Origin: Microbacterium sp. SORGH_AS_0862
Lineage (GTDB): Bacteria > Actinomycetota > Actinomycetes > Actinomycetales > Microbacteriaceae
Assembly (NCBI RefSeq): GCF_030818795.1
Contig: NZ_JAUTAY010000001.1
Location: forward strand, 3,440,870-3,504,869
Reading direction: 5' to 3'
Length of the DNA stretch: 64,000 nt
Shown: piece by piece, positions 1 through 64,000 of the stretch
How positions within the stretch are numbered: position 1 is the first letter of the stretch
How the letters are laid out: each line of letters starts with the position of its first letter
Made by a program: the position numbers and the translations under genes
Notes under the pieces: model-generated
What the model was told of the DNA's origin: nothing
The model's input: the letters and a program-made list of their open reading frames with translations, nothing else
Databases searched by the model: none

Positions 1-737
1 GCCGCCTCCTCCAGTCGATGCTGGTAGGCGCGCAGGTCGTCCTTGGTCGCCCACGCGGTGCCGTAGATGCGCTGCAGTTGCGGGTTCTTCTCGCTGCCGC
101 GCCAGTACGCGCCGGCGATGCGCTGCAGATCCCAGCCGTTGCCGATGACGCGCGTGCTCGACACGTGCGGCCCGCGGCAGAGGTCCTTCCAGACCGTCTC
201 GCCGTCGCGGTTCACGTTGTCGTAGATCGTGAGCTCGCCCGCGCCGACCTCTACCGACGCTCCCTCGGCCGCTTCCTTCTTGCCGCCCTTCAGACCGATC
301 AACTCGAGTTTGAAGGGCTCGTCGGCCAGTTCCGCGCGCGCCTCGTCATCGGTCACGACCCGACGCACGAAGCGCTGGTTCTCGCGGACGATCCGCTCCA
401 TCTCCTTCTTGATGGCCTTGACGTCCTCCGGCGTGAAAGGCGTGTCGGTGCCGAAGTCGTAGTAGAAGCCGTCGGTGACCGGCGGGCCGATGCCGAGGTT
501 CGTCTGCGGCTTGATGCGCTGCACCGCCTGTGCGAGCACGTGCGCGGTGGAGTGCCGAAGGATGGCCAGGCCGTCCTCGGAAGAGATCGTGACCGGCTCG
601 ACGACGTCGGTCTCGGCGACCGTCGTCGCCAGGTCCTTCAGTTCGCCGTTCACGCGCAACGCGATGACGGAGCGGTCGGGGAAGAGGGCGAATCCGTCTG
701 CGGGGTAGGCGACGGCTGCCGGGGTCAGATCAGTCAA
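1..737 (-). CDS. thrS: Threonyl-tRNA synthetase, N-terminal part (runs off the window)
   Basis: Charges tRNA-Thr with threonine in the cytoplasm. The reverse-strand translation gives the N-terminal TGS domain (about residues 1-75) and then the second additional/editing domain, with the HSTAHVLAQAVQ motif (HxxxH metal site) typical of ThrRS. Only about 245 residues are present; the catalytic core lies to the left of the window. The start is chosen as TTG at 735-737 because AGGAG sits six bases upstream and the protein then begins with the TGS fold; no ATG or GTG fits as well. The divergent transporter gene begins 64 bases away. Confidence 0.93.
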   Translation of the reverse strand, partial: MTDLTPAAVAYPADGFALFPDRSVIALRVNGELKDLATTVAETDVVEPVTISSEDGLAILRHSTAHVLAQAVQRIKPQTNLGIGPPVTDGFYYDFGTDTPFTPEDVKAIKKEMERIVRENQRFVRRVVTDDEARAELADEPFKLELIGLKGGKKEAAEGASVEVGAGELTIYDNVNRDGETVWKDLCRGPHVSSTRVIGNGWDLQRIAGAYWRGSEKNPQLQRIYGTAWATKDDLRAYQHRLEEA

Positions 738-800
738 AGGACGCTCCTGGAGTGGGTCTCAATCGATCCTATCGAGCTTGCGAGGCGGCAAGATGGTGTC

Positions 801-1955
801 GTGAAGCTGGCCCTCATCGGCGGCGCGCTGCTGCTGGTCGGCATCGCCGCGGTCCTTTTCGGCGTCCTCCCCCCGGATGCGGCCGTCGCGGTGACCGAAC
901 GCATCGTGCCGGTTCTCGGCTTCGTCACCGCGATCACCGTCGTCGCCGAGCTCGCGACCCGCATCGGGCTGTTCGATGTGCTGGGTGCTTTTCTCGCCCG
1001 CCTCTCGCGCGGTCGCACGATCGTCCTCTGGCTGCTTGTGGTGGCTCTCGCGCTCGTGTCCACCGCCTTCCTCTCGCTCGACACCACCGCGGTGCTGCTG
1101 ACACCCGTCGTCGTCGCTGTCGCCAGAGCGAACGGACTTCCCCCACTGCCGTTCGCGTTCGCGACGGTGTGGCTGGCGAACACGGCGTCGCTGTTCCTGC
1201 CGGTCTCCAATCTCACCAACCTGCTCGCCGCCCACAACCTCGAGGGAGGCACGGCAGCGTTCGTCGGTCTCCTGGGACCGTCGGCGCTGATCGCCGTGAT
1301 CGTCACCGTGCTCCTGCTGTGGCTACGCGATCGCCGGCGACTGCGGGGACGTTTCACCCCCGCCAGATCGCCGCAGATCGCCGACAAGGCGCTGCTGATC
1401 GCCGCCGGGGTGATCGTCGCGGTCATGCTGCCGTTGCTGGTCTCCGGCCTCGAGCCGTGGATCCCGGCGACGGCCGCGGCCGTCGTGCTCGTCGGGTTCG
1501 TCTCGTGGCGCTCGCCCCGGCTGCTGTCGCTGCGGCTCATCCCGTGGCAACTGCTCGTGTTCGCGAGCGGTCTGCTGTTGGTCGCCTCGGCGGCGGATGC
1601 GGCGGGCCTCCTCGATTCCGTGTCGGCCGTCCTCAACTCCTCGGACCAGCCCTGGACGGTGTTCGCGGTGGCCGGTGCGGGCACCGTCGGCGCGAACGTC
1701 ATCAACAACCTGCCCGCCTACCTGGCTCTCGAACCGGCGGTCGCGGCATCCCCTGTTCATCTTGCGGCCCTCCTCATCGGCGTCAACGCCGGTCCGCTCA
1801 TCACGCCGTGGGCGTCGCTGGCGACGCTGCTGTGGCACGAGAGGCTGCAGTCGGAGGGCATCGAGGTGTCGTGGGGACGATTCATCCTCTGGGGTGCGCT
1901 CGCCGCTCCGCTGATCGTCGGACTCGCCGCGCTTCCGCTGCTGTGGATGCGGTGA
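801..1955 (+). CDS. SLC13/ArsB-NhaD-type ion transporter, 384 aa
   Basis: Polytopic inner-membrane protein with about ten hydrophobic helices and almost no long soluble loop. It resembles the ArsB/NhaD and citrate-transporter superfamily: two repeat halves, each with a conserved Asn/Pro-rich re-entrant segment (LPVSNLTNLLAAHN near residue 134 and NVINNLPAYLAL near residue 300). The substrate cannot be told from sequence; arsenite, dicarboxylate or Na+/H+ exchange are all possible, and no arsR or arsC is adjacent. The GTG at 801 gives a first helix directly at the N-terminus; longer in-frame extensions antisense to thrS are unlikely. It converges on the small hypothetical gene two bases downstream. 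Confidence 0.8.
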   Translation: MKLALIGGALLLVGIAAVLFGVLPPDAAVAVTERIVPVLGFVTAITVVAELATRIGLFDVLGAFLARLSRGRTIVLWLLVVALALVSTAFLSLDTTAVLLTPVVVAVARANGLPPLPFAFATVWLANTASLFLPVSNLTNLLAAHNLEGGTAAFVGLLGPSALIAVIVTVLLLWLRDRRRLRGRFTPARSPQIADKALLIAAGVIVAVMLPLLVSGLEPWIPATAAAVVLVGFVSWRSPRLLSLRLIPWQLLVFASGLLLVASAADAAGLLDSVSAVLNSSDQPWTVFAVAGAGTVGANVINNLPAYLALEPAVAASPVHLAALLIGVNAGPLITPWASLATLLWHERLQSEGIEVSWGRFILWGALAAPLIVGLAALPLLWMR

Positions 1956-1957
1956 GC

Positions 1958-2299
1958 TCAGGCTTCGGAGATGTCGTAGTCGGGGTCGTATCCGTCATCC
2001 GGCCCGTCGAAGCCCTCGACCGCCCGCAGATGGCGCTCGGGTGTCGGGCGGACCCGCTGCAGGTGAGCCTCGAGTTCGGAGCTGTCGAAGTCCGGGTCGT
2101 CACCGTCCCTCGTGACGGGCACCGAGAGCACATCGTTGCCGAGTCCGACGACGAGTTCGGCGGTGCCCTCCGGATCGATGGGGATCCGCACCGCGGCCGC
2201 TTCACCACGCTTGGCGAGCTCCGCCGTCAATTCGACGAGGAGGCGCGCCACATCGTCGGTGGTCAGAACGTTCTCGCCGGCGTAGGTGATGCGTCTCAT
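1958..2299 (-). CDS. Conserved hypothetical acidic protein, 113 aa
   Basis: Small soluble acidic protein with no transmembrane segment, signal or cysteine motif. The N-terminal half (MRRITYAGENVLTTDDVAR) looks like a folded alpha/beta unit; the C-terminal tail is rich in Asp and Glu (GPDDGYDPDYDISEA). I know of similar proteins only as hypothetical proteins of Microbacteriaceae. The ATG at 2299 is preferred over the further upstream in-frame codon because the conserved-looking sequence begins there. No function can be assigned. Confidence 0.6.
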   Translation of the reverse strand: MRRITYAGENVLTTDDVARLLVELTAELAKRGEAAAVRIPIDPEGTAELVVGLGNDVLSVPVTRDGDDPDFDSSELEAHLQRVRPTPERHLRAVEGFDGPDDGYDPDYDISEA

Positions 2300-2365
2300 G
2301 CATCCACCATGCGCTGCCGTCCACCCCGGCACGGGGCGGTTGCGACGACCCCTGCGGTGGTCTAG

Positions 2366-2719
2366 GCCCGCGCCCTCGCACTCGGCCCGAAGCTGCTGAT
2401 CGCGGACGAGCCGACCAGTGCGCTCGACGTGTCGGTGCAGGCGACGGTGCTGGAGCTGTTCGCGGCACTCCAGCGGGAGCTGGGCTTCGCGTCACTGTTC
2501 ATCAGCCATGACCTCGCCGTCATCGACGCCGTGGCGGATCGCGTCGTCGTCCTCCGACGGGGTGAGGTGCGCGAGCAGGGAACGACCGCGCAGGTGCTCC
2601 TGCATCCACAGGACGCCTACACAGAGCGCCTCCTGACGTCGTTGCCGGTGCCGGATCCGGTGGCGCAGGCGGAGCGCCGCGCCGCCTGGCTGGCGCTGCC
2701 GCCCGAAGCGGGGCGCTGA
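2366..2719 (+). pseudogene. Truncated peptide/nickel-type ABC transporter ATPase (C-terminal remnant)
   Basis: Translation from 2366 gives the C-terminal third of an Opp/Dpp-type ABC ATPase: Walker B and D-loop (LLIADEPTSALD), the H-loop (FISHDLAVID) and the family-specific tail with HPQDAYTERLL. The Walker A, Q-loop and signature parts are missing, and an in-frame TAG stands at 2363-2365 immediately before the homology. An ATG or GTG further in could start only an 86-96 residue fragment. This is a remnant left by a deletion or rearrangement whose breakpoint is close to 2365. No permease or binding-protein genes are nearby. Confidence 0.85.
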
Positions 2720-2724
2720 ACGAC

Positions 2725-2769
2725 GCGTGCGCCGGGCCATCATCCCGCGGGCCAGGTCCCGGCGCACGC
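2725..2769. terminator. Hairpin between the ABC remnant and oxdC
   Basis: A 12-bp perfect stem (2725-2736 with 2758-2769) lies between two convergent reading frames and ends seven bases before the oxdC stop codon. It has no clear U-tract. Probably a bidirectional transcription terminator. Confidence 0.55.
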
Positions 2770-2775
2770 ATCCGC

Positions 2776-3990
2776 TCATCCGCGCAGGGGCGTGATGCCC
2801 TGCGCCGTCCGCGGGAAGGTCGCGAGGACGGCGGGGTCGATACTGAGGTGGGCGGAGACGAGCTGGGGCGGCACGTGCGCCAGCCAGTTGGCGAGACTGA
2901 TCTCCTCGTACCTGTCGGTGCGGAACACCTCGAGGAACTGCAGGATGTCGTCGCCGGTGTTCTCGATGTAGTGGCCGTAGTTCTTCTTCACGATCCCGAC
3001 ATCGCCCGGCCGGAAATCCGTCGTGTTGGCGTGCGGGCCCGTGTTGAACACGGTCATGCGGGCGGAGCCGCGCAGGTAGTACTGCCACTCGTCGGCGTTG
3101 GGATGCCAGTGCAGCTCACGCATCGAACCGGGCTCGACCGTCACGAGAGCCGCCGCGACGGTGTTCGAGTACTCGTAGTTGGTGGAATCGGCGACCTGCA
3201 CACTGCCGCCCGAGTTCTGATACCGCGGCTGAGAGCGCGACAGACGGAAGATGACCGGCTCCATGCCCCACTCGACGCCCGCGGCGGCCTGATCGACCTC
3301 CAGGGCGGGCGGCTCGTCGCCGGGGAAGATCCAGAGGTTGTGCAACGGGATGTCGGAGAAGACCTCCTGAGCGACCCCGAAGTTCTTCGCCAGCACGTCC
3401 GGCGGCGTGTGCGCGAACCAGTCCGTCAGCAGAAGCGTGTTCGACTCCGACTGCTGCCCGTCGTCGAAAGCAAGCACGAAATCCGCGCCGTCCGGACCCA
3501 GTCCCTGCAGCGAGTGCGGGGTCCCCGCGGGGAAGAACCACAGGTCGCCTTCCTCCACGTCCTCCACCGCCGGCAGCCCCGAACGGCTCAGGGTCGTCAC
3601 ACGAGCTTTGCCGCGCGTCATGACAGCCCATTCCGCGGTCTGATGCCAGTGCAGCTCGCGGATACCACCCGGCTCGAGGTACATGTTGACGCCGGCGATC
3701 TCGTCCGAGATGTGGAAGTCGCTGCTGGTGAGCTCACGCGCCCATCCCCCGCGCTGCACGCGACGAGGCGAGATGTTGAACGAGGACCAGAAGAACGGCT
3801 GCGTCGAGATGTCGGTGGCCGGGGCGTCGATCTGGTTCGGGAACTGCGACGCGATGACGGGGTTCTGCGGACCGGTCATGACGGTGCTCTGCGGCCGGTC
3901 CACCGTGTTGACCCCGCCCTCCGGCGGAAGGTCAGGATTGCCGAGTGTGGCCGCCTCGTGATGCGGCGCGGTGCTGTCCGGGGTGTCCAT
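2776..3990 (-). CDS. oxdC: Bicupin oxalate decarboxylase family protein, 404 aa
   Basis: Predicted Mn-dependent oxalate decarboxylase (oxalate to formate plus CO2). Two cupin domains are visible, each with a full metal-binding set: H114, H116, E120, H159 in the first and H294, H296, E301, H340 in the second. The active-site lid reads SESNT (residues 181-185), so the Glu that separates decarboxylase from oxidase activity is kept at 182, although the loop is SENST in the Bacillus enzyme. No clear signal peptide, so probably cytoplasmic. Length is usual for the family. It is a single-gene unit; about 250 bases to the next, divergent gene carry no other feature I recognise. Acid-stress or oxalate use is an inference. 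Confidence 0.88.
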   Translation of the reverse strand: MDTPDSTAPHHEAATLGNPDLPPEGGVNTVDRPQSTVMTGPQNPVIASQFPNQIDAPATDISTQPFFWSSFNISPRRVQRGGWARELTSSDFHISDEIAGVNMYLEPGGIRELHWHQTAEWAVMTRGKARVTTLSRSGLPAVEDVEEGDLWFFPAGTPHSLQGLGPDGADFVLAFDDGQQSESNTLLLTDWFAHTPPDVLAKNFGVAQEVFSDIPLHNLWIFPGDEPPALEVDQAAAGVEWGMEPVIFRLSRSQPRYQNSGGSVQVADSTNYEYSNTVAAALVTVEPGSMRELHWHPNADEWQYYLRGSARMTVFNTGPHANTTDFRPGDVGIVKKNYGHYIENTGDDILQFLEVFRTDRYEEISLANWLAHVPPQLVSAHLSIDPAVLATFPRTAQGITPLRG

Positions 3991-4244
3991 GGTGATGCTC
4001 CTTCGTCCCGTGAACTGGATGCCGGTGAGTCTCGCCGAGCCGCATCCCGACCTGGCACCGCGTGGTGACGGAAGTCGCTTCGACGCGCGTCGAGCCTCGG
4101 ACGCCCCTCGTCAGGGAGCGGGGCGGCTTCCGACGCAGAGCGGATGCGGGCTACCGGCACCGCTCATAGGTTCGGGCCGTACGCGCCGCGCCGCGCCGCC
4201 GGGCGCCTCGCGAGCGAGCACAGGAACCTGAGGAGAACCCGCCC

Positions 4245-4958
4245 ATGTCCGATATCACCGTCGTCCTCGTCCACGGCGCCTTCGCCGAGTCCTCGAGCTG
4301 GAACGGCGTCCTCACCCTCCTGCAGGATGCGGGCGTCGACGCGATCGCGACGCCGAATGCGCTGCGCAGCGTGACCACGGATGCCGAGAACGTGCGTCGC
4401 CTCGTGGACTCGCTGCCCCGCGACGTGCTGCTGGTAGGCCACTCGTACGGCGGTGCGGTCATCATCGAAGCCGGCGCAGGAAACGTCAAGGTCAAGGGAC
4501 TCGTATACGTTGCGGCCTTCGCACCCGACCACGGCGAAAACGCTCTCGACCTGACGGGTCAGTTCCCGGGCAGCACCCTGGGTGAGCGCGTGCGCCCGTA
4601 TCCGCTCGGCGACGGCACGAACGATCTCGTCGTCGACCGCGCGCTGTTCCCCGACCAGTTCGCCGCCGACGTACCGCTCGAGGTCGCGAAGCTGTCCGCC
4701 CTCGCCCAGCGCCCGGTCCGGGACTACGCCCTCGGCGAGGGCCTGCCCGCCGAGACGCCGGCATGGAAGACTCTCCCGTCGTGGTTCGTCTACGGCACGG
4801 GCGACAAGAACATCCCCGAGGCCGGGCTCGCGTTCATGGCGGAGCGTGCCGGCTCGCGCGGCACCCGCGTGATCGACGGTGCGTCGCACTCGGTCATGGT
4901 CTCGAACCCCGGGGCGGTCGCTGAACTGATCAAGACGGCACTCGCAGAGCTCGCCTGA
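4245..4958 (+). CDS. Alpha/beta-fold hydrolase, 237 aa
   Basis: Cytoplasmic alpha/beta hydrolase of the small esterase type. The N-terminus has the VVLVHGAFA oxyanion segment; the nucleophile elbow is GHSYGG with Ser67; a late Asp (YGTGDKN) and His (DGASHSVM) complete a catalytic triad. No signal peptide. The start ATG has a good AGGAG five to ten bases upstream. Substrate unknown; similar proteins are annotated as alpha/beta hydrolase or salicylate-esterase-like. It stands alone, followed by a 14-bp stem terminator. Confidence 0.85.
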   Translation: MSDITVVLVHGAFAESSSWNGVLTLLQDAGVDAIATPNALRSVTTDAENVRRLVDSLPRDVLLVGHSYGGAVIIEAGAGNVKVKGLVYVAAFAPDHGENALDLTGQFPGSTLGERVRPYPLGDGTNDLVVDRALFPDQFAADVPLEVAKLSALAQRPVRDYALGEGLPAETPAWKTLPSWFVYGTGDKNIPEAGLAFMAERAGSRGTRVIDGASHSVMVSNPGAVAELIKTALAELA

Positions 4959-4966
4959 CCCTCGCG

Positions 4967-5001
4967 CCTGCCCGGCGCGGCATCATCCCGCGCCGGGCAG
5001 G
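4967..5001 (+). terminator. Hairpin after the alpha/beta hydrolase
   Basis: Perfect 14-bp GC-rich stem (4967-4980 with 4988-5001) around a CATCATC loop, nine bases after the hydrolase stop codon. No U-tract follows. Likely rho-independent terminator of the high-GC type. The next 180 bases, to the tRNA terminator, show no gene. Confidence 0.65.
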
Positions 5002-5187
5002 GATCGGCCGGGTGGAGCAGGTCCGGTGACGCGACAGCTGCACGACGGATGAGGGATTGAGCGCCACACCGACCGCAGGAGGCCTCATCTGCACCACGTC
5101 TCGTGCAGATGTCGCATCTCCCGGGCGCCACGACGTCTGCGCGAGACGGGTCCGTGGGTCGTACGACCCACCCCGGAAACGAGAAAA

Positions 5188-5205
5188 CCCCCGGATAACC
5201 GGGGG
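5188..5205 (-). terminator. Intrinsic terminator of the tRNA cluster
   Basis: Seven-bp CCCCCGG stem with a four-base loop; on the minus strand it is followed by TTTTCTC. It lies eight bases beyond the 3' end of tRNA-Val and would end transcription of the three minus-strand tRNA genes. Confidence 0.8.
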
Positions 5206-5213
5206 TTCTTCGG

Positions 5214-5285
5214 TGCGCGATACTGGGATCGAACCAGTGACCTCTTCCGTGTCAGGGAAGCGCGCTACCGCTGCGCCAATCGCGC
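5214..5285 (-). tRNA. tRNA-Val(GAC)
   Basis: Read on the minus strand: a 7-bp acceptor stem GCGCGAT/ATCGCGC, D-arm, anticodon stem CTTCC/GGAAG with loop CTGACAC (anticodon GAC), and T-arm with TTCGATC. 72 bases; the 3' CCA is not fully encoded. It is the last gene of a minus-strand Gly-Cys-Val tRNA run. Confidence 0.95.
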
Positions 5286-5311
5286 CTGTACAGGCTGTTC
5301 AGTTATGGGCG

Positions 5312-5382
5312 AGGTGGCGACGGGATTCGAACCCGTGTAAACGGCTTTGCAGGCCGGTGCCTAGCCGCTCGGCCACGCCACC
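5312..5382 (-). tRNA. tRNA-Cys(GCA)
   Basis: Minus-strand cloverleaf of 71 bases: acceptor GGTGGCG/CGCCACC, anticodon loop CTGCAAA (anticodon GCA) and T-loop TTCGAAT. The outermost anticodon-stem pair appears mismatched (C opposite U), otherwise it is canonical. CCA is not encoded. Confidence 0.95.
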
Positions 5383-5437
5383 GTGTGTGGTTCGACCCAC
5401 GTGACGTGATCTCCCCGGAGGGAGATCCCCGCACTCG

Positions 5438-5510
5438 AGCGGATGACGAGACTCGAACTCGCGACCCTCACCTTGGCAAGGTGATGCGCTACCAACTGCG
5501 CTACATCCGC
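5438..5510 (-). tRNA. tRNA-Gly(GCC)
   Basis: Minus-strand cloverleaf of 73 bases: acceptor GCGGATG/CATCCGC, anticodon stem TCACC/GGTGA with loop TTGCCAA (anticodon GCC), T-loop TTCGAGT. First gene of the minus-strand tRNA run. Confidence 0.95.
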
Positions 5511-5658
5511 ATTTCGTTCCCGATCTCTCGGGCACTTGGAAAACATTATCCCAACTCCGACGCTTCGCAAAACCGAGACGGGCCCGCGCGTGTCTCGCGG
5601 TCTGGTCAACGGAGCCCGCCCGCATCCGGTATGCTCGATTCTCGGACCCACGGGTCAT

Positions 5659-5731
5659 GGGCGATTGGCGCAGTTGGTAGCGCGCTTCCTTCACACGGAA
5701 GAGGTCATCAGTTCGAGTCTGGTATCGCCCA
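5659..5731 (+). tRNA. tRNA-Val(CAC)
   Basis: Plus-strand cloverleaf: acceptor GGGCGAT/ATCGCCC, anticodon stem CTTCC/GGAAG with loop TTCACAC (anticodon CAC), T-loop TTCGAGT. The three following bases are CCA, so the 3' end may be encoded. Its body closely resembles the tRNA-Val(GAC) gene 370 bases away on the other strand. Confidence 0.95.
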
Positions 5732-5739
5732 CCATGAAA

Positions 5740-5760
5740 GCCCCCGGTTCAGCCGGGGGC
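5740..5760 (+). terminator. Intrinsic terminator of tRNA-Val(CAC)
   Basis: Eight-bp stem GCCCCCGG/CCGGGGGC with a five-base loop, followed by TTCGTGTTTT. Lies nine bases after the tRNA. Confidence 0.8.
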
Positions 5761-5791
5761 TTCGTGTTTTCCCGGGCTGCCCGCACCGTCG

Positions 5792-6043
5792 TCACGGAGT
5801 CCTTCGCCGAAGAAATCGGTAACCCGTGTAGGCGGCGAGGAGCGCCCACACGGCCCAGAGGATCCAGACACCCGCCACGCCCACGACCGGTCCGCTCGTG
5901 CAGTAGCTTGCGTCGGGGTCCGCACCCGAGTCGTAGCAGACTCCCTGGCTGGAGGTCGTGATGAACAGGACGACCGCGGCGCCGATGAGGACAAGCGCTC
6001 CCCAGACCAGTCCGCGGAGAGCCGACCTCCATGTTCGCCGCAT
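5792..6043 (-). CDS. Small two-helix membrane protein, 83 aa
   Basis: Hypothetical inner-membrane protein. A basic N-terminus (MRRTWRSALRG) leads into helix 1 (about residues 11-30); a short outside loop with two Cys (VCYDSGADPDASYC), possibly a disulfide, precedes helix 2 (about 52-75) and an Arg-rich cytoplasmic tail. No known family. The start ATG lies 78 bases from the start of the divergent pentapeptide-like gene. Confidence 0.6.
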   Translation of the reverse strand: MRRTWRSALRGLVWGALVLIGAAVVLFITTSSQGVCYDSGADPDASYCTSGPVVGVAGVWILWAVWALLAAYTGYRFLRRRTP

Positions 6044-6120
6044 GGGCCGAGGCTACAGGTGAACGCGTCCGGATCCACGCCGAGCCCACGAAAAGATCCG
6101 TGACACACCAGGATGGACGC

Positions 6121-6777
6121 ATGCCGTCTGCGCCGAAGCCTCCGCAGCTGAACACGCTCCACCTCGACGACCTCGCCGAGGCAAGCCCTGAGGAGTTGCA
6201 TCCCGGGGCGACGCTGACCGGCAGGAGCCTCGGCGTCGACCAGCGCTCACCCGTCGATCTCACCGACACCAGACTCGACGGCGTCCGCTTCGATCGATTC
6301 GTCGCCCCCGAGCTGCGCCTGCGCGGCGCGGGCCTGCTGGAGGTCGCGTTCGACGCCCTCGACGTCCCCGTCGTGGACGCCGCGCGCACAGACTGGTCTG
6401 ACGCCCGCCTCAGCGGCCGTGTCGGAGCTCTCACCGCGTACGACAGCTCGCTGCGCAGCATCCACTTCACCGGATGCCGGCTGGGCTTCGTGAACCTGCG
6501 CGGCGCAGAGCTGCTCGATGTCCAATTCACGGACTGCTCGATCGACGAACTCGATCTGGGCGAGACGCGATGCCGTCGGGTGCGGTTCACGGACACGCGG
6601 ATCGCCTCACTCGAGGTGCCTCGCGCATCCTTGACGAACGTCGACTTCCGAGGCGCGACGCTCTCGGCTGTCTCGGGCGTCGGCCATCTGTCCGGTGCCA
6701 CGATCACCCACGAGCAGGCGCTTCAGTTGGCGCCGCTCCTCGCGGCGCACGTCGGGATCTCGATCAGCGACGATTGA
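6121..6777 (+). CDS. Pentapeptide-repeat-like protein, 218 aa
   Basis: Soluble protein with repeating five-residue periodicity around central Leu/Phe (for example LRGAGLLEVAFDALDV, NLRGAELLDVQFTDCSI, SLTNVDFRGATLSAV), the signature of a right-handed quadrilateral beta-helix. Such proteins may bind DNA-mimic targets such as gyrase, or have unknown roles; nothing here points to one. The ATG at 6121 follows an AGGATGGA ribosome site; upstream in-frame ATGs would add 30 residues without repeat character. It converges on the PemK-like gene three bases away. Confidence 0.75.
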   Translation: MPSAPKPPQLNTLHLDDLAEASPEELHPGATLTGRSLGVDQRSPVDLTDTRLDGVRFDRFVAPELRLRGAGLLEVAFDALDVPVVDAARTDWSDARLSGRVGALTAYDSSLRSIHFTGCRLGFVNLRGAELLDVQFTDCSIDELDLGETRCRRVRFTDTRIASLEVPRASLTNVDFRGATLSAVSGVGHLSGATITHEQALQLAPLLAAHVGISISDD

Positions 6778-6780
6778 CGC

Positions 6781-7242
6781 TCATCGCCACCCGAAGCGCG
6801 CGCGCAAGGCGTCCGCGACGCGGGCGAAGCGCACCGCGTCCAGCGCCGCCCCCTCACGGCGCAGTCCCGCGTGGGACACACTGTAGAGCTGATCGATGTC
6901 GGCCCATGACGGGCGGCGCTTCGGGTCCCACCCACCTGCTCCCAGAGCGACGTACGCGTCAGAGCCCGGATGCGCACGACTGGTGAGTTTGACCGCGTAG
7001 ACACGGTCGCGGCTCTGACGTGCGATGACGAGCACGGGACGGTCCTTACCGCGCCCATCACGTTCGGCGTACGGCACCCATGTCCAGACGATCTCCCCCG
7101 CATCCGGGATCCCATCGTGACGCGGCGCATACGCGAGCCTCAGACGCCCCGCGGAACGAGGATCCACCTCGTAGGTCTGAGTGGACGCCGCAGGACGTAC
7201 CAGGCGCAGGACACCGCGGCCGAGACGGGAGAGCAGACCCAT
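6781..7242 (-). CDS. PemK/MazF-family toxin-like protein, 153 aa
   Basis: C-terminal 110 residues match the PemK/MazF beta-barrel: EIVWTWVPY, then GRGKDRPVLVIAR and the later VKLTSR segment, as in chromosomal PemK-like proteins of actinomycetes. An extra basic N-terminal stretch of about 45 residues precedes the barrel. MazF toxins are mRNA endoribonucleases neutralised by a small antitoxin encoded just upstream. Here no antitoxin frame is seen on either side, so this may be a solitary, domesticated or inactive member. Confidence 0.75.
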   Translation of the reverse strand: MGLLSRLGRGVLRLVRPAASTQTYEVDPRSAGRLRLAYAPRHDGIPDAGEIVWTWVPYAERDGRGKDRPVLVIARQSRDRVYAVKLTSRAHPGSDAYVALGAGGWDPKRRPSWADIDQLYSVSHAGLRREGAALDAVRFARVADALRARFGWR

Positions 7243-7287
7243 CGGGCCAGCCTATCCAGCCCGACGGATGCCGCAGATGCCGAAAGG

Positions 7288-7319
7288 AGAGGGCGCCGCG
7301 GTGATCCGCGACGCCCTCC
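7288..7319 (-). terminator. Hairpin after amtB
   Basis: Eight-bp stem (7288-7295 with 7312-7319) with an inner CCGCGG/CCGCG helix, 18 bases downstream of the amtB stop codon on the minus strand. Weak U-tract (CCTTTC). Confidence 0.5.
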
Positions 7320-7337
7320 CCTGCTGGAGACGATGAG

Positions 7338-8564
7338 TCAGGACTGCTCGGCGAGCGAGTAGCCTTCCTCGCCGTGAACCGTGGAGTCCACGCCGGCGAG
7401 CTCGTCCTCGTTCTTGATGCGGAAGCCGATGGTCTTCTCGATCGCGAAGCCGATGATCCAGGCCACCACGAAGGAGTAGACCAGCACGCCCACCGCGGCG
7501 ATGACCTGCAGCACGAGCTGCTCGTAGTTGCCGCCGACGAACAGGCCCGTCTCGGTTGCGAAGAAGCCGAGGTAGATCGTTCCGATCAGACCACCGACGA
7601 GGTGGATGCCGACCACATCGAGCGAGTCGTCGTAGCCGAGCTTCCACTTGAGCTCGATCGCGAGAGCACACACAGCACCGGTGACGACACCGAGCAGCAG
7701 GGCCCAGCCGGGCGTGAGGTTGGCGCACGAGGGGGTGATGGCGACGAGACCGGCGACCGCACCCGAGGCGGCGCCCACCGAGGTGGCCTTGCCGTCCTTG
7801 AGCTTCTCGACGACGAGCCAACCGATGATGGCCGCGGCGGTCGCACCCAGCGTGTTGATGATGATGAGACCGACCGAAGAGTCCTCGGTGCCGAGCAGAC
7901 CGAAGGTGCCCTCAGCGCCGGCGTTGAAGCCGAACCAGCCGAACCAAAGGATGGCCGCACCGAGCATGACGAGCGGCACGTTGTGCGGCTTCGTGATGCC
8001 CTTCTGGAACCCGATGCGCTTGCCGAGGACCAGCGCGAGCGCGAGCGCCGCAGCACCGGCGTTGATGTGCACGGCCGTACCACCGGCGTAGTCGATGACC
8101 GACGTCGAGAAGCCGAAGGTCTCCCCCAGCTTCATGACCCAGCCGCCACCCCAGACCCAGGCTGCGACGGGGAAGTAGACCACCGTGGCCCAGACGCCGG
8201 CGAAGATCATCCAAGCGCCGAACTTGGCGCGGTCGGCGATCGCACCGGAGATCAGGGCGACGGTGATGATCGCGAACGTAGCGCCGTAAGTGGCACCGAC
8301 GAGACCGTTGTCGTCGAGGCCGCCCAGGCCGAAGTCGGAGAAGGGGTTGCCGGCGAACGACAACGGGCTTTCGACGGCGCTCATGTTGAACCCGTAGAGG
8401 ATCCACAGGACGCTGACCAGGCCCAGCGCGCCGAAGCTCATCATCATCATGCTGACGACGCTCTTGGCCTTGACGAGTCCTCCGTAGAAGAACGCGACGC
8501 CCGGCGTCATGAAGAGCACAAGTGCCGTCGCAGCGACGGACCAGGCGAGATTTCCGCTATCCAT
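7338..8564 (-). CDS. amtB: Ammonium transporter Amt, 408 aa
   Basis: Eleven-helix inner-membrane channel for NH4+/NH3. The N-terminal MDSGNLAWSV segment, the FFYGGLVKAKSVVS motif and the two conserved pore histidines (in AGGTAVHINAGAAAL and in VVGIHLVGGL) are present. The start at 8564 has GAGGA six bases upstream; an ATG four codons earlier is less well placed. No glnK or glnD follows, so the gene is monocistronic and ends at a hairpin. A GTnAC-n6-GAAAC site 117 bases upstream suggests control by GlnR. Confidence 0.95.
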   Translation of the reverse strand: MDSGNLAWSVAATALVLFMTPGVAFFYGGLVKAKSVVSMMMMSFGALGLVSVLWILYGFNMSAVESPLSFAGNPFSDFGLGGLDDNGLVGATYGATFAIITVALISGAIADRAKFGAWMIFAGVWATVVYFPVAAWVWGGGWVMKLGETFGFSTSVIDYAGGTAVHINAGAAALALALVLGKRIGFQKGITKPHNVPLVMLGAAILWFGWFGFNAGAEGTFGLLGTEDSSVGLIIINTLGATAAAIIGWLVVEKLKDGKATSVGAASGAVAGLVAITPSCANLTPGWALLLGVVTGAVCALAIELKWKLGYDDSLDVVGIHLVGGLIGTIYLGFFATETGLFVGGNYEQLVLQVIAAVGVLVYSFVVAWIIGFAIEKTIGFRIKNEDELAGVDSTVHGEEGYSLAEQS

Positions 8565-8680
8565 GAAATTCCTCATCCATGTCGTGTTACTCGAGGTAAT
8601 CCCAGGGCCGCAGATCGGGTCGCAGCTCCTCAGGACGTCCACAGTTTGTCGAGAAGGAGTTCCAGTGGTGCGCGAATGGT

Positions 8681-8696
8681 GTTTCGGCTTTGTTAC
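8681..8696 (-). promoter_or_regulatory. Putative GlnR box upstream of amtB
   Basis: Minus-strand sequence GTAACAAAGCCGAAAC matches the actinobacterial GlnR half-sites GTnAC-n6-GAAAC exactly. It is 117 bases before the amtB start. Only one a/b pair is seen. The rest of the 194-base gap to zapE holds no gene. Confidence 0.65.
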
Positions 8697-8758
8697 AGCG
8701 AGCCCGCCACGGTAAACAACAGGTTTCCCCACACCGGGAACCCGCCAGGGATCGCGGC

Positions 8759-9793
8759 TCAGGAGTGGGTGAGCGCGATCAGTCGTGAGATGGCACGCAG
8801 GTACTTCTTGCGGTAGCCGCCCGCGAGCATCTCGTCACCGAACACCTCGTCCAACGCCACGCCGGTGGAGCGGACCGGGATCTGCGCGTCGTACGCGCGA
8901 TCGACGAAGGCGACGAAGCGGAGGGCCGCGGACTGGTCGGTCAGCTGATGTACGTCGCGGAGTCCGATGGTCGTCACGCCGTCGATGAGGCGGATGTATC
9001 GCGACGGGTGGACTTTTGCCAGATGGGCGATGAGGCTCGCGAACTCGTCATCGGAGACGACTCCGGATCCAGCGGCCTCGGCGAGAGCGCCCTCGTATGC
9101 TCCCGGCTCCAGAACGACGGCATGGCCGTCCACCGCGCGCTGGCGATAGTCGACGCCGTCGATGCGCAGCGTCTCGAACGAGGCCGACATCGCCTGGATC
9201 TCGCGTAGGAAGTCCTGTGCGGCGAAGCGCCCCTCGCCGAGTGCGTTCGGCGGGGTGTTCGAGGTGGCAGCCAGCTTGGTGCCGGATGCGACGAGCTCGC
9301 CGAGCAGGCGCGTCATCACCATCGTGTCGCCCGGGTCGTCCAGCTCGAACTCATCGATGCACAGAAGGTCGGAGCCGCGGAACAGCTCGACGGTCTGCTG
9401 GTAGCCGAGCGCGCCGACCAGCGCCGTGTATTCGATGAACGAGCCGAAGTACTTCCGGCGCGCGGGCATCGCGTGATAGATCGATGCGAGCAGGTGCGTC
9501 TTGCCGACACCGAAGCCGCCGTCGAGGTAGACGCCGGGCTTGCGCTCGGGTGAGCGGGGGGCGCGGCGGAACAGACCGCGCTTGGGTGTCTCGGCCACGG
9601 CACCGGCGAACTCACGAAGCGTCTGCTTGGCCTCTGCCTGCGAGGGGAAGGCATCATCCGCCCGGTAGGTGTCGAAGCTCGCGTCGGCGAACTGTGGTGG
9701 AGGCACGAGGGAGGCGACCATCTCGGCACCGGTCACCTGCGGCGACCGCTCGGCGAGGTGCACGAATGCGTTCTGGTGAGCGGGCGAAGTCAT
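8759..9793 (-). CDS. zapE: Cell division protein ZapE / AFG1-like ATPase, 344 aa
   Basis: AFG1-family P-loop ATPase. Walker A is GFGVGKT (residues 93-99), Walker [10 protein letters not shown] (about 140-148), and a sensor-like ATSNTPP follows. In proteobacteria ZapE binds FtsZ at the division site; the actinobacterial role is not established. It is cytoplasmic, of typical length, and divergent from the rhodanese gene by about 120 bases. Confidence 0.88.
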
Positions 9794-9915
9794 GCGGGAT
9801 CCTGTGTCACACGGTTACGGAGCGGATGCGGACGCGGCGACGCGAACCTAGGCTCGGTCGAGCGACGTGCTCACTTTACGTGCTCGGTCGCACCCCGACT
9901 GAACAGGAGATCCCC

Positions 9916-10818
9916 GTGCCCGTCGACCTCGATGCCTCGTCCGAGAAGTTCGCCGCCTACGCGCACCCCGAGCGACTCGTCACCACGCAATGGCTGCAGG
10001 ATCGCCTGGGCACTCCGGGACTCGTCGTCGTCGAGTCGGATGAGGACGTTCTCCTGTACGAGACGGGACACATCCCCGGCGCGGTGAAGGTGGACTGGCA
10101 CACCGAGCTGAACGATCCCGTCGTGCGCGATTACGTCGACGGTCACGGGTTCGCCGAGCTCCTCAGCAGCAAGGGCATCTCGCGCGACGACACCGTCGTC
10201 ATCTACGGCGACAAGAACAACTGGTGGGCGGCCTACGCACTGTGGGTGTTCTCACTGTTCGGACACGAGGATGTCCGCCTGCTCGACGGCGGCCGCGACC
10301 GGTGGATCGCCGAGGGGCGGGAGATCACGACCGAGCCCGCGAGTCGCGCGCGCACCGAGTACCCCGTCATCGAGCGCGACGACAGCGCTCTGCGCGCCTA
10401 TAAGGAAGACGTCCTGGCACACCTCGGACATCCGCTGATCGACGTGCGGTCACCCGAGGAGTACTCGGGTGAGCGCACCAGCGCTCCCGCCTACCCCGAG
10501 GAGGGCGCGCTGCGTGCCGGCCACATCCCCTCGGCGCAGAGCGTGCCGTGGGCACGCGCGGTCGCCGAGGACGGCACGTTCAAGACCCGCAAGGACCTGG
10601 ATGCGATCTACCGCGATGAGGCCGGTCTGACCGACGGCGAGCCGGTCGTCGCATACTGCCGGATCGGTGAGCGCTCCAGCCACACCTGGTTCGTCCTGAA
10701 GCACCTGCTCGGTTTCGAAGACGTCCGCAACTACGACGGGTCCTGGACCGAGTGGGGCAGCGCGGTGCGTGTCCCCATCGTCACCGGCGCGGAGCCGGGC
10801 GAGGTGCCCGGCCGCTAG
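9916..10818 (+). CDS. sseA: Thiosulfate/3-mercaptopyruvate sulfurtransferase (rhodanese), 300 aa
   Basis: Two tandem rhodanese domains (about residues 20-140 and 160-290). The C-terminal one has the active-site loop CRIGERS with Cys248, the SseA/CysA-type loop; the N-terminal domain is inactive (GDKNNWW in place of a Cys loop). Transfers sulfane sulfur from thiosulfate or mercaptopyruvate. The GTG start has AGGAGA eight bases upstream. Followed after 24 bases by sufE, suggesting a sulfur-mobilising operon for Fe-S or thiolation chemistry. Confidence 0.9.
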
Positions 10819-10842
10819 ACGCTGCATGCGAGAATGTCGCGG

Positions 10843-11283
10843 ATGACCGACAGCGCCCTCCCCGAGAAGCTCGCCGAGATCCGCGAGGACTTCCTCGCCC
10901 TCGCCGAACCCGAACGCCTGCAGCTTCTTCTGGAGTTCTCGCAGGAGCTCCCGCCGATCCCTACGGAGTACGAGGGGCACCCCGAGTTGTGCGAGCGGGT
11001 GGCCGAGTGCCAGTCCCCCGTGTACATCGTCGTCGATGTGGATGGCGAGGGCATCGTCGCCATGCACGCCGCAGCCCCGGCGGAGGCTCCCACGACCCGA
11101 GGCTTCGCGAGCATCCTCGCCCAGGGTCTGACCGGCCTCACGGTCGCCGACGCGCTCGCGGTTCCCGATGACTACCCGCAGAGCCTGGGCCTGACCCGCG
11201 CGGTGTCCCCTCTGCGCATCGCGGGGATGACGGGGATGCTCCTGCGCGCGAAGCGACAGATCCAGCGCAAGAGCGGCGCGTGA
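10843..11283 (+). CDS. sufE: SufE family cysteine desulfuration protein, 146 aa
   Basis: SufE accepts persulfide sulfur from a cysteine desulfurase and passes it to the SufBCD scaffold. The fold and the acceptor Cys56 (RVAECQSPVY) are visible, as are the downstream Arg-rich helix and TRGFASILAQGL. No other suf genes are in the window, so it works with a distant sufBCDS cluster or with the adjacent rhodanese. An ATG nine bases earlier is possible; the chosen ATG leaves room for the GAGA ribosome site. Its last four bases (GTGA) overlap the next start. Confidence 0.88.
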   Translation: MTDSALPEKLAEIREDFLALAEPERLQLLLEFSQELPPIPTEYEGHPELCERVAECQSPVYIVVDVDGEGIVAMHAAAPAEAPTTRGFASILAQGLTGLTVADALAVPDDYPQSLGLTRAVSPLRIAGMTGMLLRAKRQIQRKSGA

Positions 11284-11996
11284 GCATGCACCTCACGCGT
11301 GTCATCCCCCGTCCTGTGGAACGCATCGACGCCGATGGCGACTCAGGGCTTGCGTGGCTCCGCGCCGAGTACGAACCGGATGCTGAGCGGTCGGTGCGCC
11401 TCAACATGATCACGTCGTTGACGGGTTCTGCGACCGGCGCGGACGGCACGAGCGACACGCTGTCGAGTCCCGTCGATCGACGCATCCTGGGGGTGATCCG
11501 CGGGTGGAGCGATGTCGTGGTCGTAGGAGCACAGAGCGTGCGCGCCGAGCGGTACGTCGTCCCCAAGCGCACCCGGCTGGCGATCGTCACACGAACGGGA
11601 CGGCTCGAGGGCCACCAGCTGGCGCCGGACGACGACACTGCCCGCGTCTTCCTCGTCTGCGCCGAGCGCGATGCCGACACCGTGAGAAGCAACAGCGAAA
11701 GTCTGGGGCTCGACGTCATCGCCGTTCCCGGCGACGATCTCGACCCTTCCCGCGTCATCTCGGCCTTCGCGGATCGGGGATGGCTGCGTGTCGTCTGCGA
11801 GGGCGGGCCGACGCTCGCCTCTCAATTCGCTCAGGCGGGGGTGATCGACGAGTTCTGCGTTTCTGTCGCACCGCAACTCGTACCGGCGACCGCGCCGTTC
11901 ATCCGTGTGCCCGACGGTCACGCCTTGGCGGCTCCGCACGGTCTGCTCGTCGATGACTCCGGCTTCAGCTTTCTGCGGGCTCGACCGTCGGCGTGA
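11280..11996 (+). CDS. RibD C-terminal/dihydrofolate-reductase-like pyrimidine reductase, 238 aa
   Basis: NADPH-binding reductase of the RibD-C/DHFR superfamily: RLNMITSLTGSATGADGTSD near residue 40 is the family substrate-loop signature, followed by VVVGAQSVRAE and CEGGPTLASQF. Members reduce the ribosyl side chain in riboflavin synthesis or act on unknown pteridine-like substrates. No RibD deaminase domain is present and no rib genes are nearby, so the substrate is unknown. GTG start overlaps sufE by four bases, which implies translational coupling. The 3' end overlaps the opposite-strand hydrolase by 32 bases. Confidence 0.82.
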   Translation: MSMHLTRVIPRPVERIDADGDSGLAWLRAEYEPDAERSVRLNMITSLTGSATGADGTSDTLSSPVDRRILGVIRGWSDVVVVGAQSVRAERYVVPKRTRLAIVTRTGRLEGHQLAPDDDTARVFLVCAERDADTVRSNSESLGLDVIAVPGDDLDPSRVISAFADRGWLRVVCEGGPTLASQFAQAGVIDEFCVSVAPQLVPATAPFIRVPDGHALAAPHGLLVDDSGFSFLRARPSA

Positions 11997-13188
11997 GTCC
12001 CTGCGCCCGCACCCAGTCGCGGATGCGCGCGCTCCACCGCTGCTCGTCGTAGTTCCACAGCTTCGTGTGGCGAGCCACCTCGAAGACCTCGAGCTCGACG
12101 AGATCGGGCCGCGCCTGCCGGAGATCGTGCGATGCGTCCGAGGGGACGAAGCCGTCGTCGTCGCTGTGCAGGATGAGGATCGGATCACGCAGCTCGTCCG
12201 CCCGCGCGACGACATCCAGCCGATCGAACGGGATCGGCGCGCCCGTGCGGGTGAAGGCCGTGCCCCAGTCCGACTCCAGCGCCGAGATGGCGAGCTTGGT
12301 GACGGTGGGCGGGAGCTTCATGAGGCCCGCCTGGTAATCGAGCACGACGCGCCAGTCGATGACCGGAGAGTCCAGCACGACACCGGCGATCATGTCCCGG
12401 TGGGCCGAGCTGAGCGCCAGCTGCAGCGCGATCGCGCCGCCCATCGACCATCCCATGAGCAGGATGCGGCGGGCGCCGTTGCGGCGGGCGAAGCCGATCG
12501 CCGCATCGACATCGCGCCACTCCGTGGCACCGAGCCCATAGGTGCCGGTGCGGCTACGCGGCGCCTCGCCGTCGTTGCGGTACGAGACGACGAGCGTGGT
12601 GATGCCCAGGTTGCGCATGAGAGGAACGGCACGGAGGCACTCCGCGCGGGTCGTGCCGCGGCCGTGGATCTGGATGCACCACAGATCCGTGTCCTGCTCG
12701 GCCGGGAAGAGCCACGCGGGGCACGGCCCGACCGCCGAACCGATGAGCTGCGAGCTGAAGGGCAGCTGCAGTTGTTCCGGTCGGTCGAAATACCAGCCGC
12801 TGAAGGCCGCCTCGGCGGAAAGGCGCGCATCCGAACCGACGTGCGTCAGCAGCTTGCGCTTGACGCCCGCTTCGTTCTCGGCCAGCACGCTGCCGAGCTT
12901 GACGTAGTCCTCTGTGCCGCGAGTGAACAGGCCGTAGCGCCCCGGCAGCTCGGTGTCGTCGTTGCGCTCGAGGGTGATCGTCTGCGAGGCCGGGTCCAGT
13001 GCGAGGATGCGGGTGTCGGCACGACGGCCGGCGGGCGTCACGACCTGACGCGCGACCCGGATGGCGACGGCTCCGATCAGGGCGGAGCAGAGCGCGGTCG
13101 CGGTCGCGAGAGCGACGGCTGCGCCGCGGAAGAGGGCGAAGGCGGTGGGTGAGGCGCCATGGCGGGCGGCGCGCCTGGAGTCCAACAT
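11965..13188 (-). CDS. Membrane-anchored alpha/beta hydrolase, 407 aa
   Basis: The N-terminus has one hydrophobic segment (about residues 16-46) that could be a membrane anchor. The C-terminal domain is an alpha/beta hydrolase: HGRGTTR oxyanion segment, GWSMGG nucleophile elbow, a late Asp (LHSDDDGFVP) and His (VARHTKLW). Between them lies an unusual beta-rich insert (about 90-150). It resembles actinobacterial acyl-peptidase-like hydrolases of unknown substrate. Divergent from DUF3000 by 25 bases, so the two share a promoter region. Confidence 0.82.
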   Translation of the reverse strand: MLDSRRAARHGASPTAFALFRGAAVALATATALCSALIGAVAIRVARQVVTPAGRRADTRILALDPASQTITLERNDDTELPGRYGLFTRGTEDYVKLGSVLAENEAGVKRKLLTHVGSDARLSAEAAFSGWYFDRPEQLQLPFSSQLIGSAVGPCPAWLFPAEQDTDLWCIQIHGRGTTRAECLRAVPLMRNLGITTLVVSYRNDGEAPRSRTGTYGLGATEWRDVDAAIGFARRNGARRILLMGWSMGGAIALQLALSSAHRDMIAGVVLDSPVIDWRVVLDYQAGLMKLPPTVTKLAISALESDWGTAFTRTGAPIPFDRLDVVARADELRDPILILHSDDDGFVPSDASHDLRQARPDLVELEVFEVARHTKLWNYDEQRWSARIRDWVRAQGLTPTVEPAES

Positions 13189-13213
13189 CGTGGCTTCACT
13201 CTAGTCTGTCGCC

Positions 13214-13801
13214 GTGCCCTCCGACCCAGCCGCACCCGCGTCTGCACTCGACGACGCCGTCGCGCGGATCCTCGAGGTTTCGTTCCGCGAGGACCTCGTC
13301 GTGCGTCAGATTCCGGCTCCGTCCGGGATCGCACCCGCATCGTTCGCGTTGGCGGGCGACGTGCGCCCCGAACCCGGCGAGCAAGAATCCGCCTTCGGCA
13401 CGGGTCGCTTCCTCCTCCTGCACGACGCGTCGGAGCCGGAGCCCTGGGACTCACCGTGGCGCATCGTGTGCTTCGCGCAAGCTCCTCTGGACACGGAGAT
13501 CGGCACGGATCCGCTGGTGGCCGATGTCGCCTGGTCCTGGCTGGTCGACGCCCTCCAGGCCCGCGGTGCCGGCTATCACGCCGCATCGGGCACGGCCACG
13601 AAGACCCTCTCGAAGGGGTTCGGTTCGCTCGCCGTAGAGGGCGACGGCGCCCAGATCGAACTGCGTGCGTCCTGGTCGCCGGAGGGCGATATCGAACGGC
13701 ACGTCGAAGCGTGGGCAGAATTGGTATGCATGCTCGCCGGGCTCCCACCCGGCTCGGAAGGGATCGCGCAGATCCGGGGAAGGGGTTCATCCCGTGCCTG
13801 A
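13214..13801 (+). CDS. DUF3000 family protein, 195 aa
   Basis: Soluble protein of a family restricted to Actinobacteria, nearly always next to the ribonuclease D gene as here. It has no recognisable catalytic motif; a conserved core (WRIVCFAQAPLDTEIGTDPL, then VAWSWLVDAL and GTATKTLSKGFG) is evident. Its stop overlaps the next start by eight bases, which argues for coupled expression with rnd and a related RNA role. Function unknown. Confidence 0.88.
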   Translation: MPSDPAAPASALDDAVARILEVSFREDLVVRQIPAPSGIAPASFALAGDVRPEPGEQESAFGTGRFLLLHDASEPEPWDSPWRIVCFAQAPLDTEIGTDPLVADVAWSWLVDALQARGAGYHAASGTATKTLSKGFGSLAVEGDGAQIELRASWSPEGDIERHVEAWAELVCMLAGLPPGSEGIAQIRGRGSSRA

Positions 13802-14990
13802 GTACTCCGTCATCGCCGACGAAGCAGAGTTCACGTCGGCGATAGAGAGACTCGCCGAGGGTGAAGGTCCGTTCGCTGTCGACGTGGAGCGTGCATCCGG
13901 TTTCCGCTACTCGCAGCGGGCCTACCTGGTGCAGATCTACCGGCGCGGGTCGGGCGTGTTCCTCATCGACCCGCCAGCCCTCTCCGACTTCACCCCGCTG
14001 CAGGCCGTCCTGGCCACGGCGGACTGGGTGCTCCACGCTGCCAGCCAGGACCTGCCCTCGCTGCGGGAGCTGGGTCTGGAGCCGCCGCGCATCTTCGACA
14101 CCGAACTCGCCTCGCGGCTTCTCGGACACGCCCGCGTCGGGCTGGGGGCCGTCGTCGAAGACACGCTCGGCATCACCCTCGCCAAGGCGCACTCCGCGGC
14201 GGATTGGTCGACGCGGCCGCTCCCCCAGTCCTGGCTCGAGTACGCCGCGCTGGATGTGGTGCATCTGGTCGACGTGCGCGACGCACTCGTGTCGGAGCTT
14301 GCCGAGCAGGGGAAGACCGACCTGGCAGAGGAGGAGTTCCAGGCCGTGCTGGACCGGCCCGTCAAGCCGCCGCGCACGGATCCCTGGCGACGATTGAGCG
14401 GCCTGCACACCCTCCGGGGGCGGCGCAACCTCGCCGTCGCTCGCGCTCTCTGGCAGGCACGGGAAGATCTCGCCGTCGCACAGGACGTGTCGCCGGGCCG
14501 CCTCGTGCCCGACCGGGCTCTCGTGGCGGCCGTGGCGGCCGCCCCCGACAGCAAGCGTGCTCTCGCCGCGGTGAAGGAGTTCACCGGTCGGGCGAGCCGC
14601 TCGGAGCTCGACCGATGGTGGGCGGCCATAGAGGAGGGACGCGCAGCGACGGACCTCCCCCTCGAACGCGTCGGCAGCGACGCGCTGCCCCCGCCCCGCG
14701 CATGGATCGACCGCAACCCCGAGGCCGATGCCCGTCTGAAGGCCGCGCGGCCCCTCGTCGAAGCGCGCGCCGAAGAGCTGACGATGCCGACCGAGAACCT
14801 GCTGACCCCCGAACTGCTGCGACGCGTCGCGTGGGAGCCGCCGACGCCGATCGACGCGGACACCGTGGGCGCAGCCCTCCTGGACCTCGGCGCCCGGCAC
14901 TGGCAGGTGCGAGAAACCGCACAGGTGATCGCCGATGCTTTTGTGGCTTCCGTGCAATCGGTCGAGAACGCGGCGGAGGGCGCTTCGTAG
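13794..14990 (+). CDS. rnd: Ribonuclease D-like HRDC protein, 398 aa
   Basis: 3'-5' exoribonuclease of the DEDD family. Exo motifs are visible: Exo I VDVERASG (near residue 26), Exo II HAASQDLPSL, and Exo III YAALDVVHL. An HRDC nucleic-acid-binding domain follows at about residues 205-290, and an uncharacterised C-terminal domain ends the protein. The GTG start (PEYSVIADEAEF) sits eight bases after AAGGGG and overlaps DUF3000 by eight bases. Likely role in RNA 3' end maturation. Confidence 0.9.
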   Translation: MPEYSVIADEAEFTSAIERLAEGEGPFAVDVERASGFRYSQRAYLVQIYRRGSGVFLIDPPALSDFTPLQAVLATADWVLHAASQDLPSLRELGLEPPRIFDTELASRLLGHARVGLGAVVEDTLGITLAKAHSAADWSTRPLPQSWLEYAALDVVHLVDVRDALVSELAEQGKTDLAEEEFQAVLDRPVKPPRTDPWRRLSGLHTLRGRRNLAVARALWQAREDLAVAQDVSPGRLVPDRALVAAVAAAPDSKRALAAVKEFTGRASRSELDRWWAAIEEGRAATDLPLERVGSDALPPPRAWIDRNPEADARLKAARPLVEARAEELTMPTENLLTPELLRRVAWEPPTPIDADTVGAALLDLGARHWQVRETAQVIADAFVASVQSVENAAEGAS

Positions 14991-15063
14991 GTTCGATCCA
15001 ACCGGTTTTTTCCGGCCCCGAGCCCCTCCTACGTTGGAGGAAACCCCGATCATTGGAGGCAGA

Positions 15064-16269
15064 GTGGCCGAGATTTCGGACGTCTTCTTCGTCGACGGCA
15101 TGCGTACGCCCTTCGGGCGCGCCGGCGAGAAGGGCATGTACTGGAACACCCGCGCGGACGATCTGGTGGTCAAGACGATCATCGGCGTCATGGAGCGCAA
15201 TCCGCAGGTCCCCGCGGACCGCATCGACGATGTCGCCATCGCCGCGACCAGCCAGACGGGCGACCAGGGACTCACCCTGGGTCGGTCGGCGGCGATCCTG
15301 GCAGGCCTGCCGATGACGGTCCCCGGTTTCGCGATCGACCGCATGTGCGCGGGCGCCATGACGAGCGTCACGACGATGGCCGGCTCGATCGGCGTCGGTA
15401 TGTACGACGTCGCCCTCGCCGGCGGTGTGGAGCACATGGGGCGTCACCCCATCGGCGCCAACGCCGACCCGAATCCGCGCTTCGTCGCCGAGCGGATGGT
15501 GGACCCGGGAGCGCTCAACATGGGCGTGACCGCCGAGCGCATCTTCGACCGCTTCCCGCACCTGACGCGCGAACGCAGCGACATGTTCGGCATGCTCAGC
15601 CAGCACAAGGCGCAAGCGGCGTACGAGAACGGCAAGTTCCAGCCCGACCTCGTTCCGGTCGCCATCAAGGACGCCGACGGCGCATGGGGCCTCGCGACCG
15701 AGGACGAGGGACGCCGTCCGGAGACGACGCTTGAGCAGCTCGCGACTCTGAAGACCCCGTTCCGCCCGCATGGCCGTGTGACGGCCGGCACCTCCTCGCC
15801 GCTCACCGACGGTGCGACGATGGGCCTGCTGGCCGGCGGTAGCGCGGTCAAGGAGCTCGGCCTGCAGCCGAAGATGCGGCTCGTCTCCTTCGCCTTTGCG
15901 GGTGTGCAGCCGGAGATCATGGGCATCGGGCCGATCCCCGCCACCGAGAAGGCCCTGCGCAAGGCGGGACTCACGATCGACGACATCGGCCTGTTCGAGC
16001 TGAACGAGGCGTTCGCGATCCAGGTGATCTCGCTCCTCGATCACTTCGGGATCGCCGACGACGACCCGCGTGTGAACGCCTGGGGCGGCGCCATCGCCCT
16101 CGGACACCCGCTGGCCGCATCCGGCGTGCGCCTGATGATCCAGCTCGCCGCGCAGTTCCGTGAGCGGCCGGACGTCCGCTACGGGCTGACAGCGATGTGC
16201 GTGGGACTGGGCCAGGGCGGCTCGGTCATCTGGGAGAACCCGTTCTTCGACGGCAAGAAGCGGAAGTGA
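15064..16269 (+). CDS. fadA: Acetyl-CoA acyltransferase (thiolase), 401 aa
   Basis: Thiolytic cleavage of 3-ketoacyl-CoA, the last step of beta-oxidation. Nucleophile Cys95 is in DRMCAGAMTS; the C-terminal catalytic His (GGAIALGHPLAASG) and Cys (TAMCVGLGQGG) are present. GTG start with GGAGG five bases upstream. Stop is nine bases before the fadB start, so the two form the fatty-acid oxidation operon and probably one complex. Confidence 0.94.
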   Translation: MAEISDVFFVDGMRTPFGRAGEKGMYWNTRADDLVVKTIIGVMERNPQVPADRIDDVAIAATSQTGDQGLTLGRSAAILAGLPMTVPGFAIDRMCAGAMTSVTTMAGSIGVGMYDVALAGGVEHMGRHPIGANADPNPRFVAERMVDPGALNMGVTAERIFDRFPHLTRERSDMFGMLSQHKAQAAYENGKFQPDLVPVAIKDADGAWGLATEDEGRRPETTLEQLATLKTPFRPHGRVTAGTSSPLTDGATMGLLAGGSAVKELGLQPKMRLVSFAFAGVQPEIMGIGPIPATEKALRKAGLTIDDIGLFELNEAFAIQVISLLDHFGIADDDPRVNAWGGAIALGHPLAASGVRLMIQLAAQFRERPDVRYGLTAMCVGLGQGGSVIWENPFFDGKKRK

Positions 16270-16277
16270 GTGCGACC

Positions 16278-18422
16278 ATGACCGACTACGATGCGATCGA
16301 CTTCTCCCCCCTCGACCAGTTCTCCGGCGACGAAGTCGTCACCCACTCCCCCGTGCGCGACATCCGTCTGCCCTCGGGCAAGGTGCTGGCGCTCATCACG
16401 CTCGACAACGGCCGCGACCACACACGACCGAACACTCTCGGCCCCGCGACGCTCAAGGAGCTCGGCGAGACGCTGTCCACGCTCGCCGCGCGTGCCGCCG
16501 CGGGCGAGATCCACGCGGTCGGCATCACGGGAAAGCAGTACATCCTCGCCGCGGGCGCAGACCTGTCCGATGTTTCGAAGGTCCCCTCACGGGATGCCGC
16601 CAAGCTCATCGCGCAGCGCGGTCATCAGGTGCTGGGGCGCCTCGCAGAGCTCGGCGTGCCGTCCTTCGCCTTCGTGAACGGCTTGGCGCTCGGCGGCGGC
16701 GTCGAGATCGCGCTCAACTCCACCTACCGAACGGTGGACGCGTCCGCAGCCGCGATCGCCTTGCCGGAGGTGTTCCTCGGCATCATCCCCGGCTGGGGCG
16801 GGTCGTACCTCCTCCCGAACCTCATCGGCATCGAGATGGCGCTCGAGGTGGTCATCTCGAACCCGTTGAAGCAGAACCGCACGCTCAAGCCGCGCCAGGC
16901 CTTCGAGCTGGGCATGTTCGACGCCATCTTCTCCCCGGCGAACTTCCTCGAGGAATCGCTCGTCTGGGCCGACGGTGTCATCGGCGGCACGGTCAAGGTC
17001 GAGCGCAAGAACGAGCCCGGCAAGATCGAACGCCTCACGAAGTGGCCGATCGCCATCAAGATGGCGAGGGGCATGCTGGAGAGCCGTATCGGCACGGTCC
17101 CGCGCTCCCCCTATGTCGCACTCGAACTCCTCGACAAGGCCAAGGGCGGCACCAAGGCCGAGGGCTTCGCGCGGGAAGACGAGGCGCTGGCGGATCTCGT
17201 CGTCGGCGATCAGTTCGCGGCCTCGATGTACGCGTTCGACCTCGTCCAGAAGCGCGCCAAGCGCCCCGTCGGCGCGCCGGACAAGGCGCTCGCGAAGAAG
17301 GTCACCAAGGTGGGCGTGATCGGCGCAGGCCTCATGGCCAGTCAGTTCGCGCTGCTGTTCGTGCGCAAGCTCCGCGTGCCCGTGCTCATCACCGATATCG
17401 ACCAGGCTCGGGTCGACAAGGGGGTGGCGCACATCCACGACGAGATCGGCAAGCTCGAGGCGAAGGGTCGTCTGGACGCGGACACCGCCAACCAGTTGCG
17501 CGGACTCGTGACCGGTACGACCGACAAGTCGCAGTACGCGGACTGCGACTTCGTCATCGAGGCGGTCTTCGAGGAAGTCGGCGTCAAGCAGCAGGTGTTC
17601 GCGGAGATCGAGTCGATCGTGGCCGAGGATGCGATCCTCGCGACAAACACCTCGTCGCTCTCGGTCACCGAGATCGGGTCCAAGCTCGCGCACCCCGAGC
17701 GCCTGGTCGGCTTCCACTTCTTCAACCCGGTGGCCGTGATGCCGCTCATCGAGGTGGTCAAGACGGACGCGACCTCGGATGCGGCGTTGTCCACGGCTTT
17801 CGTCGTCGCGAAGGGCCTGGGCAAGAACGCCGTGCTGACCGCCGACGCTCCCGGCTTCGTCGTCAACCGGCTGTTGGCCAAGGTCATGGGCGAAGCCGCA
17901 CGCGCCGTCTACGAAGGCACGCCGTTGCTCACCGTCGAGAAGGCGTTCGCTCCCCTCGGGCTGCCGATGACGCCGTTCCAGCTCATCGATCTGGTGGGCT
18001 GGAAGGTCGCGGCACACGTGCAGGACACCATGGCTCACGCCTTCCCCGACCGGTTCTTCGCGTCGGAGAACTTCCACCAGCTGGCCGCGTTGCCGGAGGT
18101 CGTCGAGAAGGACAAGAACGGACGGGTCACCGGCTGGACGAAGGCGGCCGAGAAGGTGTTGAAGCCCGCCGTCGGCACGACTCCCGTTGCGGAGACGGAG
18201 ATCCTCCGGCGCGTGCAGGACGGCCTGGCGCAGGAGATCCGCATCATGCTGGACGACGACGTCGTGCCCGAGGTGCAGGACATCGATCTGTGCCTCATCC
18301 TCGGCGCGGGCTGGCCGTTCATCGACGGCGGGGCGTCGCCCTGCCTCGACCGGGAGGGAGCCTCTGAGCGCGTGTTCGGAGCGACGTTCCACACACCGCC
18401 CATCCGCGGCGTCGGCGCCTGA
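16278..18422 (+). CDS. fadB: Multifunctional enoyl-CoA hydratase/3-hydroxyacyl-CoA dehydrogenase, 714 aa
   Basis: Fused beta-oxidation enzyme. The N-terminal crotonase domain (about 20-230) has the oxyanion segments GADLSDV and GLALGGGVEIAL and the second Glu in PEVFLGIIPGWGG. A Rossmann NAD domain begins near 340 (VGVIGAGLMASQ), with NTSSLSVTEI and the catalytic His in GFHFFNPVAVMPLIE; the 3HCDH C-terminal domains follow. The start ATG is nine bases after fadA. A strong hairpin ends the operon. Confidence 0.94.
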   Translation: MTDYDAIDFSPLDQFSGDEVVTHSPVRDIRLPSGKVLALITLDNGRDHTRPNTLGPATLKELGETLSTLAARAAAGEIHAVGITGKQYILAAGADLSDVSKVPSRDAAKLIAQRGHQVLGRLAELGVPSFAFVNGLALGGGVEIALNSTYRTVDASAAAIALPEVFLGIIPGWGGSYLLPNLIGIEMALEVVISNPLKQNRTLKPRQAFELGMFDAIFSPANFLEESLVWADGVIGGTVKVERKNEPGKIERLTKWPIAIKMARGMLESRIGTVPRSPYVALELLDKAKGGTKAEGFAREDEALADLVVGDQFAASMYAFDLVQKRAKRPVGAPDKALAKKVTKVGVIGAGLMASQFALLFVRKLRVPVLITDIDQARVDKGVAHIHDEIGKLEAKGRLDADTANQLRGLVTGTTDKSQYADCDFVIEAVFEEVGVKQQVFAEIESIVAEDAILATNTSSLSVTEIGSKLAHPERLVGFHFFNPVAVMPLIEVVKTDATSDAALSTAFVVAKGLGKNAVLTADAPGFVVNRLLAKVMGEAARAVYEGTPLLTVEKAFAPLGLPMTPFQLIDLVGWKVAAHVQDTMAHAFPDRFFASENFHQLAALPEVVEKDKNGRVTGWTKAAEKVLKPAVGTTPVAETEILRRVQDGLAQEIRIMLDDDVVPEVQDIDLCLILGAGWPFIDGGASPCLDREGASERVFGATFHTPPIRGVGA

Positions 18423-18427
18423 CACAA

Positions 18428-18463
18428 ACAGGGGCGGCTCACCGAACGGTGGGCCGCCCCTGT
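18428..18463. terminator. Bidirectional terminator between fadB and dxs
   Basis: Perfect 11-bp stem ACAGGGGCGGC/GCCGCCCCTGT with a 14-base loop, between two convergent stop codons. Serves both strands. Confidence 0.75.
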
Positions 18464-18472
18464 CGCGTCGTG

Positions 18473-20432
18473 TCAGGAGTTGCGCGTACCGACGCCCTCG
18501 TCGTCCGGAACGCGGAGCTCTGCCGCGTCCTTCGATCCCCGGGCGACGGGGATCCGCGTACCGAGGACCTGCGCCACCACGTCCTGTGCGATCTTCGCAG
18601 CGGTGAGGCCGGCATCCGCCAGGATCTGGTCGCGGGATGCATGGTCGATGAACTCGTCCGGGACTCCGAGCTCGTCGACAGCCGTGTCGACGCCGTTCTC
18701 ACGGAGTACCTGACGGATGCGGGTGCCGATCCCGCCCACCCGGATGCCGTCCTCGATCGTGATCACGAGACGGTGCGCCGCCGCCAGGTCGACGAGGGAG
18801 CCTGGTACGGGCACGACCCACCGGGGATCGACGACGGTGGCGCCGATGCCCTGCGCGGAGAGGCGCTCCGCGACCTCCACCGCGGTGTGGGCCATGGGCC
18901 CGATGCCGATGACGAGCACGTCGGCCGCCTGGGGCCTCACGAGCACGTCGACGCCGTCGTCCAGACGCTCGACGGCGGGAAGTTCTTCGCCCACCGCTCC
19001 CTTCGGGTAGCGCAGCACCGTCGGCGCGTCCGAGACCTCCACCGCCTCTGCCAGCTCCTCGCGCAGGCGCGCGGCGTCACGCGGCGCGGCGATCCGGATG
19101 CGCGGCACCAGCTGCAGCATCGCGAGGTCCCAGATCCCGTGGTGACTCGGGCCGTCGGGGCCCGTGACACCGGCGCGGTCGAGGACGAACGTCACCCCTG
19201 CGCGGTGCAGAGCCACATCCATCAGCACCTGGTCGAAGGCACGGTTCATGAACGTCGCGTAGATCGCGACGACCGGGTGCAGACCCCCGTACGCGAGACC
19301 AGCGGCCGACGCGGCCGCGTGCTGCTCGGCGATGCCGACGTCGTAGACACGGTCGGGGAACCGCTGCGCGAACGGCAGCAGGCCGGTCGGGCGCAGCATG
19401 GCGGCTGTGACGGCGATCACGTCGGACCGCTCCGCTCCGATGCGCGTCAGCTCCTCCGCGAACACGTCGGTCCAGGCGGTCCCCGCGTCCGCACCGAGCG
19501 TCGCGCCCGTCACCGGGTCGATGCGGCCGACCGCGTGGAACTGATCGGCTTCGTCATCGACGGCCGGCTGGTAGCCGCGCCCCTTCTCCGTGATCGTGTG
19601 GACGATCACGGGAGCGCCGTAGTTCTTCGCGAGCTCGAGCGTCTCGAGCAGCGCCCGGATGTCGTGGCCGTCGACGGGGGCCGAGGTACTTGATGTCGAG
19701 GTTCGAGTACAGCGCCTCGTTGTTGGTGAACCTCGAGAGGAAGCCGCGCGTGCCACCGCGCACGCCGCGATAGAACGCACGAGCGGCCGGCCCCAGACGG
19801 GTGATGAGGTTACGGGACCCGCGGTGCAGGCTCTGGTACGCGTCGGCGGTGCGTACGCGGTTGAGGTAGCGCGCCATGCCGCCGATCGTCGGCGCGTACG
19901 AGCGGCCGTTGTCGTTGACGACGATGACCAGGTTCCGATCGTTGTCATCGGAGATGTTGTTGAGCGCCTCCCAGGTCATGCCACCGGTGAGGGCGCCGTC
20001 GCCGACGACGGTGACGACGTGACGGTCCCGGCGGCCGGTCTGCGCGAAAGCGCGAGAGATGCCGTCGGCCCAGCTGAGGGAACTGGAGGCGTGGGAGGAC
20101 TCGACGATGTCGTGCTTGCTCTCCGAACGCTGTGGATACCCGGCGAGGCCGCCGCGTGAGCGCAGAGCTGAGAAGTCCTGCCGACCGGTGAGGAGCTTGT
20201 GCACGTACGACTGGTGGCCCGTGTCGAACACGATGGGGTCGTTCGGCGAATCGAAGACGCGGTGCAACGCGATGGTGAGTTCGACCACCCCGAGGTTCGG
20301 TCCGAGGTGCCCGCCGGTGCGTGCCACGTTCTCGATGAGGAACGCACGGATCTCCCCGGCGAGTTCTTCGAGCTGGGCGGCCGTCAGGGTGCGCAGTTCG
20401 CCTGGCTGGGTCACGCGGGACAACAGCGACAT
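18473..20432 (-). CDS. dxs: 1-deoxy-D-xylulose-5-phosphate synthase, interrupted by a +1 frameshift
   Basis: First enzyme of the MEP isoprenoid pathway (pyruvate plus glyceraldehyde-3-phosphate, TPP-dependent). The N-terminal frame (20432 to about 19680) has the TPP motif GDGALTGGMTWEALNN; the C-terminal frame (about 19676 to 18473) has GIAEQHAA and the transketolase C domain. The invariant YLGPVDGHD motif is broken: the coding strand reads GGCCCCCGTCGAC, one C too many (19676-19680). Removing one C restores a normal 652-residue enzyme. The ATG has GAAGGGA upstream. Because dxs is usually essential, sequencing error is the likely cause. Confidence 0.9.
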
Positions 20433-20464
20433 ATCGGTTCCCTTCCTCTCGGGCGAGGCGGTCA

Positions 20465-20833
20465 TCATCGAGTCCCCCGGGCATCGGCAGGCTCCTGCCG
20501 CAGCACCTTCACCATCGGGCGCCCCTTCGCGAGTTCGTCGACGAGCTTGTCCAGATATCGGATCCGCTGCATGAGGGGATCGTCGATCTCCTCGACCCGG
20601 ACGCCGCAGATCACCCCGGTGATCCGGTCGGCCTGCGGGTTGAGCTGCGCCAGAGCAAAGAAATCCTCGAGGCTCGTGCGCTCGGCGAGGTGGCGGGAGA
20701 TCTCCTCGTCATCGAACCCCGTGAGCCACCGGACGACCTCGTCGAGCTCGGCGCTCACGCGCCCCTTCCGCTCGATCTTCGCCACATAGAGCGGGTAGAT
20801 GTCGGCGAACGGCGTCGCGAAGATCCGGCTCAT
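20465..20833 (-). CDS. DUF2200 family protein, 122 aa
   Basis: Small soluble protein starting MSRIFATPFADIYPLYVAKI, the recognisable DUF2200 N-terminus, with a helix-rich middle (VRWLTGFDDEEISRHL). Function unknown. A GTG two codons earlier is possible, but only the ATG at 20833 has GGAG near it. It is transcribed in the same direction as dxs, 32 bases upstream, so may share its transcript. Confidence 0.85.
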   Translation of the reverse strand: MSRIFATPFADIYPLYVAKIERKGRVSAELDEVVRWLTGFDDEEISRHLAERTSLEDFFALAQLNPQADRITGVICGVRVEEIDDPLMQRIRYLDKLVDELAKGRPMVKVLRQEPADARGTR

Positions 20834-20860
20834 CTCCACAGGTTAGCCGCTGCAGCAGAA

Positions 20861-20893
20861 GACGGGCCGGTCCCTTGCCAGGACCGACCCGTC
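20861..20893 (-). terminator. Hairpin after acnA
   Basis: Imperfect GC-rich stem (GACGGGCCGGTCC with GGACCGACCCGTC), 15 bases downstream of the acnA stop. On the minus strand it is followed by a short TTCT. It separates acnA from the DUF2200 gene. Confidence 0.6.
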
Positions 20894-20907
20894 TGGGGCG
20901 CGAACGC

Positions 20908-23742
<2,835 letters not shown>

Positions 23743-23826
23743 GTCTGTCTCCTTCGTCGGCGTTCACGGGCGTCGTCGCGGGGCCCGATCTGCCCATCTT
23801 CCCCGCGTCCGGAAGGGGTTGCTAGG

Positions 23827-23845
23827 AAGGTAAGCCTTACCCCGT
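23827..23845. promoter_or_regulatory. Putative IdeR/DtxR iron box upstream of acnA
   Basis: The 19-mer GAAGGTAAGCCTTACCCCG matches TWAGGTWAGSCTWACCTWA at 15 of 19 positions, with the central GGTAAGCCTTACC a perfect palindrome. Located about 85 bases before the acnA GTG. Iron control of an Fe-S enzyme would be logical. Confidence 0.5.
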
Positions 23846-23855
23846 CGCCCGGAAA

Positions 23856-23879
23856 TTTATCTCGATGTCGAGATAAATA
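23856..23879. promoter_or_regulatory. Perfect inverted repeat, MarR/OhrR-like operator candidate
   Basis: Arms ATTTATCTCGA and TCGAGATAAAT (11 bp each) around TG; the core resembles ATCTCGA-n2-TCGAGAT operators of MarR/OhrR-type regulators. It is AT-rich in a GC-rich region. It lies four bases after the DUF3159 stop and 114 bases before acnA, so it could regulate acnA or, less likely, end the upstream transcript. Confidence 0.5.
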
Positions 23880-23882
23880 GTA

Positions 23883-24677
23883 TCACCGGGCGTCGGACTC
23901 CTCGACGGACGCGCCGCCCTGCGAGACCCGTGCGTGCACGGCGCGGACGGTGAGCCAGGTGGCCGCTACGAGAGGTGCGAACAGCGGCAGGCCCATCGCG
24001 ATCTTGAGGGTCCCGAGCAGCGCCACCGCGCTCTCCCGGTTCGCTGGGTCGAGCGACGAGAAGTAGATCGGAAGCTGCACGCCCAACCGGACGACGAAGA
24101 GTGCCGCCCAGGCGATGGTGAGCCAGAAGTAGGCGCGACGCTTCGCCTTCACCTGCCGCCACGACGTGCCCTCGCCCATCAGATATCCGGCGGCCAGGCC
24201 GATGAGCGGCCAGCCGATGAGGGCGGACACGAGCATGGCCAGACCGTAGCCGGCGTTCGTCAGAAGGCCCGGCACGAAGTTGTCGGAGGGATTGCCCGTG
24301 ATCAGGGCGAGAACGGCGGCGGCCCCGGCCGCCACCAGTCCCCCGAGGGCCGCGGACGCCGGCGACTTCTGCAACAGGCGTACCACGGTGAAAACGACAG
24401 CGATACCGACGGAGGTGGCAAGGGAGAGGACGAGGTTCGTCGTCACCGTGTAGACGATGACGAACAGAAGACTCGGGAGCACCGATTCGACGACACCACG
24501 CCAGCCGCCCATGGCGTGCCACACCACGTGACCGGTGCTGGCCTCCTGCGCCGGGTCCAGTCCCGCGCGCCGGGCGGCCGCGCCCAGCGCGGAACCGATG
24601 AGCTCGGATGCGCGGGGCTCGGCGGGAGCCGGCGGATCGAGCGACGGGCGCTCGTCGTGCGTCTCGTCGGGGCTCAC
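23883..24677 (-). CDS. DUF3159 membrane protein, 264 aa
   Basis: Polytopic membrane protein with five or six hydrophobic helices after an acidic Pro-rich soluble N-terminus of about 55 residues (ends GHVVWHAMGGWRGVVESVLP). Actinobacteria-specific DUF3159; function unknown. GTG start overlaps the DUF3710 stop by four bases (GTGA), indicating coupling in the dut-DUF3710-DUF3159 operon. Confidence 0.85.
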   Translation of the reverse strand: MSPDETHDERPSLDPPAPAEPRASELIGSALGAAARRAGLDPAQEASTGHVVWHAMGGWRGVVESVLPSLLFVIVYTVTTNLVLSLATSVGIAVVFTVVRLLQKSPASAALGGLVAAGAAAVLALITGNPSDNFVPGLLTNAGYGLAMLVSALIGWPLIGLAAGYLMGEGTSWRQVKAKRRAYFWLTIAWAALFVVRLGVQLPIYFSSLDPANRESAVALLGTLKIAMGLPLFAPLVAATWLTVRAVHARVSQGGASVEESDAR

Positions 24678-25273
24678 GCCGCGCCCGGGGTCGCCGGCAT
24701 CTTCAACGGGATGAGATCGCGCGGCGGCATCGGCGTGCCGCCGCGGACCACCACGAGCGATCGGAAGAGATCCTCGATCTGGGCCGCGGCCTCGACGTTG
24801 GACGTCGCCGCTCCCCCGATCACGCCGCGCAGGAACCAACGGGGGCCGTCGACGCCCACGAAGCGCGCGAGTCGCTTGGCGCCACTGCTGGCATCGCCGG
24901 CCACGACGACCGGGACCTCGGCGAGCAGCTCAGGGCCGAGCGGACCCTCGCGCTCCTCGACGCGTCCGCCCTGCTGACGCACCTGCTGGCGGATCTGCTC
25001 ACGGGTCTCCTCCCAGAGGCCGCTCGACCGAGGCGCGGCGAACGGCTGCACCTGGAGCGTCGAGTCGGCGTAGTCGAGCCCGACGGCGACGATGCGCTTG
25101 GTCTGCTCCTCGACCTCGAGCCGCAGGTTCAGCCCCTCGCGCGGCAGCACCTTGATCGCACCCAGATCGATGTAGGGACGAACCGGGTTCACCTCCGACT
25201 CGTCGAAGGGTCCCGCGGTTTCGCGGTCGATCGGCGCGCTCTTGCCGGTCGGTTCCAGAGATGCGTCGGTCAT
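24674..25273 (-). CDS. DUF3710 family protein, 199 aa
   Basis: Soluble actinobacterial protein of unknown function, recognised by the core GPFDESEVNP, then YIDLGAIKVLP, and GVDGPRWFLRGVIGGAA. No catalytic motif evident. It is encoded between dut and DUF3159 with four-base overlaps on both sides, so it is made together with dUTPase; a role in nucleotide or DNA upkeep is only an inference. Confidence 0.88.
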   Translation of the reverse strand: MTDASLEPTGKSAPIDRETAGPFDESEVNPVRPYIDLGAIKVLPREGLNLRLEVEEQTKRIVAVGLDYADSTLQVQPFAAPRSSGLWEETREQIRQQVRQQGGRVEEREGPLGPELLAEVPVVVAGDASSGAKRLARFVGVDGPRWFLRGVIGGAATSNVEAAAQIEDLFRSLVVVRGGTPMPPRDLIPLKMPATPGAA

Positions 25274-25713
25274 CGGGTCGTCCTCGCAGAAGTGTCGTAT
25301 CCGGTGGAGCCGAAGCCCCCTTCGCCGCGCACACTGGCGGGCAGCTCGTCGACCGGGAGGAAGCGCACCGGCGGGATCGGAAGGACCACCAGTTGCGCGA
25401 TCCGGTCACCCGCCGAAACCTCGTAGGCCTCCGTGCGGTCGGTGTTCAGCAGCGCGACCTTGATCTCGCCGCGATAGCCGGCGTCGACGGTCCCGGGAGC
25501 GTTGACGACGGTCACCCCGTGCTTGGCCGCGAGCCCCGAACGGGGCATCACGAACGCCGCGTACCCCTCGGGCAGCGCAATGCGGACACCGGTGCCCACG
25601 AGAGCACGCTCTCCGGGGCCGAGTCGCACCCCCTCCGCGGCGATCAGGTCGGCGCCCGCGTCGCCCGGATGAGCGAACGCCGGGACGACGGGCGCGATAA
25701 TGGGGATGTCCAC
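25270..25713 (-). CDS. dut: dUTP diphosphatase, 147 aa
   Basis: Hydrolyses dUTP to dUMP and PPi, keeping uracil out of DNA. All five trimeric dUTPase motifs are present: HPGDAGADL, PRSGLAAKHG, NAPGTVDAGYRGEI, DRIAQLVV and the C-terminal GEGGFGSTGY. The GTG at 25713 is chosen because AGGTGG lies eight bases upstream; GTG at 25725 would add four residues. First gene of the dut-DUF3710-DUF3159 operon and divergent from DUF3093. Confidence 0.95.
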   Translation of the reverse strand: MDIPIIAPVVPAFAHPGDAGADLIAAEGVRLGPGERALVGTGVRIALPEGYAAFVMPRSGLAAKHGVTVVNAPGTVDAGYRGEIKVALLNTDRTEAYEVSAGDRIAQLVVLPIPPVRFLPVDELPASVRGEGGFGSTGYDTSARTTR

Positions 25714-25746
25714 GCTTTCGGCCACCTCACGAGGGTAATGCAGAAC

Positions 25747-26217
25747 ATGACTTCCGACGTCGTCTATCGCGAACGCCTGAGCCCCTCGCTGTGGACTCTC
25801 GTCGCCGCGGCGGTCTGCGCCCCCATGGTGGCGCTCGCCCTGTCCCCCGTCGACACCACTCTCGCGCTCGTGGCGGGCGTCGCGGTCGCGGCCCTGATCG
25901 TCTGGGCCCTGATGGCGACCGCGCCCCGTGTCGAGGTCAGCGGTGGGGAGCTTCGTGCGGGTCGAGCCCACATCCCGGTCGACCTTCTGGGAGAGCCGGT
26001 CGCCTACACGGGCGAGGACGCGCGGTTCGCGCGTGGCCGGGATGCCGACCCTCGGTCATGGATTCTGGTGCGCGGCGGAATCGGTGGGGCGGTCGTCGTT
26101 CCCGTCGAGGATGCGGACGATCCGACACCGGCGTGGGTGGTGTCCTCTCGGACGCCCGACCGACTCGCCGCGGCGGTGCGCAGGGCGCAGGTCAGGCAGC
26201 GCACTCCACGCAGATAG
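25747..26217 (+). CDS. DUF3093 membrane protein, 156 aa
   Basis: Two N-terminal hydrophobic helices (about residues 17-60) followed by a cytoplasmic PH-like beta domain (VEVSGGELRAGRAHIPVDLL, then DPRSWILVRGG). DUF3093 is actinobacterial and often lies beside dut. Function unknown. ATG at 25738 is an alternative start with GAGGG very close; 25747 gives the usual MTSDVVYRERL N-terminus. The 3' end overlaps the DUF4193 gene on the other strand by 26 bases. Confidence 0.85.
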   Translation: MTSDVVYRERLSPSLWTLVAAAVCAPMVALALSPVDTTLALVAGVAVAALIVWALMATAPRVEVSGGELRAGRAHIPVDLLGEPVAYTGEDARFARGRDADPRSWILVRGGIGGAVVVPVEDADDPTPAWVVSSRTPDRLAAAVRRAQVRQRTPRR

Positions 26218-26485
26218 CGCCGAGCGACTCCTCGTGGTCGATCTGTGAGCGGTGCTTCACGAGGAAGCAGCTGACGCAGGTGAACTCATCCTCCTGCGCG
26301 GGGAGCACGACGACGTCGAGCTCCAGGTCCGAAAGGTCGGCGCCGGGCAGCTCGAAGCCTGACGGGTTGTCGGCGTCCTCGACGTCGACGGCCCCGGACA
26401 TCTTGTCCGGAACGCGCTCCTTGAGCGCTTCGATGGACTCGCTGTCATCTTCGGTCTTGCGGGGGGCGTCGTAGTCCGTAGCCAT
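26192..26485 (-). CDS. DUF4193 family acidic zinc-ribbon-like protein, 97 aa
   Basis: Small very acidic protein ending in two cysteine pairs (FTCVSCFLVKHRSQ and GAICVECAA) that could hold a zinc ion. DUF4193 is actinobacterial and regularly neighbours DUF3093 and sepH. Function unknown; a transcription or ribosome-associated role is possible but not shown. ATG start at 26485 fits the conserved MATDYDAPR N-terminus. Confidence 0.88.
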   Translation of the reverse strand: MATDYDAPRKTEDDSESIEALKERVPDKMSGAVDVEDADNPSGFELPGADLSDLELDVVVLPAQEDEFTCVSCFLVKHRSQIDHEESLGAICVECAA

Positions 26486-26558
26486 TCTTCTCGTGTCTCT
26501 TGTCGCGTTGTGGATCTCCCGCCGTCGGGCAGGCGGCGATAGTTTGCATGACCGGGTG

Positions 26559-26573
26559 GCATTTAGCAAATGC
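26559..26573. promoter_or_regulatory. Small inverted repeat between DUF4193 and sepH
   Basis: GCATTTAGCAAATGC, six-bp arms around AGC, in the 213-base divergent gap. AT-rich for this genome. It may be an operator or part of a promoter; no matching regulator is recognised. Confidence 0.3.
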
Positions 26574-26698
26574 GGATGCGTAGTGCTCGCATCGCGGTCG
26601 GCACGCACCGAAACTCGCGCCACGCCCCGGATATTCCCGCCCGCGGCGATGCCCTGTGTCAGCATGGGCCCACACGGCAGATGGGAGGCGTGTGTCGC

Positions 26699-27718
26699 AT
26701 GGAACAACTCAGAGTGATCGGCACCGAAGACGGTGTGCTGGTGGTCTCCACCGAGTCCGGGCAGCGCTACTCCCTGGCCGTCGACGAGGTGCTGCGCGCG
26801 GAGCTTCGTCGGGCACGCAAGGAGCGCGAAGAGCCGGCCAAGGCGAACCGCCCCAGCCCCCGCGAGATCCAGGCGCAGATCCGCGCGGGCCTCTCGGCGC
26901 GCGAGGTGGCCGAGGTGCTCGGCGCGACTCTCGAGGACGTCGTCCGGTTCGAGCCGCCCGTGCTCGCCGAACGCGAGTTCATCGTCGGGCAGGCTCTCGC
27001 GGTGCCGGTGCTGCTCGGATCCGACTTCGACGGCGACAACCAGACGAGCTTCGGCGACGCCGTGCGCGCCAAGCTGGCCGAAGCCGGCGCGACGGGAGAG
27101 CGGTGGACCAGTTGGAAGGAGCCCACCGGATGGGTCGTCAAACTGGGCTTCGTCGCCGGTGACGTCGAGCGCGATGCACGATGGAGCTTCGAGCCCCGGC
27201 GCAGTTCGCTGTCTCCGCTCAACGCGGACGCGACTCAGCTTTCCCGCCAGGGATCGCTTCCCGAGGGGCTCATCCCGCGCCTGCGCGCGCTCGACACCCC
27301 CGGGATCAAGGACGACACTCGCTTCGACAGCGGTGCGTTCGGCCCCCGCCACGACGTGACCGAGCGCCCGACCCTTCCGGCACCGGCGAGCCCGGCGGTG
27401 CAGGATGCGGCCATCAAGCGTGCGCCCGAGGCTGTGCAGACTTCGGCCGAAACGGCGGACCTCTTGGAGGCCCTGCGCCGCCGGCGCGGCCAGCGGACGC
27501 CCGCGCCCGCTTCAGAGACTCCGGAGGAGCCGAACCGCTCTCCCTCGCCGGTCGCCCTCTTCGACGCGCTGGAGCCGGGTTACACCGAGACGAGCGAACC
27601 TGCACCGGCAGAGACCTCCCGAAGCGAGCCCGCATCCGACGCGGGACGCCGCAAGGGTCGCACCTCGATGCCCTCATGGGACGAGATCGTCTTCGGAGCC
27701 CGTTCCGACGAGAGCTGA
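26699..27718 (+). CDS. sepH: Septation protein SepH, 339 aa
   Basis: Actinobacterial cell-division protein that binds FtsZ and promotes ring assembly. The N-terminal DUF3071 domain (about 1-170) includes a helix-turn-helix-like part (IRAGLSAREVAEVLGATLEDV) and the conserved FIVGQALAVPVLL. The C-terminal half is a disordered Pro/Glu/Arg-rich tail ending GRTSMPSWDEIVFGAR, a conserved end motif. ATG at 26699 follows GGGAGG. It converges on the phosphodiesterase gene six bases away. Confidence 0.92.
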   Translation: MEQLRVIGTEDGVLVVSTESGQRYSLAVDEVLRAELRRARKEREEPAKANRPSPREIQAQIRAGLSAREVAEVLGATLEDVVRFEPPVLAEREFIVGQALAVPVLLGSDFDGDNQTSFGDAVRAKLAEAGATGERWTSWKEPTGWVVKLGFVAGDVERDARWSFEPRRSSLSPLNADATQLSRQGSLPEGLIPRLRALDTPGIKDDTRFDSGAFGPRHDVTERPTLPAPASPAVQDAAIKRAPEAVQTSAETADLLEALRRRRGQRTPAPASETPEEPNRSPSPVALFDALEPGYTETSEPAPAETSRSEPASDAGRRKGRTSMPSWDEIVFGARSDES

Positions 27719-27724
27719 GAGCTC

Positions 27725-28846
27725 TCAGCCGGCGAAGCCCCCCAGTCCGATCAAGGGGACCACGCGCTCCTCTGTGGTGAGCGAACCGTGCTGGCCCACC
27801 ATGTGCTGCGCCGAGGTGTCGGCGAGGCGGCCGTCGTAGTAGGCGACACGACCGCGCGCCGCCACCATCACGTCGCCGATGCGTGCGGCGACCGCAGCGG
27901 ACACGGCGTCGCCGAACAGGCCGGCGGCGATCGCCTCCTCCCGCGTGAACACCCAGGCGCTCGGTTCGTCCCGCCAGGCGCGGATCAGCGACTCGTCGGC
28001 ACCCGGGTGCGCGTAGAGGTGCAGCATCCGAGGTTCCCCGGCGATGGCCGCAGCCGCTTCGAGGCGCGGGTCGCCGTCCACCATGACGATCTGACGGTGG
28101 CGCGGCACGTCGACCATGCCGTGGTCCGCGGTCACGATGACCCCCACGCCCGCGCCCGCGCCCGCGTGCAGGCGGCGCGCCGCCGCATCCACCGCTTCGA
28201 GCGCGGCGGTCCAACGATCGGATGCGACACCGTGCCGGTGGCCGGCCGCGTCGAGCTCGGGAGCGTAGAGGTACACGATCGTTCCCGGCATGCTGCGGGC
28301 CTCGGTGATCGCGCGCTCGACGCGATCGTCGAGCCGCTTCTCGCCGAAGTTCTCAGCCCCTCGGAGAGTCGCCTCGGTGAAGCCTGTACCGGCGTACTCG
28401 GGTTTGGACGCGACGACCCAGCGGTGTGCGGTGTCGTGCGCGCTGAGCGGGGCGATCTGCGGCCACGCCAGCGGATCGAGAGCACGGGGCCCCCAGTCGG
28501 TGAGCTGGTTGTGGACGAGCCCGGTCAGCGGATCGCGCGCGCGGTAGCCGACGAGTCCGTGCTCGCCGACGTCGGACGCGGTGAGCAGGCTCGTCAGAGC
28601 GGCCGCCGTCGTACTCGGGAACACCGATGTCGCGACGCGCTTCTTGCCGCGATGTTCGGCGAGGAAACGCGCGTAGGCGAGGTTCTCTGCGAGGTTGGCG
28701 GCGCCCAGCCCGTCGACGACGAACACGATGAGGCTCTGCACGGTGGGCCAGCGGGCGGAGCCGCCGTCGAGGGCCGCGATCGCGTCGGGCAGCACACCGG
28801 TGAGCCTCGGGGCGCCGGAGGGGTCCGCCGGTAGGCTGAGGGTCAT
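27725..28846 (-). CDS. Alkaline-phosphatase-superfamily phosphodiesterase/nucleotide pyrophosphatase, 373 aa
   Basis: Member of the type I phosphodiesterase/nucleotide pyrophosphatase family. Metal-ligand and nucleophile segments are seen: IVFVVDGLGAANL, then SVFPSTTAAALTSLLT with the nucleophile Thr/Ser, the later APELDAAGHRHG, and TADHGMVDV. No signal peptide, so probably cytoplasmic. Substrate unknown. Divergent from parC by 54 bases, so the two share a promoter region. Confidence 0.88.
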   Translation of the reverse strand: MTLSLPADPSGAPRLTGVLPDAIAALDGGSARWPTVQSLIVFVVDGLGAANLAENLAYARFLAEHRGKKRVATSVFPSTTAAALTSLLTASDVGEHGLVGYRARDPLTGLVHNQLTDWGPRALDPLAWPQIAPLSAHDTAHRWVVASKPEYAGTGFTEATLRGAENFGEKRLDDRVERAITEARSMPGTIVYLYAPELDAAGHRHGVASDRWTAALEAVDAAARRLHAGAGAGVGVIVTADHGMVDVPRHRQIVMVDGDPRLEAAAAIAGEPRMLHLYAHPGADESLIRAWRDEPSAWVFTREEAIAAGLFGDAVSAAVAARIGDVMVAARGRVAYYDGRLADTSAQHMVGQHGSLTTEERVVPLIGLGGFAG

Positions 28847-28900
28847 CGGGCCCAGTCTCGCATACCCGCGCCAGGCCCTTTTCGACCCGAGGTGTTCTGC

Positions 28901-31360
28901 ATGTCCCGAGCCACGTCCGATTCCGCGCCCGCCGAGGAAGGCCGCATCGAAGACATCGACCTGTCTGCCGAGATGCAGGGGTCCTTCCTCGAGTACGCGT
29001 ACTCGGTCATCTACTCGCGTGCCCTCCCGGATGCGCGCGATGGCCTCAAGCCGGTGCAGCGACGCATCCTGTTCCAGATGGCCGACATGGGCCTGCGCCC
29101 GGACCGCGGGCATGTGAAGAGCGCCCGCGTCGTCGGCGAGGTCATGGGAAAGCTGCATCCGCACGGCGACTCCCCCATCTACGACGCGCTCGTGCGCCTC
29201 GCGCAGGACTTCGCGCTGCGCGTGCCGCTCGTCGACGGCCACGGGAACTTCGGCTCGCTCGACGACGGTCCGGCCGCCGCCCGCTACACGGAGGCGCGTC
29301 TGGCGCCCGCCGCGCTCGCGCTCACCGAGAATCTCGACGAGGACGTCGTCGACTTCATCCCCAACTACGACGGCCAGTTCCAGCAGCCCGAGGTCCTCCC
29401 CGCCGCGTTCCCCAACCTGCTCGTCAACGGCACGACCGGTATCGCCGTCGGCATGGCGACCAACATGGCGCCGCACAACCTCAACGAGGTCGTCGCCGCC
29501 GCCATCCACCTGCTCGACAACCCCGACGCGACGCTGGAAGAGCTCATGGAGTTCGTCCCCGGCCCCGACCTTCCCGGTGGCGGAGTCATCGTGGGTCTCG
29601 ACGGGATCAAGGACGCGTACGCTCACGGACGCGGGAGCTTCCGCACCCGGGCCAAGGTGTCCGTCGAGTCGCTGGGCCCGCGGCGAACCGGGTTGGTCGT
29701 GACCGAGCTGCCGTACATGGTGGGTCCCGAGCGTGTGATCGAGAAGATCAAGGACGCCGTCAATGCGAAGAAGCTCACCGGCATCGCGGATGTGGCTGAC
29801 TTCACCGACCGCAACCATGGCCTGCGCCTGGTCATCACGATCAAGACGGGATTCGATCCCAAGGCCGTCCTCGATCAGCTCTACCGGCTGACGCCGCTGG
29901 AGGACTCGTTCGGCATCAACAACGTCGCCCTCGTCGACGGTCAACCGCAGACGCTCGGTCTGAAGCCGCTGCTGCGCGTGTATCTCGACCACCGCATCTC
30001 CGTGGTCACGCGCCGCAGTCGCTACCGTCTCGCGCGCAAGCAGGAACGGCTGCACCTCGTCGAAGGTCTGCTCATCGCGATCCTCGACATCGACGAGGTC
30101 ATCCAGGTCATCCGTTCCTCGGACGACAGCGAGCAGGCGCGGACGCGCCTCATCGAAGTGTTCGACCTCTCGCAGCTGCAGGCGGAATACATCCTCGAGC
30201 TGCGCCTGCGACGCCTCACCCGCTTCTCGCGGATCGAGCTCGAGACCGAACGCGACCAGCTGCGCGCCGACATCGCGGCACTCGAAGAGCTGCTCGGCAG
30301 CGACGTGCTCCTGCGCGCCCAGGTCGCTCGCGAGCTGGAGGCCGCATCCGACACGTACGGCACGCCGCGTCGTACCCTGCTGCTGAACGGCGGTCCCGTC
30401 ACACCTCGCGGCGCGAAGGCCGCGGCCGCTGCGGACCTGCAGATCGCGGACGCACCGTGCCGCGTGTTCCTCACGGCGACGGGACGGATGCTGCGCGCCG
30501 AGCTCGTCCCGGATGCGATCGACGGCGGCATCGTGCCGCCCGCTCGGCGCAGCAAGCACGACGCCATCCGCAGCGCGGTGGACGCGACCGTCCGCGGTGA
30601 TGTGGGAGCGGTCACCAGCGCCGGACGACTCGTGCGCTTCTCCCCCGTCGACCTCCCCTCGGTTCCTGGCAACAGCGTGCAGCCCGCAGCCGGCGCGAAG
30701 GCCGATCAGTACCTCGGTCTCAGCGCGAACGAGCACGTCCTCGCTCTCGTCCCGCTCGACGCAACCGCCCCGATCGCGCTGGGGACGACCCAGGGCGTCG
30801 TCAAGCGGGTCGCCGTCACAGAGCTCGCGCCCGGCAAGCCGGATGCGGAGATCATCGCCCTGAAGCCGGGCGACCGCGTCGTCGGCGCGGCTCTGGCGCC
30901 CGATGACGTCGAGCTCGTCTTCGTGAGCTCCGATGCCCAGTTGCTGCGCTTCGACGCGGCCGCGGTACGCCCCCAGGGCAAGAGCGCCGGCGGCATGGCC
31001 GGCATCCGTCTCGCCGACGGCGCCAAGGTGATCTTGTTCACCGCCGTCGCCGCGTCCGAGGAGTCCGTCGTCGTGACGATCGCGGACTCCTCGCAGGCGC
31101 TAGCCGGCACGGCCGGCGGCAGCGGCAAGGTCTCCGTGCTCTCCGAGTTCCCCGCGAAGGGACGCGCGACCGGCGGAGTGCGCGCGCAGCGCTTCCTGAA
31201 GGGCGAGGACACCTTGATGCTCGCGTGGGTCGGCGACCAGCCGCGCGCCGTCGGTCCCGACGGCGCTGTGCGCACGCTCCCCGAGGCGGGCGCGAAGCGC
31301 GACGCATCCGGTCAGCCGTTCGACGACGTCATCGGCGCCATCGGAACCCCGGTCGCCTGA
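28901..31360 (+). CDS. parC: Type IIA topoisomerase A subunit (topoisomerase IV, ParC-like), 819 aa
   Basis: DNA-cleaving subunit of a type II topoisomerase. The winged-helix domain with [11 protein letters not shown] leads to catalytic Tyr129 (AARYTEARL); the coiled-coil tower is followed by a C-terminal beta-pinwheel (about 500-819) with repeated GxxV(K/L)R units. There is no canonical GyrA box (QRRGGKG), which fits a ParC-type enzyme. The partner parE lies convergent, 60 bases downstream. Confidence 0.9.
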
Positions 31361-31419
31361 CCCCGCTCCTTCACACCCCGAGCGGGAAAGAGGACGCGAG
31401 AGCGGACGGATGCGGCGGG

Positions 31420-33489
31420 TCAGGCGTCGATGGATTCGCGCGAGAGCCGGTCGCTCGAAGTCACGATGAAGTCGCGGCGCGGGGCCACGTCGTTGCCCAT
31501 CAGGAGCTCGAACACCGCGTTCGCCGCATCCGCGTCCTCGACGCGCACCCGCCGGAGCATACGACCTGCGCGGTCCATCGTCGTGGTGGCGAGCTGATCG
31601 GCGTCCATCTCACCCAGACCCTTGTAGCGCTGCACGGGCTCCTGCCAGCGCTTGCCCGCCTTCTGCAGCTTCGCCAGCAACGTGTGCAGCTCTTTCTCGC
31701 TGTACGTGTAGATCGTCTCGTTCGGCTTCGTGCCCGGGTTCATCACGACCACGCGGTGCAGCGGCGGAACGGCGGCGTAGACGCGTCCGGCCTCGACCAG
31801 TGGACGCATGTAGCGGAAGAAGAGGGTGAGCAGAAGGGTGCGGATGTGGGCGCCGTCGACATCCGCATCGCTCATGAGGATGACCTTGCCGTAGCGCGCG
31901 GCATCGAGGTCGAAGGAGCGGCCGGAGCCCGCACCGATCACCTGGATGATCGCCGCGCACTCGGCATTGGACAGCATGTCGCTGATCGATGCCTTCTGCA
32001 CGTTGAGGATCTTGCCGCGGATCGGCAACAGCGCCTGGTACTCGCTGTTGCGGGCCAGCTTCGCCGTACCGAGGGCCGAGTCGCCCTCGACGATGAAGAG
32101 CTCGGAGTCGGCGACCTCGTTCGTCCGGCAGTCCGCGAGCTTCGCAGGCAAGGACGAAGACTCGAGTGCGGATTTCCGACGCTGTGTCTCTTTGTGGGTG
32201 CGTGCGGAGATACGCGCCTTCATCTCCGAGACGACCTTCTCCAACAGCTGCGCGGTCTGGTTCTTGTCGTCGCGCTTGGTGGAGGTGAACTTCGCCGTCA
32301 GCTCGCGCGAGACCACGTTGGCGACGATCTGGCGCACCGCCGGCGTGCCGAGGATCTCCTTCGTCTGACCTTCGAACTGCGGCTCCGGCAGGCGCACGGT
32401 GAGAACGACCGTGAGCCCCGCGAGGATGTCGTCCTTCTCCAGCTTGTCGTTGCCCACCTTGAGTCGACGGGCGTTCTGCTCCACCTGGCTGCGGACGACC
32501 TTCATCAGTCCTGCTTCGAAGCCCGCCTGATGCGTTCCGCCCTTCGGGGTCGCGATGATGTTCACGAACGAGCGCATGGTCGTGTCGTAGCCCGTCCCCC
32601 AGCGCAGCGCGACGTCGACCTCGCACGAGCGCTCGAGTTCGGTCGGCACCATCGCGCCCGAAGGCTGCAGCACGGGGACCGTCTCGGTGAACGTGCCTTC
32701 GCCGGTCAGCCGCCACGTGTCGGTGATGGGCGCGTCGGGTGCGAGGAACTCCGCGAATTCGGAGATGCCGCCGTCGAAGCGGTAGCTGGTCTCCACCCGC
32801 TCCTCGCCGCGCTGGTCGTCGACCACGATCTCGAGCCCGGGCACCAGGAACGCCGTCTGGCGTACGCGCTGCACGAGCTCGTCGAGTCCGAAGGTGGCGT
32901 CCTTCGTGAAGATCTGTCGATCCGCCCAGTACCGGATGCGGGTTCCCGTGACTCCGCGCGGTGCCTTGCCCACGACGCGCAGCTCCGAGGAGCGCTGGTA
33001 GGGCGTGAACGGCGCATCCGGGGAATCGCCGGCGAACGTGCCGGGTTCGCCGCGGTGGAACGACATGGCGTAGGTCTTGCCGCCGCGGTCGACCTCGACG
33101 TCCAGACGCTCCGAGAGGGCGTTGACGACCGAGGCGCCGACACCGTGCAGACCGCCGGATGCGGCGTAGGAGCCGCCGCCGAACTTTCCGCCGGCGTGGA
33201 GCTTCGTGAAGACGACTTCGACGCCGGTCAGTCCGGTGCGCGGTTCGACATCGACGGGGATGCCGCGCGCGCGGTCGCGCACCTCGACGCTGCCGTCGGC
33301 GTGGAGCAGGATGTCGATGCGCGAACCGTGCCCGGCGAGGGCCTCGTCGACGGAGTTGTCGATGATCTCCCACAGGCAGTGCATGAGGCCGCGGGAGTCG
33401 GTGGAGCCGATGTACATGCCCGGGCGCTTGCGGACGGCCTCGAGTCCTTCGAGGACCTGCAGGTGGTGGGCGGAGTACTCGGCAGTCAC
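31420..33489 (-). CDS. parE: Type IIA topoisomerase B subunit (topoisomerase IV, ParE-like), 689 aa
   Basis: ATPase subunit. GHKL motifs EIIDNSVDEALAGHG and GGLHGVGASVVNAL, a transducer domain, and a TOPRIM domain with IVEGDSALGTAK and LMSDADVDGAHI are all present. GDSALG instead of GDSAGG is the form of actinobacterial ParE. GTG start at 33489 with GAGG just upstream; the longer frame to 33603 lacks homology. Encoded convergent to parC, an unusual arrangement compared with gyrBA. Confidence 0.92.
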   Translation of the reverse strand: MTAEYSAHHLQVLEGLEAVRKRPGMYIGSTDSRGLMHCLWEIIDNSVDEALAGHGSRIDILLHADGSVEVRDRARGIPVDVEPRTGLTGVEVVFTKLHAGGKFGGGSYAASGGLHGVGASVVNALSERLDVEVDRGGKTYAMSFHRGEPGTFAGDSPDAPFTPYQRSSELRVVGKAPRGVTGTRIRYWADRQIFTKDATFGLDELVQRVRQTAFLVPGLEIVVDDQRGEERVETSYRFDGGISEFAEFLAPDAPITDTWRLTGEGTFTETVPVLQPSGAMVPTELERSCEVDVALRWGTGYDTTMRSFVNIIATPKGGTHQAGFEAGLMKVVRSQVEQNARRLKVGNDKLEKDDILAGLTVVLTVRLPEPQFEGQTKEILGTPAVRQIVANVVSRELTAKFTSTKRDDKNQTAQLLEKVVSEMKARISARTHKETQRRKSALESSSLPAKLADCRTNEVADSELFIVEGDSALGTAKLARNSEYQALLPIRGKILNVQKASISDMLSNAECAAIIQVIGAGSGRSFDLDAARYGKVILMSDADVDGAHIRTLLLTLFFRYMRPLVEAGRVYAAVPPLHRVVVMNPGTKPNETIYTYSEKELHTLLAKLQKAGKRWQEPVQRYKGLGEMDADQLATTTMDRAGRMLRRVRVEDADAANAVFELLMGNDVAPRRDFIVTSSDRLSRESIDA

Positions 33490-33655
33490 AATCCTCAAGG
33501 GTATCCGGGGCCACCCCCGCGGCTCTGCACAGACACGACGCCACCCGGGCCGCCGTACGCGGTCAGCGAAACGCGCGCCCGAGCGGGCATGGGTCACAGG
33601 CATGCATGGTTACATGTCATATCCGTACCCGCCCGACGCACCGAGGAGGTCTCCG

Positions 33656-33880
33656 ATGAGCACGACGTCGACACCCACCGAGCAGTCCGACGTACTGGAA
33701 CACCGGCTGACTGCCGCCGATCGCTGCGACTCGTGCGGAGCGCAGGCCTACATCGCCGCCGAGGTCAACGGCAGCGAATTGCTGTTCTGCGCGCACCACG
33801 GCCGCAAGTACGAAGAGAAGCTCCGCGCCGTCGCCACCAGCTGGCACGACGAGACCGCCCGCCTGGTCGACGCGGTCTGA
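33656..33880 (+). CDS. DUF7455 small zinc-finger-like protein, 74 aa
   Basis: Short protein with a CDSCGAQAY pair and a downstream CAHHGRKYEEKL, a possible C2-CH or C2-CHH zinc site. It is a small actinobacterial family of unknown role (DUF7455), usually near parE or sigA as here. The ATG at 33656 has GAGGAGG six bases upstream. It converges on the racemase gene. Confidence 0.88.
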   Translation: MSTTSTPTEQSDVLEHRLTAADRCDSCGAQAYIAAEVNGSELLFCAHHGRKYEEKLRAVATSWHDETARLVDAV

Positions 33881-33886
33881 TCCGCC

Positions 33887-34921
33887 TCAGCGGTATCGCC
33901 GCTCCACAAGCGGCGATACCCGCAGCGCGATCTCCTCGCCGATCGTGCCGATCGTCTCGGCCAGATCGGTGGGGCTCGCCGCATCCGTGCCATAGATGCG
34001 GACAACGTCCCCCGCGCGTGCGCCGTCCCATCCGACGACCACCGCAGTGACCTCTTCCACGGCAGACAGACGCCGCGGACCCGCCGGCGTCATGACATCG
34101 ACACGCCCTGCCAGCGCCGAGACCAACCCGTCCATCGCGCCCGCATCGATGCGCACCCGATCACCGTCGACGGAGAGCACCTCGGCGTCCCACGAGCCGA
34201 TGGGCGCGATCCCCAGTTCCACGTCGGCCGGGCCGCCCGCGGGGCGGATCCCGTAGCAGAACGCCCCCACCCGGACGAGGTCGTACCGGAACTCCGGGCG
34301 GGCCGAGGAAGCCGCGCTCGCGGCGAGATGGCGGAGCGGGCGGTCGAATCCCGCATCCGTCACGGCCGCGACGGCATGCTCGAAGGCGGCTCGCGAGAGA
34401 TCGTCCTCCTCGTCGGATGCCTCGGCGATGTGGCTCCAGACACCGGCGAGTTCCACGACGCCCTCACGCGCCAGCTCGACGACGCGGGCCACCGCATCCG
34501 TCCACGCTTCGGGCCGGATGCCGTTGCGGTGCAGACCGGTGTCGATCTTGAGGTGGATGCGCGCGCGGACACCGCGCGATCGGGCCGCAGCCGCCACCTC
34601 CTCGAGGAGATCCGCGTCGCCCACGCCGAGGTCGAGATCGGCATCGAGCGCCGAGAGGATCGCGCTCTCGCCCGCGATCATCCAGACGAAGATGCGCGGC
34701 TCCTGCGCGACGGCGCGCCGCACCTCGAGCGCCGTCGCGACATCGAACGCGCCGATCCAGCCGACCCCCTCGGCCACGGCGCGACGCACCACGTGCGACA
34801 CCCCGTGACCGTACGCGTCGTCCTTGACCACGAGCATGAGCGCGGCGGGTGCCACGCGATCGCTCACGACGGCGATGTTGCGCGCAAGCTGATCGAGGTC
34901 CACGTGCAGCACGGAGGTCAC
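33887..34921 (-). CDS. Alanine-racemase-type PLP barrel protein lacking the catalytic tyrosine domain motif (AlrN), 344 aa
   Basis: Fold-III PLP racemase. The N-terminal barrel is complete: Lys33 in VVKDDAYGHG is the expected Schiff-base lysine; IHLKIDTGLHRNG and VRVGAFCYGI follow. The C-terminal beta domain is short and aberrant: the SYG tyrosine motif and the IVGRVxMD motif of true alanine racemases are absent (RLSAVEEVTAVVVG stands there). The gene overlaps alrC upstream by four bases (GTGA). It may form a hetero-oligomer with that protein. A D-amino acid for the cell wall is the likely product; which one is unknown. Confidence 0.85.
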   Translation of the reverse strand: MTSVLHVDLDQLARNIAVVSDRVAPAALMLVVKDDAYGHGVSHVVRRAVAEGVGWIGAFDVATALEVRRAVAQEPRIFVWMIAGESAILSALDADLDLGVGDADLLEEVAAAARSRGVRARIHLKIDTGLHRNGIRPEAWTDAVARVVELAREGVVELAGVWSHIAEASDEEDDLSRAAFEHAVAAVTDAGFDRPLRHLAASAASSARPEFRYDLVRVGAFCYGIRPAGGPADVELGIAPIGSWDAEVLSVDGDRVRIDAGAMDGLVSALAGRVDVMTPAGPRRLSAVEEVTAVVVGWDGARAGDVVRIYGTDAASPTDLAETIGTIGEEIALRVSPLVERRYR

Positions 34922-35577
34922 GACGCCTCCTCCCGTCGAGCCCGCAGTCCCACAGCGGTCGCGATCTCGTCGGCGCGCCATCCGATCGCGCGCGCCCAGT
35001 CGGCGACGCGCGGACCGTCGTCGCCGAAGAACACCGCGCGGTCTCCGCGTGCGACAGGCGCGTCGCCGATATCGACGACACACACGTCCATCGCCACGCG
35101 CCCCACAATCGGATGCGCAGCTCCGCCGATCACGACGTGCGCTCGATTTCCGAGTTCACGCACGACGCCCTGCGCGTACCCGCCCGTGACCAGTGCGACA
35201 CGCGTATCGTGCGGCGCGCGATGCAGGTAACCGTACGAGACGCCCTCGCCGGCACGCAGGGCCTTGGTGGAGAGCACAGTGCCGACGAGCGTCATCGCAG
35301 GAAGCGTCCGATCCCACCCGAAGACGACGTCGGGCGGAAGCGTCGCGGACCCCTCCGTCACCGTACGATCGCGGATGGCGAGCTCGGCGGCGGCCTCGCC
35401 GTCGATCAGCAGCACAGCGTCCGTCTGGGTTCTCAGCGCGGAGGCGGTCGCCAGCAAACCGTGGCCGTAGGCATCGCGGCGAAGGTCGACGACCGGCGCG
35501 ACGATGCCGGCCGATCGGACGTTGGCCACGATGGCCGACGTGCGGATGCGCGCCACGGGAGCGCCGTCGTCGCTCAT
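34918..35577 (-). CDS. Alanine racemase C-terminal-domain protein (AlrC), 219 aa
   Basis: Complement of the preceding entry. About 60 N-terminal residues keep only the first strand-helix of the barrel, with LRRDAYGHG where VVKxxAYGHG would be, so the PLP lysine is Arg. After residue 100 comes a full racemase beta domain: GVSYGYLHRA (catalytic Tyr motif), GYAQG and IVGRVAMDVCVVDIGD. ATG at 35577 lies five bases after the gatD stop; the true gatD frame ends at 35583. In the sequence as given, the gatD frameshift fuses the two frames into 470 codons. Confidence 0.85.
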   Translation of the reverse strand: MSDDGAPVARIRTSAIVANVRSAGIVAPVVDLRRDAYGHGLLATASALRTQTDAVLLIDGEAAAELAIRDRTVTEGSATLPPDVVFGWDRTLPAMTLVGTVLSTKALRAGEGVSYGYLHRAPHDTRVALVTGGYAQGVVRELGNRAHVVIGGAAHPIVGRVAMDVCVVDIGDAPVARGDRAVFFGDDGPRVADWARAIGWRADEIATAVGLRARREEAS

Positions 35578-35582
35578 GCGTC

Positions 35583-36330
35583 TCAGAGCTGGATCGCGGT
35601 GAAGCGCTTGTCGACGGCCAGTCGCTCGATCTCGGCGCGCGCCGCGCGGGCGTGCGCATCGATCTCGGCATGCGCGGGGGCCGGGCGCGTACTGCGCGTC
35701 CCGACGCGCGAACGCCTGCGTGAGCAGCGCGTCGGCCAGGTCGGGGTTGAGCGGCAGCACCGGACCCTGCACGTTCGTGGCATAGACCGACCCCATGCGT
35801 ACCGTCTCGAACCCGCCCTCGATTCCGCCGTTGCCGGCGGTCACGGTGCCGTAGGCGATGACGGGATCGCCCAGGCGCCACAGCGACGCATGGTCTTCGA
35901 ATCCGATGAGCTTTCCGTCGGCGGTGTCGGCGACGACGTATCCCACCCGGCGCTGCTTCGTACGCCGCACGCGGGCGGGGATGAGTCCCAGTCCGTCGAG
36001 GTGCGTGCCGTCGACGAGGTCGATGCCCTCAGACAGTAGCTCCGACCCTCCGCCCACGGCGAGCACGACGGCATCCGCTCCGATGAGCGCCGCGAGCCAC
36101 TCTCGACGGCTCGCCAGGTCGTCTCGAACGACGCGCAGCGCCGACAGCGGACCGTTGCCGATCACGACGACGTCGGCTTCCGCCGGCGCGTCCTCACCGA
36201 TCCCGACGGGAGTCACCTCTGATTCGTGGCCGGCGAGCGACGCCCGCGCCGCGAGCACCTCCACGTTGCCGCGATCTCCCGTCACGCCGAGCAGATCGGG
36301 ATAGAGCTGAACGATTCGCAGCGTCGTCAT
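35583..36330 (-). CDS. gatD: GatD-like glutamine amidotransferase subunit with missing catalytic residues; +1 frameshift
   Basis: Homologue of GatD, which releases ammonia from glutamine for MurT to amidate D-Glu of lipid II. The fold is recognisable (GVTGDRGNVEVL, DVVVIGNGPLS, IGFEDHASLW, VQGPVLPLNPDLADALL). However, the nucleophile Cys (ICGGYQ in staphylococcal GatD) is Gly93 (AVGGGSELL) and the catalytic His (LHGPILP) is Gln188. There is no Cys in the protein. One extra C at 35676-35680 (GGCCCCC) shifts the frame near codon 218; corrected, it is 248 residues ending RFTAIQL. It overlaps murT by four bases. Confidence 0.85.
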
Positions 36331-37622
36331 CGTCGAGCCACCTCCTGATCGCCGTAGCCGAGGATGCGGCGACCGATCATCATGAGCTCGTAGTTGACGA
36401 ACCAGATCTGGCGGCCCGCGGAGGTCGGGGCGAACGCGCGCATGAGTTCGACGGCCTTCTCCATGTCAGGTTCCACGACTCCGATCGGGATGCCCGCGTA
36501 CGCGAGTCGTGTCGCGATCTGGTGCGCTTTCTCCCCCGTGACGACGTCCACGTGGTCGAAGGCACTGAGATCGACATCGTAGAGCCAGGAGACGTCGGGG
36601 GTGCCCTCGTCGATAGCCATGAGAACGCGCTCGGGCGCGCCGTCCAGGGCGTCGACGTTGAGCTGGAGGCTGGGCCCGTTCTTGAACATCACGAACTCGA
36701 CCTGTTCACCCGATCGGTCGCGGCGCAGCGGCACGAGCTCGCCTCGGCCATAGGCCGGCGTCATCTTCGCGAAGCCCGCAGCGGCAGCATCGGCCCGGAA
36801 GCTCTCACCCAGAACGTGACGCGCGGTGCTGATCGCGGCCGCAGCATCCACGGCGTAGTGCAGCCCGCGAGCGGGCAGCGTCACGGCGATCGGTCGACCC
36901 TCGAGCGTGATCTCGACATTGCGTCCGGTGACGGACGTGACCTCGCTCTCGGCCGGATGATCAAGAGCACCGACGGTTCCGCTGCGGGTGTCGGCGGCGT
37001 TGTTGAGCCCGTGCGCCGATGCGGCGACGACCTCGCGCGATGCGCCGAAGAACGACACCGGAGACCGCAGCGCCGAGGCGTCGATCTTGCTGAGGTAGGG
37101 ATCGTCGCGGTTGACCACGACACGCACCGAGGCGCGGGTCGCGGCGTCGAGCATCATGTCGGCGACCCGCTCGGTCTCGTAGAAGCGGTAGAGCTGGTCC
37201 ACCTGGACGTTGAGCGCGACGATGACGCGCGGCGACAGGATGTCGGCGAGATCCGCCGCGTACCCCTCGTCCACTTCGAGCACGGCGACGTCGGCCCGGA
37301 CCTTGCCGGTCGGGGTCGCTTCGGCGAGCAGCGCGCTGGTCACACCCTGGGGCAGGTTGGCGCCGGTGGGATTGGTGAACACACGCAGCCCGTGGGCGCG
37401 CAGCACCTCGCTGACCATGTGCGTGGTCGTCGTCTTCCCGTTGGAGCCGAGGACGAACACCACGCCGTAAGGGAACTGCGCCGCGAGGCTGCTCAGCAGC
37501 GTCGGCGCGAGCCGGTTGGCGACGTACCCCGGGAAGGCCGACCCGCCACCACGCAGACGCGTGGCGAAACGGGCGGCCTTGCCTGCGAGCACCGCGGGGA
37601 CATAACGGATGCTGCCGCTCAC
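36327..37622 (-). CDS. murT: MurT-like Mur ligase, lipid II D-Glu alpha-carboxyl ligase, 431 aa
   Basis: ATP-dependent Mur-ligase-type enzyme acting on the D-Glu alpha-carboxyl of lipid II. P-loop GSNGKTTTT (about 59-67), LEVDEGYAADL, and LNVQVDQLYRFYE in the central domain; C-terminal DUF1727 domain with DVSWLYDVD (Asp343) as in MurT. The Cys4 zinc ribbon of staphylococcal and streptococcal MurT is replaced by a Cys-free loop (about residues 190-225). GTG start seven bases after the sigA stop. With pseudo-GatD it may ligate an amino acid instead of ammonia. Confidence 0.9.
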   Translation of the reverse strand: MSGSIRYVPAVLAGKAARFATRLRGGGSAFPGYVANRLAPTLLSSLAAQFPYGVVFVLGSNGKTTTTHMVSEVLRAHGLRVFTNPTGANLPQGVTSALLAEATPTGKVRADVAVLEVDEGYAADLADILSPRVIVALNVQVDQLYRFYETERVADMMLDAATRASVRVVVNRDDPYLSKIDASALRSPVSFFGASREVVAASAHGLNNAADTRSGTVGALDHPAESEVTSVTGRNVEITLEGRPIAVTLPARGLHYAVDAAAAISTARHVLGESFRADAAAAGFAKMTPAYGRGELVPLRRDRSGEQVEFVMFKNGPSLQLNVDALDGAPERVLMAIDEGTPDVSWLYDVDLSAFDHVDVVTGEKAHQIATRLAYAGIPIGVVEPDMEKAVELMRAFAPTSAGRQIWFVNYELMMIGRRILGYGDQEVARR

Positions 37623-37629
37623 GCCCCGA

Positions 37630-38973
37630 TCACTCCAGGTAGTCGCGCAGCGACTGCGAACGGCTGGGGTGCCGCAGCTTCGCCATCGTCTTCGACTCGA
37701 TCTGACGGATCCGCTCGCGGGTCACACCGAACGTGTCGCCGATCTGGTCGAGGGTCTTGGGCTGTCCGTCGCCGAGACCGAAACGCATGCGGATGACACC
37801 CGCTTCGCGCTCGCTGAGCGAGTCCAGCAGAGACTCGAGCTGCCGCTGCAGCATGGTGAAGCCCACCGCATCGGCGGGGACCACCGCCTCGGTGTCCTCG
37901 ATGAGATCACCGAACTCGCTGTCGCCGTCTTCGCCCAGCGGCGTGTGCAGCGAAATCGGCTCACGACCGTACTTCTGCACCTCGATGACCTTCTCGGGGG
38001 TCATGTCGAGCTCACGACTGAGCTCCTCAGGCGTGGGCTCGCGACCCAGGTCCTGGAGCATCTGGCGCTGCACGCGGGCGAGCTTGTTGATGACCTCGAC
38101 CATGTGGACCGGGATACGGATGGTGCGAGCCTGGTCCGCCATCGCGCGCGTGATGGCCTGACGGATCCACCACGTCGCGTAGGTCGAGAACTTGAAGCCC
38201 TTGGTGTAGTCGAACTTCTCGACGGCGCGGATGAGGCCGAGGTTGCCCTCCTGGATGAGATCCAGGAACTGCATGCCGCGTCCGGTGTAGCGCTTCGCGA
38301 GCGAGACGACCAGACGCAGGTTCGCGCCCAGCAGGTGGCTCTTCGCACGCTGTCCGTCGCGAGCGACCCACTGCAGGTCGAGTCCGAGCTGCGTCGACTT
38401 CTCGGCCGTCGACATCTTCGACAGCTTCTCTTCGGCGAACAGGCCCGCCTCGATCCGCATGGCGAGCTCGACCTCTTCGGCCGCGTTCAGCAGCGGGACC
38501 TTACCGATCTGCTTCAGGTAGTCCTTGACGGGATCGGCGGTGGCACCGGTGATCTGCGTCGAATAGACAGGGACGTCGTCCTCGTCACTCGACGAGATGA
38601 CGATCGCACCGGTCGGAAGCGGCTCGCTGAAGGCGGGCTTGGTGTTCTCGCCGTCTTCGTCCTCCGCATCGTCGTCGGACGCCTTGGCGCTCTTCTTGTC
38701 GCCCGCAGTCGGCTGCTCGTCGCCCTCTTCGGCGTCGTCGCTGTCGTCGACCTCGACGTCCACGTCGACGTCGTCCTCGAACTCTTCCTCGTCGTCGGCC
38801 GCGGCCTTCTTCTTGGCAGGCGCCTTCTTGGCAGGTGCCTTCTTGGCCGGAGCCTTCTTCGCGGGCGCCTTCTTGGCCGGCGCCGCGGTCTCGGTCGCCG
38901 TGTCGACGACCTCCTCGTCACCCGGCGTCGCGGTCTTCCGCGAGCGGGATTCGGTCTTCGTGCCAGGAGTCAC
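37630..38973 (-). CDS. sigA: Primary RNA polymerase sigma factor, 447 aa
   Basis: Group 1 sigma-70. The N-terminus has a Lys/Ala/Pro tract of five KAPAK-type units and a long acidic run (about 30-95), then regions 1.2 ([16 protein letters not shown]), 2 ([28 protein letters not shown]), 3, and 4.2 helix-turn-helix ([19 protein letters not shown]). GTG start with AAAGGTGA before it. First gene of sigA-murT-gatD-alrC-alrN. The 200-base upstream region holds a TTGACA on the minus strand at 39031-39036 but no clear -10 partner. Confidence 0.95.
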
Positions 38974-39173
38974 GGTTCACCTTTCACCGACGCGATCACG
39001 CCGGTCGTTCTCGAACACGAGTAAGACCCTTGTCAAGTCCGGAGCGGTAAACTCCTTGATCGACAACGGGCCGGTGCTCTATTGTCTCATACCCCCGACC
39101 GCGGCTTTACACGCGCGGCCTGCTCCTCTTGACAACACCCCCGGTTCCCCCTGCATTCCCCCGGCGCCCGGCG

Positions 39174-40103
39174 TCAGCCGAAACTCGGTCCTCGTTGATC
39201 GTCGTCTGGGGAGCCGTTGGCGAGGAAGCGTTCCAGCTCGGCCGCGATCTCGTCCGCACTGGGCAGATCCGCCTCGTGCAGCAGCGGCGTGGCCAGCGTT
39301 GCACCTGCCATGTAGGCGTCGTAGCGCTCCTCCAGGCCCGTGAGCATGGTCGTGAGCTCGTCGCTCGCCCCCACCTGCTCGCCGACCTTCGACAGGAAGT
39401 CCTCGTTCTGCTCTCGTAGGTCGTCGACCGCGAAGACGAGGCCCGTGGCTGCCGTGATGCTGTCGAGTGCCGTGATGGCGGATGCCGGGTACTCGGTGTC
39501 GCTCAGATAGTGCGGAACCAGCAGCACGAAGCCGGCGACGGAGTGTCCAGCGGCGACGAAGCGATACTCGAGCAGATGACCCACCGTCGCGGGCACCGTC
39601 GTGTGCGGCTTCCAGACCGAGTGCGCCTCGGTGAGCGCGGCACGGTTGCCCGAGACCGTCGTTCCCAAGGGGCGCGTGTGCGGCACCGGCATGCCGATCG
39701 CGTGCACCCACGTGACCGATGAGACGGCGAACGCCGTCGCCGCGCCCACGACGGCGTTGACGAACGCCTCCCACGCGAAGTCGGGCTCGTAGCCGGCAAG
39801 AAGCAGGAAGGGGCGCGAAAGGGCGTCGTAGGCCAGCGAGAGTTCGAGACGCGCGGGACGGTAGTCGGTGAGGTGGTCGGCGTCGAAGGTGATCTGCGGC
39901 CTGCGCGCACGGTAGTCCAGCAGGACGTCGTTCTCGAAGCGCAGCAGCACGGCGGGACTCGCCTCGTCGCGCAGATACGCGATCGACTGCGACACGGCGG
40001 AACCCGCATCCGTGAATCCCGTGAGCAGGATCACGAGCGGCAACCCGGTGGGCACCGCGGGCGCGTCATCGACGCTCACGTACAGCGGCGGGGTCCAGGA
40101 CAT
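39174..40103 (-). CDS. PAC2 family (proteasome-assembly-chaperone-like) protein, 309 aa
   Basis: Soluble PAC2-fold protein: LVILLTGFTDAGSAVSQ at the N-terminus, WVHAIGMPVPHTRPLG in the middle, and FVLLVPHYLSDTEYP. Actinobacteria carry it widely; the role is unknown, as these bacteria may lack a proteasome. Divergent from pepA by 81 bases. Confidence 0.88.
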   Translation of the reverse strand: MSWTPPLYVSVDDAPAVPTGLPLVILLTGFTDAGSAVSQSIAYLRDEASPAVLLRFENDVLLDYRARRPQITFDADHLTDYRPARLELSLAYDALSRPFLLLAGYEPDFAWEAFVNAVVGAATAFAVSSVTWVHAIGMPVPHTRPLGTTVSGNRAALTEAHSVWKPHTTVPATVGHLLEYRFVAAGHSVAGFVLLVPHYLSDTEYPASAITALDSITAATGLVFAVDDLREQNEDFLSKVGEQVGASDELTTMLTGLEERYDAYMAGATLATPLLHEADLPSADEIAAELERFLANGSPDDDQRGPSFG

Positions 40104-40184
40104 TACTCCATGGTACGAGTCTGCGAAGACGCGACGGACGCGCTGGGCCGTCTCTACTCGCGTCGGCGTCCTTAGGATGGAGTC

Positions 40185-41654
40185 ATGCCGTTCCCGGATC
40201 TGCACTTCACCTCGGCCCCTCTCACCGACAGCACCGCGGACGCGCTGCTGCTGGCGCTGCCTCCGCTCGACGATGCGTTCTACGAGGACGGACTCGGGCA
40301 AGCGATGCGCGACACGCTGGATGCGGTGGGCTTCACCGGCGCCGCAGGTGCCGTGCAGCGCGTGGTCCTCCCCGGAGTGGCAGGGCTTCCCTCCATCCCG
40401 GTCGCCGTCGTCGGCACCGGTGCCTCCCCCGACCGCGGGGCGCTGCGGTTCGCGGCGGGCGCGGGCGTGCGGACGCTCGCCGGCTTCACCTCGCTCTCGC
40501 TCGCCGCCCCGTCGGTGACCGGCGGAGCACGCGAACTCGCGGAAGGTGCGGGTCTCGGTGGATATCGCTTCGCGGGCTACAAGAGCTCGACGGGAAAGAC
40601 CCGCGCCGAGTCGGTGACCGTGCACGCCGACGGTTCCGAGGCAGACCTGGCCGCCGCGCGGGCGACCGCATCCGCCGCCGCCGTGGTTAAGGACCTCGTG
40701 TCGACCCCCGCCGAGTGGCTCGGTCCGGCGGATCTGGCGGATCAGGCCATCGAGCTGGTGGCAGACCTCCCGATCACCGTCGAGGTCTACGACGAGGTGC
40801 GCCTGCGCGAGGAGGGCTTCGGCGGGATCCTCGGCGTCGGGCAGGGCTCCGACCGTCCGCCGCGACTCGTCCGCCTCGATTACTCCCCCGCCGATCCCAA
40901 GCGGCACATCGCGCTCGTCGGCAAGGGCATCACGTTCGACACCGGCGGCCTCTCGCTCAAGCCCGCAGCATCCATGGTCGGCATGAAGTACGACATGTGC
41001 GGTGCCGCGACCGTCCTCGCCGTCGTCCGCGCAGCGGCTCAGCTCGCCGCAGACACCCGCGTGACGGCGTGGCTCTGCATCGCCGACAACATGCCGTCCG
41101 GCCGCGCGACCCGCCCGGGCGACGTCCTGCGCATGGCGGACGGGACAACGGTCGAAGTGCTGAACACGGATGCGGAGGGCCGCCTCGTCCTGGGCGACGG
41201 CCTCGTCGCGGCCAGCCGCGAGAACCCCGATCTGATCGTCGACGTCGCCACCCTGACAGGCGCCATCACCGTCGCGCTCGGCACCCGCCTCACCGGCGTC
41301 ATGGGTTCCGACGACGCGGTCGCCGAGTACCTCGCGTCCGCCGATCGGGTCTCCGAGCTCTCGTGGCGCCTGCCCCTCCCGGCGCACATGGAGGAGGAGC
41401 TCGATTCCCCGATCGCCGACATGGTCAACGCCAAGATCGGCGACCCGGCGGCGGGTTCGCTGTTCGCCGGATTGTTCCTGCAGCGGTTCGTCGGGCGCAT
41501 CGACGGTCCCGATTCGCCGCGCATCCCGTGGGTGCACCTCGACATCGCGGGCGTCGGGATGAACAAGGGCGCGGGCTACGGCTTCACCGACAAGGGCCCC
41601 ACCGCAGCCACCGTTCGCAGCCTCATCGACCTCGTCACCGGACCCTCGCGGTGA
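40185..41654 (+). CDS. pepA: Leucyl aminopeptidase (M17), 489 aa
   Basis: Cytosolic dinuclear-metal aminopeptidase. The N-terminal M17 domain is followed by the catalytic core with GKGITFDTGGLSLKP (metal Lys and Asp) and NTDAEGRLVLGD (metal Asp/Glu and catalytic Arg). Length is normal. The stop overlaps the lpd GTG start by four bases, so pepA, lpd and sucB form one unit. Confidence 0.94.
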   Translation: MPFPDLHFTSAPLTDSTADALLLALPPLDDAFYEDGLGQAMRDTLDAVGFTGAAGAVQRVVLPGVAGLPSIPVAVVGTGASPDRGALRFAAGAGVRTLAGFTSLSLAAPSVTGGARELAEGAGLGGYRFAGYKSSTGKTRAESVTVHADGSEADLAAARATASAAAVVKDLVSTPAEWLGPADLADQAIELVADLPITVEVYDEVRLREEGFGGILGVGQGSDRPPRLVRLDYSPADPKRHIALVGKGITFDTGGLSLKPAASMVGMKYDMCGAATVLAVVRAAAQLAADTRVTAWLCIADNMPSGRATRPGDVLRMADGTTVEVLNTDAEGRLVLGDGLVAASRENPDLIVDVATLTGAITVALGTRLTGVMGSDDAVAEYLASADRVSELSWRLPLPAHMEEELDSPIADMVNAKIGDPAAGSLFAGLFLQRFVGRIDGPDSPRIPWVHLDIAGVGMNKGAGYGFTDKGPTAATVRSLIDLVTGPSR

Positions 41655-43021
41655 CCGCCCGCAGCACCGACGTCGCCATCATCGGCGGCGGCAGCGGAGG
41701 CTATGCGGCCGCTCTGCGCGCCGCGGAGCTGGGCAAGAAGGTCGTCGTCATCGAAGCGGACAAGGTCGGCGGCACGTGCCTGCACCGAGGATGCGTGCCC
41801 ACGAAGGCGCTCCTGCACGTCGGGGAGACGGCGGACGCGGTCCGCGAAGGACCCTCGTTGGGCGTGAAGGCGACCCTCGATGCGATCGATGTGCCCGCGA
41901 TGCACGCATTCCGCAGCGATCTGGTCGCGAAGAAGTACAAGGGCCTGCAGGGACTGCTGGCGGCGCGTGGGGTGGAGATCGTGCCCGGCCGCGGCCGGAT
42001 CGCCTCCCCCGGTGTCGTCGAGGTAGGGGGCGAGAAGATCGCAGCCACCGACATCATCGTCGCCACCGGCGCTCGCACCCGCACCCTCGGGATCGAGCTC
42101 GGCGGCCGCATCCTCTCCAGTGAGACGGCCCTCGAGCTCGATGAGGTTCCGTCGCAGGCGATCGTGCTGGGCGGAGGCGTCATCGGCGTGGAGTTCGCCA
42201 GCCTGTGGCGCTCCCTCGGCGCCGAGGTCACGGTCGTCGAGGCTGCCGACAGCCTCGTCCCCGCGGAGGATGAGATCCTGCGCCAGCAGCTCGCCCGCGC
42301 GTTCCGCCGTCGCGGCATCCAGACCCGGCTCGGGTCGCCCTTCGCCGCCGTCACGCAGGATGCGCAGCACGTGCACGTGGAGCTGGCGGACGGAAGCGTT
42401 CTGACCGGCGATTACCTGCTGGTGGCGGTGGGGCGTGAACCCGCCGCCGACGGGATCGGACTCGAGGAGGTCGGGGTCGTTCTCGATCGCGGCTTCGTCG
42501 TCGTCGACGAGCGGCTGCGTACTGCCGTCCCCGGAATCTGGGCCGTCGGCGACATCGTGGCGGGCCCGCAGCTCGCTCACCGCGGGTTCCAGCACGGCAT
42601 CGCCGTGGCCGAGAGGATCGCGGGCCAGGAGCCGACGGTCGTCTCGGACGAGCTCGTGCCGCGCGTGGTCTACAGCTCGCCCGAACTCGCGTCGGTCGGC
42701 ATCACGCGCCAGGCGGCCGAGGAGCGTTACGGCGCCGACGGCATCCGCGTCGTCGACTACAACCTGGCGGGCAACGCACGCACCGAGATCCTGGGCGGCG
42801 GCGGTGTCGCGCGGGTGATCCGGCGCGTCGACGGCCCCGTGGTGGGCGTCCATCTCGCGGGTCCGCGCGTGGGCGAGCTGATCACCGAGGCGCAGCTGGT
42901 GATCGGCTGGGATGCACACCCCGAGGATGTCGTCCCGTTCATCCACGCGCACCCCACTCAGAGCGAGGCGCTGTCCGAAGCGTTCCTGGCTCTGGCAGGC
43001 AAGCCCCTGCACACGCTATGA
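41651..43021 (+). CDS. lpd: Dihydrolipoyl dehydrogenase (E3), 456 aa
   Basis: FAD flavoprotein that reoxidises dihydrolipoamide of 2-oxoacid dehydrogenases. The FAD motif GGGSGGYAAAL, redox disulfide GGTCLHRGCVPTK, NAD motif LGGGVIGVEFAS and C-terminal HAHPTQSEALSE (His-Glu base) are all present. GTG start overlaps pepA. sucB follows after 55 bases. Confidence 0.95.
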   Translation: MTARSTDVAIIGGGSGGYAAALRAAELGKKVVVIEADKVGGTCLHRGCVPTKALLHVGETADAVREGPSLGVKATLDAIDVPAMHAFRSDLVAKKYKGLQGLLAARGVEIVPGRGRIASPGVVEVGGEKIAATDIIVATGARTRTLGIELGGRILSSETALELDEVPSQAIVLGGGVIGVEFASLWRSLGAEVTVVEAADSLVPAEDEILRQQLARAFRRRGIQTRLGSPFAAVTQDAQHVHVELADGSVLTGDYLLVAVGREPAADGIGLEEVGVVLDRGFVVVDERLRTAVPGIWAVGDIVAGPQLAHRGFQHGIAVAERIAGQEPTVVSDELVPRVVYSSPELASVGITRQAAEERYGADGIRVVDYNLAGNARTEILGGGGVARVIRRVDGPVVGVHLAGPRVGELITEAQLVIGWDAHPEDVVPFIHAHPTQSEALSEAFLALAGKPLHTL

Positions 43022-43076
43022 GGCTTCGGCTTCACTAAGCTAGACACCGATATCGCAGTTCGAAGGAGCAAATCCC

Positions 43077-44801
43077 ATGAGCACTTCCGTTGTCCTCCCC
43101 GCTCTCGGCGAGAGCGTCACCGAGGGAACGGTCACCCGCTGGCTCAAGAATGTGGGTGACACGGTGGAGGCGGACGAGGGTCTGCTCGAGATCTCCACCG
43201 ACAAGGTCGACACCGAGATCCCCTCGCCGGTCAGCGGCGTCATCGAAGAGATCTTCTTCCAGGAGGACGACACCGTCGAGGTGGGCGCCGTCCTCGCCAA
43301 GATCGGCGACGGTTCCGCCGCGGCAGCGCCCGCCGCCGAGCCCGAGGTGGCCGCCGCTCCCGAGCCCGCCGCCGAGGCTGCTCCGGCCGCCGCGCCGGCA
43401 CCTGCCGCGGAGGAGGCCGCCCCCTCGGCCGCTCCCGCCGCATCCGGCGGCCGTGACGTCGTTCTGCCCGAGCTCGGCGAGAGCGTCACCGAGGGCACCG
43501 TCACCCGCTGGCTCAAGGCCGTGGGCGACGAGGTCGCCGTGGACGAGCCGCTGCTCGAGATCTCCACCGACAAGGTCGACACCGAGATCCCCGCGCCGTT
43601 CGCCGGCACGCTGCAGGCCATCCTCGTCCAGGAGGACGAGACGGTCGCGGTCGGAAGCCCGCTCGCCCGCATCGGCGACGGCGCTGCTCCGGCCGCCGAG
43701 GCCGCTCCCGAGGCTCCGTCCACGGAGAAGCCCGTCGACGTCGAAGAGGCTGAGGCCGAGGCCCCCGCGACACCCGCCCCCGCTGCCGCACCGGCTCCGG
43801 CCGCACCGGCTCCGGCCGCTGCCTCGGCGCCCGCCCCTGCCCCGGCCGCTGCTCCGGCACCCGCAGCCGAGTCCTCGGGCGACGAGGGCTCCGGCTACGT
43901 GACGCCGCTGGTGCGCCGCCTCGCCGCTCAGCAGGGCGTCGACCTCTCGACCGTCACCGGCTCGGGCGTCGGCGGCCGCATCCGCAAGGAGGACGTGCTC
44001 AAGGCGGCCGAGGCTGCTTCCGCTCCCGTCGCGGCATCCGCACCCGCGACCCCGGCTGCGACCAAGGCTCCCGTCGAGGTCTCCGAGCTCCGCGGCACGA
44101 CGCAGCCCATGTCGCGTCTGCGCAAGGTGCTCGCCAAGCGCGCCGTCGAGTCGATGCAGGCCACTGCGCAGCTCACGACCGTGGTCGAGGTCGACGTGAC
44201 GAAGGTCGCGCTGTTCCGCGACGGCGTGAAGAACGAGTTCCAGCAGAGGACGGGTGACAAGCTCTCCTTCCTGCCCTTCTTCGTCCTGGCAGCCGCCGAG
44301 GCGCTGAAGACGTACCCCGTCATCAACGCGACCGTCGACGGCGAGCAGATCGTCTACCCGTCGAGCGAGAACATCTCGATCGCGGTCGACACGGAGCGCG
44401 GTCTGCTCACGCCGGTCGTGCGCGAGGCGGGCGACAAGAACCTCGCCCAGATCGCTCACGACATCGCTGACCTCGCGGCCCGCACGCGCGACAACAAGCT
44501 GAAGCCCGACGAGCTCGCCGGCGGCACGTTCACGGTGACGAACACGGGCTCCCGCGGCGCGCTGTTCGACACCCCGGTCGTGTTCCTGCCGCAGTCCGCC
44601 ATCCTCGGCACGGGGACCGTCGTCAAGCGCCCCGGCGTCGTGACGGTCGACGGCAAGGACGCGTTCTCGGTCCGCTCCTACGTGTACCTGGCGCTCTCGT
44701 ACGACCACCGGATCATCGACGGCGCGGACGCGGCACGCTTCCTCTCGGCGATGAAGACGCGCCTCGAGACGGCCGACTTCGCCGGAGACCTCGGGATCTG
44801 A
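43077..44801 (+). CDS. sucB: Dihydrolipoyl acyltransferase (E2) of 2-oxoglutarate dehydrogenase, 574 aa
   Basis: E2 core with two lipoyl domains (about 1-78 and 125-200), each with the lipoyl-lysine motif [12 protein letters not shown], joined by Ala/Pro-rich linkers. Then come the peripheral-subunit-binding domain ([17 protein letters not shown]) and the catalytic domain with SYDHRIIDG (His). Succinyl- and acetyl-transferase members are hard to separate; the order after lpd favours SucB-type. GAAGGAG ribosome site. A perfect 13-bp stem just after the stop may terminate it. Confidence 0.92.
43104..43592 (+). repeat. Internal DNA repeat encoding the two lipoyl domains
   Basis: Segments 43104-43223 and 43473-43592, 369 bases apart, are highly similar, with long identical runs such as CTCGGCGAGAGCGTCACCGA and the lipoyl-Lys region. 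The similarity is higher than protein conservation alone would require and suggests gene conversion or recent duplication. Confidence 0.7.
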
Positions 44802-44813
44802 CCCTTCCCGCAC

Positions 44814-46082
44814 CTATGGGTGCTGCGCGACATCATGGATGCCGCGCAGCACCCATTCGTCGTTCTGGCGCACGATCGCCACGATCTGCGACACCGCTCG
44901 GCCGCTTGGATCGTCGGCACGCAAGAGTGTCAGATCGCCGAGATCGTCGATGACCGTCAGCGATACGTTCGCGACGCCCGCCGCACCTGCCGGGTCCGCG
45001 TCGATCCGCGCTTCCTGCAGCTTCTGTCGACAGGCATCGTCGCCGCACGCGTTCCATGCGGCGAGCAACGCGGTCGCCGCAGCAACGGGGTCGTCCGTCA
45101 CCGGCGCGACGGCATGAGTATCGACGGGCGGCACCACGACCCCGCCATCATCTGTGGGGAGGGAGACTCCGGACGGAGCGGTCTCGGGCGACGCGTCGCC
45201 GGGCTCCGGCCACAGGAGCCCCAGCGCCAGGACGAGGCCAAGGACCCCGATCCCGACGAGCAGCACCGGCCGACGGGATCGGGGCTTCTTCGCCGGCGTG
45301 GGACGACGCCACCGCTGACGGAGGGCGTCCATGCGCTCTGCGACGAGGTCACTCAGCGAACCGTCCATCGCCACGGTCAGTCGGCGCAACGCCGACGTGG
45401 GCCGGTTCGCCTCCGCGCGCGCCTGGGCGCGGGTGATCGACGCTCCGATGGATGCTCCGTCGATGCGCACTGCCTGCGGCCGCGCCGCGGCGAACAAGTC
45501 GTCCTCCAGGGCGGGAAGTCCCCTGACGATCCGCGCGGTGTCGCGCGCCGCGCCGGCCGCCGCGCCGATCGCGCGTACAGCGAGTTCGTGGTCACCGGGA
45601 TCGAGCGCCGCGATCAGCTCGGCCGCTCCCGCCGCAGCGGTGGAGCCATCGTGAGCGTGGACGAAGAGCGGGGTCCCTGCGGTGTCCAGCCACCAGGTGC
45701 CGATACAGCTGCCCCGTGGATGCGCGGACGTCTCCGCCGCGACGCCCCGGAGCAGGCTCACGGCGATGGTGACCGCCTCGCCCGGCTCCACCGTCACCCG
45801 CCGTCGAAGCAGCGACTCCAGCGTGCAGCGGACCGCCGGGAGCAGGACGAGTGGCCCCTCCGCCGTCGTCACGACCTCCAGCGGCGCCATGACGTGCTCG
45901 CCCGAGGCCGCCCAGATGCCTGTGCCCTCGACGGCGGCCACCGGCACCGCCAGGGCCGGCTCGCCCTCGTGGACGACCACGTCTCCGCGGAAGGGTGCCG
46001 CATCCGCGGCCACGGAGCGCAGCACGACGGGCTCGATGAGCGGGCGCAACGGCGGCGGTGCGGGCAGGAGCGACGACGACAT
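44814..46082 (-). CDS. Hypothetical single-pass membrane protein, 422 aa
   Basis: Not recognised. About 270 N-terminal residues are soluble, then a basic stretch (KKPRSRRP) and one transmembrane helix (VLLVGIGVLGLVLALGLLW), then about 120 residues outside with one Cys pair (ACGDDACRQ). The N-terminal part has helix patterns loosely like a protein-kinase C-lobe (AVTIAVSLLRGVAAETSAHP) but no HRD or DFG motif, so at most a pseudokinase. The start is uncertain: ATG 46082 is used; an upstream in-frame start at 46184 adds 34 residues of low complexity. Confidence 0.6.
   Translation of the reverse strand: MSSSLLPAPPPLRPLIEPVVLRSVAADAAPFRGDVVVHEGEPALAVPVAAVEGTGIWAASGEHVMAPLEVVTTAEGPLVLLPAVRCTLESLLRRRVTVEPGEAVTIAVSLLRGVAAETSAHPRGSCIGTWWLDTAGTPLFVHAHDGSTAAAGAAELIAALDPGDHELAVRAIGAAAGAARDTARIVRGLPALEDDLFAAARPQAVRIDGASIGASITRAQARAEANRPTSALRRLTVAMDGSLSDLVAERMDALRQRWRRPTPAKKPRSRRPVLLVGIGVLGLVLALGLLWPEPGDASPETAPSGVSLPTDDGGVVVPPVDTHAVAPVTDDPVAAATALLAAWNACGDDACRQKLQEARIDADPAGAAGVANVSLTVIDDLGDLTLLRADDPSGRAVSQIVAIVRQNDEWVLRGIHDVAQHP
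44817..44855 (+). terminator. Perfect hairpin after sucB, inside the opposite gene's 3' end
   Basis: Thirteen-bp perfect stem TGGGTGCTGCGCG/CGCGCAGCACCCA, 15 bases after the sucB stop and followed by TTCGTCGTTC. The same bases code for the last residues of the minus-strand membrane protein. Likely the sucB terminator. Confidence 0.6.
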
Positions 46083-46200
46083 ACTCCGATCGTGTCCGCT
46101 CGAACGAAGCGCGCTGCTCCGGTCGCGGGACGGGAGCAGACACGGTGCGCCGCCGGCGGATGGGGAGAAGAGATCGGACGGCACCGGTAGGCTGGAGGGT

Positions 46201-46911
46201 ATGGCAGCCCGCGATTCCGCACCCGAGAAGCGCCCCGGATTCTTCTCGCAGTTGAAGACCCTCTACCGCTACACCAAGGACGCGTACTCTTGGCTGCCGT
46301 ACGCCCTGATCGGCATCGTGCTGCTCGGCATCGCGCTCGGCGCGGGCGTCGGCTTCCTCATCCCGCCCTTCGCCATCTGGAGTGTGATCCTCTGGGGCAT
46401 CACGGGTCTGTTCGCCGGCATCCTCGGTTCGCTGATTCTGACCACGCGCCTCTCGACCATCGCGATGTACAAGCAGATCGACGGCATGCCGGGAGCGGCG
46501 GGACGCGTCATGTCCGTGTCGCTCGGCCGCCGCTGGCAGGCCAGCGAGATGCCCGTCGGCATCAACCCCCGCACGCAGGAGGCCGTCTACCGCGCCGTCG
46601 GCCGCGGCGGCATCGTTCTCGTCGGTGAGGGCGCACGCGGTCGCCTGACGCGCCTCATCGCAGATGAGCGCTCCAAGGCGCAGCGCGTCGCCTCCGGCGT
46701 GCCCGTGACCGTGTTCTATGTGGGTCACGGCGACGACGAGGTTCCGATCGCGAAGCTCGCGAGCACGATCAAGGCCCTGCCGAAGAAGATCGACCGCACC
46801 ACCATGGCCGCCGTCATCAAGCGCATCGACTCGGTGTCGCAGTCGCTGACCTCACTGCCGATCCCGAAGGGCGTCGACCCCAACCGCGTGCGGGCTCAGC
46901 GCCCGCGCTGA
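46201..46911 (+). CDS. DUF4191 membrane protein, 236 aa
   Basis: Two N-terminal helices (about 37-57 and 61-82), then a cytoplasmic domain (GINPRTQEAVYRAVGRGGIVLVGEG, then FYVGHGDDEVPIAKL). Actinobacterial DUF4191, normally encoded beside lipA/lipB or glnA; function unknown. Start ATG with GGAGG very close. It converges on the RDD gene three bases away. Confidence 0.88.
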   Translation: MAARDSAPEKRPGFFSQLKTLYRYTKDAYSWLPYALIGIVLLGIALGAGVGFLIPPFAIWSVILWGITGLFAGILGSLILTTRLSTIAMYKQIDGMPGAAGRVMSVSLGRRWQASEMPVGINPRTQEAVYRAVGRGGIVLVGEGARGRLTRLIADERSKAQRVASGVPVTVFYVGHGDDEVPIAKLASTIKALPKKIDRTTMAAVIKRIDSVSQSLTSLPIPKGVDPNRVRAQRPR

Positions 46912-46914
46912 TCC

Positions 46915-47349
46915 TCAGACGCGGATGAGGATGGTGCCCGCAGCCTGATCGTGCAGGCCGCGCTGGTCGGCATCCCAGACGACGGCGGGGATGACGAGCA
47001 GCAGCAGTACCGTGCGGATGATCGGCCGCCATAGACCGATCCATCCGCCGCGGACGAGAACCAGCCGCATCCCGAGGATGCGGTGCCCCGGGCTTCCCCC
47101 GATCAGGGGGATGAAGACGATCTGCACGAGCGCGAACACCAGCATCGGCGCGAAGGTCGACAGCCCCGCTTCCCCCGGCAACGCCCACGGGTCGTACCGG
47201 AGGAACGCGACGGCCAGGATCGTGGCGCACGTCCAGTCGATCAGCAGAGCGAGCAGGCGACGGCCGACACGCGCGACCGAGGTCGAACCGGTACGGGGCA
47301 GCCCGAGGCGCTCACCGGGATAGCTGGACTCGACGGGGGTCTCGGGCAT
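46915..47349 (-). CDS. RDD family membrane protein, 144 aa
   Basis: RDD-domain protein: the RRLLALLIDW motif with Arg-Asp pair at about residues 30-40, three hydrophobic helices, and GGSPGHRILGMRLV. RDD proteins are small inner-membrane proteins, a few with Na+/H+ antiport activity. It is divergent from glnA. Confidence 0.88.
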   Translation of the reverse strand: MPETPVESSYPGERLGLPRTGSTSVARVGRRLLALLIDWTCATILAVAFLRYDPWALPGEAGLSTFAPMLVFALVQIVFIPLIGGSPGHRILGMRLVLVRGGWIGLWRPIIRTVLLLLVIPAVVWDADQRGLHDQAAGTILIRV

Positions 47350-47372
47350 GCATCAACCCTAATCGGGCACCC

Positions 47373-47410
47373 GTAACATCCCGGAAACATATGGGACACT
47401 GGCGAGCAAC
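47373..47410 (+). promoter_or_regulatory. Putative tandem GlnR sites upstream of glnA
   Basis: GTAACATCCCGGAAAC at 47373-47388 is an exact GTnAC-n6-GAAAC match. Six bases later, GACAC-n6-GCAAC (47395-47410) keeps four of five bases in each half, giving the usual 22-base a-b/a-b spacing. The sites lie about 75-112 bases before the glnA ATG, a place suited to activation. Confidence 0.7.
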
Positions 47411-47484
47411 GCCCGATCGATAGCGTCGGATCAGCCCGCCGTGGCGGGCGGAACTTCCCGAAATGCCCTACCTCTGGAGTCTCC

Positions 47485-48909
47485 ATGTTCAGTGATTCAT
47501 CCGAGGTGCTGAAGTTCATCAAGGACGAGGACGTCAAGTTCCTCGACATCCGCTTCACGGATCTCCCTGGTGTGCAGCAGCACTTCAACATCCCCGCGTC
47601 CACCGTCGACGAGGAGTTCTTCACCGTCGGTCAGCTGTTCGACGGCTCGTCGATCCGCGGGTTCGCGAACATCCACGAATCGGACATGCAGCTCATCCCG
47701 GACGTGTCGACCGCGTACCTCGACCCGTTCCGCGAGGCGAAGACGCTCGTCATGGTCTTCGACATCTACAACCCGCGCAACGGCGAGATCTACTCGAAGG
47801 ATCCCCGTCAGGTCGCCAAGAAGGCCGAGAAGTACCTCGCGTCCACCGGCATCGCCGACACCGCGTTCTTCGCCCCCGAGGCGGAGTTCTACATCTTCGA
47901 CGACGTCCGCTACGAGGTGAAGCAGAACTCGAGCTTCTACTCGGTCGATTCCGAAGAGGGCGCCTGGAACACGGGCCGCGCCGAAGAGGGCGGCAACCTG
48001 GCCAACAAGACTCCGTACAAGGGCGGTTACTTCCCGGTCTCCCCCGTCGACAAGACGGCGGATCTCCGCGACGACATCAGCCTGCGCCTCATCGAGGCGG
48101 GTCTGATCCTCGAGCGCGCGCACCACGAGGTGGGTACCGGCGGCCAGCAGGAGATCAACTACCGCTTCGACACCATGGTGCACGCGGCCGACGACATCCT
48201 GAAGTTCAAGTACATCGTCAAGAACGTCGCCGAGCAGTGGGGCAAGGTCGCGACCTTCATGCCCAAGCCGCTCTTCGGTGACAACGGCTCCGGCATGCAC
48301 ACGCACCAGTCGCTGTGGAACGACGGCAAGCCGCTGTTCTACGACGAGAAGGGCTACGGCGGGCTGTCCGACATCGCCCGCTGGTACATCGGCGGCATCC
48401 TCGCGCACGCCCCCGCCGTCCTCGCCTTCACGAACCCCACGCTGAACAGCTACCACCGCCTGGTGAAGGGCTTCGAGGCTCCGGTCAACCTGGTCTACTC
48501 GGCCGGAAACCGCTCGGCGGCCATCCGCATCCCGATCACGGGCACCAACCCCAAGGCCAAGCGCATCGAGTTCCGCGCGCCCGACGCCTCGGGCAACCCG
48601 TACCTCGCCTTCGCCGCGCAGCTCATGGCCGGCCTCGACGGCATCAAGAACCGCATCGAGCCGCACGAGCCGGTCGACAAGGACCTCTACGAGCTTCCCC
48701 CCGAGGAGGCCAAGGGCATCCCGCAGGTGCCGAACTCGCTGCTCGACTCGCTCGAGGCGCTGCGCGCCGACCACGAGTTCCTGCTGCAGGGCGGTGTCTT
48801 CACCGAGGAGCTCATCGAGACCTGGATCGAGTACAAGATCGAGAACGAGATCCAGCCGATCGCTCAGCGCCCGCACCCCTTCGAGTACGAGCTCTACTTC
48901 GGCGTCTGA
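47485..48909 (+). CDS. glnA: Glutamine synthetase type I, 474 aa
   Basis: ATP-dependent ligation of ammonia to glutamate; dodecameric GSI-beta. It shows the latch [12 protein letters not shown], metal-binding [24 protein letters not shown], the ATP motif [12 protein letters not shown], and the adenylylation site Tyr402 in [10 protein letters not shown]. It is therefore a substrate of the GlnE encoded 7 kb downstream. GlnR-type sites precede it and a 20-bp hairpin ends it. Confidence 0.97.
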
Positions 48910-48930
48910 CGCCGAGAGCTTCGCGCTTTC

Positions 48931-48972
48931 GACGAAGAACCGCCCCGGCATGTGCCGGGGCGGTTCTTCGTC
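48931..48972. terminator. Perfect 20-bp bidirectional terminator after glnA
   Basis: Inverted repeat GACGAAGAACCGCCCCGGCA / TGCCGGGGCGGTTCTTCGTC around TG, 22 bases after the glnA stop and eight bases before the convergent DUF4190 stop. It works in both directions. Confidence 0.85.
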
Positions 48973-48979
48973 GTTCGGC

Positions 48980-49696
48980 TCAGCCGAACGAACCGCCGCT
49001 CATGGCGGCAATGAGCGCCATCAACAGGAAGATGCCGACCGCGATCGCGAGCAGCAGCACGATGTGGCCGAGGATCATGCCGATGATGGCGTTCGTGCGA
49101 CCGACGCCTCCCGTGCGCTTCGCCTTCGACAGGCCCGCGTAGCCGAGCGCCACGGAGCAGATGCTCAGCGGGAACGTCATGATCACGATGAAGAACCCGA
49201 GGAAGGGGATCAGCAGGCTGAGCAGGGATGCGGCGGAGATCGCGCCGAGGATCATCGACCACAGTGCGGGGTTGTTGGACGGGGCACCGTCCGCCGTCGG
49301 CGTGGCCTGGTGCGGGGCCGGGTAGCGGGGCTGAGGCGCATACCCGACCTGCGGCTGGCCGTAACTCAGTGCAGGCGGGTAGCCGGGCGTCTGCGGGGGT
49401 GGCCCATAGCCCGGAGCGGGCGCATAGCCCTGTGCGGGCGGCCGGCCGTAGCCCTGCGCCGGCGGATACGCCGGCGGCGCGTATCCCGGGTACGTCGGCT
49501 GCGGCGGAGCCCCGTGGGGCTGGGGCGGTACGCCATAGGGCGGTTGTCCGGCCTGATACGCGCCGGAGCCGGGAGCCGGTTGCGCCGGGTACCCCGTCTG
49601 CGGTGCCGGCTGCGGCCCGCCGACCATCGGTTCCGGCTGGAGAGAGCCGTCGGGCGCCGCCGTGTGCGGCTCGGACGGTTGCTGCGGATCGGACAT
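48980..49696 (-). CDS. DUF4190 membrane protein with Pro/Tyr/Gly-rich cytoplasmic region, 238 aa
   Basis: About 140 N-terminal residues are a low-complexity run of PQP, GYP and PPAQGYG units. The C-terminal DUF4190 part has two or three helices (SMILGAISAASLLSLLIPFLG; IIGMILGHIVLLLAIAVGIF). Such proteins are frequent in actinomycetes; function unknown. ATG at 49696 has GGGGGAA before it; the upstream frame to 49750 is not needed. Confidence 0.82.
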   Translation of the reverse strand: MSDPQQPSEPHTAAPDGSLQPEPMVGGPQPAPQTGYPAQPAPGSGAYQAGQPPYGVPPQPHGAPPQPTYPGYAPPAYPPAQGYGRPPAQGYAPAPGYGPPPQTPGYPPALSYGQPQVGYAPQPRYPAPHQATPTADGAPSNNPALWSMILGAISAASLLSLLIPFLGFFIVIMTFPLSICSVALGYAGLSKAKRTGGVGRTNAIIGMILGHIVLLLAIAVGIFLLMALIAAMSGGSFG

Positions 49697-49752
49697 CGTT
49701 CCCCCGGTCGTCTTCGTGTCGCTGTGCATCGCGCCGGGCGCTGCGAACACGC

Positions 49753-51024
49753 TCAGCGGTTGCCGTCCAGCATACGGATGCGGATGCCGGGGCGACCGGC
49801 CCTTGCCGGCAGACGGGACAAGGACACCCCGAGGTCCTGATGCGGCGCTTCCCAGCGTCGCGCGGCCAGCTCACTCACGAAGGCTGACAACAGGTCGACG
49901 GTCGCCGGCTCCCCCGGACACCGATGCCCGTCGCTCCAGCTACCCGCTCCTTGTGCGACGATGTCGTCTTCGCCGCGCCCGTCCACGAAGCGCTGTGCGT
50001 CGAAGGACCTCGCCGCAGGCCAGTGGCGCGGGTCACGATTCGTGGCGAACAGGTCGACGATCACGCGATCACCGGGTGAGAATCGCACGCCCCGCCAGGC
50101 CAGTTCCCGCGTCGCCACTCCCCCGATGAGGGGGAAGAAGGGCGCGGTACGCCGCACTTCCTGCGCCACCGAGCGCGCACCCGCATCCGACACCGCTGCG
50201 ACGGCGCGGGCCTCGGGGTATGTCCAGAGGGCGAGCGCCGCGAAGGCCGCGAATCGGGCGACGGCGACGACGGGTCGCACGACGTTCAGCAGCTCCACCA
50301 TCGCCACGTCGCGGTCCCCGGTGTGCGTCAGAATGTGGGCCACGACCATGTTGTTCCAGCGCTCATCCGCGACATCGTCGACGATCTGGCGCGCCCAGCG
50401 TTCCGTCCGTCGCCGATACCTGCGTCCTCGCGCGTTGCGCACCCCGAAGGAACCTGCGCCGTCGATCATCGCGTCGAACTCGACCGCACGCTCTCGCAAC
50501 GAGCGCTCGTCATAGGGCAGACCCACCCAGGTCAATGCCGTGGCCGTGAGGATCCGCGTCAGCCATTTCAGGACGTCGTGATCGTGCTGGCCGACAGCGC
50601 GGTCCATCTCCTCCGCAAGCAGTTCCTGGAAGATGCGCACGAGCGGCTGGCGCGAGCGAGGTGCGAACGCCAGATCGAGGAAGACCTCTTTGCGCGCATG
50701 GTGATCGTCGCCCGCCAGGGTCTGCACGCTGCCCTCGTCCTGCAGCGAGTGCAGCACTGACCGAGGTACCACGCCGCCTCGATCGAAACGATCCTCCCCG
50801 TAGAAGAACCGCACCGCGTCCACACCACGCATCACCAATGTCGATCGCCCAAGGATGCGGGTGCGGAACGCCTGCGTGTCGAAGCGCTCGAAGCGACGCG
50901 TCCCGAAGGTGTAGCCCTCACGCCAGAGCGAGACGGTGGCGTCTCCGGGCAGTCGGCGGATGCGGAGCGGCGTGACCTCCGAACCGTGCTGGGTCGTCCG
51001 GAGAACGTCATGCTGTTCTGTCAT
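49753..51024 (-). CDS. Cytochrome P450 of the CYP152 peroxygenase type, 423 aa
   Basis: H2O2-driven fatty-acid hydroxylase-type P450. Heme ligand Cys369 in GHRCPGE; the I-helix carries the Arg250-Pro251 pair (NVVRPVVAVARF) that replaces the acid-alcohol pair and binds the fatty-acid carboxylate; VRRTAPFFP is the ExxR-side segment. The residue matching position 85 is Gln101 (SVQTLAGDDHHARKE), as in the hydroxylases BSbeta and SPalpha; OleT decarboxylase has His. No redox partner is needed. It is the last gene of the DyP/copper cluster. Confidence 0.85.
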   Translation of the reverse strand: MTEQHDVLRTTQHGSEVTPLRIRRLPGDATVSLWREGYTFGTRRFERFDTQAFRTRILGRSTLVMRGVDAVRFFYGEDRFDRGGVVPRSVLHSLQDEGSVQTLAGDDHHARKEVFLDLAFAPRSRQPLVRIFQELLAEEMDRAVGQHDHDVLKWLTRILTATALTWVGLPYDERSLRERAVEFDAMIDGAGSFGVRNARGRRYRRRTERWARQIVDDVADERWNNMVVAHILTHTGDRDVAMVELLNVVRPVVAVARFAAFAALALWTYPEARAVAAVSDAGARSVAQEVRRTAPFFPLIGGVATRELAWRGVRFSPGDRVIVDLFATNRDPRHWPAARSFDAQRFVDGRGEDDIVAQGAGSWSDGHRCPGEPATVDLLSAFVSELAARRWEAPHQDLGVSLSRLPARAGRPGIRIRMLDGNR

Positions 51025-51081
51025 TCGGCGAACGTAGGCGCGCCCCCGCGGTCACCGGAGGGGGTTGACGATCCGGCGCTT

Positions 51082-52491
51082 TCAGCACGCACGTATTCGC
51101 GTTCGCAGACCGAGAAGCACGTCGATGACGACGAAAGCGATCAGCGGATATCCGACGAGCGGCAGCCACCAGCCGATCAGCCCCGCGATCGCGACAACCG
51201 AGAGCACGCCCCACCAGGGCGCGGCGCGCAACCCACCTCGTGCCGGTGCAGATCCCCACCGCTTGTTCCCGCCTGTCCACCACATCGCGTAGCCGAGCAC
51301 GACGAGCGTCCCGATGCCGACGGCGATGAACAGCAACGCGAGCTGGTTCACCCATCCGAAGAGCACGCCCATATGCAGGTCGATGCCCCACCTGGCGAGC
51401 TTCGCCAGCAGCGGGAACTGGGCGAAGTCCACCCGTGAGACCACCTGCATCGTCGCACCGTCGATCGCGACCGCATCCGCTTGCGTGGGGAAGGAACGCT
51501 TGATCTCTGTGACCGTCCACGCCTGTCCGGACGCCGCGGGAGGCTTGATCTCCACTTCGCCCGTGTCGACGTTGATCCGACGTGCGATCGCAAGGACGGC
51601 TTCGAAGGTCGCAGGGTTGGCCTCCCCCGTCGGCATCCGCGCCGCGCCGCCGTGATGAGCAGCGTGCTCGTCCGGCGCCGCCTCGGCACCCGAGAGATCC
51701 GTCTGCAGCACTGGTGTCGCGCCTCCGATCGCCGCGCGCAGAGCGGAGACATTCGCCCCGGCGTAGGTGGACCACGTGATCCCGGTCGCCGAGAGCATGA
51801 GAGCGCCGAGAAGCACCCAGATACCGACGGATGCGTGCCAGCTGAACAGACGTCGGTACCCTCCTCGCCGCACGGCGGGCATCACGAGCTCTCGCTTGAC
51901 GCGCGCTTTGCGGATGCGATGGACCCACAGCACCGCACCCGCGAGCACGATGATCGCGAGCCAGGATGCGGCCAGCTCGCTGTACAGGCGTCCGGGTTCA
52001 CCGAGGTGGAGATTGCGGTGGAGGTTGGAGATCCACGTGCGCACAGGGAGCGACCCGCTCGTACCGTATGCCGTGAGGTCGCCGCGGATCTCCCCCGTCC
52101 CGGGGTCGACGAACACGGCACGCGACTCGCTGGCCCCAAGGTCATCCCCGGCGAACATGACACGGGTCGTATCGCCCGGCTCAGGAGCAGGTCGTACGGC
52201 GGTCAGCACCGCGCCCTCACCGGCATACGTCTCCGCCGCGATGATCTGTTCCGCGAGCGACAACGACGTGGCAGTCGCCGGTGCATGAAGCTCATGCCCG
52301 TAGAAGAGCTCATCGAGCGTCGGGGCGATCGCGTACAGCGCCCCGCTCGTCGCCGCCACCAGGATGAAGGGACCGACGAGCAGCCCCGCGTAGAAGTGGA
52401 GCCGCAGCAGCAGTGATCCGAACCAGCCACCGCGGGAACGGGCCGGACGGCGCGGGCGTGCCTGCGGCGGAGGCACGAGTGTAGCGGTCAC
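51082..52491 (-). CDS. PepSY-domain membrane protein, 469 aa
   Basis: PepSY_TM-type inner-membrane protein with four or five helices (RLHFYAGLLVGPFILVAATSGALY at the N-terminus is shortened here in part), two outside PepSY repeats (VFVDPGTGEI; VTEIKRSFP), and conserved HRNLHLGEPGRLYSELAASW and WHASVGIW histidine segments that may bind heme. Homologues accompany iron or siderophore reduction. GTG at 52491 with GAGGAG is used; a GTG at 52506 would overlap the peroxidase stop by four bases. Confidence 0.85.
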   Translation of the reverse strand: MTATLVPPPQARPRRPARSRGGWFGSLLLRLHFYAGLLVGPFILVAATSGALYAIAPTLDELFYGHELHAPATATSLSLAEQIIAAETYAGEGAVLTAVRPAPEPGDTTRVMFAGDDLGASESRAVFVDPGTGEIRGDLTAYGTSGSLPVRTWISNLHRNLHLGEPGRLYSELAASWLAIIVLAGAVLWVHRIRKARVKRELVMPAVRRGGYRRLFSWHASVGIWVLLGALMLSATGITWSTYAGANVSALRAAIGGATPVLQTDLSGAEAAPDEHAAHHGGAARMPTGEANPATFEAVLAIARRINVDTGEVEIKPPAASGQAWTVTEIKRSFPTQADAVAIDGATMQVVSRVDFAQFPLLAKLARWGIDLHMGVLFGWVNQLALLFIAVGIGTLVVLGYAMWWTGGNKRWGSAPARGGLRAAPWWGVLSVVAIAGLIGWWLPLVGYPLIAFVVIDVLLGLRTRIRAC

Positions 52492-52502
52492 CTCTTCGCT
52501 CC

Positions 52503-53729
52503 TCACGACAGCAGGGTCTCGCCGATGAACCCGCCCTCGGCGCAACCGGGCGGAGCGGCGAAGACCGCGGACCCGATGGGCGTCGTCCACTCGTTCAGCA
52601 GGTCGAGCTCGTCGAGACGCCGCTGCAACGGCACGAACTGACTCGCCACATCCGCCTGGAAGGCGACGAACACCAGACCCGCACGCGAGATCTCGCCACC
52701 CGCGGGAGCGTCGTCGTAGTTGTATCCGCGCCGGAAGATGCGCTCCCGGCGATCGTCGCTGCGCGCACGGCGCATGTGCGAGAACTCAGGGATGACCGGG
52801 AAGCCGATGGGGGTCTTCGCTTCGAAGTCCGGCTCGTCGTGCTCGTTCGTCCCCGTCAGCGGCGCACCGTTCGACTGGTAGCGGCCGACGGACTCGTCGC
52901 GTCCGGGACGGTCCAGTCGATCCCACTTGTCCAGATCCATCGCGATGCGGCGCACGACCACCCCGGTGCCGCCGGCCAGCCATCCGCGCTGATGCCACAC
53001 GAGCTCGTCGAAATCGGCGGTGCCGGGTTCGGGATTGGCCGTGCCGTCGACCTGTCCGAAGAGATTGCGCATCGTGGTGCCGGGCTTCACGGTGCCGTGT
53101 GCGCGGCGGAACCCGTTCTGCGTCCACCGGACGGTCGCGAAGCTGCGCGCATCCTTCAGCAGCATCCGCGACGCGTGCGCGAGCGTCACCGGATCGTCCG
53201 ACGCCACTTGTATCAGCAGGTCCCCATCGCAGTACTCGGGCTGCAGCCGGTCGATGCCGAAAGCAGGCAGAGGCGCCAGCCACGCCGGGGCGGAGCCGCC
53301 CGCAACCGCGACGAAGCGCGGCCCGAACGCAAACGTCACCGTGAGGCGGGCCGGCGCCAGCGCGAGCTCGGGCTCTGAGTCTGCGAGCGCCGGCTCACCC
53401 TGCGTCATCCGCGCGGCGTCGTCGCTCAACGTGCGCATGAGTCGGCGCAGGCCGTCTCGACCGACGTCAGGCTTCAGGTCCAAGGCCACGAAGACCGCGT
53501 GCGACTGCGCATCCGTGTCGATTCCGGCCTGATGCACGCCGTAGAACGGCACCGTGGTCTCCCCGTTGAGGGGTGGGACGGCGGATGCCGCGGGCGGGGC
53601 CGCCTGGAATGCAGCGTCGATGGCGATCGCGGCCGCCGCGCCGATACCGGCGACAGCTCCTCCGAGGAGGAACTGTCGCCGGGTGGCGCGATGCCGGACC
53701 GTGGTCTCGTCGGGATCGCGCCGTGACAT
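52503..53729 (-). CDS. efeB: Dye-decolorizing-type heme peroxidase, Tat-exported (EfeB-like), 408 aa
   Basis: Twin-arginine signal (TRRQFLLGGAVAGIG, residues 16-30) directs the folded protein outside. The GxxDG motif GQVDGTANP, proximal heme His in EFSHMRRA and the distal Arg/Asp segments are kept. EfeB-type DyPs act in heme or ferrous-iron handling with EfeU and EfeO; those are not here. Instead a PCuAC protein precedes it (one-base stop/start overlap) and PepSY follows, so the context is copper and heme oxidation. Confidence 0.9.
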   Translation of the reverse strand: MSRRDPDETTVRHRATRRQFLLGGAVAGIGAAAAIAIDAAFQAAPPAASAVPPLNGETTVPFYGVHQAGIDTDAQSHAVFVALDLKPDVGRDGLRRLMRTLSDDAARMTQGEPALADSEPELALAPARLTVTFAFGPRFVAVAGGSAPAWLAPLPAFGIDRLQPEYCDGDLLIQVASDDPVTLAHASRMLLKDARSFATVRWTQNGFRRAHGTVKPGTTMRNLFGQVDGTANPEPGTADFDELVWHQRGWLAGGTGVVVRRIAMDLDKWDRLDRPGRDESVGRYQSNGAPLTGTNEHDEPDFEAKTPIGFPVIPEFSHMRRARSDDRRERIFRRGYNYDDAPAGGEISRAGLVFVAFQADVASQFVPLQRRLDELDLLNEWTTPIGSAVFAAPPGCAEGGFIGETLLS

Positions 53730-54271
53730 CAGTGGCTCATCCCGCTGTCGCCGCTCATGTCCATGTCGCCGCCCTCGTAGTTCTCGTTCGCTCCGGCGTA
53801 ATCCTTGACCGGGGCGGTGATCTGGGAGCTCGTGCCGTCCGCGTACGTGAGGGTGAGGGTGACGTCGTCACCCGCGACGAGGGGCGAGGTCAGATCCATG
53901 AGCATGATGTGGTTGCCGCCGGGGGCGAGGCTGAGGCTGCCGTGGGCGGGAATCACGAAGCCGCCCTCGATCTGACGCATCACCATCTGCCCCGACTCGT
54001 TCTCGACCGTTTCGTGGAGCTCGACCGCCGACGAGGCGGGCGTCGTCGCGGCGGTCACCGTGACGTCGGTATCGCCGTCGTTGTTCAATTCGCCGAACGC
54101 GGCCGACATCCCGGAGTCGGCGGACTTGACCCAGGCATCGGAGACGGAGATCGCCTCGGCAGCGGTGGCGGAGCCCGAGGTCGGCTGGCCCTGGGCGGCA
54201 CAGCCCGCGAGGGCGAGTGCGGTGAGAGCGAGCGCTGCGGTGAAGCGGATACGAGTGGTGGGAGTGTTCAC
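53729..54271 (-). CDS. pcuC: PCu(A)C-type copper chaperone lipoprotein, 180 aa
   Basis: Periplasmic-type (extracytoplasmic) copper chaperone. The lipobox LALAGC gives a lipid-anchored Cys near residue 22. The Met/His copper site HETVENESGQMVMR with NHIMLM is the PCuAC signature. A C-terminal Met/His/Asp tail (GGDMDMSGDSGMSH) could bind more metal. GTG start with AAAGG eight bases upstream. It is encoded between copC and efeB. Confidence 0.9.
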   Translation of the reverse strand: MNTPTTRIRFTAALALTALALAGCAAQGQPTSGSATAAEAISVSDAWVKSADSGMSAAFGELNNDGDTDVTVTAATTPASSAVELHETVENESGQMVMRQIEGGFVIPAHGSLSLAPGGNHIMLMDLTSPLVAGDDVTLTLTYADGTSSQITAPVKDYAGANENYEGGDMDMSGDSGMSH

Positions 54272-54305
54272 AGGGGTATGCCTTTCAAAAGCGGGACGAG
54301 CGAGC

Positions 54306-54902
54306 TCAGTGCTCTGCGTCGTCGGTGCCGCGCGCGTCGGAGCGGCGGCGGAGGAAGATGATGAGTGCGAAGAGCGCGACGGCAATGCCGGCGCCGGCGG
54401 CGCCGATGAACGCGATGCGCAGCGCTCCGGCGTTCTCCTGACCGGCCTCGTCGACCGTCGGCTCGTCTGACTGCGCCGCCTGGCCGTCGGCGCTCGGCGC
54501 CGTCGGCTGCGCCGTGTGCTCGAGAGGCGGCCCGTCGCCGATCGTGAACGGGACGGTGCCCGCGATCGGATGCCCGTCCGACGACACCACGCGCCACCGC
54601 ACCTCGTATCCTGCGGCCGGCATGTCCGGCTGTAGATCGACGGTGACGGTCGACCCGTCCAGCACCGGCTCGGTGGCCGCCCAGTCATGCCCTTCGGCAT
54701 CGGCGACGATCACCGCCGCGCCGGTGTCCAGCACATCGGCGGAGAAGGTCAACGTGACCTGCGTCGGAGCCTCGGTGAGTCGTTGCCCGGTCTCGGGCGT
54801 GGAGGAGAGAAGTTCATCGTGAGCGGACGCGGGGGCGGCCACCGCCAAGACGGCGGCGAACGCCACCACGATCCCCGCGACGATACGTCGCGACAGGGAC
54901 AT
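54306..54902 (-). CDS. copC: CopC-domain copper resistance protein with C-terminal anchor, 198 aa
   Basis: Signal peptide (residues 1-27, ending ASAHDELL), a CopC beta-sandwich with the N-terminal metal His and RVVSSDGHPIAGTVPFTI, a Pro/Glu linker, and a C-terminal membrane helix with a basic stop (FLRRRSD). It binds copper outside the cell. CopD is not encoded beside it; the polytopic protein upstream may serve instead. Confidence 0.92.
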   Translation of the reverse strand: MSLSRRIVAGIVVAFAAVLAVAAPASAHDELLSSTPETGQRLTEAPTQVTLTFSADVLDTGAAVIVADAEGHDWAATEPVLDGSTVTVDLQPDMPAAGYEVRWRVVSSDGHPIAGTVPFTIGDGPPLEHTAQPTAPSADGQAAQSDEPTVDEAGQENAGALRIAFIGAAGAGIAVALFALIIFLRRRSDARGTDDAEH

Positions 54903-55010
54903 GGGACACCTTTCGACAGCGGCGCGCGCAGGCGCCGCACCACACGGGACGCCTGTCTCGACGACAGGCGGAAGCGCAGCACACGACGCGAGCGCGTCGT
55001 GACAGCGTGA

Positions 55011-55628
55011 TCAGACCGTGTGAAGTCGCGGTGGGCCGCGACGGGCGATGTCTCGGAGGAAGAGCCTCTGACGGGGCCGACGTTGCTGCGCGCAGGCGAC
55101 GGACGAGAAGCGCGGAGCGTCGGCTTCGACGTCCGCGACGACGAGGGCCAAGCGGATGCGGAGGCGCCCGACCAGCGTGCGCGTCAACTCGATGAGCGCA
55201 CGAACGCAACGTTCCCCGCGGTGCAGCGCGAGGATCGTCACGGCGGCGGCGACGGCGTGCCCGAGCCACATCGCCGGATCGCCGTGGAGAGCATCGATCG
55301 TCCCGACGCTCGACGTCGGCGGCGCGTCACCCATGCCGTGCATCGCGTGATGCTCCTGCCCCATACCGGGCACGGCGAAGGACCCGAGGACGAAGAGGGT
55401 GTGGAACAGTGCCTGACTGAGCAGGACGGCCGCCGACAGGCGCCATACCGAGAGGCGACGCCCTGTGAGGACCGTGCAGACGGCGAGCGACAACACGAAG
55501 GGGATCAGGATGCCGAGCCACCCCGGCACCGCACCGCCGGCGCTGACGTGCGAGAGGAGCGCGACGAAGGTCGCCACGGCCGCAGACGTCGTCCCGCGCA
55601 GCAGGCGGGGAAGACGGGAACGGCGCAC
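55011..55628 (-). CDS. Polytopic membrane protein with His/Met-rich loop, 205 aa
   Basis: Four helices (about 15-35, 36-55, 62-85, 120-140). The loop after the third reads GMGQEHHAMHGMG, a likely copper-binding site. Followed by copC after 108 bases, so it probably opens the copper cluster. No family recognised. GTG start at 55628; the C-terminal 65 residues are Arg-rich. Confidence 0.65.
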   Translation of the reverse strand: MRRSRLPRLLRGTTSAAVATFVALLSHVSAGGAVPGWLGILIPFVLSLAVCTVLTGRRLSVWRLSAAVLLSQALFHTLFVLGSFAVPGMGQEHHAMHGMGDAPPTSSVGTIDALHGDPAMWLGHAVAAAVTILALHRGERCVRALIELTRTLVGRLRIRLALVVADVEADAPRFSSVACAQQRRPRQRLFLRDIARRGPPRLHTV

Positions 55629-55676
55629 GACCCTATTGTTGCAGCCGGTCGGAGATGCCTCACCCCACGTCGGTGG

Positions 55677-58676
55677 TCACCCGTAGAACTGCTTCTCGAA
55701 CACGCGCCGCGACAGGCGGGCCGCCCGCATCCAGTCCTCCTCGACACGCGATGCCGAACGCGGCGGATACTCCAAGAGCCGTCCGATGCCGTCGAGGCGG
55801 CGGCGGTCGGCAGGGAGGACATCACTCGTCTGCGCCGACAACAGGGTGTTGGCCGAACGCAGGCGACTGGCGAGCCGCCAGGCCTCGTGCAGGCGTGGAA
55901 CGGCACTCTCGGGCAGAAGCCCCGCTTCTCCGGCCGTGCGCAGTGCGTCCGTCGTCGAGGTCGTGCGCAGCGCCGGCACGGCGTGTGCGTGTTGCAGCTG
56001 CAGCAGCTGGACGAGCCACTCCACGTCGCTGAGCCCGCCGGGACCGAGCTTGAGATGGCGCGACGGATCGACGCCCTGCGGAAGCCGCTCGCTCTCGACC
56101 CGCGCCTTGATGCGCTTGATCTCACGGACGCCCTGCGGGTCGGCGCGCACGGGGTACCGCACGCGGTCGGCCAGCGCCGTGAACGCGTCGATGAGCTTCA
56201 CGCTGCCCGCGACGCCGCGGGCGCGAAGCAGGGCCTGCGCCTCCCACGACAGCGACCACCGACCGTAGTACTCCGCGTACGAGTCCAGCGACCGCACGAG
56301 CGGACCGTTGCGTCCCTCCGGGCGCAGGTCCGCGTCGAGATCGAGCGGAACGCGGTGATCCTCGGAATGGGTGCGCAGACCCTGAACGAGCTTCAGCGAC
56401 AGCGCGTGCGCACGTTCCGGGTCGACGCCGTTCGCCCGGTAGACGTACAGCACGTCCGCATCCGAGCCGAAACCGAGCTCGCGCCCGCCGAAGCGCCCCA
56501 TCGCGATGACCGAGAAGTCGAGCGCGTCGTCTTCGGGCGGCACGGCCTCACGACGCACGGCACGTAGCGTCGCCTGGATCGTGACCTCGGTGATCGTGCT
56601 GAGCGAGTCGGCGAGCTCCTCGATCGTGAGCACACCCAGAACGGCAGCCATCGCCGTGCGCAGCAGCTCCCGTCGTCGCAGCGCGCGAACGAACGGCATC
56701 GCGTCGTCGAGGCTGTCATGCCGCGTCTGGATCGCGCGGGCCTCCGTCTGCAGGGCGACGCCGCTGCGCGGGCGCAGGAGTTCGGGGTCGTCCAGCCAGG
56801 CCGCCGCTTCCGGGATCCACTCCATGAGCTCGCCGATGTAGCGAGAGCCCGACAGCACGCGGGTGAGACTCTCGGCCGCCGCCGACGAGTCCCGCAGCAG
56901 ACGCAGGAACCACGGGGTGTCCCCCAGCCGCTCGCTGATGCGGCGGAAGGCGAGCAGGCCGTAATCGGGGTCGACGCCGTCGGCGAACCACCGGATCATG
57001 ATCGGCATGAGGTGGCGCTGGATCGTGGCCTTGCGGCTGATCCCGCTCGTCAGCGCCGCGATGTGCCGGAGCGCTCCGGCCGGGTCCTGGAAACCGATGG
57101 CCGCCAGACGATCGTGCGCCTGCGCGGCAGACAACGTGCGCTCTCCCTCCGGGAGGGCTGCGACGGCGGAGAGGAGCGGTCGGTAGAACAGGCGCACGTG
57201 GATGTCGCGCACCTCGCGTTTCACCCGCTCCCACTCGGCGGTGACTCCGGCGGCGCTGTCGGCGACGCCGCTCGCGCGCGCGAGCACGCGGCGATCGTCG
57301 TCCTTCTCCGGCATGAGGTGGGTGCGACGAAGGCCGCGCAGCTGCAATCGGTGCTCGAGCACACGGAGGAACCGATAGTCGCGAGCGAAGGCCGCCGCCT
57401 CGGCGCGCCCGATGTAGCCCTCAGCGACGAGCGCATCCAATGCGTCCAGTGTGCCCCGCTGGCGAATGCGGTCGTCGGTGAGCCCGTGCACGAGCTGGAG
57501 CAGCTGCACGGTGAACTCGATGTCGCGGATGCCGCCGGGCCCGAGCTTGATCTGCAGCGGCACCTCGTGCGCCGGGATGTGGTCCGTCACGCGCTCGCGC
57601 ATCCGCTGCACGCTGTCGACGAAGTTCTCGCGGGCGGCGCTCGTCCACACCTTGGGCTGTACCGCGGCGACGTACTCGCGACCGAGATCCAGATCGCCGG
57701 CGAGCGGCCGCGCCTTCAGGAGCGCCTGGAACTCCCAACTGCCCGCCCAACGGTCGTAGTACGACAGGTGGGACTCGAGGGTGCGCACCAGAGCGCCCTG
57801 CTTGCCCTCGGGTCGCAGGTTCGCGTCGACCTCCCACAGAGGCGGTTCGATCTCGATCCCCGAGATTCCCTGCATGGTCTGCACGGCGAGGCGCGTCGCG
57901 ATGTCGATGATGCGACTGGCGCCCCACTCCTCCTCGGCGCCCTCGGCGGCACCGCACACGAAGATGACATCGACGTCGCTGACATAGTTCAGTTCGCGTG
58001 CGCCGGTCTTGCCCATGCCGATGATCGAGAGCCGGGTGGCCGCGACCTGTTCCCGGGGGAACAGACCTCCGGGTCTGCCCTGCGAAATGCGGGTGCGGGC
58101 CACGCTCAGCGATGCCTCGAGCGCGGCGCCCGCCGCATCCGCGAGGGCAGCCGCGACCTCGGGCAGCACATCGATCGCATCCGGCGCCCGCAGATCGAAG
58201 GCCGCGATGCGTGCCAGCAGCCGACGGTAGCGCACGCGCAGTGCGACCCACGCGGACTCGTCCCCGGATGAGGCGAAGCCGTCCTGCGCCCCGACCGACT
58301 CCTGCAGATCTCGCTGCATCTCATCGGCGCGCGGCAGGATCTCGCCCGCGGTCGCGAGGTCTGCGAGTTCTTCCGGGTGGCGCAGGTAGAACTCACCGAA
58401 ACCATCCGACGCGCCGAGCAGCAGCCAGAAGACCCGGCGCGCGTGCGGGTCGCGCAAGGTCGCCGTGACCGCATCGGGATTGCGCCGGGCGATCCTGCTC
58501 GCGCTGCGCAGCGCGCCGTCGGGATCGGCGGCGAAGCCGAGATCGGCGATCACCTCGGAGCGGCCGAGCGCCAGCAGCTCGACGAGCTCATCGAACGCCC
58601 GCTCCGCCGCGTCGAGGTCGCCGAGTCCGAGCCGGACGAGGTCCGTTCGGCTCGAGGAGCGCTCCGTGCCGGCCAT
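55677..58676 (-). CDS. glnE: Bifunctional glutamine synthetase adenylyltransferase/adenylyl-removing enzyme, 999 aa
   Basis: Adenylylates and deadenylylates GlnA. Two nucleotidyltransferase domains: the first with MGKTGARELNYVSDVDVIFV (about 215-240) and the second with MGRFGGRELGFGSDADVLYV (about 730), each followed by a helical GlnD-PII-uridylyl-like region. The Asp-x-Asp metal motifs are intact in both. Seven bases after glnA2, so the two are cotranscribed. Confidence 0.95.
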   Translation of the reverse strand: MAGTERSSSRTDLVRLGLGDLDAAERAFDELVELLALGRSEVIADLGFAADPDGALRSASRIARRNPDAVTATLRDPHARRVFWLLLGASDGFGEFYLRHPEELADLATAGEILPRADEMQRDLQESVGAQDGFASSGDESAWVALRVRYRRLLARIAAFDLRAPDAIDVLPEVAAALADAAGAALEASLSVARTRISQGRPGGLFPREQVAATRLSIIGMGKTGARELNYVSDVDVIFVCGAAEGAEEEWGASRIIDIATRLAVQTMQGISGIEIEPPLWEVDANLRPEGKQGALVRTLESHLSYYDRWAGSWEFQALLKARPLAGDLDLGREYVAAVQPKVWTSAARENFVDSVQRMRERVTDHIPAHEVPLQIKLGPGGIRDIEFTVQLLQLVHGLTDDRIRQRGTLDALDALVAEGYIGRAEAAAFARDYRFLRVLEHRLQLRGLRRTHLMPEKDDDRRVLARASGVADSAAGVTAEWERVKREVRDIHVRLFYRPLLSAVAALPEGERTLSAAQAHDRLAAIGFQDPAGALRHIAALTSGISRKATIQRHLMPIMIRWFADGVDPDYGLLAFRRISERLGDTPWFLRLLRDSSAAAESLTRVLSGSRYIGELMEWIPEAAAWLDDPELLRPRSGVALQTEARAIQTRHDSLDDAMPFVRALRRRELLRTAMAAVLGVLTIEELADSLSTITEVTIQATLRAVRREAVPPEDDALDFSVIAMGRFGGRELGFGSDADVLYVYRANGVDPERAHALSLKLVQGLRTHSEDHRVPLDLDADLRPEGRNGPLVRSLDSYAEYYGRWSLSWEAQALLRARGVAGSVKLIDAFTALADRVRYPVRADPQGVREIKRIKARVESERLPQGVDPSRHLKLGPGGLSDVEWLVQLLQLQHAHAVPALRTTSTTDALRTAGEAGLLPESAVPRLHEAWRLASRLRSANTLLSAQTSDVLPADRRRLDGIGRLLEYPPRSASRVEEDWMRAARLSRRVFEKQFYG

Positions 58677-58683
58677 CGCCGGC

Positions 58684-60021
58684 TCAGAGCATCTCGAGGT
58701 TGCTCTGCAGCTCGAAGGGCGTCACCTGCGAACGGTAGCCCGCCCACTCGCGGCGCTTGTTGGCGAGCACGTAGGTGAACACGGTCTCGCCCAGTGTCTC
58801 GGCGACGAGCTCCGACTCCTCCATGTACTGCAACGCCTGATCGAGGCTCGCGGGAAGCGGCGCGTACCCGAGCGCGCGGCGCTCGGAATCCGTGAGCGAC
58901 CACACGTTGTCCTCGGCCTCCGGCGGCAGCTCGTAGCCCTCCTCGATGCCCTTGAGGCCGGCGGCCAGCATCAGGGCGTACGCGAGGTACGGGTTGGCGG
59001 CCGAGTCGAGGGCACGGTACTCCACGCGCGAGGAGCCGCCCTTGTTGGGCTTGTAGAGCGGCACGCGCACGAGCGCCGAACGGTTGTTGTGGCCCCAGCT
59101 GATGAAGCTGGGCGCCTCGTCGCCGCCCCACAGGCGCTTGTACGAGTTCACGAACTGGTTCGTGACGGCCGAGATCTCGTTGGCGTGACGCAGCAGGCCG
59201 GCGATGAACTGACGGCCGACCTTGGAGAGCTGGTACTGCGCGCCCTCTTCGTAGAACGCGTTGCGGTCACCCTCGAACAGCGACATGTGCGTGTGCATAC
59301 CGCTGCCCGGCTGCCCGCTGAGCGGCTTCGGCATGAAGGTCGCGTAGACGCCCTGCTCGATCGCCACCTCCTTGATGACCGTGCGGAACGTCATGATGTT
59401 GTCGGCCGTGGCCAGCGCATCGGCGTAGCGCAGGTCGATCTCGTTCTGCCCCGGACCGCCCTCGTGGTGGCTGAACTCGACGGAGATGCCGAGGTCTTCC
59501 AGCATCCGCACCGAGCGGCGACGGAAGTCGTGTGCCGTTCCTCCGGGAACGTTGTCGAAGTAGCCTGCGGAATCGACCGGCTCGGGGCCATCGGGGCCGT
59601 AGGTGGAGGACTTGAGCAGGTAGAACTCGATCTCCGGATGCGTGTAGAACGTGAATCCCGCATCCGAGGCCTTCGCGAGCGTGCGCTTGAGGACGTGACG
59701 CGGGTCGGCGACGGCCGGCTGGCCGTCGGGCGTCGTGATGTCGCAGAACATGCGCGCGGTCGGGTCGATCTCGCCGCGCCACGGCAGGATCTGGAACGTC
59801 GTGGGATCCGGGTGGGCGAGCAGGTCGGACTCGAACGTGCGCGTGAGGCCTTCGATCGCGGAACCGTCGAAACCGAGGCCCTCGGTGAAGGCTCCCTCGA
59901 CCTCGGCGGGGGCGATCGCCACCGACTTCAGCGTTCCGATCACGTCGGTGAACCAGAGGCGGATGAACTTGACGCCGCGCTCTTCGATCGTGCGCAGTAC
60001 GAAATCGCGCTGCTTGTCCAT
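58684..60021 (-). CDS. glnA2: Glutamine synthetase, GSI-alpha (GlnA2-like), 445 aa
   Basis: Second type I glutamine synthetase: EGLGFDGSAIEGL latch, HHEGGPGQNEIDLRY, KPLSGQPGSGMHTH. It lacks the 25-residue insert and the adenylylation Tyr (WSLTDSERR stands where LYELPPEE is in GlnA), so it is not controlled by GlnE despite being in the same operon. The ATG at 60021 is preceded by GGGAGGAAAA. Confidence 0.95.
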   Translation of the reverse strand: MDKQRDFVLRTIEERGVKFIRLWFTDVIGTLKSVAIAPAEVEGAFTEGLGFDGSAIEGLTRTFESDLLAHPDPTTFQILPWRGEIDPTARMFCDITTPDGQPAVADPRHVLKRTLAKASDAGFTFYTHPEIEFYLLKSSTYGPDGPEPVDSAGYFDNVPGGTAHDFRRRSVRMLEDLGISVEFSHHEGGPGQNEIDLRYADALATADNIMTFRTVIKEVAIEQGVYATFMPKPLSGQPGSGMHTHMSLFEGDRNAFYEEGAQYQLSKVGRQFIAGLLRHANEISAVTNQFVNSYKRLWGGDEAPSFISWGHNNRSALVRVPLYKPNKGGSSRVEYRALDSAANPYLAYALMLAAGLKGIEEGYELPPEAEDNVWSLTDSERRALGYAPLPASLDQALQYMEESELVAETLGETVFTYVLANKRREWAGYRSQVTPFELQSNLEML

Positions 60022-60082
60022 GCTTTTCCTCCCGGCCCCACAGGGCCCGATCACGTGATGGGGGTGCGCTCCGAGAGGCGCG

Positions 60083-60268
60083 TCAGTCGTTTTCGAGGGC
60101 GTCGTCAGCCGCCCACTGCGCGGAGCGCTGCTTGATCAACTCGGGGGCGTTCGCCGCCTCTTCCGCGGTGTCGAACGGACCGGCGCGGTCGATCGCCGGG
60201 GACTCGAAACCTCGCTCCACCTCGCCGGTGGTGAGGTTGTACCAGTACTTCTCGCTGTCTTCGCTCAC
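60083..60268 (-). CDS. Short SPOR-like hypothetical protein, 61 aa
   Basis: Begins MSEDSEKYWYNLTTGEVERG, with GPFDTAEEAANAPE, the pattern of short actinobacterial proteins often named SPOR-domain or, wrongly, methionine aminopeptidase. Soluble and acidic. GTG start with GAGGAG seven bases upstream. Cotranscribed toward glnA2 is possible (61-base gap). Function unknown. Confidence 0.78.
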   Translation of the reverse strand: MSEDSEKYWYNLTTGEVERGFESPAIDRAGPFDTAEEAANAPELIKQRSAQWAADDALEND

Positions 60269-60336
60269 GGCAGACTCCTCATCGCTCTCGAGACGATCCT
60301 ACTGATCGCGACCCGTGTGCTGGATAGGCTGAAACC

Positions 60337-61134
60337 ATGGCAGCACAGAAGTCTCGCGCGGTGGGTATCGACATCGGCGGAACCGGTATCAAGGGTGGAA
60401 TCGTCGACCTCGACAAGGGCGAGCTGATCAGCGACCGGATCAAGGTGTCCACACCTTCCGGCGCAGAGCCGAAGGACGTTCTGGCTGCCGTGCGCAGCGT
60501 GCTCGACACGCTCGAGGTCGCGGACTCCGACTACCCGCTCGGCGTGGCCTTCCCCGCGATCGTCAAGAACGGTCGCACGCTGTCGGCGGCGAACGTGTCC
60601 GACAAGTGGATCGACTTCCCCGCCGAGGAGTTCTTCGAGGAGGGGCTCGGCCGCGACATCCACTTCGCCAACGACGCGGATGTGGCCGGCGTCGCCGAGA
60701 TGCGCTTCGGTGCCGCGAAGGGCGTCGACGGACTCACGATCCTCACGACCCTCGGCACCGGTATCGGATCGGCCGTCATCTACAACGACGTCCTCATCCC
60801 CAACAGCGAACTCGGCCACCTACAGCGTGCGAAGCACGGCAAGGATGCCGAGGCGTACGCCGCCTACTCCGCCATGGAGCGCGACGAGCTGAGCTGGGAA
60901 GCGTGGGCCGAACGCCTGCAGTGGTACTACTCGCACGTCGAGTTCCTGTTCAGCCCCGACCTGTTCATCGTCGGCGGCGGGGTGTCCAAGCACGCGGACA
61001 AGTTCCTGCACCTGCTCGATCTCCGCACGCCGATCGTCCCCGCCGTACACCGCAACAACGCCGGGATCATCGGCGCGGCAGCGCTCTCGCTGGGCGTCGA
61101 GCCGGATCTCGAGGAGACCGTCACCGGTCAGTGA
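60337..61134 (+). CDS. ppgK: Polyphosphate glucokinase, 265 aa
   Basis: ROK-family kinase that phosphorylates glucose from polyphosphate (and ATP). N-terminal phosphate loop VGIDIGGTGIKGG, sugar-binding FANDADVAGVAE with the catalytic Asp, GTGIGSAVI, and the C-terminal HRNNAGIIGAA. No zinc Cys motif, which is usual for PpgK. The next small gene follows 18 bases downstream. Confidence 0.93.
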   Translation: MAAQKSRAVGIDIGGTGIKGGIVDLDKGELISDRIKVSTPSGAEPKDVLAAVRSVLDTLEVADSDYPLGVAFPAIVKNGRTLSAANVSDKWIDFPAEEFFEEGLGRDIHFANDADVAGVAEMRFGAAKGVDGLTILTTLGTGIGSAVIYNDVLIPNSELGHLQRAKHGKDAEAYAAYSAMERDELSWEAWAERLQWYYSHVEFLFSPDLFIVGGGVSKHADKFLHLLDLRTPIVPAVHRNNAGIIGAAALSLGVEPDLEETVTGQ

Positions 61135-61152
61135 CCGGCCGGCACCGGCACG

Positions 61153-61437
61153 ATGGGCGACACCCCCTTGGAGCAGTCCCTCCGCGAGCTCAACACGCTG
61201 CTCGCCTCGGTGGGCGAGACCTACTGGGCGCAGTGGGCGGCGCGCGCCGCCGACCGCATCGCCTTGGGTGGCGATCCCCGCGATGTGCGCGGCGTGTTCG
61301 GCGGGATGGGCAGCTTCAGCGATCTGATCATCCATCCGGCCAACGGGCACGCCGTCACCGACGATCAGGTCGCCGCGGTGAACCGGCGGCTCGACGAACT
61401 CCGCCAGAGGATCTACGCCCAGTCGCACGCGGTCTAG
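61153..61437 (+). CDS. Small conserved hypothetical protein, 94 aa
   Basis: Mostly helical protein: LEQSLRELNTLLASVGETYWAQWAARAADRI then a Gly-rich turn (GGDPRDVRGVFGGMGSF) and a helical end. It resembles immunity-like DUF6966 proteins in the WAxWxxxA helix pattern, but this is not certain. Likely cotranscribed with ppgK. Confidence 0.65.
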   Translation: MGDTPLEQSLRELNTLLASVGETYWAQWAARAADRIALGGDPRDVRGVFGGMGSFSDLIIHPANGHAVTDDQVAAVNRRLDELRQRIYAQSHAV

Positions 61438-61451
61438 GTCTGCGGCGGGCG

Positions 61452-61822
61452 GGGCGAATGGGCCGGCCTGTACGCCGGGTTCTGTCCGGGGGCTTTCGCC
61501 CCGTGGACGGTCATCTCTCTCGGCGACACGTTGCCGTGCCGCTCCAGCGGCCTACCCGGGGACTCGGCGAGCCGCGTCATCATCCCCTGTCTGGCCTTGC
61601 TCCGGACGAGGTTTACCTTGCGGGTCGTGTCACCACGACCCCGGTGGTCTCTTACACCACCCTTTCACCCTTACCCGGGCCGAAGCCCGGGCGGTCTGCT
61701 CTCTGTGGCACTGTCTCGCGGATTGCTCCGGGTGGGTGTTACCCACCGCCCTGCCCTACGGAGCCCGGACGTTCCTCGGCGCGGTTGCCCGCGACGCGAC
61801 CGTCCAGCCGACCCATTCGCGT
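61452..61822 (-). ncRNA. rnpB: RNase P RNA (class A)
   Basis: The minus strand has the conserved blocks of bacterial RNase P RNA: 5' P1 strand GCGAATGGGTCGGCTGG, the P4 region GAGGAACGTCCGGGCTCC, the GGGTAAGGGTGAAAGGGTG block, GGTGTAAGAGACCACCGG, and the 3' ACCCGGCGTACAGGCC-CCATTCGC end. P1 pairs 61812-61820 with 61454-61462. End points are set from this stem and are accurate to a few bases. This explains the 390-base stretch without protein genes. It processes tRNA 5' ends. Confidence 0.95.
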
Positions 61823-61829
61823 GTCGAGT

Positions 61830-63479
61830 CTACCGGGGGCGAACCGCATCCTCCGGCTCGTGGCGGATGACCTCGACATCCAGCGGGAAGTCGATCGGAA
61901 ACGTGCCGAACAGCAGGCGTCCGGCCGCCTCGGCGGCCTCGACCACTGCCTGCGCCGCCGCCTGCGCCTGCTCCTGCGGCGCGTGCACCATCACCTCGTC
62001 GTGAAGGAAGAAGACGAGGTGCGCACGATCCGCGAAGGCTGGGCCGGATGCGGCCGCGGGCGTGCCGGCGGCAGGTGGCAGCGCGTCGAGACGCCGCCGG
62101 ATCTCGGCGAGCCAGCACAACGCCCACTCGGCCGCCGTGCCCTGCACGACGAAGTTCCTCGTGAAGCGCCCGCGTTCCCTGGCTGCGCGCAGCGCGCCCT
62201 CGCGCACGCCCGGCTCCGCATCCGCCTCGCTGGCCCGCGACTGCAGCGCGAGCCACGGCGCCTCCGCGTCGGGCGTGCCGCGTCCGAGCCAGGTGGCCAC
62301 CCCGCGGCCGTCCTCACCGGCGACTGCCGCATCGTCGACGAGCGCCATCGCGGTCGGGAACGTCTTGCGCAGACGCGGCACGAGGCGTCCGCTGTCGCCG
62401 GTGGTCGCGCCGTACATCGCGCCGAGGACCGCATATTTGGCCTCCTCGCGGGTCGCGACCGCGCCCGTCGCGACGATCCCTTCGTAGAGGTCCCGCCCAC
62501 GTGCCGCCTCCGCCATTCGAGTGTCGCGCGACGTCGCGGCCAGCACCCGTGGCTCGAGCTGGGCCACATCCGCATCCACGATGACCCAGCCTGAATCGGG
62601 ACGCACGGCGGGACGCAACTGCCTCGGGATCTGCAGCGCTCCGCCGCCGCTCGAGGCCCATCGACCGGTCACCACGCCTGCCGGCACGTACACGGGGCGA
62701 AAGCGGTCATCGCGTACCCACTCGTCGAGCCACGCCCAGCCGTTCGCCGTGTAGAGCCTTGCGAGCTTCTTGTACTCGAGCAGTGGCTCGACGACGGGAT
62801 GCTCGACGTGTGCGAGCTCCCACTTGCTGGTCGAGCCGACCGTCAGTCCGGCTCGATGCAGCGCTCGCAGCACTCGCGGCGGCGAGTCCAGTGACAGCGA
62901 CGCGTCACCGAGCGCTGTACGCACCCGCTCGCCCACCTCGCGCATGCGCTCGGGCGCACCGCCGCCCACCGGACGACGGCCGAGCGTGTCGACCAGGATC
63001 CGCTCGTGTGTCGCGCGATGCCAGGGCAACCCGGCCGCGTGCATCTCTGCGGCGACGAGTGCGCCCGCCGATTCGGCCGTGATGAGCAGCGTCAACCGTC
63101 CCGGGTCGTGGGATGCGGCGACCACCCCCTGCTGGGCGCGCCACTCCGCCTCGACCTCATCGAGACCGAAGGCGGGTACCTCGTCGAACGCGAACAACGC
63201 CTCGCCTCCGTCCGGGACGGTCGGAGCGAGATCCCACCTGTCACTCGCGCTCCACGGCACACTCGAGGGGCTCAGCGGACTGTGGCGCAGGATGCGGCGC
63301 GCGAGCCGCACATCCCACGCCCTCGCGACGCGCTCCCCCGCCGCGAGCATCGCGGGGTAGCTCACGCCGGTGTCGGCCCACACCCATCGGGCGGGCGACG
63401 GCGCGTCGTCGGACACCTCACGGACGCCGTCCGCGGCGACGATGCGCCACGACGACGGCGTGCCATCGCGGCCGGTCAT
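61830..63479 (-). CDS. PolI-like bifunctional 3'-5' exonuclease/DNA polymerase, 549 aa
   Basis: Short family-A polymerase lacking the 5' nuclease of PolA. The C-terminal half has motif A as VIVDADVAQLEPRVLA, motif B REEAKYAVLGAMYGATTG and motif C FFLHDEVMV. The N-terminal half is a degenerate exonuclease-like domain without clear acidic triads. This compact protein is common in Microbacteriaceae in addition to full PolA; role unknown (repair or gap filling). Its stop lies eight bases before rnpB. Confidence 0.85.
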   Translation of the reverse strand: MTGRDGTPSSWRIVAADGVREVSDDAPSPARWVWADTGVSYPAMLAAGERVARAWDVRLARRILRHSPLSPSSVPWSASDRWDLAPTVPDGGEALFAFDEVPAFGLDEVEAEWRAQQGVVAASHDPGRLTLLITAESAGALVAAEMHAAGLPWHRATHERILVDTLGRRPVGGGAPERMREVGERVRTALGDASLSLDSPPRVLRALHRAGLTVGSTSKWELAHVEHPVVEPLLEYKKLARLYTANGWAWLDEWVRDDRFRPVYVPAGVVTGRWASSGGGALQIPRQLRPAVRPDSGWVIVDADVAQLEPRVLAATSRDTRMAEAARGRDLYEGIVATGAVATREEAKYAVLGAMYGATTGDSGRLVPRLRKTFPTAMALVDDAAVAGEDGRGVATWLGRGTPDAEAPWLALQSRASEADAEPGVREGALRAARERGRFTRNFVVQGTAAEWALCWLAEIRRRLDALPPAAGTPAAASGPAFADRAHLVFFLHDEVMVHAPQEQAQAAAQAVVEAAEAAGRLLFGTFPIDFPLDVEVIRHEPEDAVRPR

Positions 63480-63498
63480 CTCATCCGACCGCGGCGGA

Positions 63499-64000
63499 TC
63501 ACAATCCCGACTCGGCGGTGCGCACGAGGATGCAGCCGCACTCCGGGCACGTCGCCACGACGTCGTCGGCCACCTGTCGCAGGGCTGCGAGATCGGTGCC
63601 GGAGAGCATCATGTGGCAGCCGCCGCAGGTGCGGGCCTGGAACAGCGCCGCTCCCGCCGAGCGGGTCGCCAGCTTCTCGTACAGCGCGAGGAGCTGCTCC
63701 GGAACGGAGCCTGCGACAGCGGCGCGGTCACGACCCAGCTGCTGTTCGAGAGCCGCCGCGGTCTCCACGGTCTCCTTCGCCTCCGCCGAGAGGCGCGATC
63801 CTTCGTCGTTGTTCGCGGCCACGAGCTGCTGCTGCTCAGCAACGGCAGCCTCCGCAGCTTCGAGACGCTCCATGAGCTCCAACTGCGTCTCTTCGAGCTC
63901 GTCCTGTCGGCGAGTCAGCGACGCCAGCTCCCGCTCGAGGCCGACGGCGTCCTTCGCGCTCGCGGTCTTCTGCAGCAGTTGCTCATCACGCTGACGACGC
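63499..64000 (-). CDS. C4-type zinc-ribbon coiled-coil protein, C-terminal part (runs off the window)
   Basis: Partial gene whose 5' end is beyond 64000. The visible part is a long heptad-rich coiled coil (SLTRRQDELEETQLELMERL; AEQQQLVAANNDEG), then CGGC and CPECG cysteine pairs at the C-terminus that form a zinc ribbon. Actinobacterial family (zf-RING_7-like), often encoded beside DUF34/Nif3 and RNase H genes; its function is not established. Confidence 0.88.
   Translation of the reverse strand, partial: RRQRDEQLLQKTASAKDAVGLERELASLTRRQDELEETQLELMERLEAAEAAVAEQQQLVAANNDEGSRLSAEAKETVETAAALEQQLGRDRAAVAGSVPEQLLALYEKLATRSAGAALFQARTCGGCHMMLSGTDLAALRQVADDVVATCPECGCILVRTAESGL

Follow-up and report, generated by a model that had tools for sequence, protein, structure and literature searches.

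Microbacterium sp. SORGH_AS_0862 carries four genes directly after sigA, on the same strand, which we designate murT, gatD, alrC and alrN (Table 1). Positions refer to the window, the whole 64,000-nucleotide stretch of DNA that was analyzed. The original prediction gave the spacings as 7, -4, 5 and -4 bases, and the coordinates confirm it: a gap of 7 between sigA and murT, a 4-base overlap of murT and gatD, a gap of 5 before alrC and a 4-base overlap of alrC and alrN. The order sigA-murT-gatD was kept in all 40 loci read, from about 38 genera, and the blastp matches of SigA in relatives mostly show 77-99% identity.

Table 1. The sigA slot and its neighbors in the window
Feature	Positions	Strand	Evidence
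putative parE/gyrB-type topoisomerase gene, next neighbor after DUF7455; used for the species tree	31420..33603	-	ORF reading
DUF7455 small protein gene, usual right neighbor of the slot	33656..33880	+	PF24254, 1.8e-22 (match to the enclosing ORF 33206-33880; start codon picked by eye)
alrN, full Ala_racemase_N barrel	33887..34921	-	PF01168, 2.9e-50
alrC, Ala_racemase_C domain, barrel reduced to a remnant	34918..35577	-	Pfam and residue alignment
gatD, GATase_3-like partner; start 36330, stop 35583	35583..36330	-	PF07685, 5.6e-11
murT, Mur ligase middle domain and MurT_C	36327..37622	-	PF08245, 4.7e-13; PF08353, 3.4e-7
sigA, principal sigma factor, fixed left neighbor of the slot	37630..38973	-	ORF reading; blastp

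With the MurT-GatD lipid II isoglutaminyl synthase of S. aureus and S. pneumoniae, the locus shares the adjoining genes, a Mur-ligase core, a GATase_3 partner and an equivalent of MurT residue D349. Unlike that system, it lacks the glutaminase Cys and His and adjoins sigA and a racemase pair. MurT and GatD also fall far below the NCBIfam equivalog cut-offs (114.1 versus 800 and 71.7 versus 400, the GatD query being the frameshifted ORF of the window). MurT has the Mur ligase fold of the amino acid ligases MurC-F, from which it differs by its GatD partner and by the truncated N-terminal domain described for MurT in PMC6113224.

An intact GatD from a related locus (L064) was aligned with the solved chains 9sq9 and 6fqb: Gly occupies the site of the nucleophile Cys, and Gln that of His. 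GatD of the window has the same Gly and Gln motifs, in place of Cys94 and His189, as had been predicted. Among 124 distinct loci, Cys is missing from 81 of the 81 that adjoin sigA and present in 43 of 43 elsewhere; the canonical form with Cys was looked for beside sigA and not found in any of the 81. In the tree, the Cys-less GatDs fall in two distant MurT clades. Both Cys and His persist in 31 loci belonging to other families of the order, retrieved by a Cys-type query that favors this type, and in 12 non-sigA loci inside the family, whose examined flanks contain no sigA, DUF7455 or parE. The original prediction had proposed to follow Cys and His loss across relatives; only the first part stood, since His is kept in 37 of the 81 sigA-adjacent GatDs, and we reject His loss as a marker. 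These alignments rule out Cys-dependent glutaminase activity for the GatD encoded next to sigA.

The 124 loci were retained from 130 candidates, L110 also being dropped (no MurT) and the window's own locus being kept apart. We removed L105, L400 and L408 (no GatD found), L101 and L276 (duplicates) and L109, a Chloroflexi locus with GatD Cys present and no adjoining sigA, which was left out of the alignment. L393, with a gap at the Cys column, was scored as having no Cys; the upstream ORF of L080 ends like sigA; and L102, L108 and L111, among the 81, come from metagenome-assembled genomes without a Microbacteriaceae label.

The window's gatD is not one open frame: downstream of both motifs, a C-rich run near 35,676 changes the reading frame, which then continues into alrC. 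Since gatD is uninterrupted in nine distinct MurT-type Microbacterium loci (L060-L064, L231-L234), one of them in a genome (G404) whose MurT is 97% identical to that of the window, the shift probably reflects either an error in sequencing or a lesion acquired recently by this one genome.

Both Pfam domains of MurT score above the gathering threshold. Its P-loop and D343 are invariant in 18 of 18 aligned proteins and N61 nearly so; GSAGK-type P-loop variants occur in some MurTs. D343 aligns with D349 of S. aureus, a residue of the interfacial glutaminase triad, with an equivalent in 65 of 68 main-clade MurT rows and in 0 of 13 from the second clade; its retention counts against reading MurT as an amino acid ligase. 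The absence of zinc-ribbon cysteines had also been noted in the original prediction. The window's MurT does contain no Cys at all, but the double CxxC is equally missing from 43 of 43 MurT loci with a Cys-bearing GatD and present in 12 of 13 MurTs of the second Cys-less clade, and the zinc ribbon was discarded as a marker. No second MurT was found in the window's genome, just weak Mur-ligase-like matches. Internal stops in MurT were flagged for two genomes of the family (G073 and G040).

Three unrelated gene sets occupy the sigA slot: the main MurT-GatD clade, the distant zinc-ribbon, Cys-less MurT-GatD clade, and CofE-like plus ATP-grasp genes. MurT and the CofE-like gene divide 119 Microbacterium genomes between them without overlap or remainder, 22 having the former and 97 the latter; two of the 22 CofE-like-negative genomes (G478 and G479) were identified by elimination. 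With 97 of 119 genomes lacking it, MurT cannot be retained as the general group-B ligase of Microbacterium. Swaps between the two types recur in this genus, well-supported branches of the tree forcing at least three label changes; the MurT-type G323 and the CofE-type G435 are sister species there, with 100/100 support. A sample of 349 Microbacteriaceae genomes contains 253 with MurT, 51 with a strong CofE-like match and none with both (one if three weak CofE matches are included), while 43 have neither a strong MurT nor a CofE-like match. We read 27 sigA loci, 26 from these 43 genomes and one from Agrococcus: 13 hold the second Cys-less MurT clade, 10 are empty and 4 hold something else. Some group-B genera must thus use other genes.

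The CofE-like gene of the slot, which lies outside the window, resembles the CofE F420-0:gamma-glutamyl ligase family (PF01996, 39.9 bits versus a cut-off of 25). It differs from CofE in scoring far below the equivalog cut-off (23.1 versus 180.65) and in its position beside sigA with one or two ATP-grasp genes (PF14397), often together with alrC and alrN. The MurT-type Microbacterium loci that were read showed no ATP-grasp gene in their slot, a difference that suggests one versus two added residues. Outside Microbacteriaceae, the CofE-like domain is fused to an AsnB-like protein; at the level of the order, the MCGI glutaminase start is present in 7 and absent from 5 of 12 AsnB-CofE proteins, and MurT (40) and CofE-like (16) never occur together in 159 genomes.

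The racemase genes resemble the PLP fold III group (Alr, VanT, broad-spectrum and lysine racemases) in its barrel and C-terminal domain. Unlike in Alr, the active-site residues are divided between two proteins, each of which has a degenerate version of the half that the other keeps, and neither chain of the window holds both the PLP Lys and Tyr265. AlrC has Arg at the PLP Lys position and keeps Tyr265, Met312 and Asp313; AlrN keeps the PLP Lys and Tyr43 and has a degenerate C-terminal domain lacking Tyr265 and Met312, whose Pfam match is weak (E 0.0035, below cut-off). Only the C domain of AlrC is detected by Pfam, the barrel remnant being visible in the predicted model, which matches Alr structures including the lysine racemase 4dza. 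In 78 distinct pairs from 86 loci, the PLP Lys is present in 78 AlrN and 0 AlrC, and Tyr265 in 75 AlrC and 13 AlrN; AlrC also keeps Met312 (78/78) and Asp313 (73/78, versus Asp in 27/78 AlrN). The residues kept by AlrC are those mostly or wholly gone from AlrN, as the original prediction had it. By residue content, AlrN supplies what would be the PLP-lysine side, and AlrC the Tyr265' side, of a single alanine-racemase-type active site. The overall pattern lies far beyond chance, although kinship among genomes inflates any p-value.

The pair lies within the stretch examined, in either orientation, at 22 of the 40 sigA-murT-gatD loci and is missing from it at 18. In one genome (G355), alrC and alrN have moved from the slot yet are still paired. 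Of the 22 MurT-type Microbacterium genomes, only G455 has no AlrC-type match among the matches listed. In the seven named MurT-type records listed for the AlrN query (Curtobacterium pusillum, Okibacterium, Microcella, Amnibacterium, Naasia, Rathayibacter iranicus and an Agromyces metagenome-assembled genome), only Microcella has the pair; the other six have one or two complete Alr genes each. D-diamino acids are expected in the walls of several of these taxa. The pair was also missing in 15 of 15 loci, M. invictum included (species name inferred), these being chosen for lack of AlrC (a single, complete-Alr-like match) and not at random. It is present in M. testaceum (species name inferred), of the D-Orn clade, which carries the cofE-like gene.

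Group-B peptidoglycan, long a defining trait of a bacterial family, is cross-linked through the D-Glu alpha-carboxyl. This carboxyl carries the bridge, which in C. michiganensis is D-DAB, as described in PMC9603630; the diamino acid of Microbacterium is given in PMC10757982 as D-Orn, L-Lys or DAB. None of the papers found in our searches of the open-licence PMC literature names the genes behind this wall type. We propose that murT-gatD-alrC-alrN represents one form of a cassette, placed between sigA and DUF7455/parE, that would build the group-B interpeptide bridge in Microbacteriaceae. MurT, whose ATP-binding core is kept, would activate the D-Glu alpha-carboxyl of the precursor as in S. aureus; with ammonia delivery lost, it would accept an amino acid instead, most probably a D-diamino acid (D-Orn in Microbacterium), GatD being retained as a structural or amino-acid-binding subunit. 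An AlrN-AlrC heterodimer with one working active site would make the D-amino acid from the L-form. Most Microbacterium would do the same job with CofE-like and ATP-grasp ligases, which may add first Gly and then the diamino acid, and species lacking the racemase pair may rely on a different racemase or on a diamino acid in the L-form. The ligase reading is supported by a Cys status that follows the locus, by the two MurT clades, by the exact MurT/CofE exchange and by the reported loss of glutamine use in S. aureus GatD C94G (PMC3266927); S. aureus MurT is, moreover, said to make UDP-MurNAc-Ala-Glu-Lys in vitro, standing in for MurE (PMC3266927), that is, to join an amino acid. We consider the combination of amino acid ligase and heteromeric racemase probable. 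The direction of the original prediction was right, its zinc-ribbon and His arguments being weak and MurT missing from most Microbacterium.

The Cys-less complex could still amidate the D-Glu alpha-carboxyl with free ammonia or another glutaminase, GatD serving as a scaffold only: in S. aureus, the change identical to that seen here, GatD C94G, is reported to abolish glutamine use and to leave ammonia-dependent amidation at pH 8.5 unaffected (PMC3266927). The retained MurT core and D349 equivalent agree with this. However, we hold it to be improbable, since the carboxyl concerned holds the bridge in group-B walls, Cys is lost at the sigA locus in two clades and kept at all 43 loci read elsewhere, the slot's alternative occupants are stand-alone ligases, and a racemase pair often lies alongside. 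There is also a small chance that MurT-GatD joins Gly to D-Glu, a ligase elsewhere adding the D-diamino acid. The bridges of many Microbacterium contain Gly. MurT is present in M. esteraromaticum despite a bridge described as Gly-containing, which counts against the D-diamino acid. Against Gly stand the ATP-grasp genes seen in the CofE-like cassettes and not in the MurT-type slots read, and the MurT type of Rathayibacter iranicus, a species with a B2gamma wall. Gly on the D-Glu alpha-carboxyl is documented, for example, in Intrasporangium calvum (PMC3035309), but so is the D-DAB bridge of C. michiganensis.

As for the racemase, residue complementarity favors the predicted supply of the bridge D-amino acid, but the distribution of the pair does not match that of D-diamino-acid walls in any simple way. 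AlrC and AlrN may instead serve another purpose (D-Ala, D-Ser or other), or AlrN may act alone with a regulatory AlrC; such a role would be compatible with the AlrNs that keep Tyr265 and with the absence of the pair from six of the seven named records. An AlrC record (P0086) bears the name M. enclense, for which L-Lys is reported (PMC10757982), and this conflict counts against the proposed role. We nevertheless find another role unlikely, given that AlrC keeps the very residues AlrN has lost, that two complete Alr genes are present elsewhere in the window's genome, and that the pair is missing from all 15 loci selected for lack of AlrC, including M. invictum, whose wall contains lysine according to PMC10978784. 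Finally, the frameshifted gatD of the window and the flagged stops in two MurT genes could be taken to mean that the cassette is what is left of amidation genes in decay. This reading has next to no probability: it is refuted for the family by the constant gene order, the invariant AlrN lysine, the retained MurT P-loop and the exact exchange with another ligase set, and may hold for the window's own gatD only.

A wider reading, in which MurT-GatD and AsnB-CofE are considered jointly, can be offered only tentatively, and we would not yet favor it as a whole. Each of these unrelated systems would come in two versions, one whose glutaminase works and one whose glutaminase is dead or absent, the latter joining amino acids to the D-Glu alpha-carboxyl. 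Loss of the ammonia source may, on several occasions, have converted wall amidation to the building of side chains or bridges, which would explain group-B walls, the D-diamino acid coming from an obligate heterodimeric racemase, one alanine-racemase site split over two genes. If the proposed cassette is real, it would name candidate ligases and a racemase for the group-B bridge and make the wall subtype easier to predict from one locus. It would also provide a case of a glutamine amidotransferase turned amino acid ligase through glutaminase loss, and a naturally heterodimeric racemase that has a single active site.

The four genes murT, gatD, alrC and alrN directly follow sigA, with coordinates in agreement with the noted spacings of 7, -4, 5 and -4 bases, and a small DUF7455 gene, then a parE-like gene, flank the cassette on the other side. 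The MurT and GatD scores are far under the respective NCBIfam equivalog cut-offs, and AlrN (127) and AlrC (87) are both under the Alr equivalog cut-off of 168. The genome (G000) is a single contig of 3,504,869 bases. Its gatD goes out of frame within a C-rich tract around 35,676 (window 35,660-35,690), past which the gatD frame runs into alrC as a single 470-codon ORF; because gatD is uninterrupted in nine distinct MurT-type Microbacterium loci, including that of a near-twin (G404), we regard this as an error or a lesion peculiar to G000.

Features of the sigA cassette in the window
Gene	Position	Strand	Pfam
sigA	37630-38973	minus	
murT	36327-37622	minus	Mur_ligase_M + MurT_C
gatD	36330-35583	minus	GATase_3
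alrC	35577-34918	minus	Ala_racemase_C
alrN	34921-33887	minus	Ala_racemase_N

The noted absence of catalytic Cys and His from GatD was borne out: alignment with solved GatD chains shows that a relative (L064) has Gly in place of the nucleophile Cys and Gln in place of the His, and the window GatD has the same motifs at both positions. Among 124 distinct MurT-GatD loci, the window's own not counted, the Cys is absent in all 81 that directly adjoin sigA (51 Gly, 13 His, 9 Ala, 4 Ser, 2 Thr, 1 Asn and 1 gap), three of which come from MAGs not labelled Microbacteriaceae. It is present in all 43 loci away from sigA, 31 of them from other families of the order and retrieved using a Cys-type query, the other 12 from the same family with no sigA, DUF7455 or parE in the flanks read. 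The His is retained in 37/81 and 43/43, respectively. Judged by its sequence, the window GatD is not a Cys-dependent glutaminase. The same Cys-to-Gly exchange in Staphylococcus aureus GatD, C94G, is reported to remove glutamine-dependent amidation and leave the ammonia-dependent reaction (PMC3266927). An 'Acidobacteria' MAG contig (L111) bears a Microbacteriaceae-like sigA-murT-gatD, and a record labelled 'Planococcus sp.' (P0253) has a MurT 84% identical to that of the window; both are probably misbinned or mislabelled.

In a tree of 61 MurT sequences, the window type, represented by 26 of its 68 members, forms one clade (support 98/100), and a distant second clade has 13 members, most with a zinc ribbon (support 100/100). 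Since both occupy the sigA slot with a Cys-less GatD, glutaminase loss is tied to the locus rather than to a single MurT lineage. The missing zinc ribbon of the window MurT, part of the original observation, proved uninformative, as a double CxxC occurs in 0/43 Cys-type and 12/13 second-clade MurTs. In the second-clade loci (L364-L376), GatD has FTHN where the Cys motif stands, and a PF14397-like ATP-grasp adjoins MurT-GatD in 7/13. In Naasia lichenicola (L105), roughly 1 kb separates sigA from the MurT that follows it, and the stretch read yielded no GatD.

MurT (E <= 1e-30) is found in 22 of 119 Microbacterium genomes, and a CofE-like protein (PF01996) in the remaining 97 and in none of the 22, a perfect split in which two of the 22 were assigned by elimination. 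Genomes lacking MurT contributed 24 sigA loci; in every one the CofE-like gene immediately follows sigA, and most have a PF14397 ATP-grasp gene within the flank read. Across 349 genomes of the family, 253 have MurT, 51 a strong CofE-like match and none both; adding three weak CofE matches yields one genome (G174) with both and 43 with neither. Inspection of sigA in 28 of these 43, plus Agrococcus, located 27 loci: 13 hold the second MurT clade, 10 are empty between sigA and DUF7455, and four have other neighbours. The ten Microbacteriaceae genomes with empty slots (L327, L328, L330, L332-L338) yielded no MurT or CofE-like protein at the thresholds used. In L339, L341 and L342 (Agrococcus, genus g61), sigA is followed by an apparent amino acid ABC transporter, identified by eye. 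On a ParE+SigA tree with 38 Microbacterium rows among its 45, the MurT label has to change five times, at least three of the changes being forced by well-supported branches; slot cassettes have therefore been exchanged repeatedly. One MurT genome (G323) and one CofE genome (G435) form a fully supported sister pair.

AsnB-like proteins from the order's other families (L458-L469) carry the CofE-like domain at their C-terminus (38-45% identical, mostly under the PF01996 cut-off), with GATase_7 and Asn_synthase domains in 4 of 12 scanned. An MCGI glutaminase start stands at or near the start in 7/12; of the other five, three have MSGI and two no recognisable start. MurT (40) and CofE-like (16) co-occur in 0/159 genomes (Fisher p 0.012, uncorrected for kinship). 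Intrasporangium calvum belongs to the same order. Its A-type wall is reported to carry glycine on the D-Glu alpha-carboxyl (PMC3035309). These observations suggest that dead-glutaminase forms of both machines, MurT-GatD and AsnB-CofE, join amino acids.

Microbacterium species are described with D-Orn, L-Lys or DAB, M. testaceum being placed in the D-Orn clade (PMC10757982); the genome taken as its strain StLB037 (G436) has CofE-like, ATP-grasp and alrC/alrN genes. For M. invictum, lysine follows from a contrast drawn in PMC10978784, and the genome taken as this species (G013) has CofE-like and two ATP-grasps without alrC/alrN. The same holds more widely: each of fifteen genomes selected as lacking AlrC, G013 among them, carries a CofE-like gene together with one ATP-grasp (7 genomes) or two (8 genomes), and the pair is absent throughout. 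However, an AlrC record (P0086) bears the name of M. enclense, at odds with its reported L-Lys (PMC10757982), and among seven named MurT-type records only Microcella has the pair; Rathayibacter, Naasia and an Agromyces MAG have one complete Alr, and Curtobacterium, Okibacterium and Amnibacterium two. The pair is thus at best one route among several to a D-diamino acid. Curtobacterium pusillum (L183/L197) has a tandem pair of complete alanine-racemase genes on a contig other than that of murT, one of which may be an ornithine racemase.

The murT-gatD-alrC-alrN observation is real, and broader than first supposed, with statistics inflated by kinship between genomes. An ordinary amidation operon is unlikely, given the exact complementarity, the Cys loss in two distant clades, the repeated intragenus swaps and a racemase active site which, from the residues, is split over AlrN and AlrC. 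S. aureus MurT reportedly makes UDP-MurNAc-Ala-Glu-Lys in vitro, as data not shown (PMC3266927), which places amino acid ligation within reach of the MurT fold. We infer the reaction and the residues joined; the system probably works as follows. MurT would activate the D-Glu alpha-carboxyl using ATP and, GatD delivering no ammonia, an amino acid would serve as nucleophile, its D-form supplied by AlrN-AlrC. A single ligase would build a one-residue bridge, and the two ligases of the CofE-like and ATP-grasp filling would build one of two residues, for example Gly-D-Orn or Gly-L-Lys.
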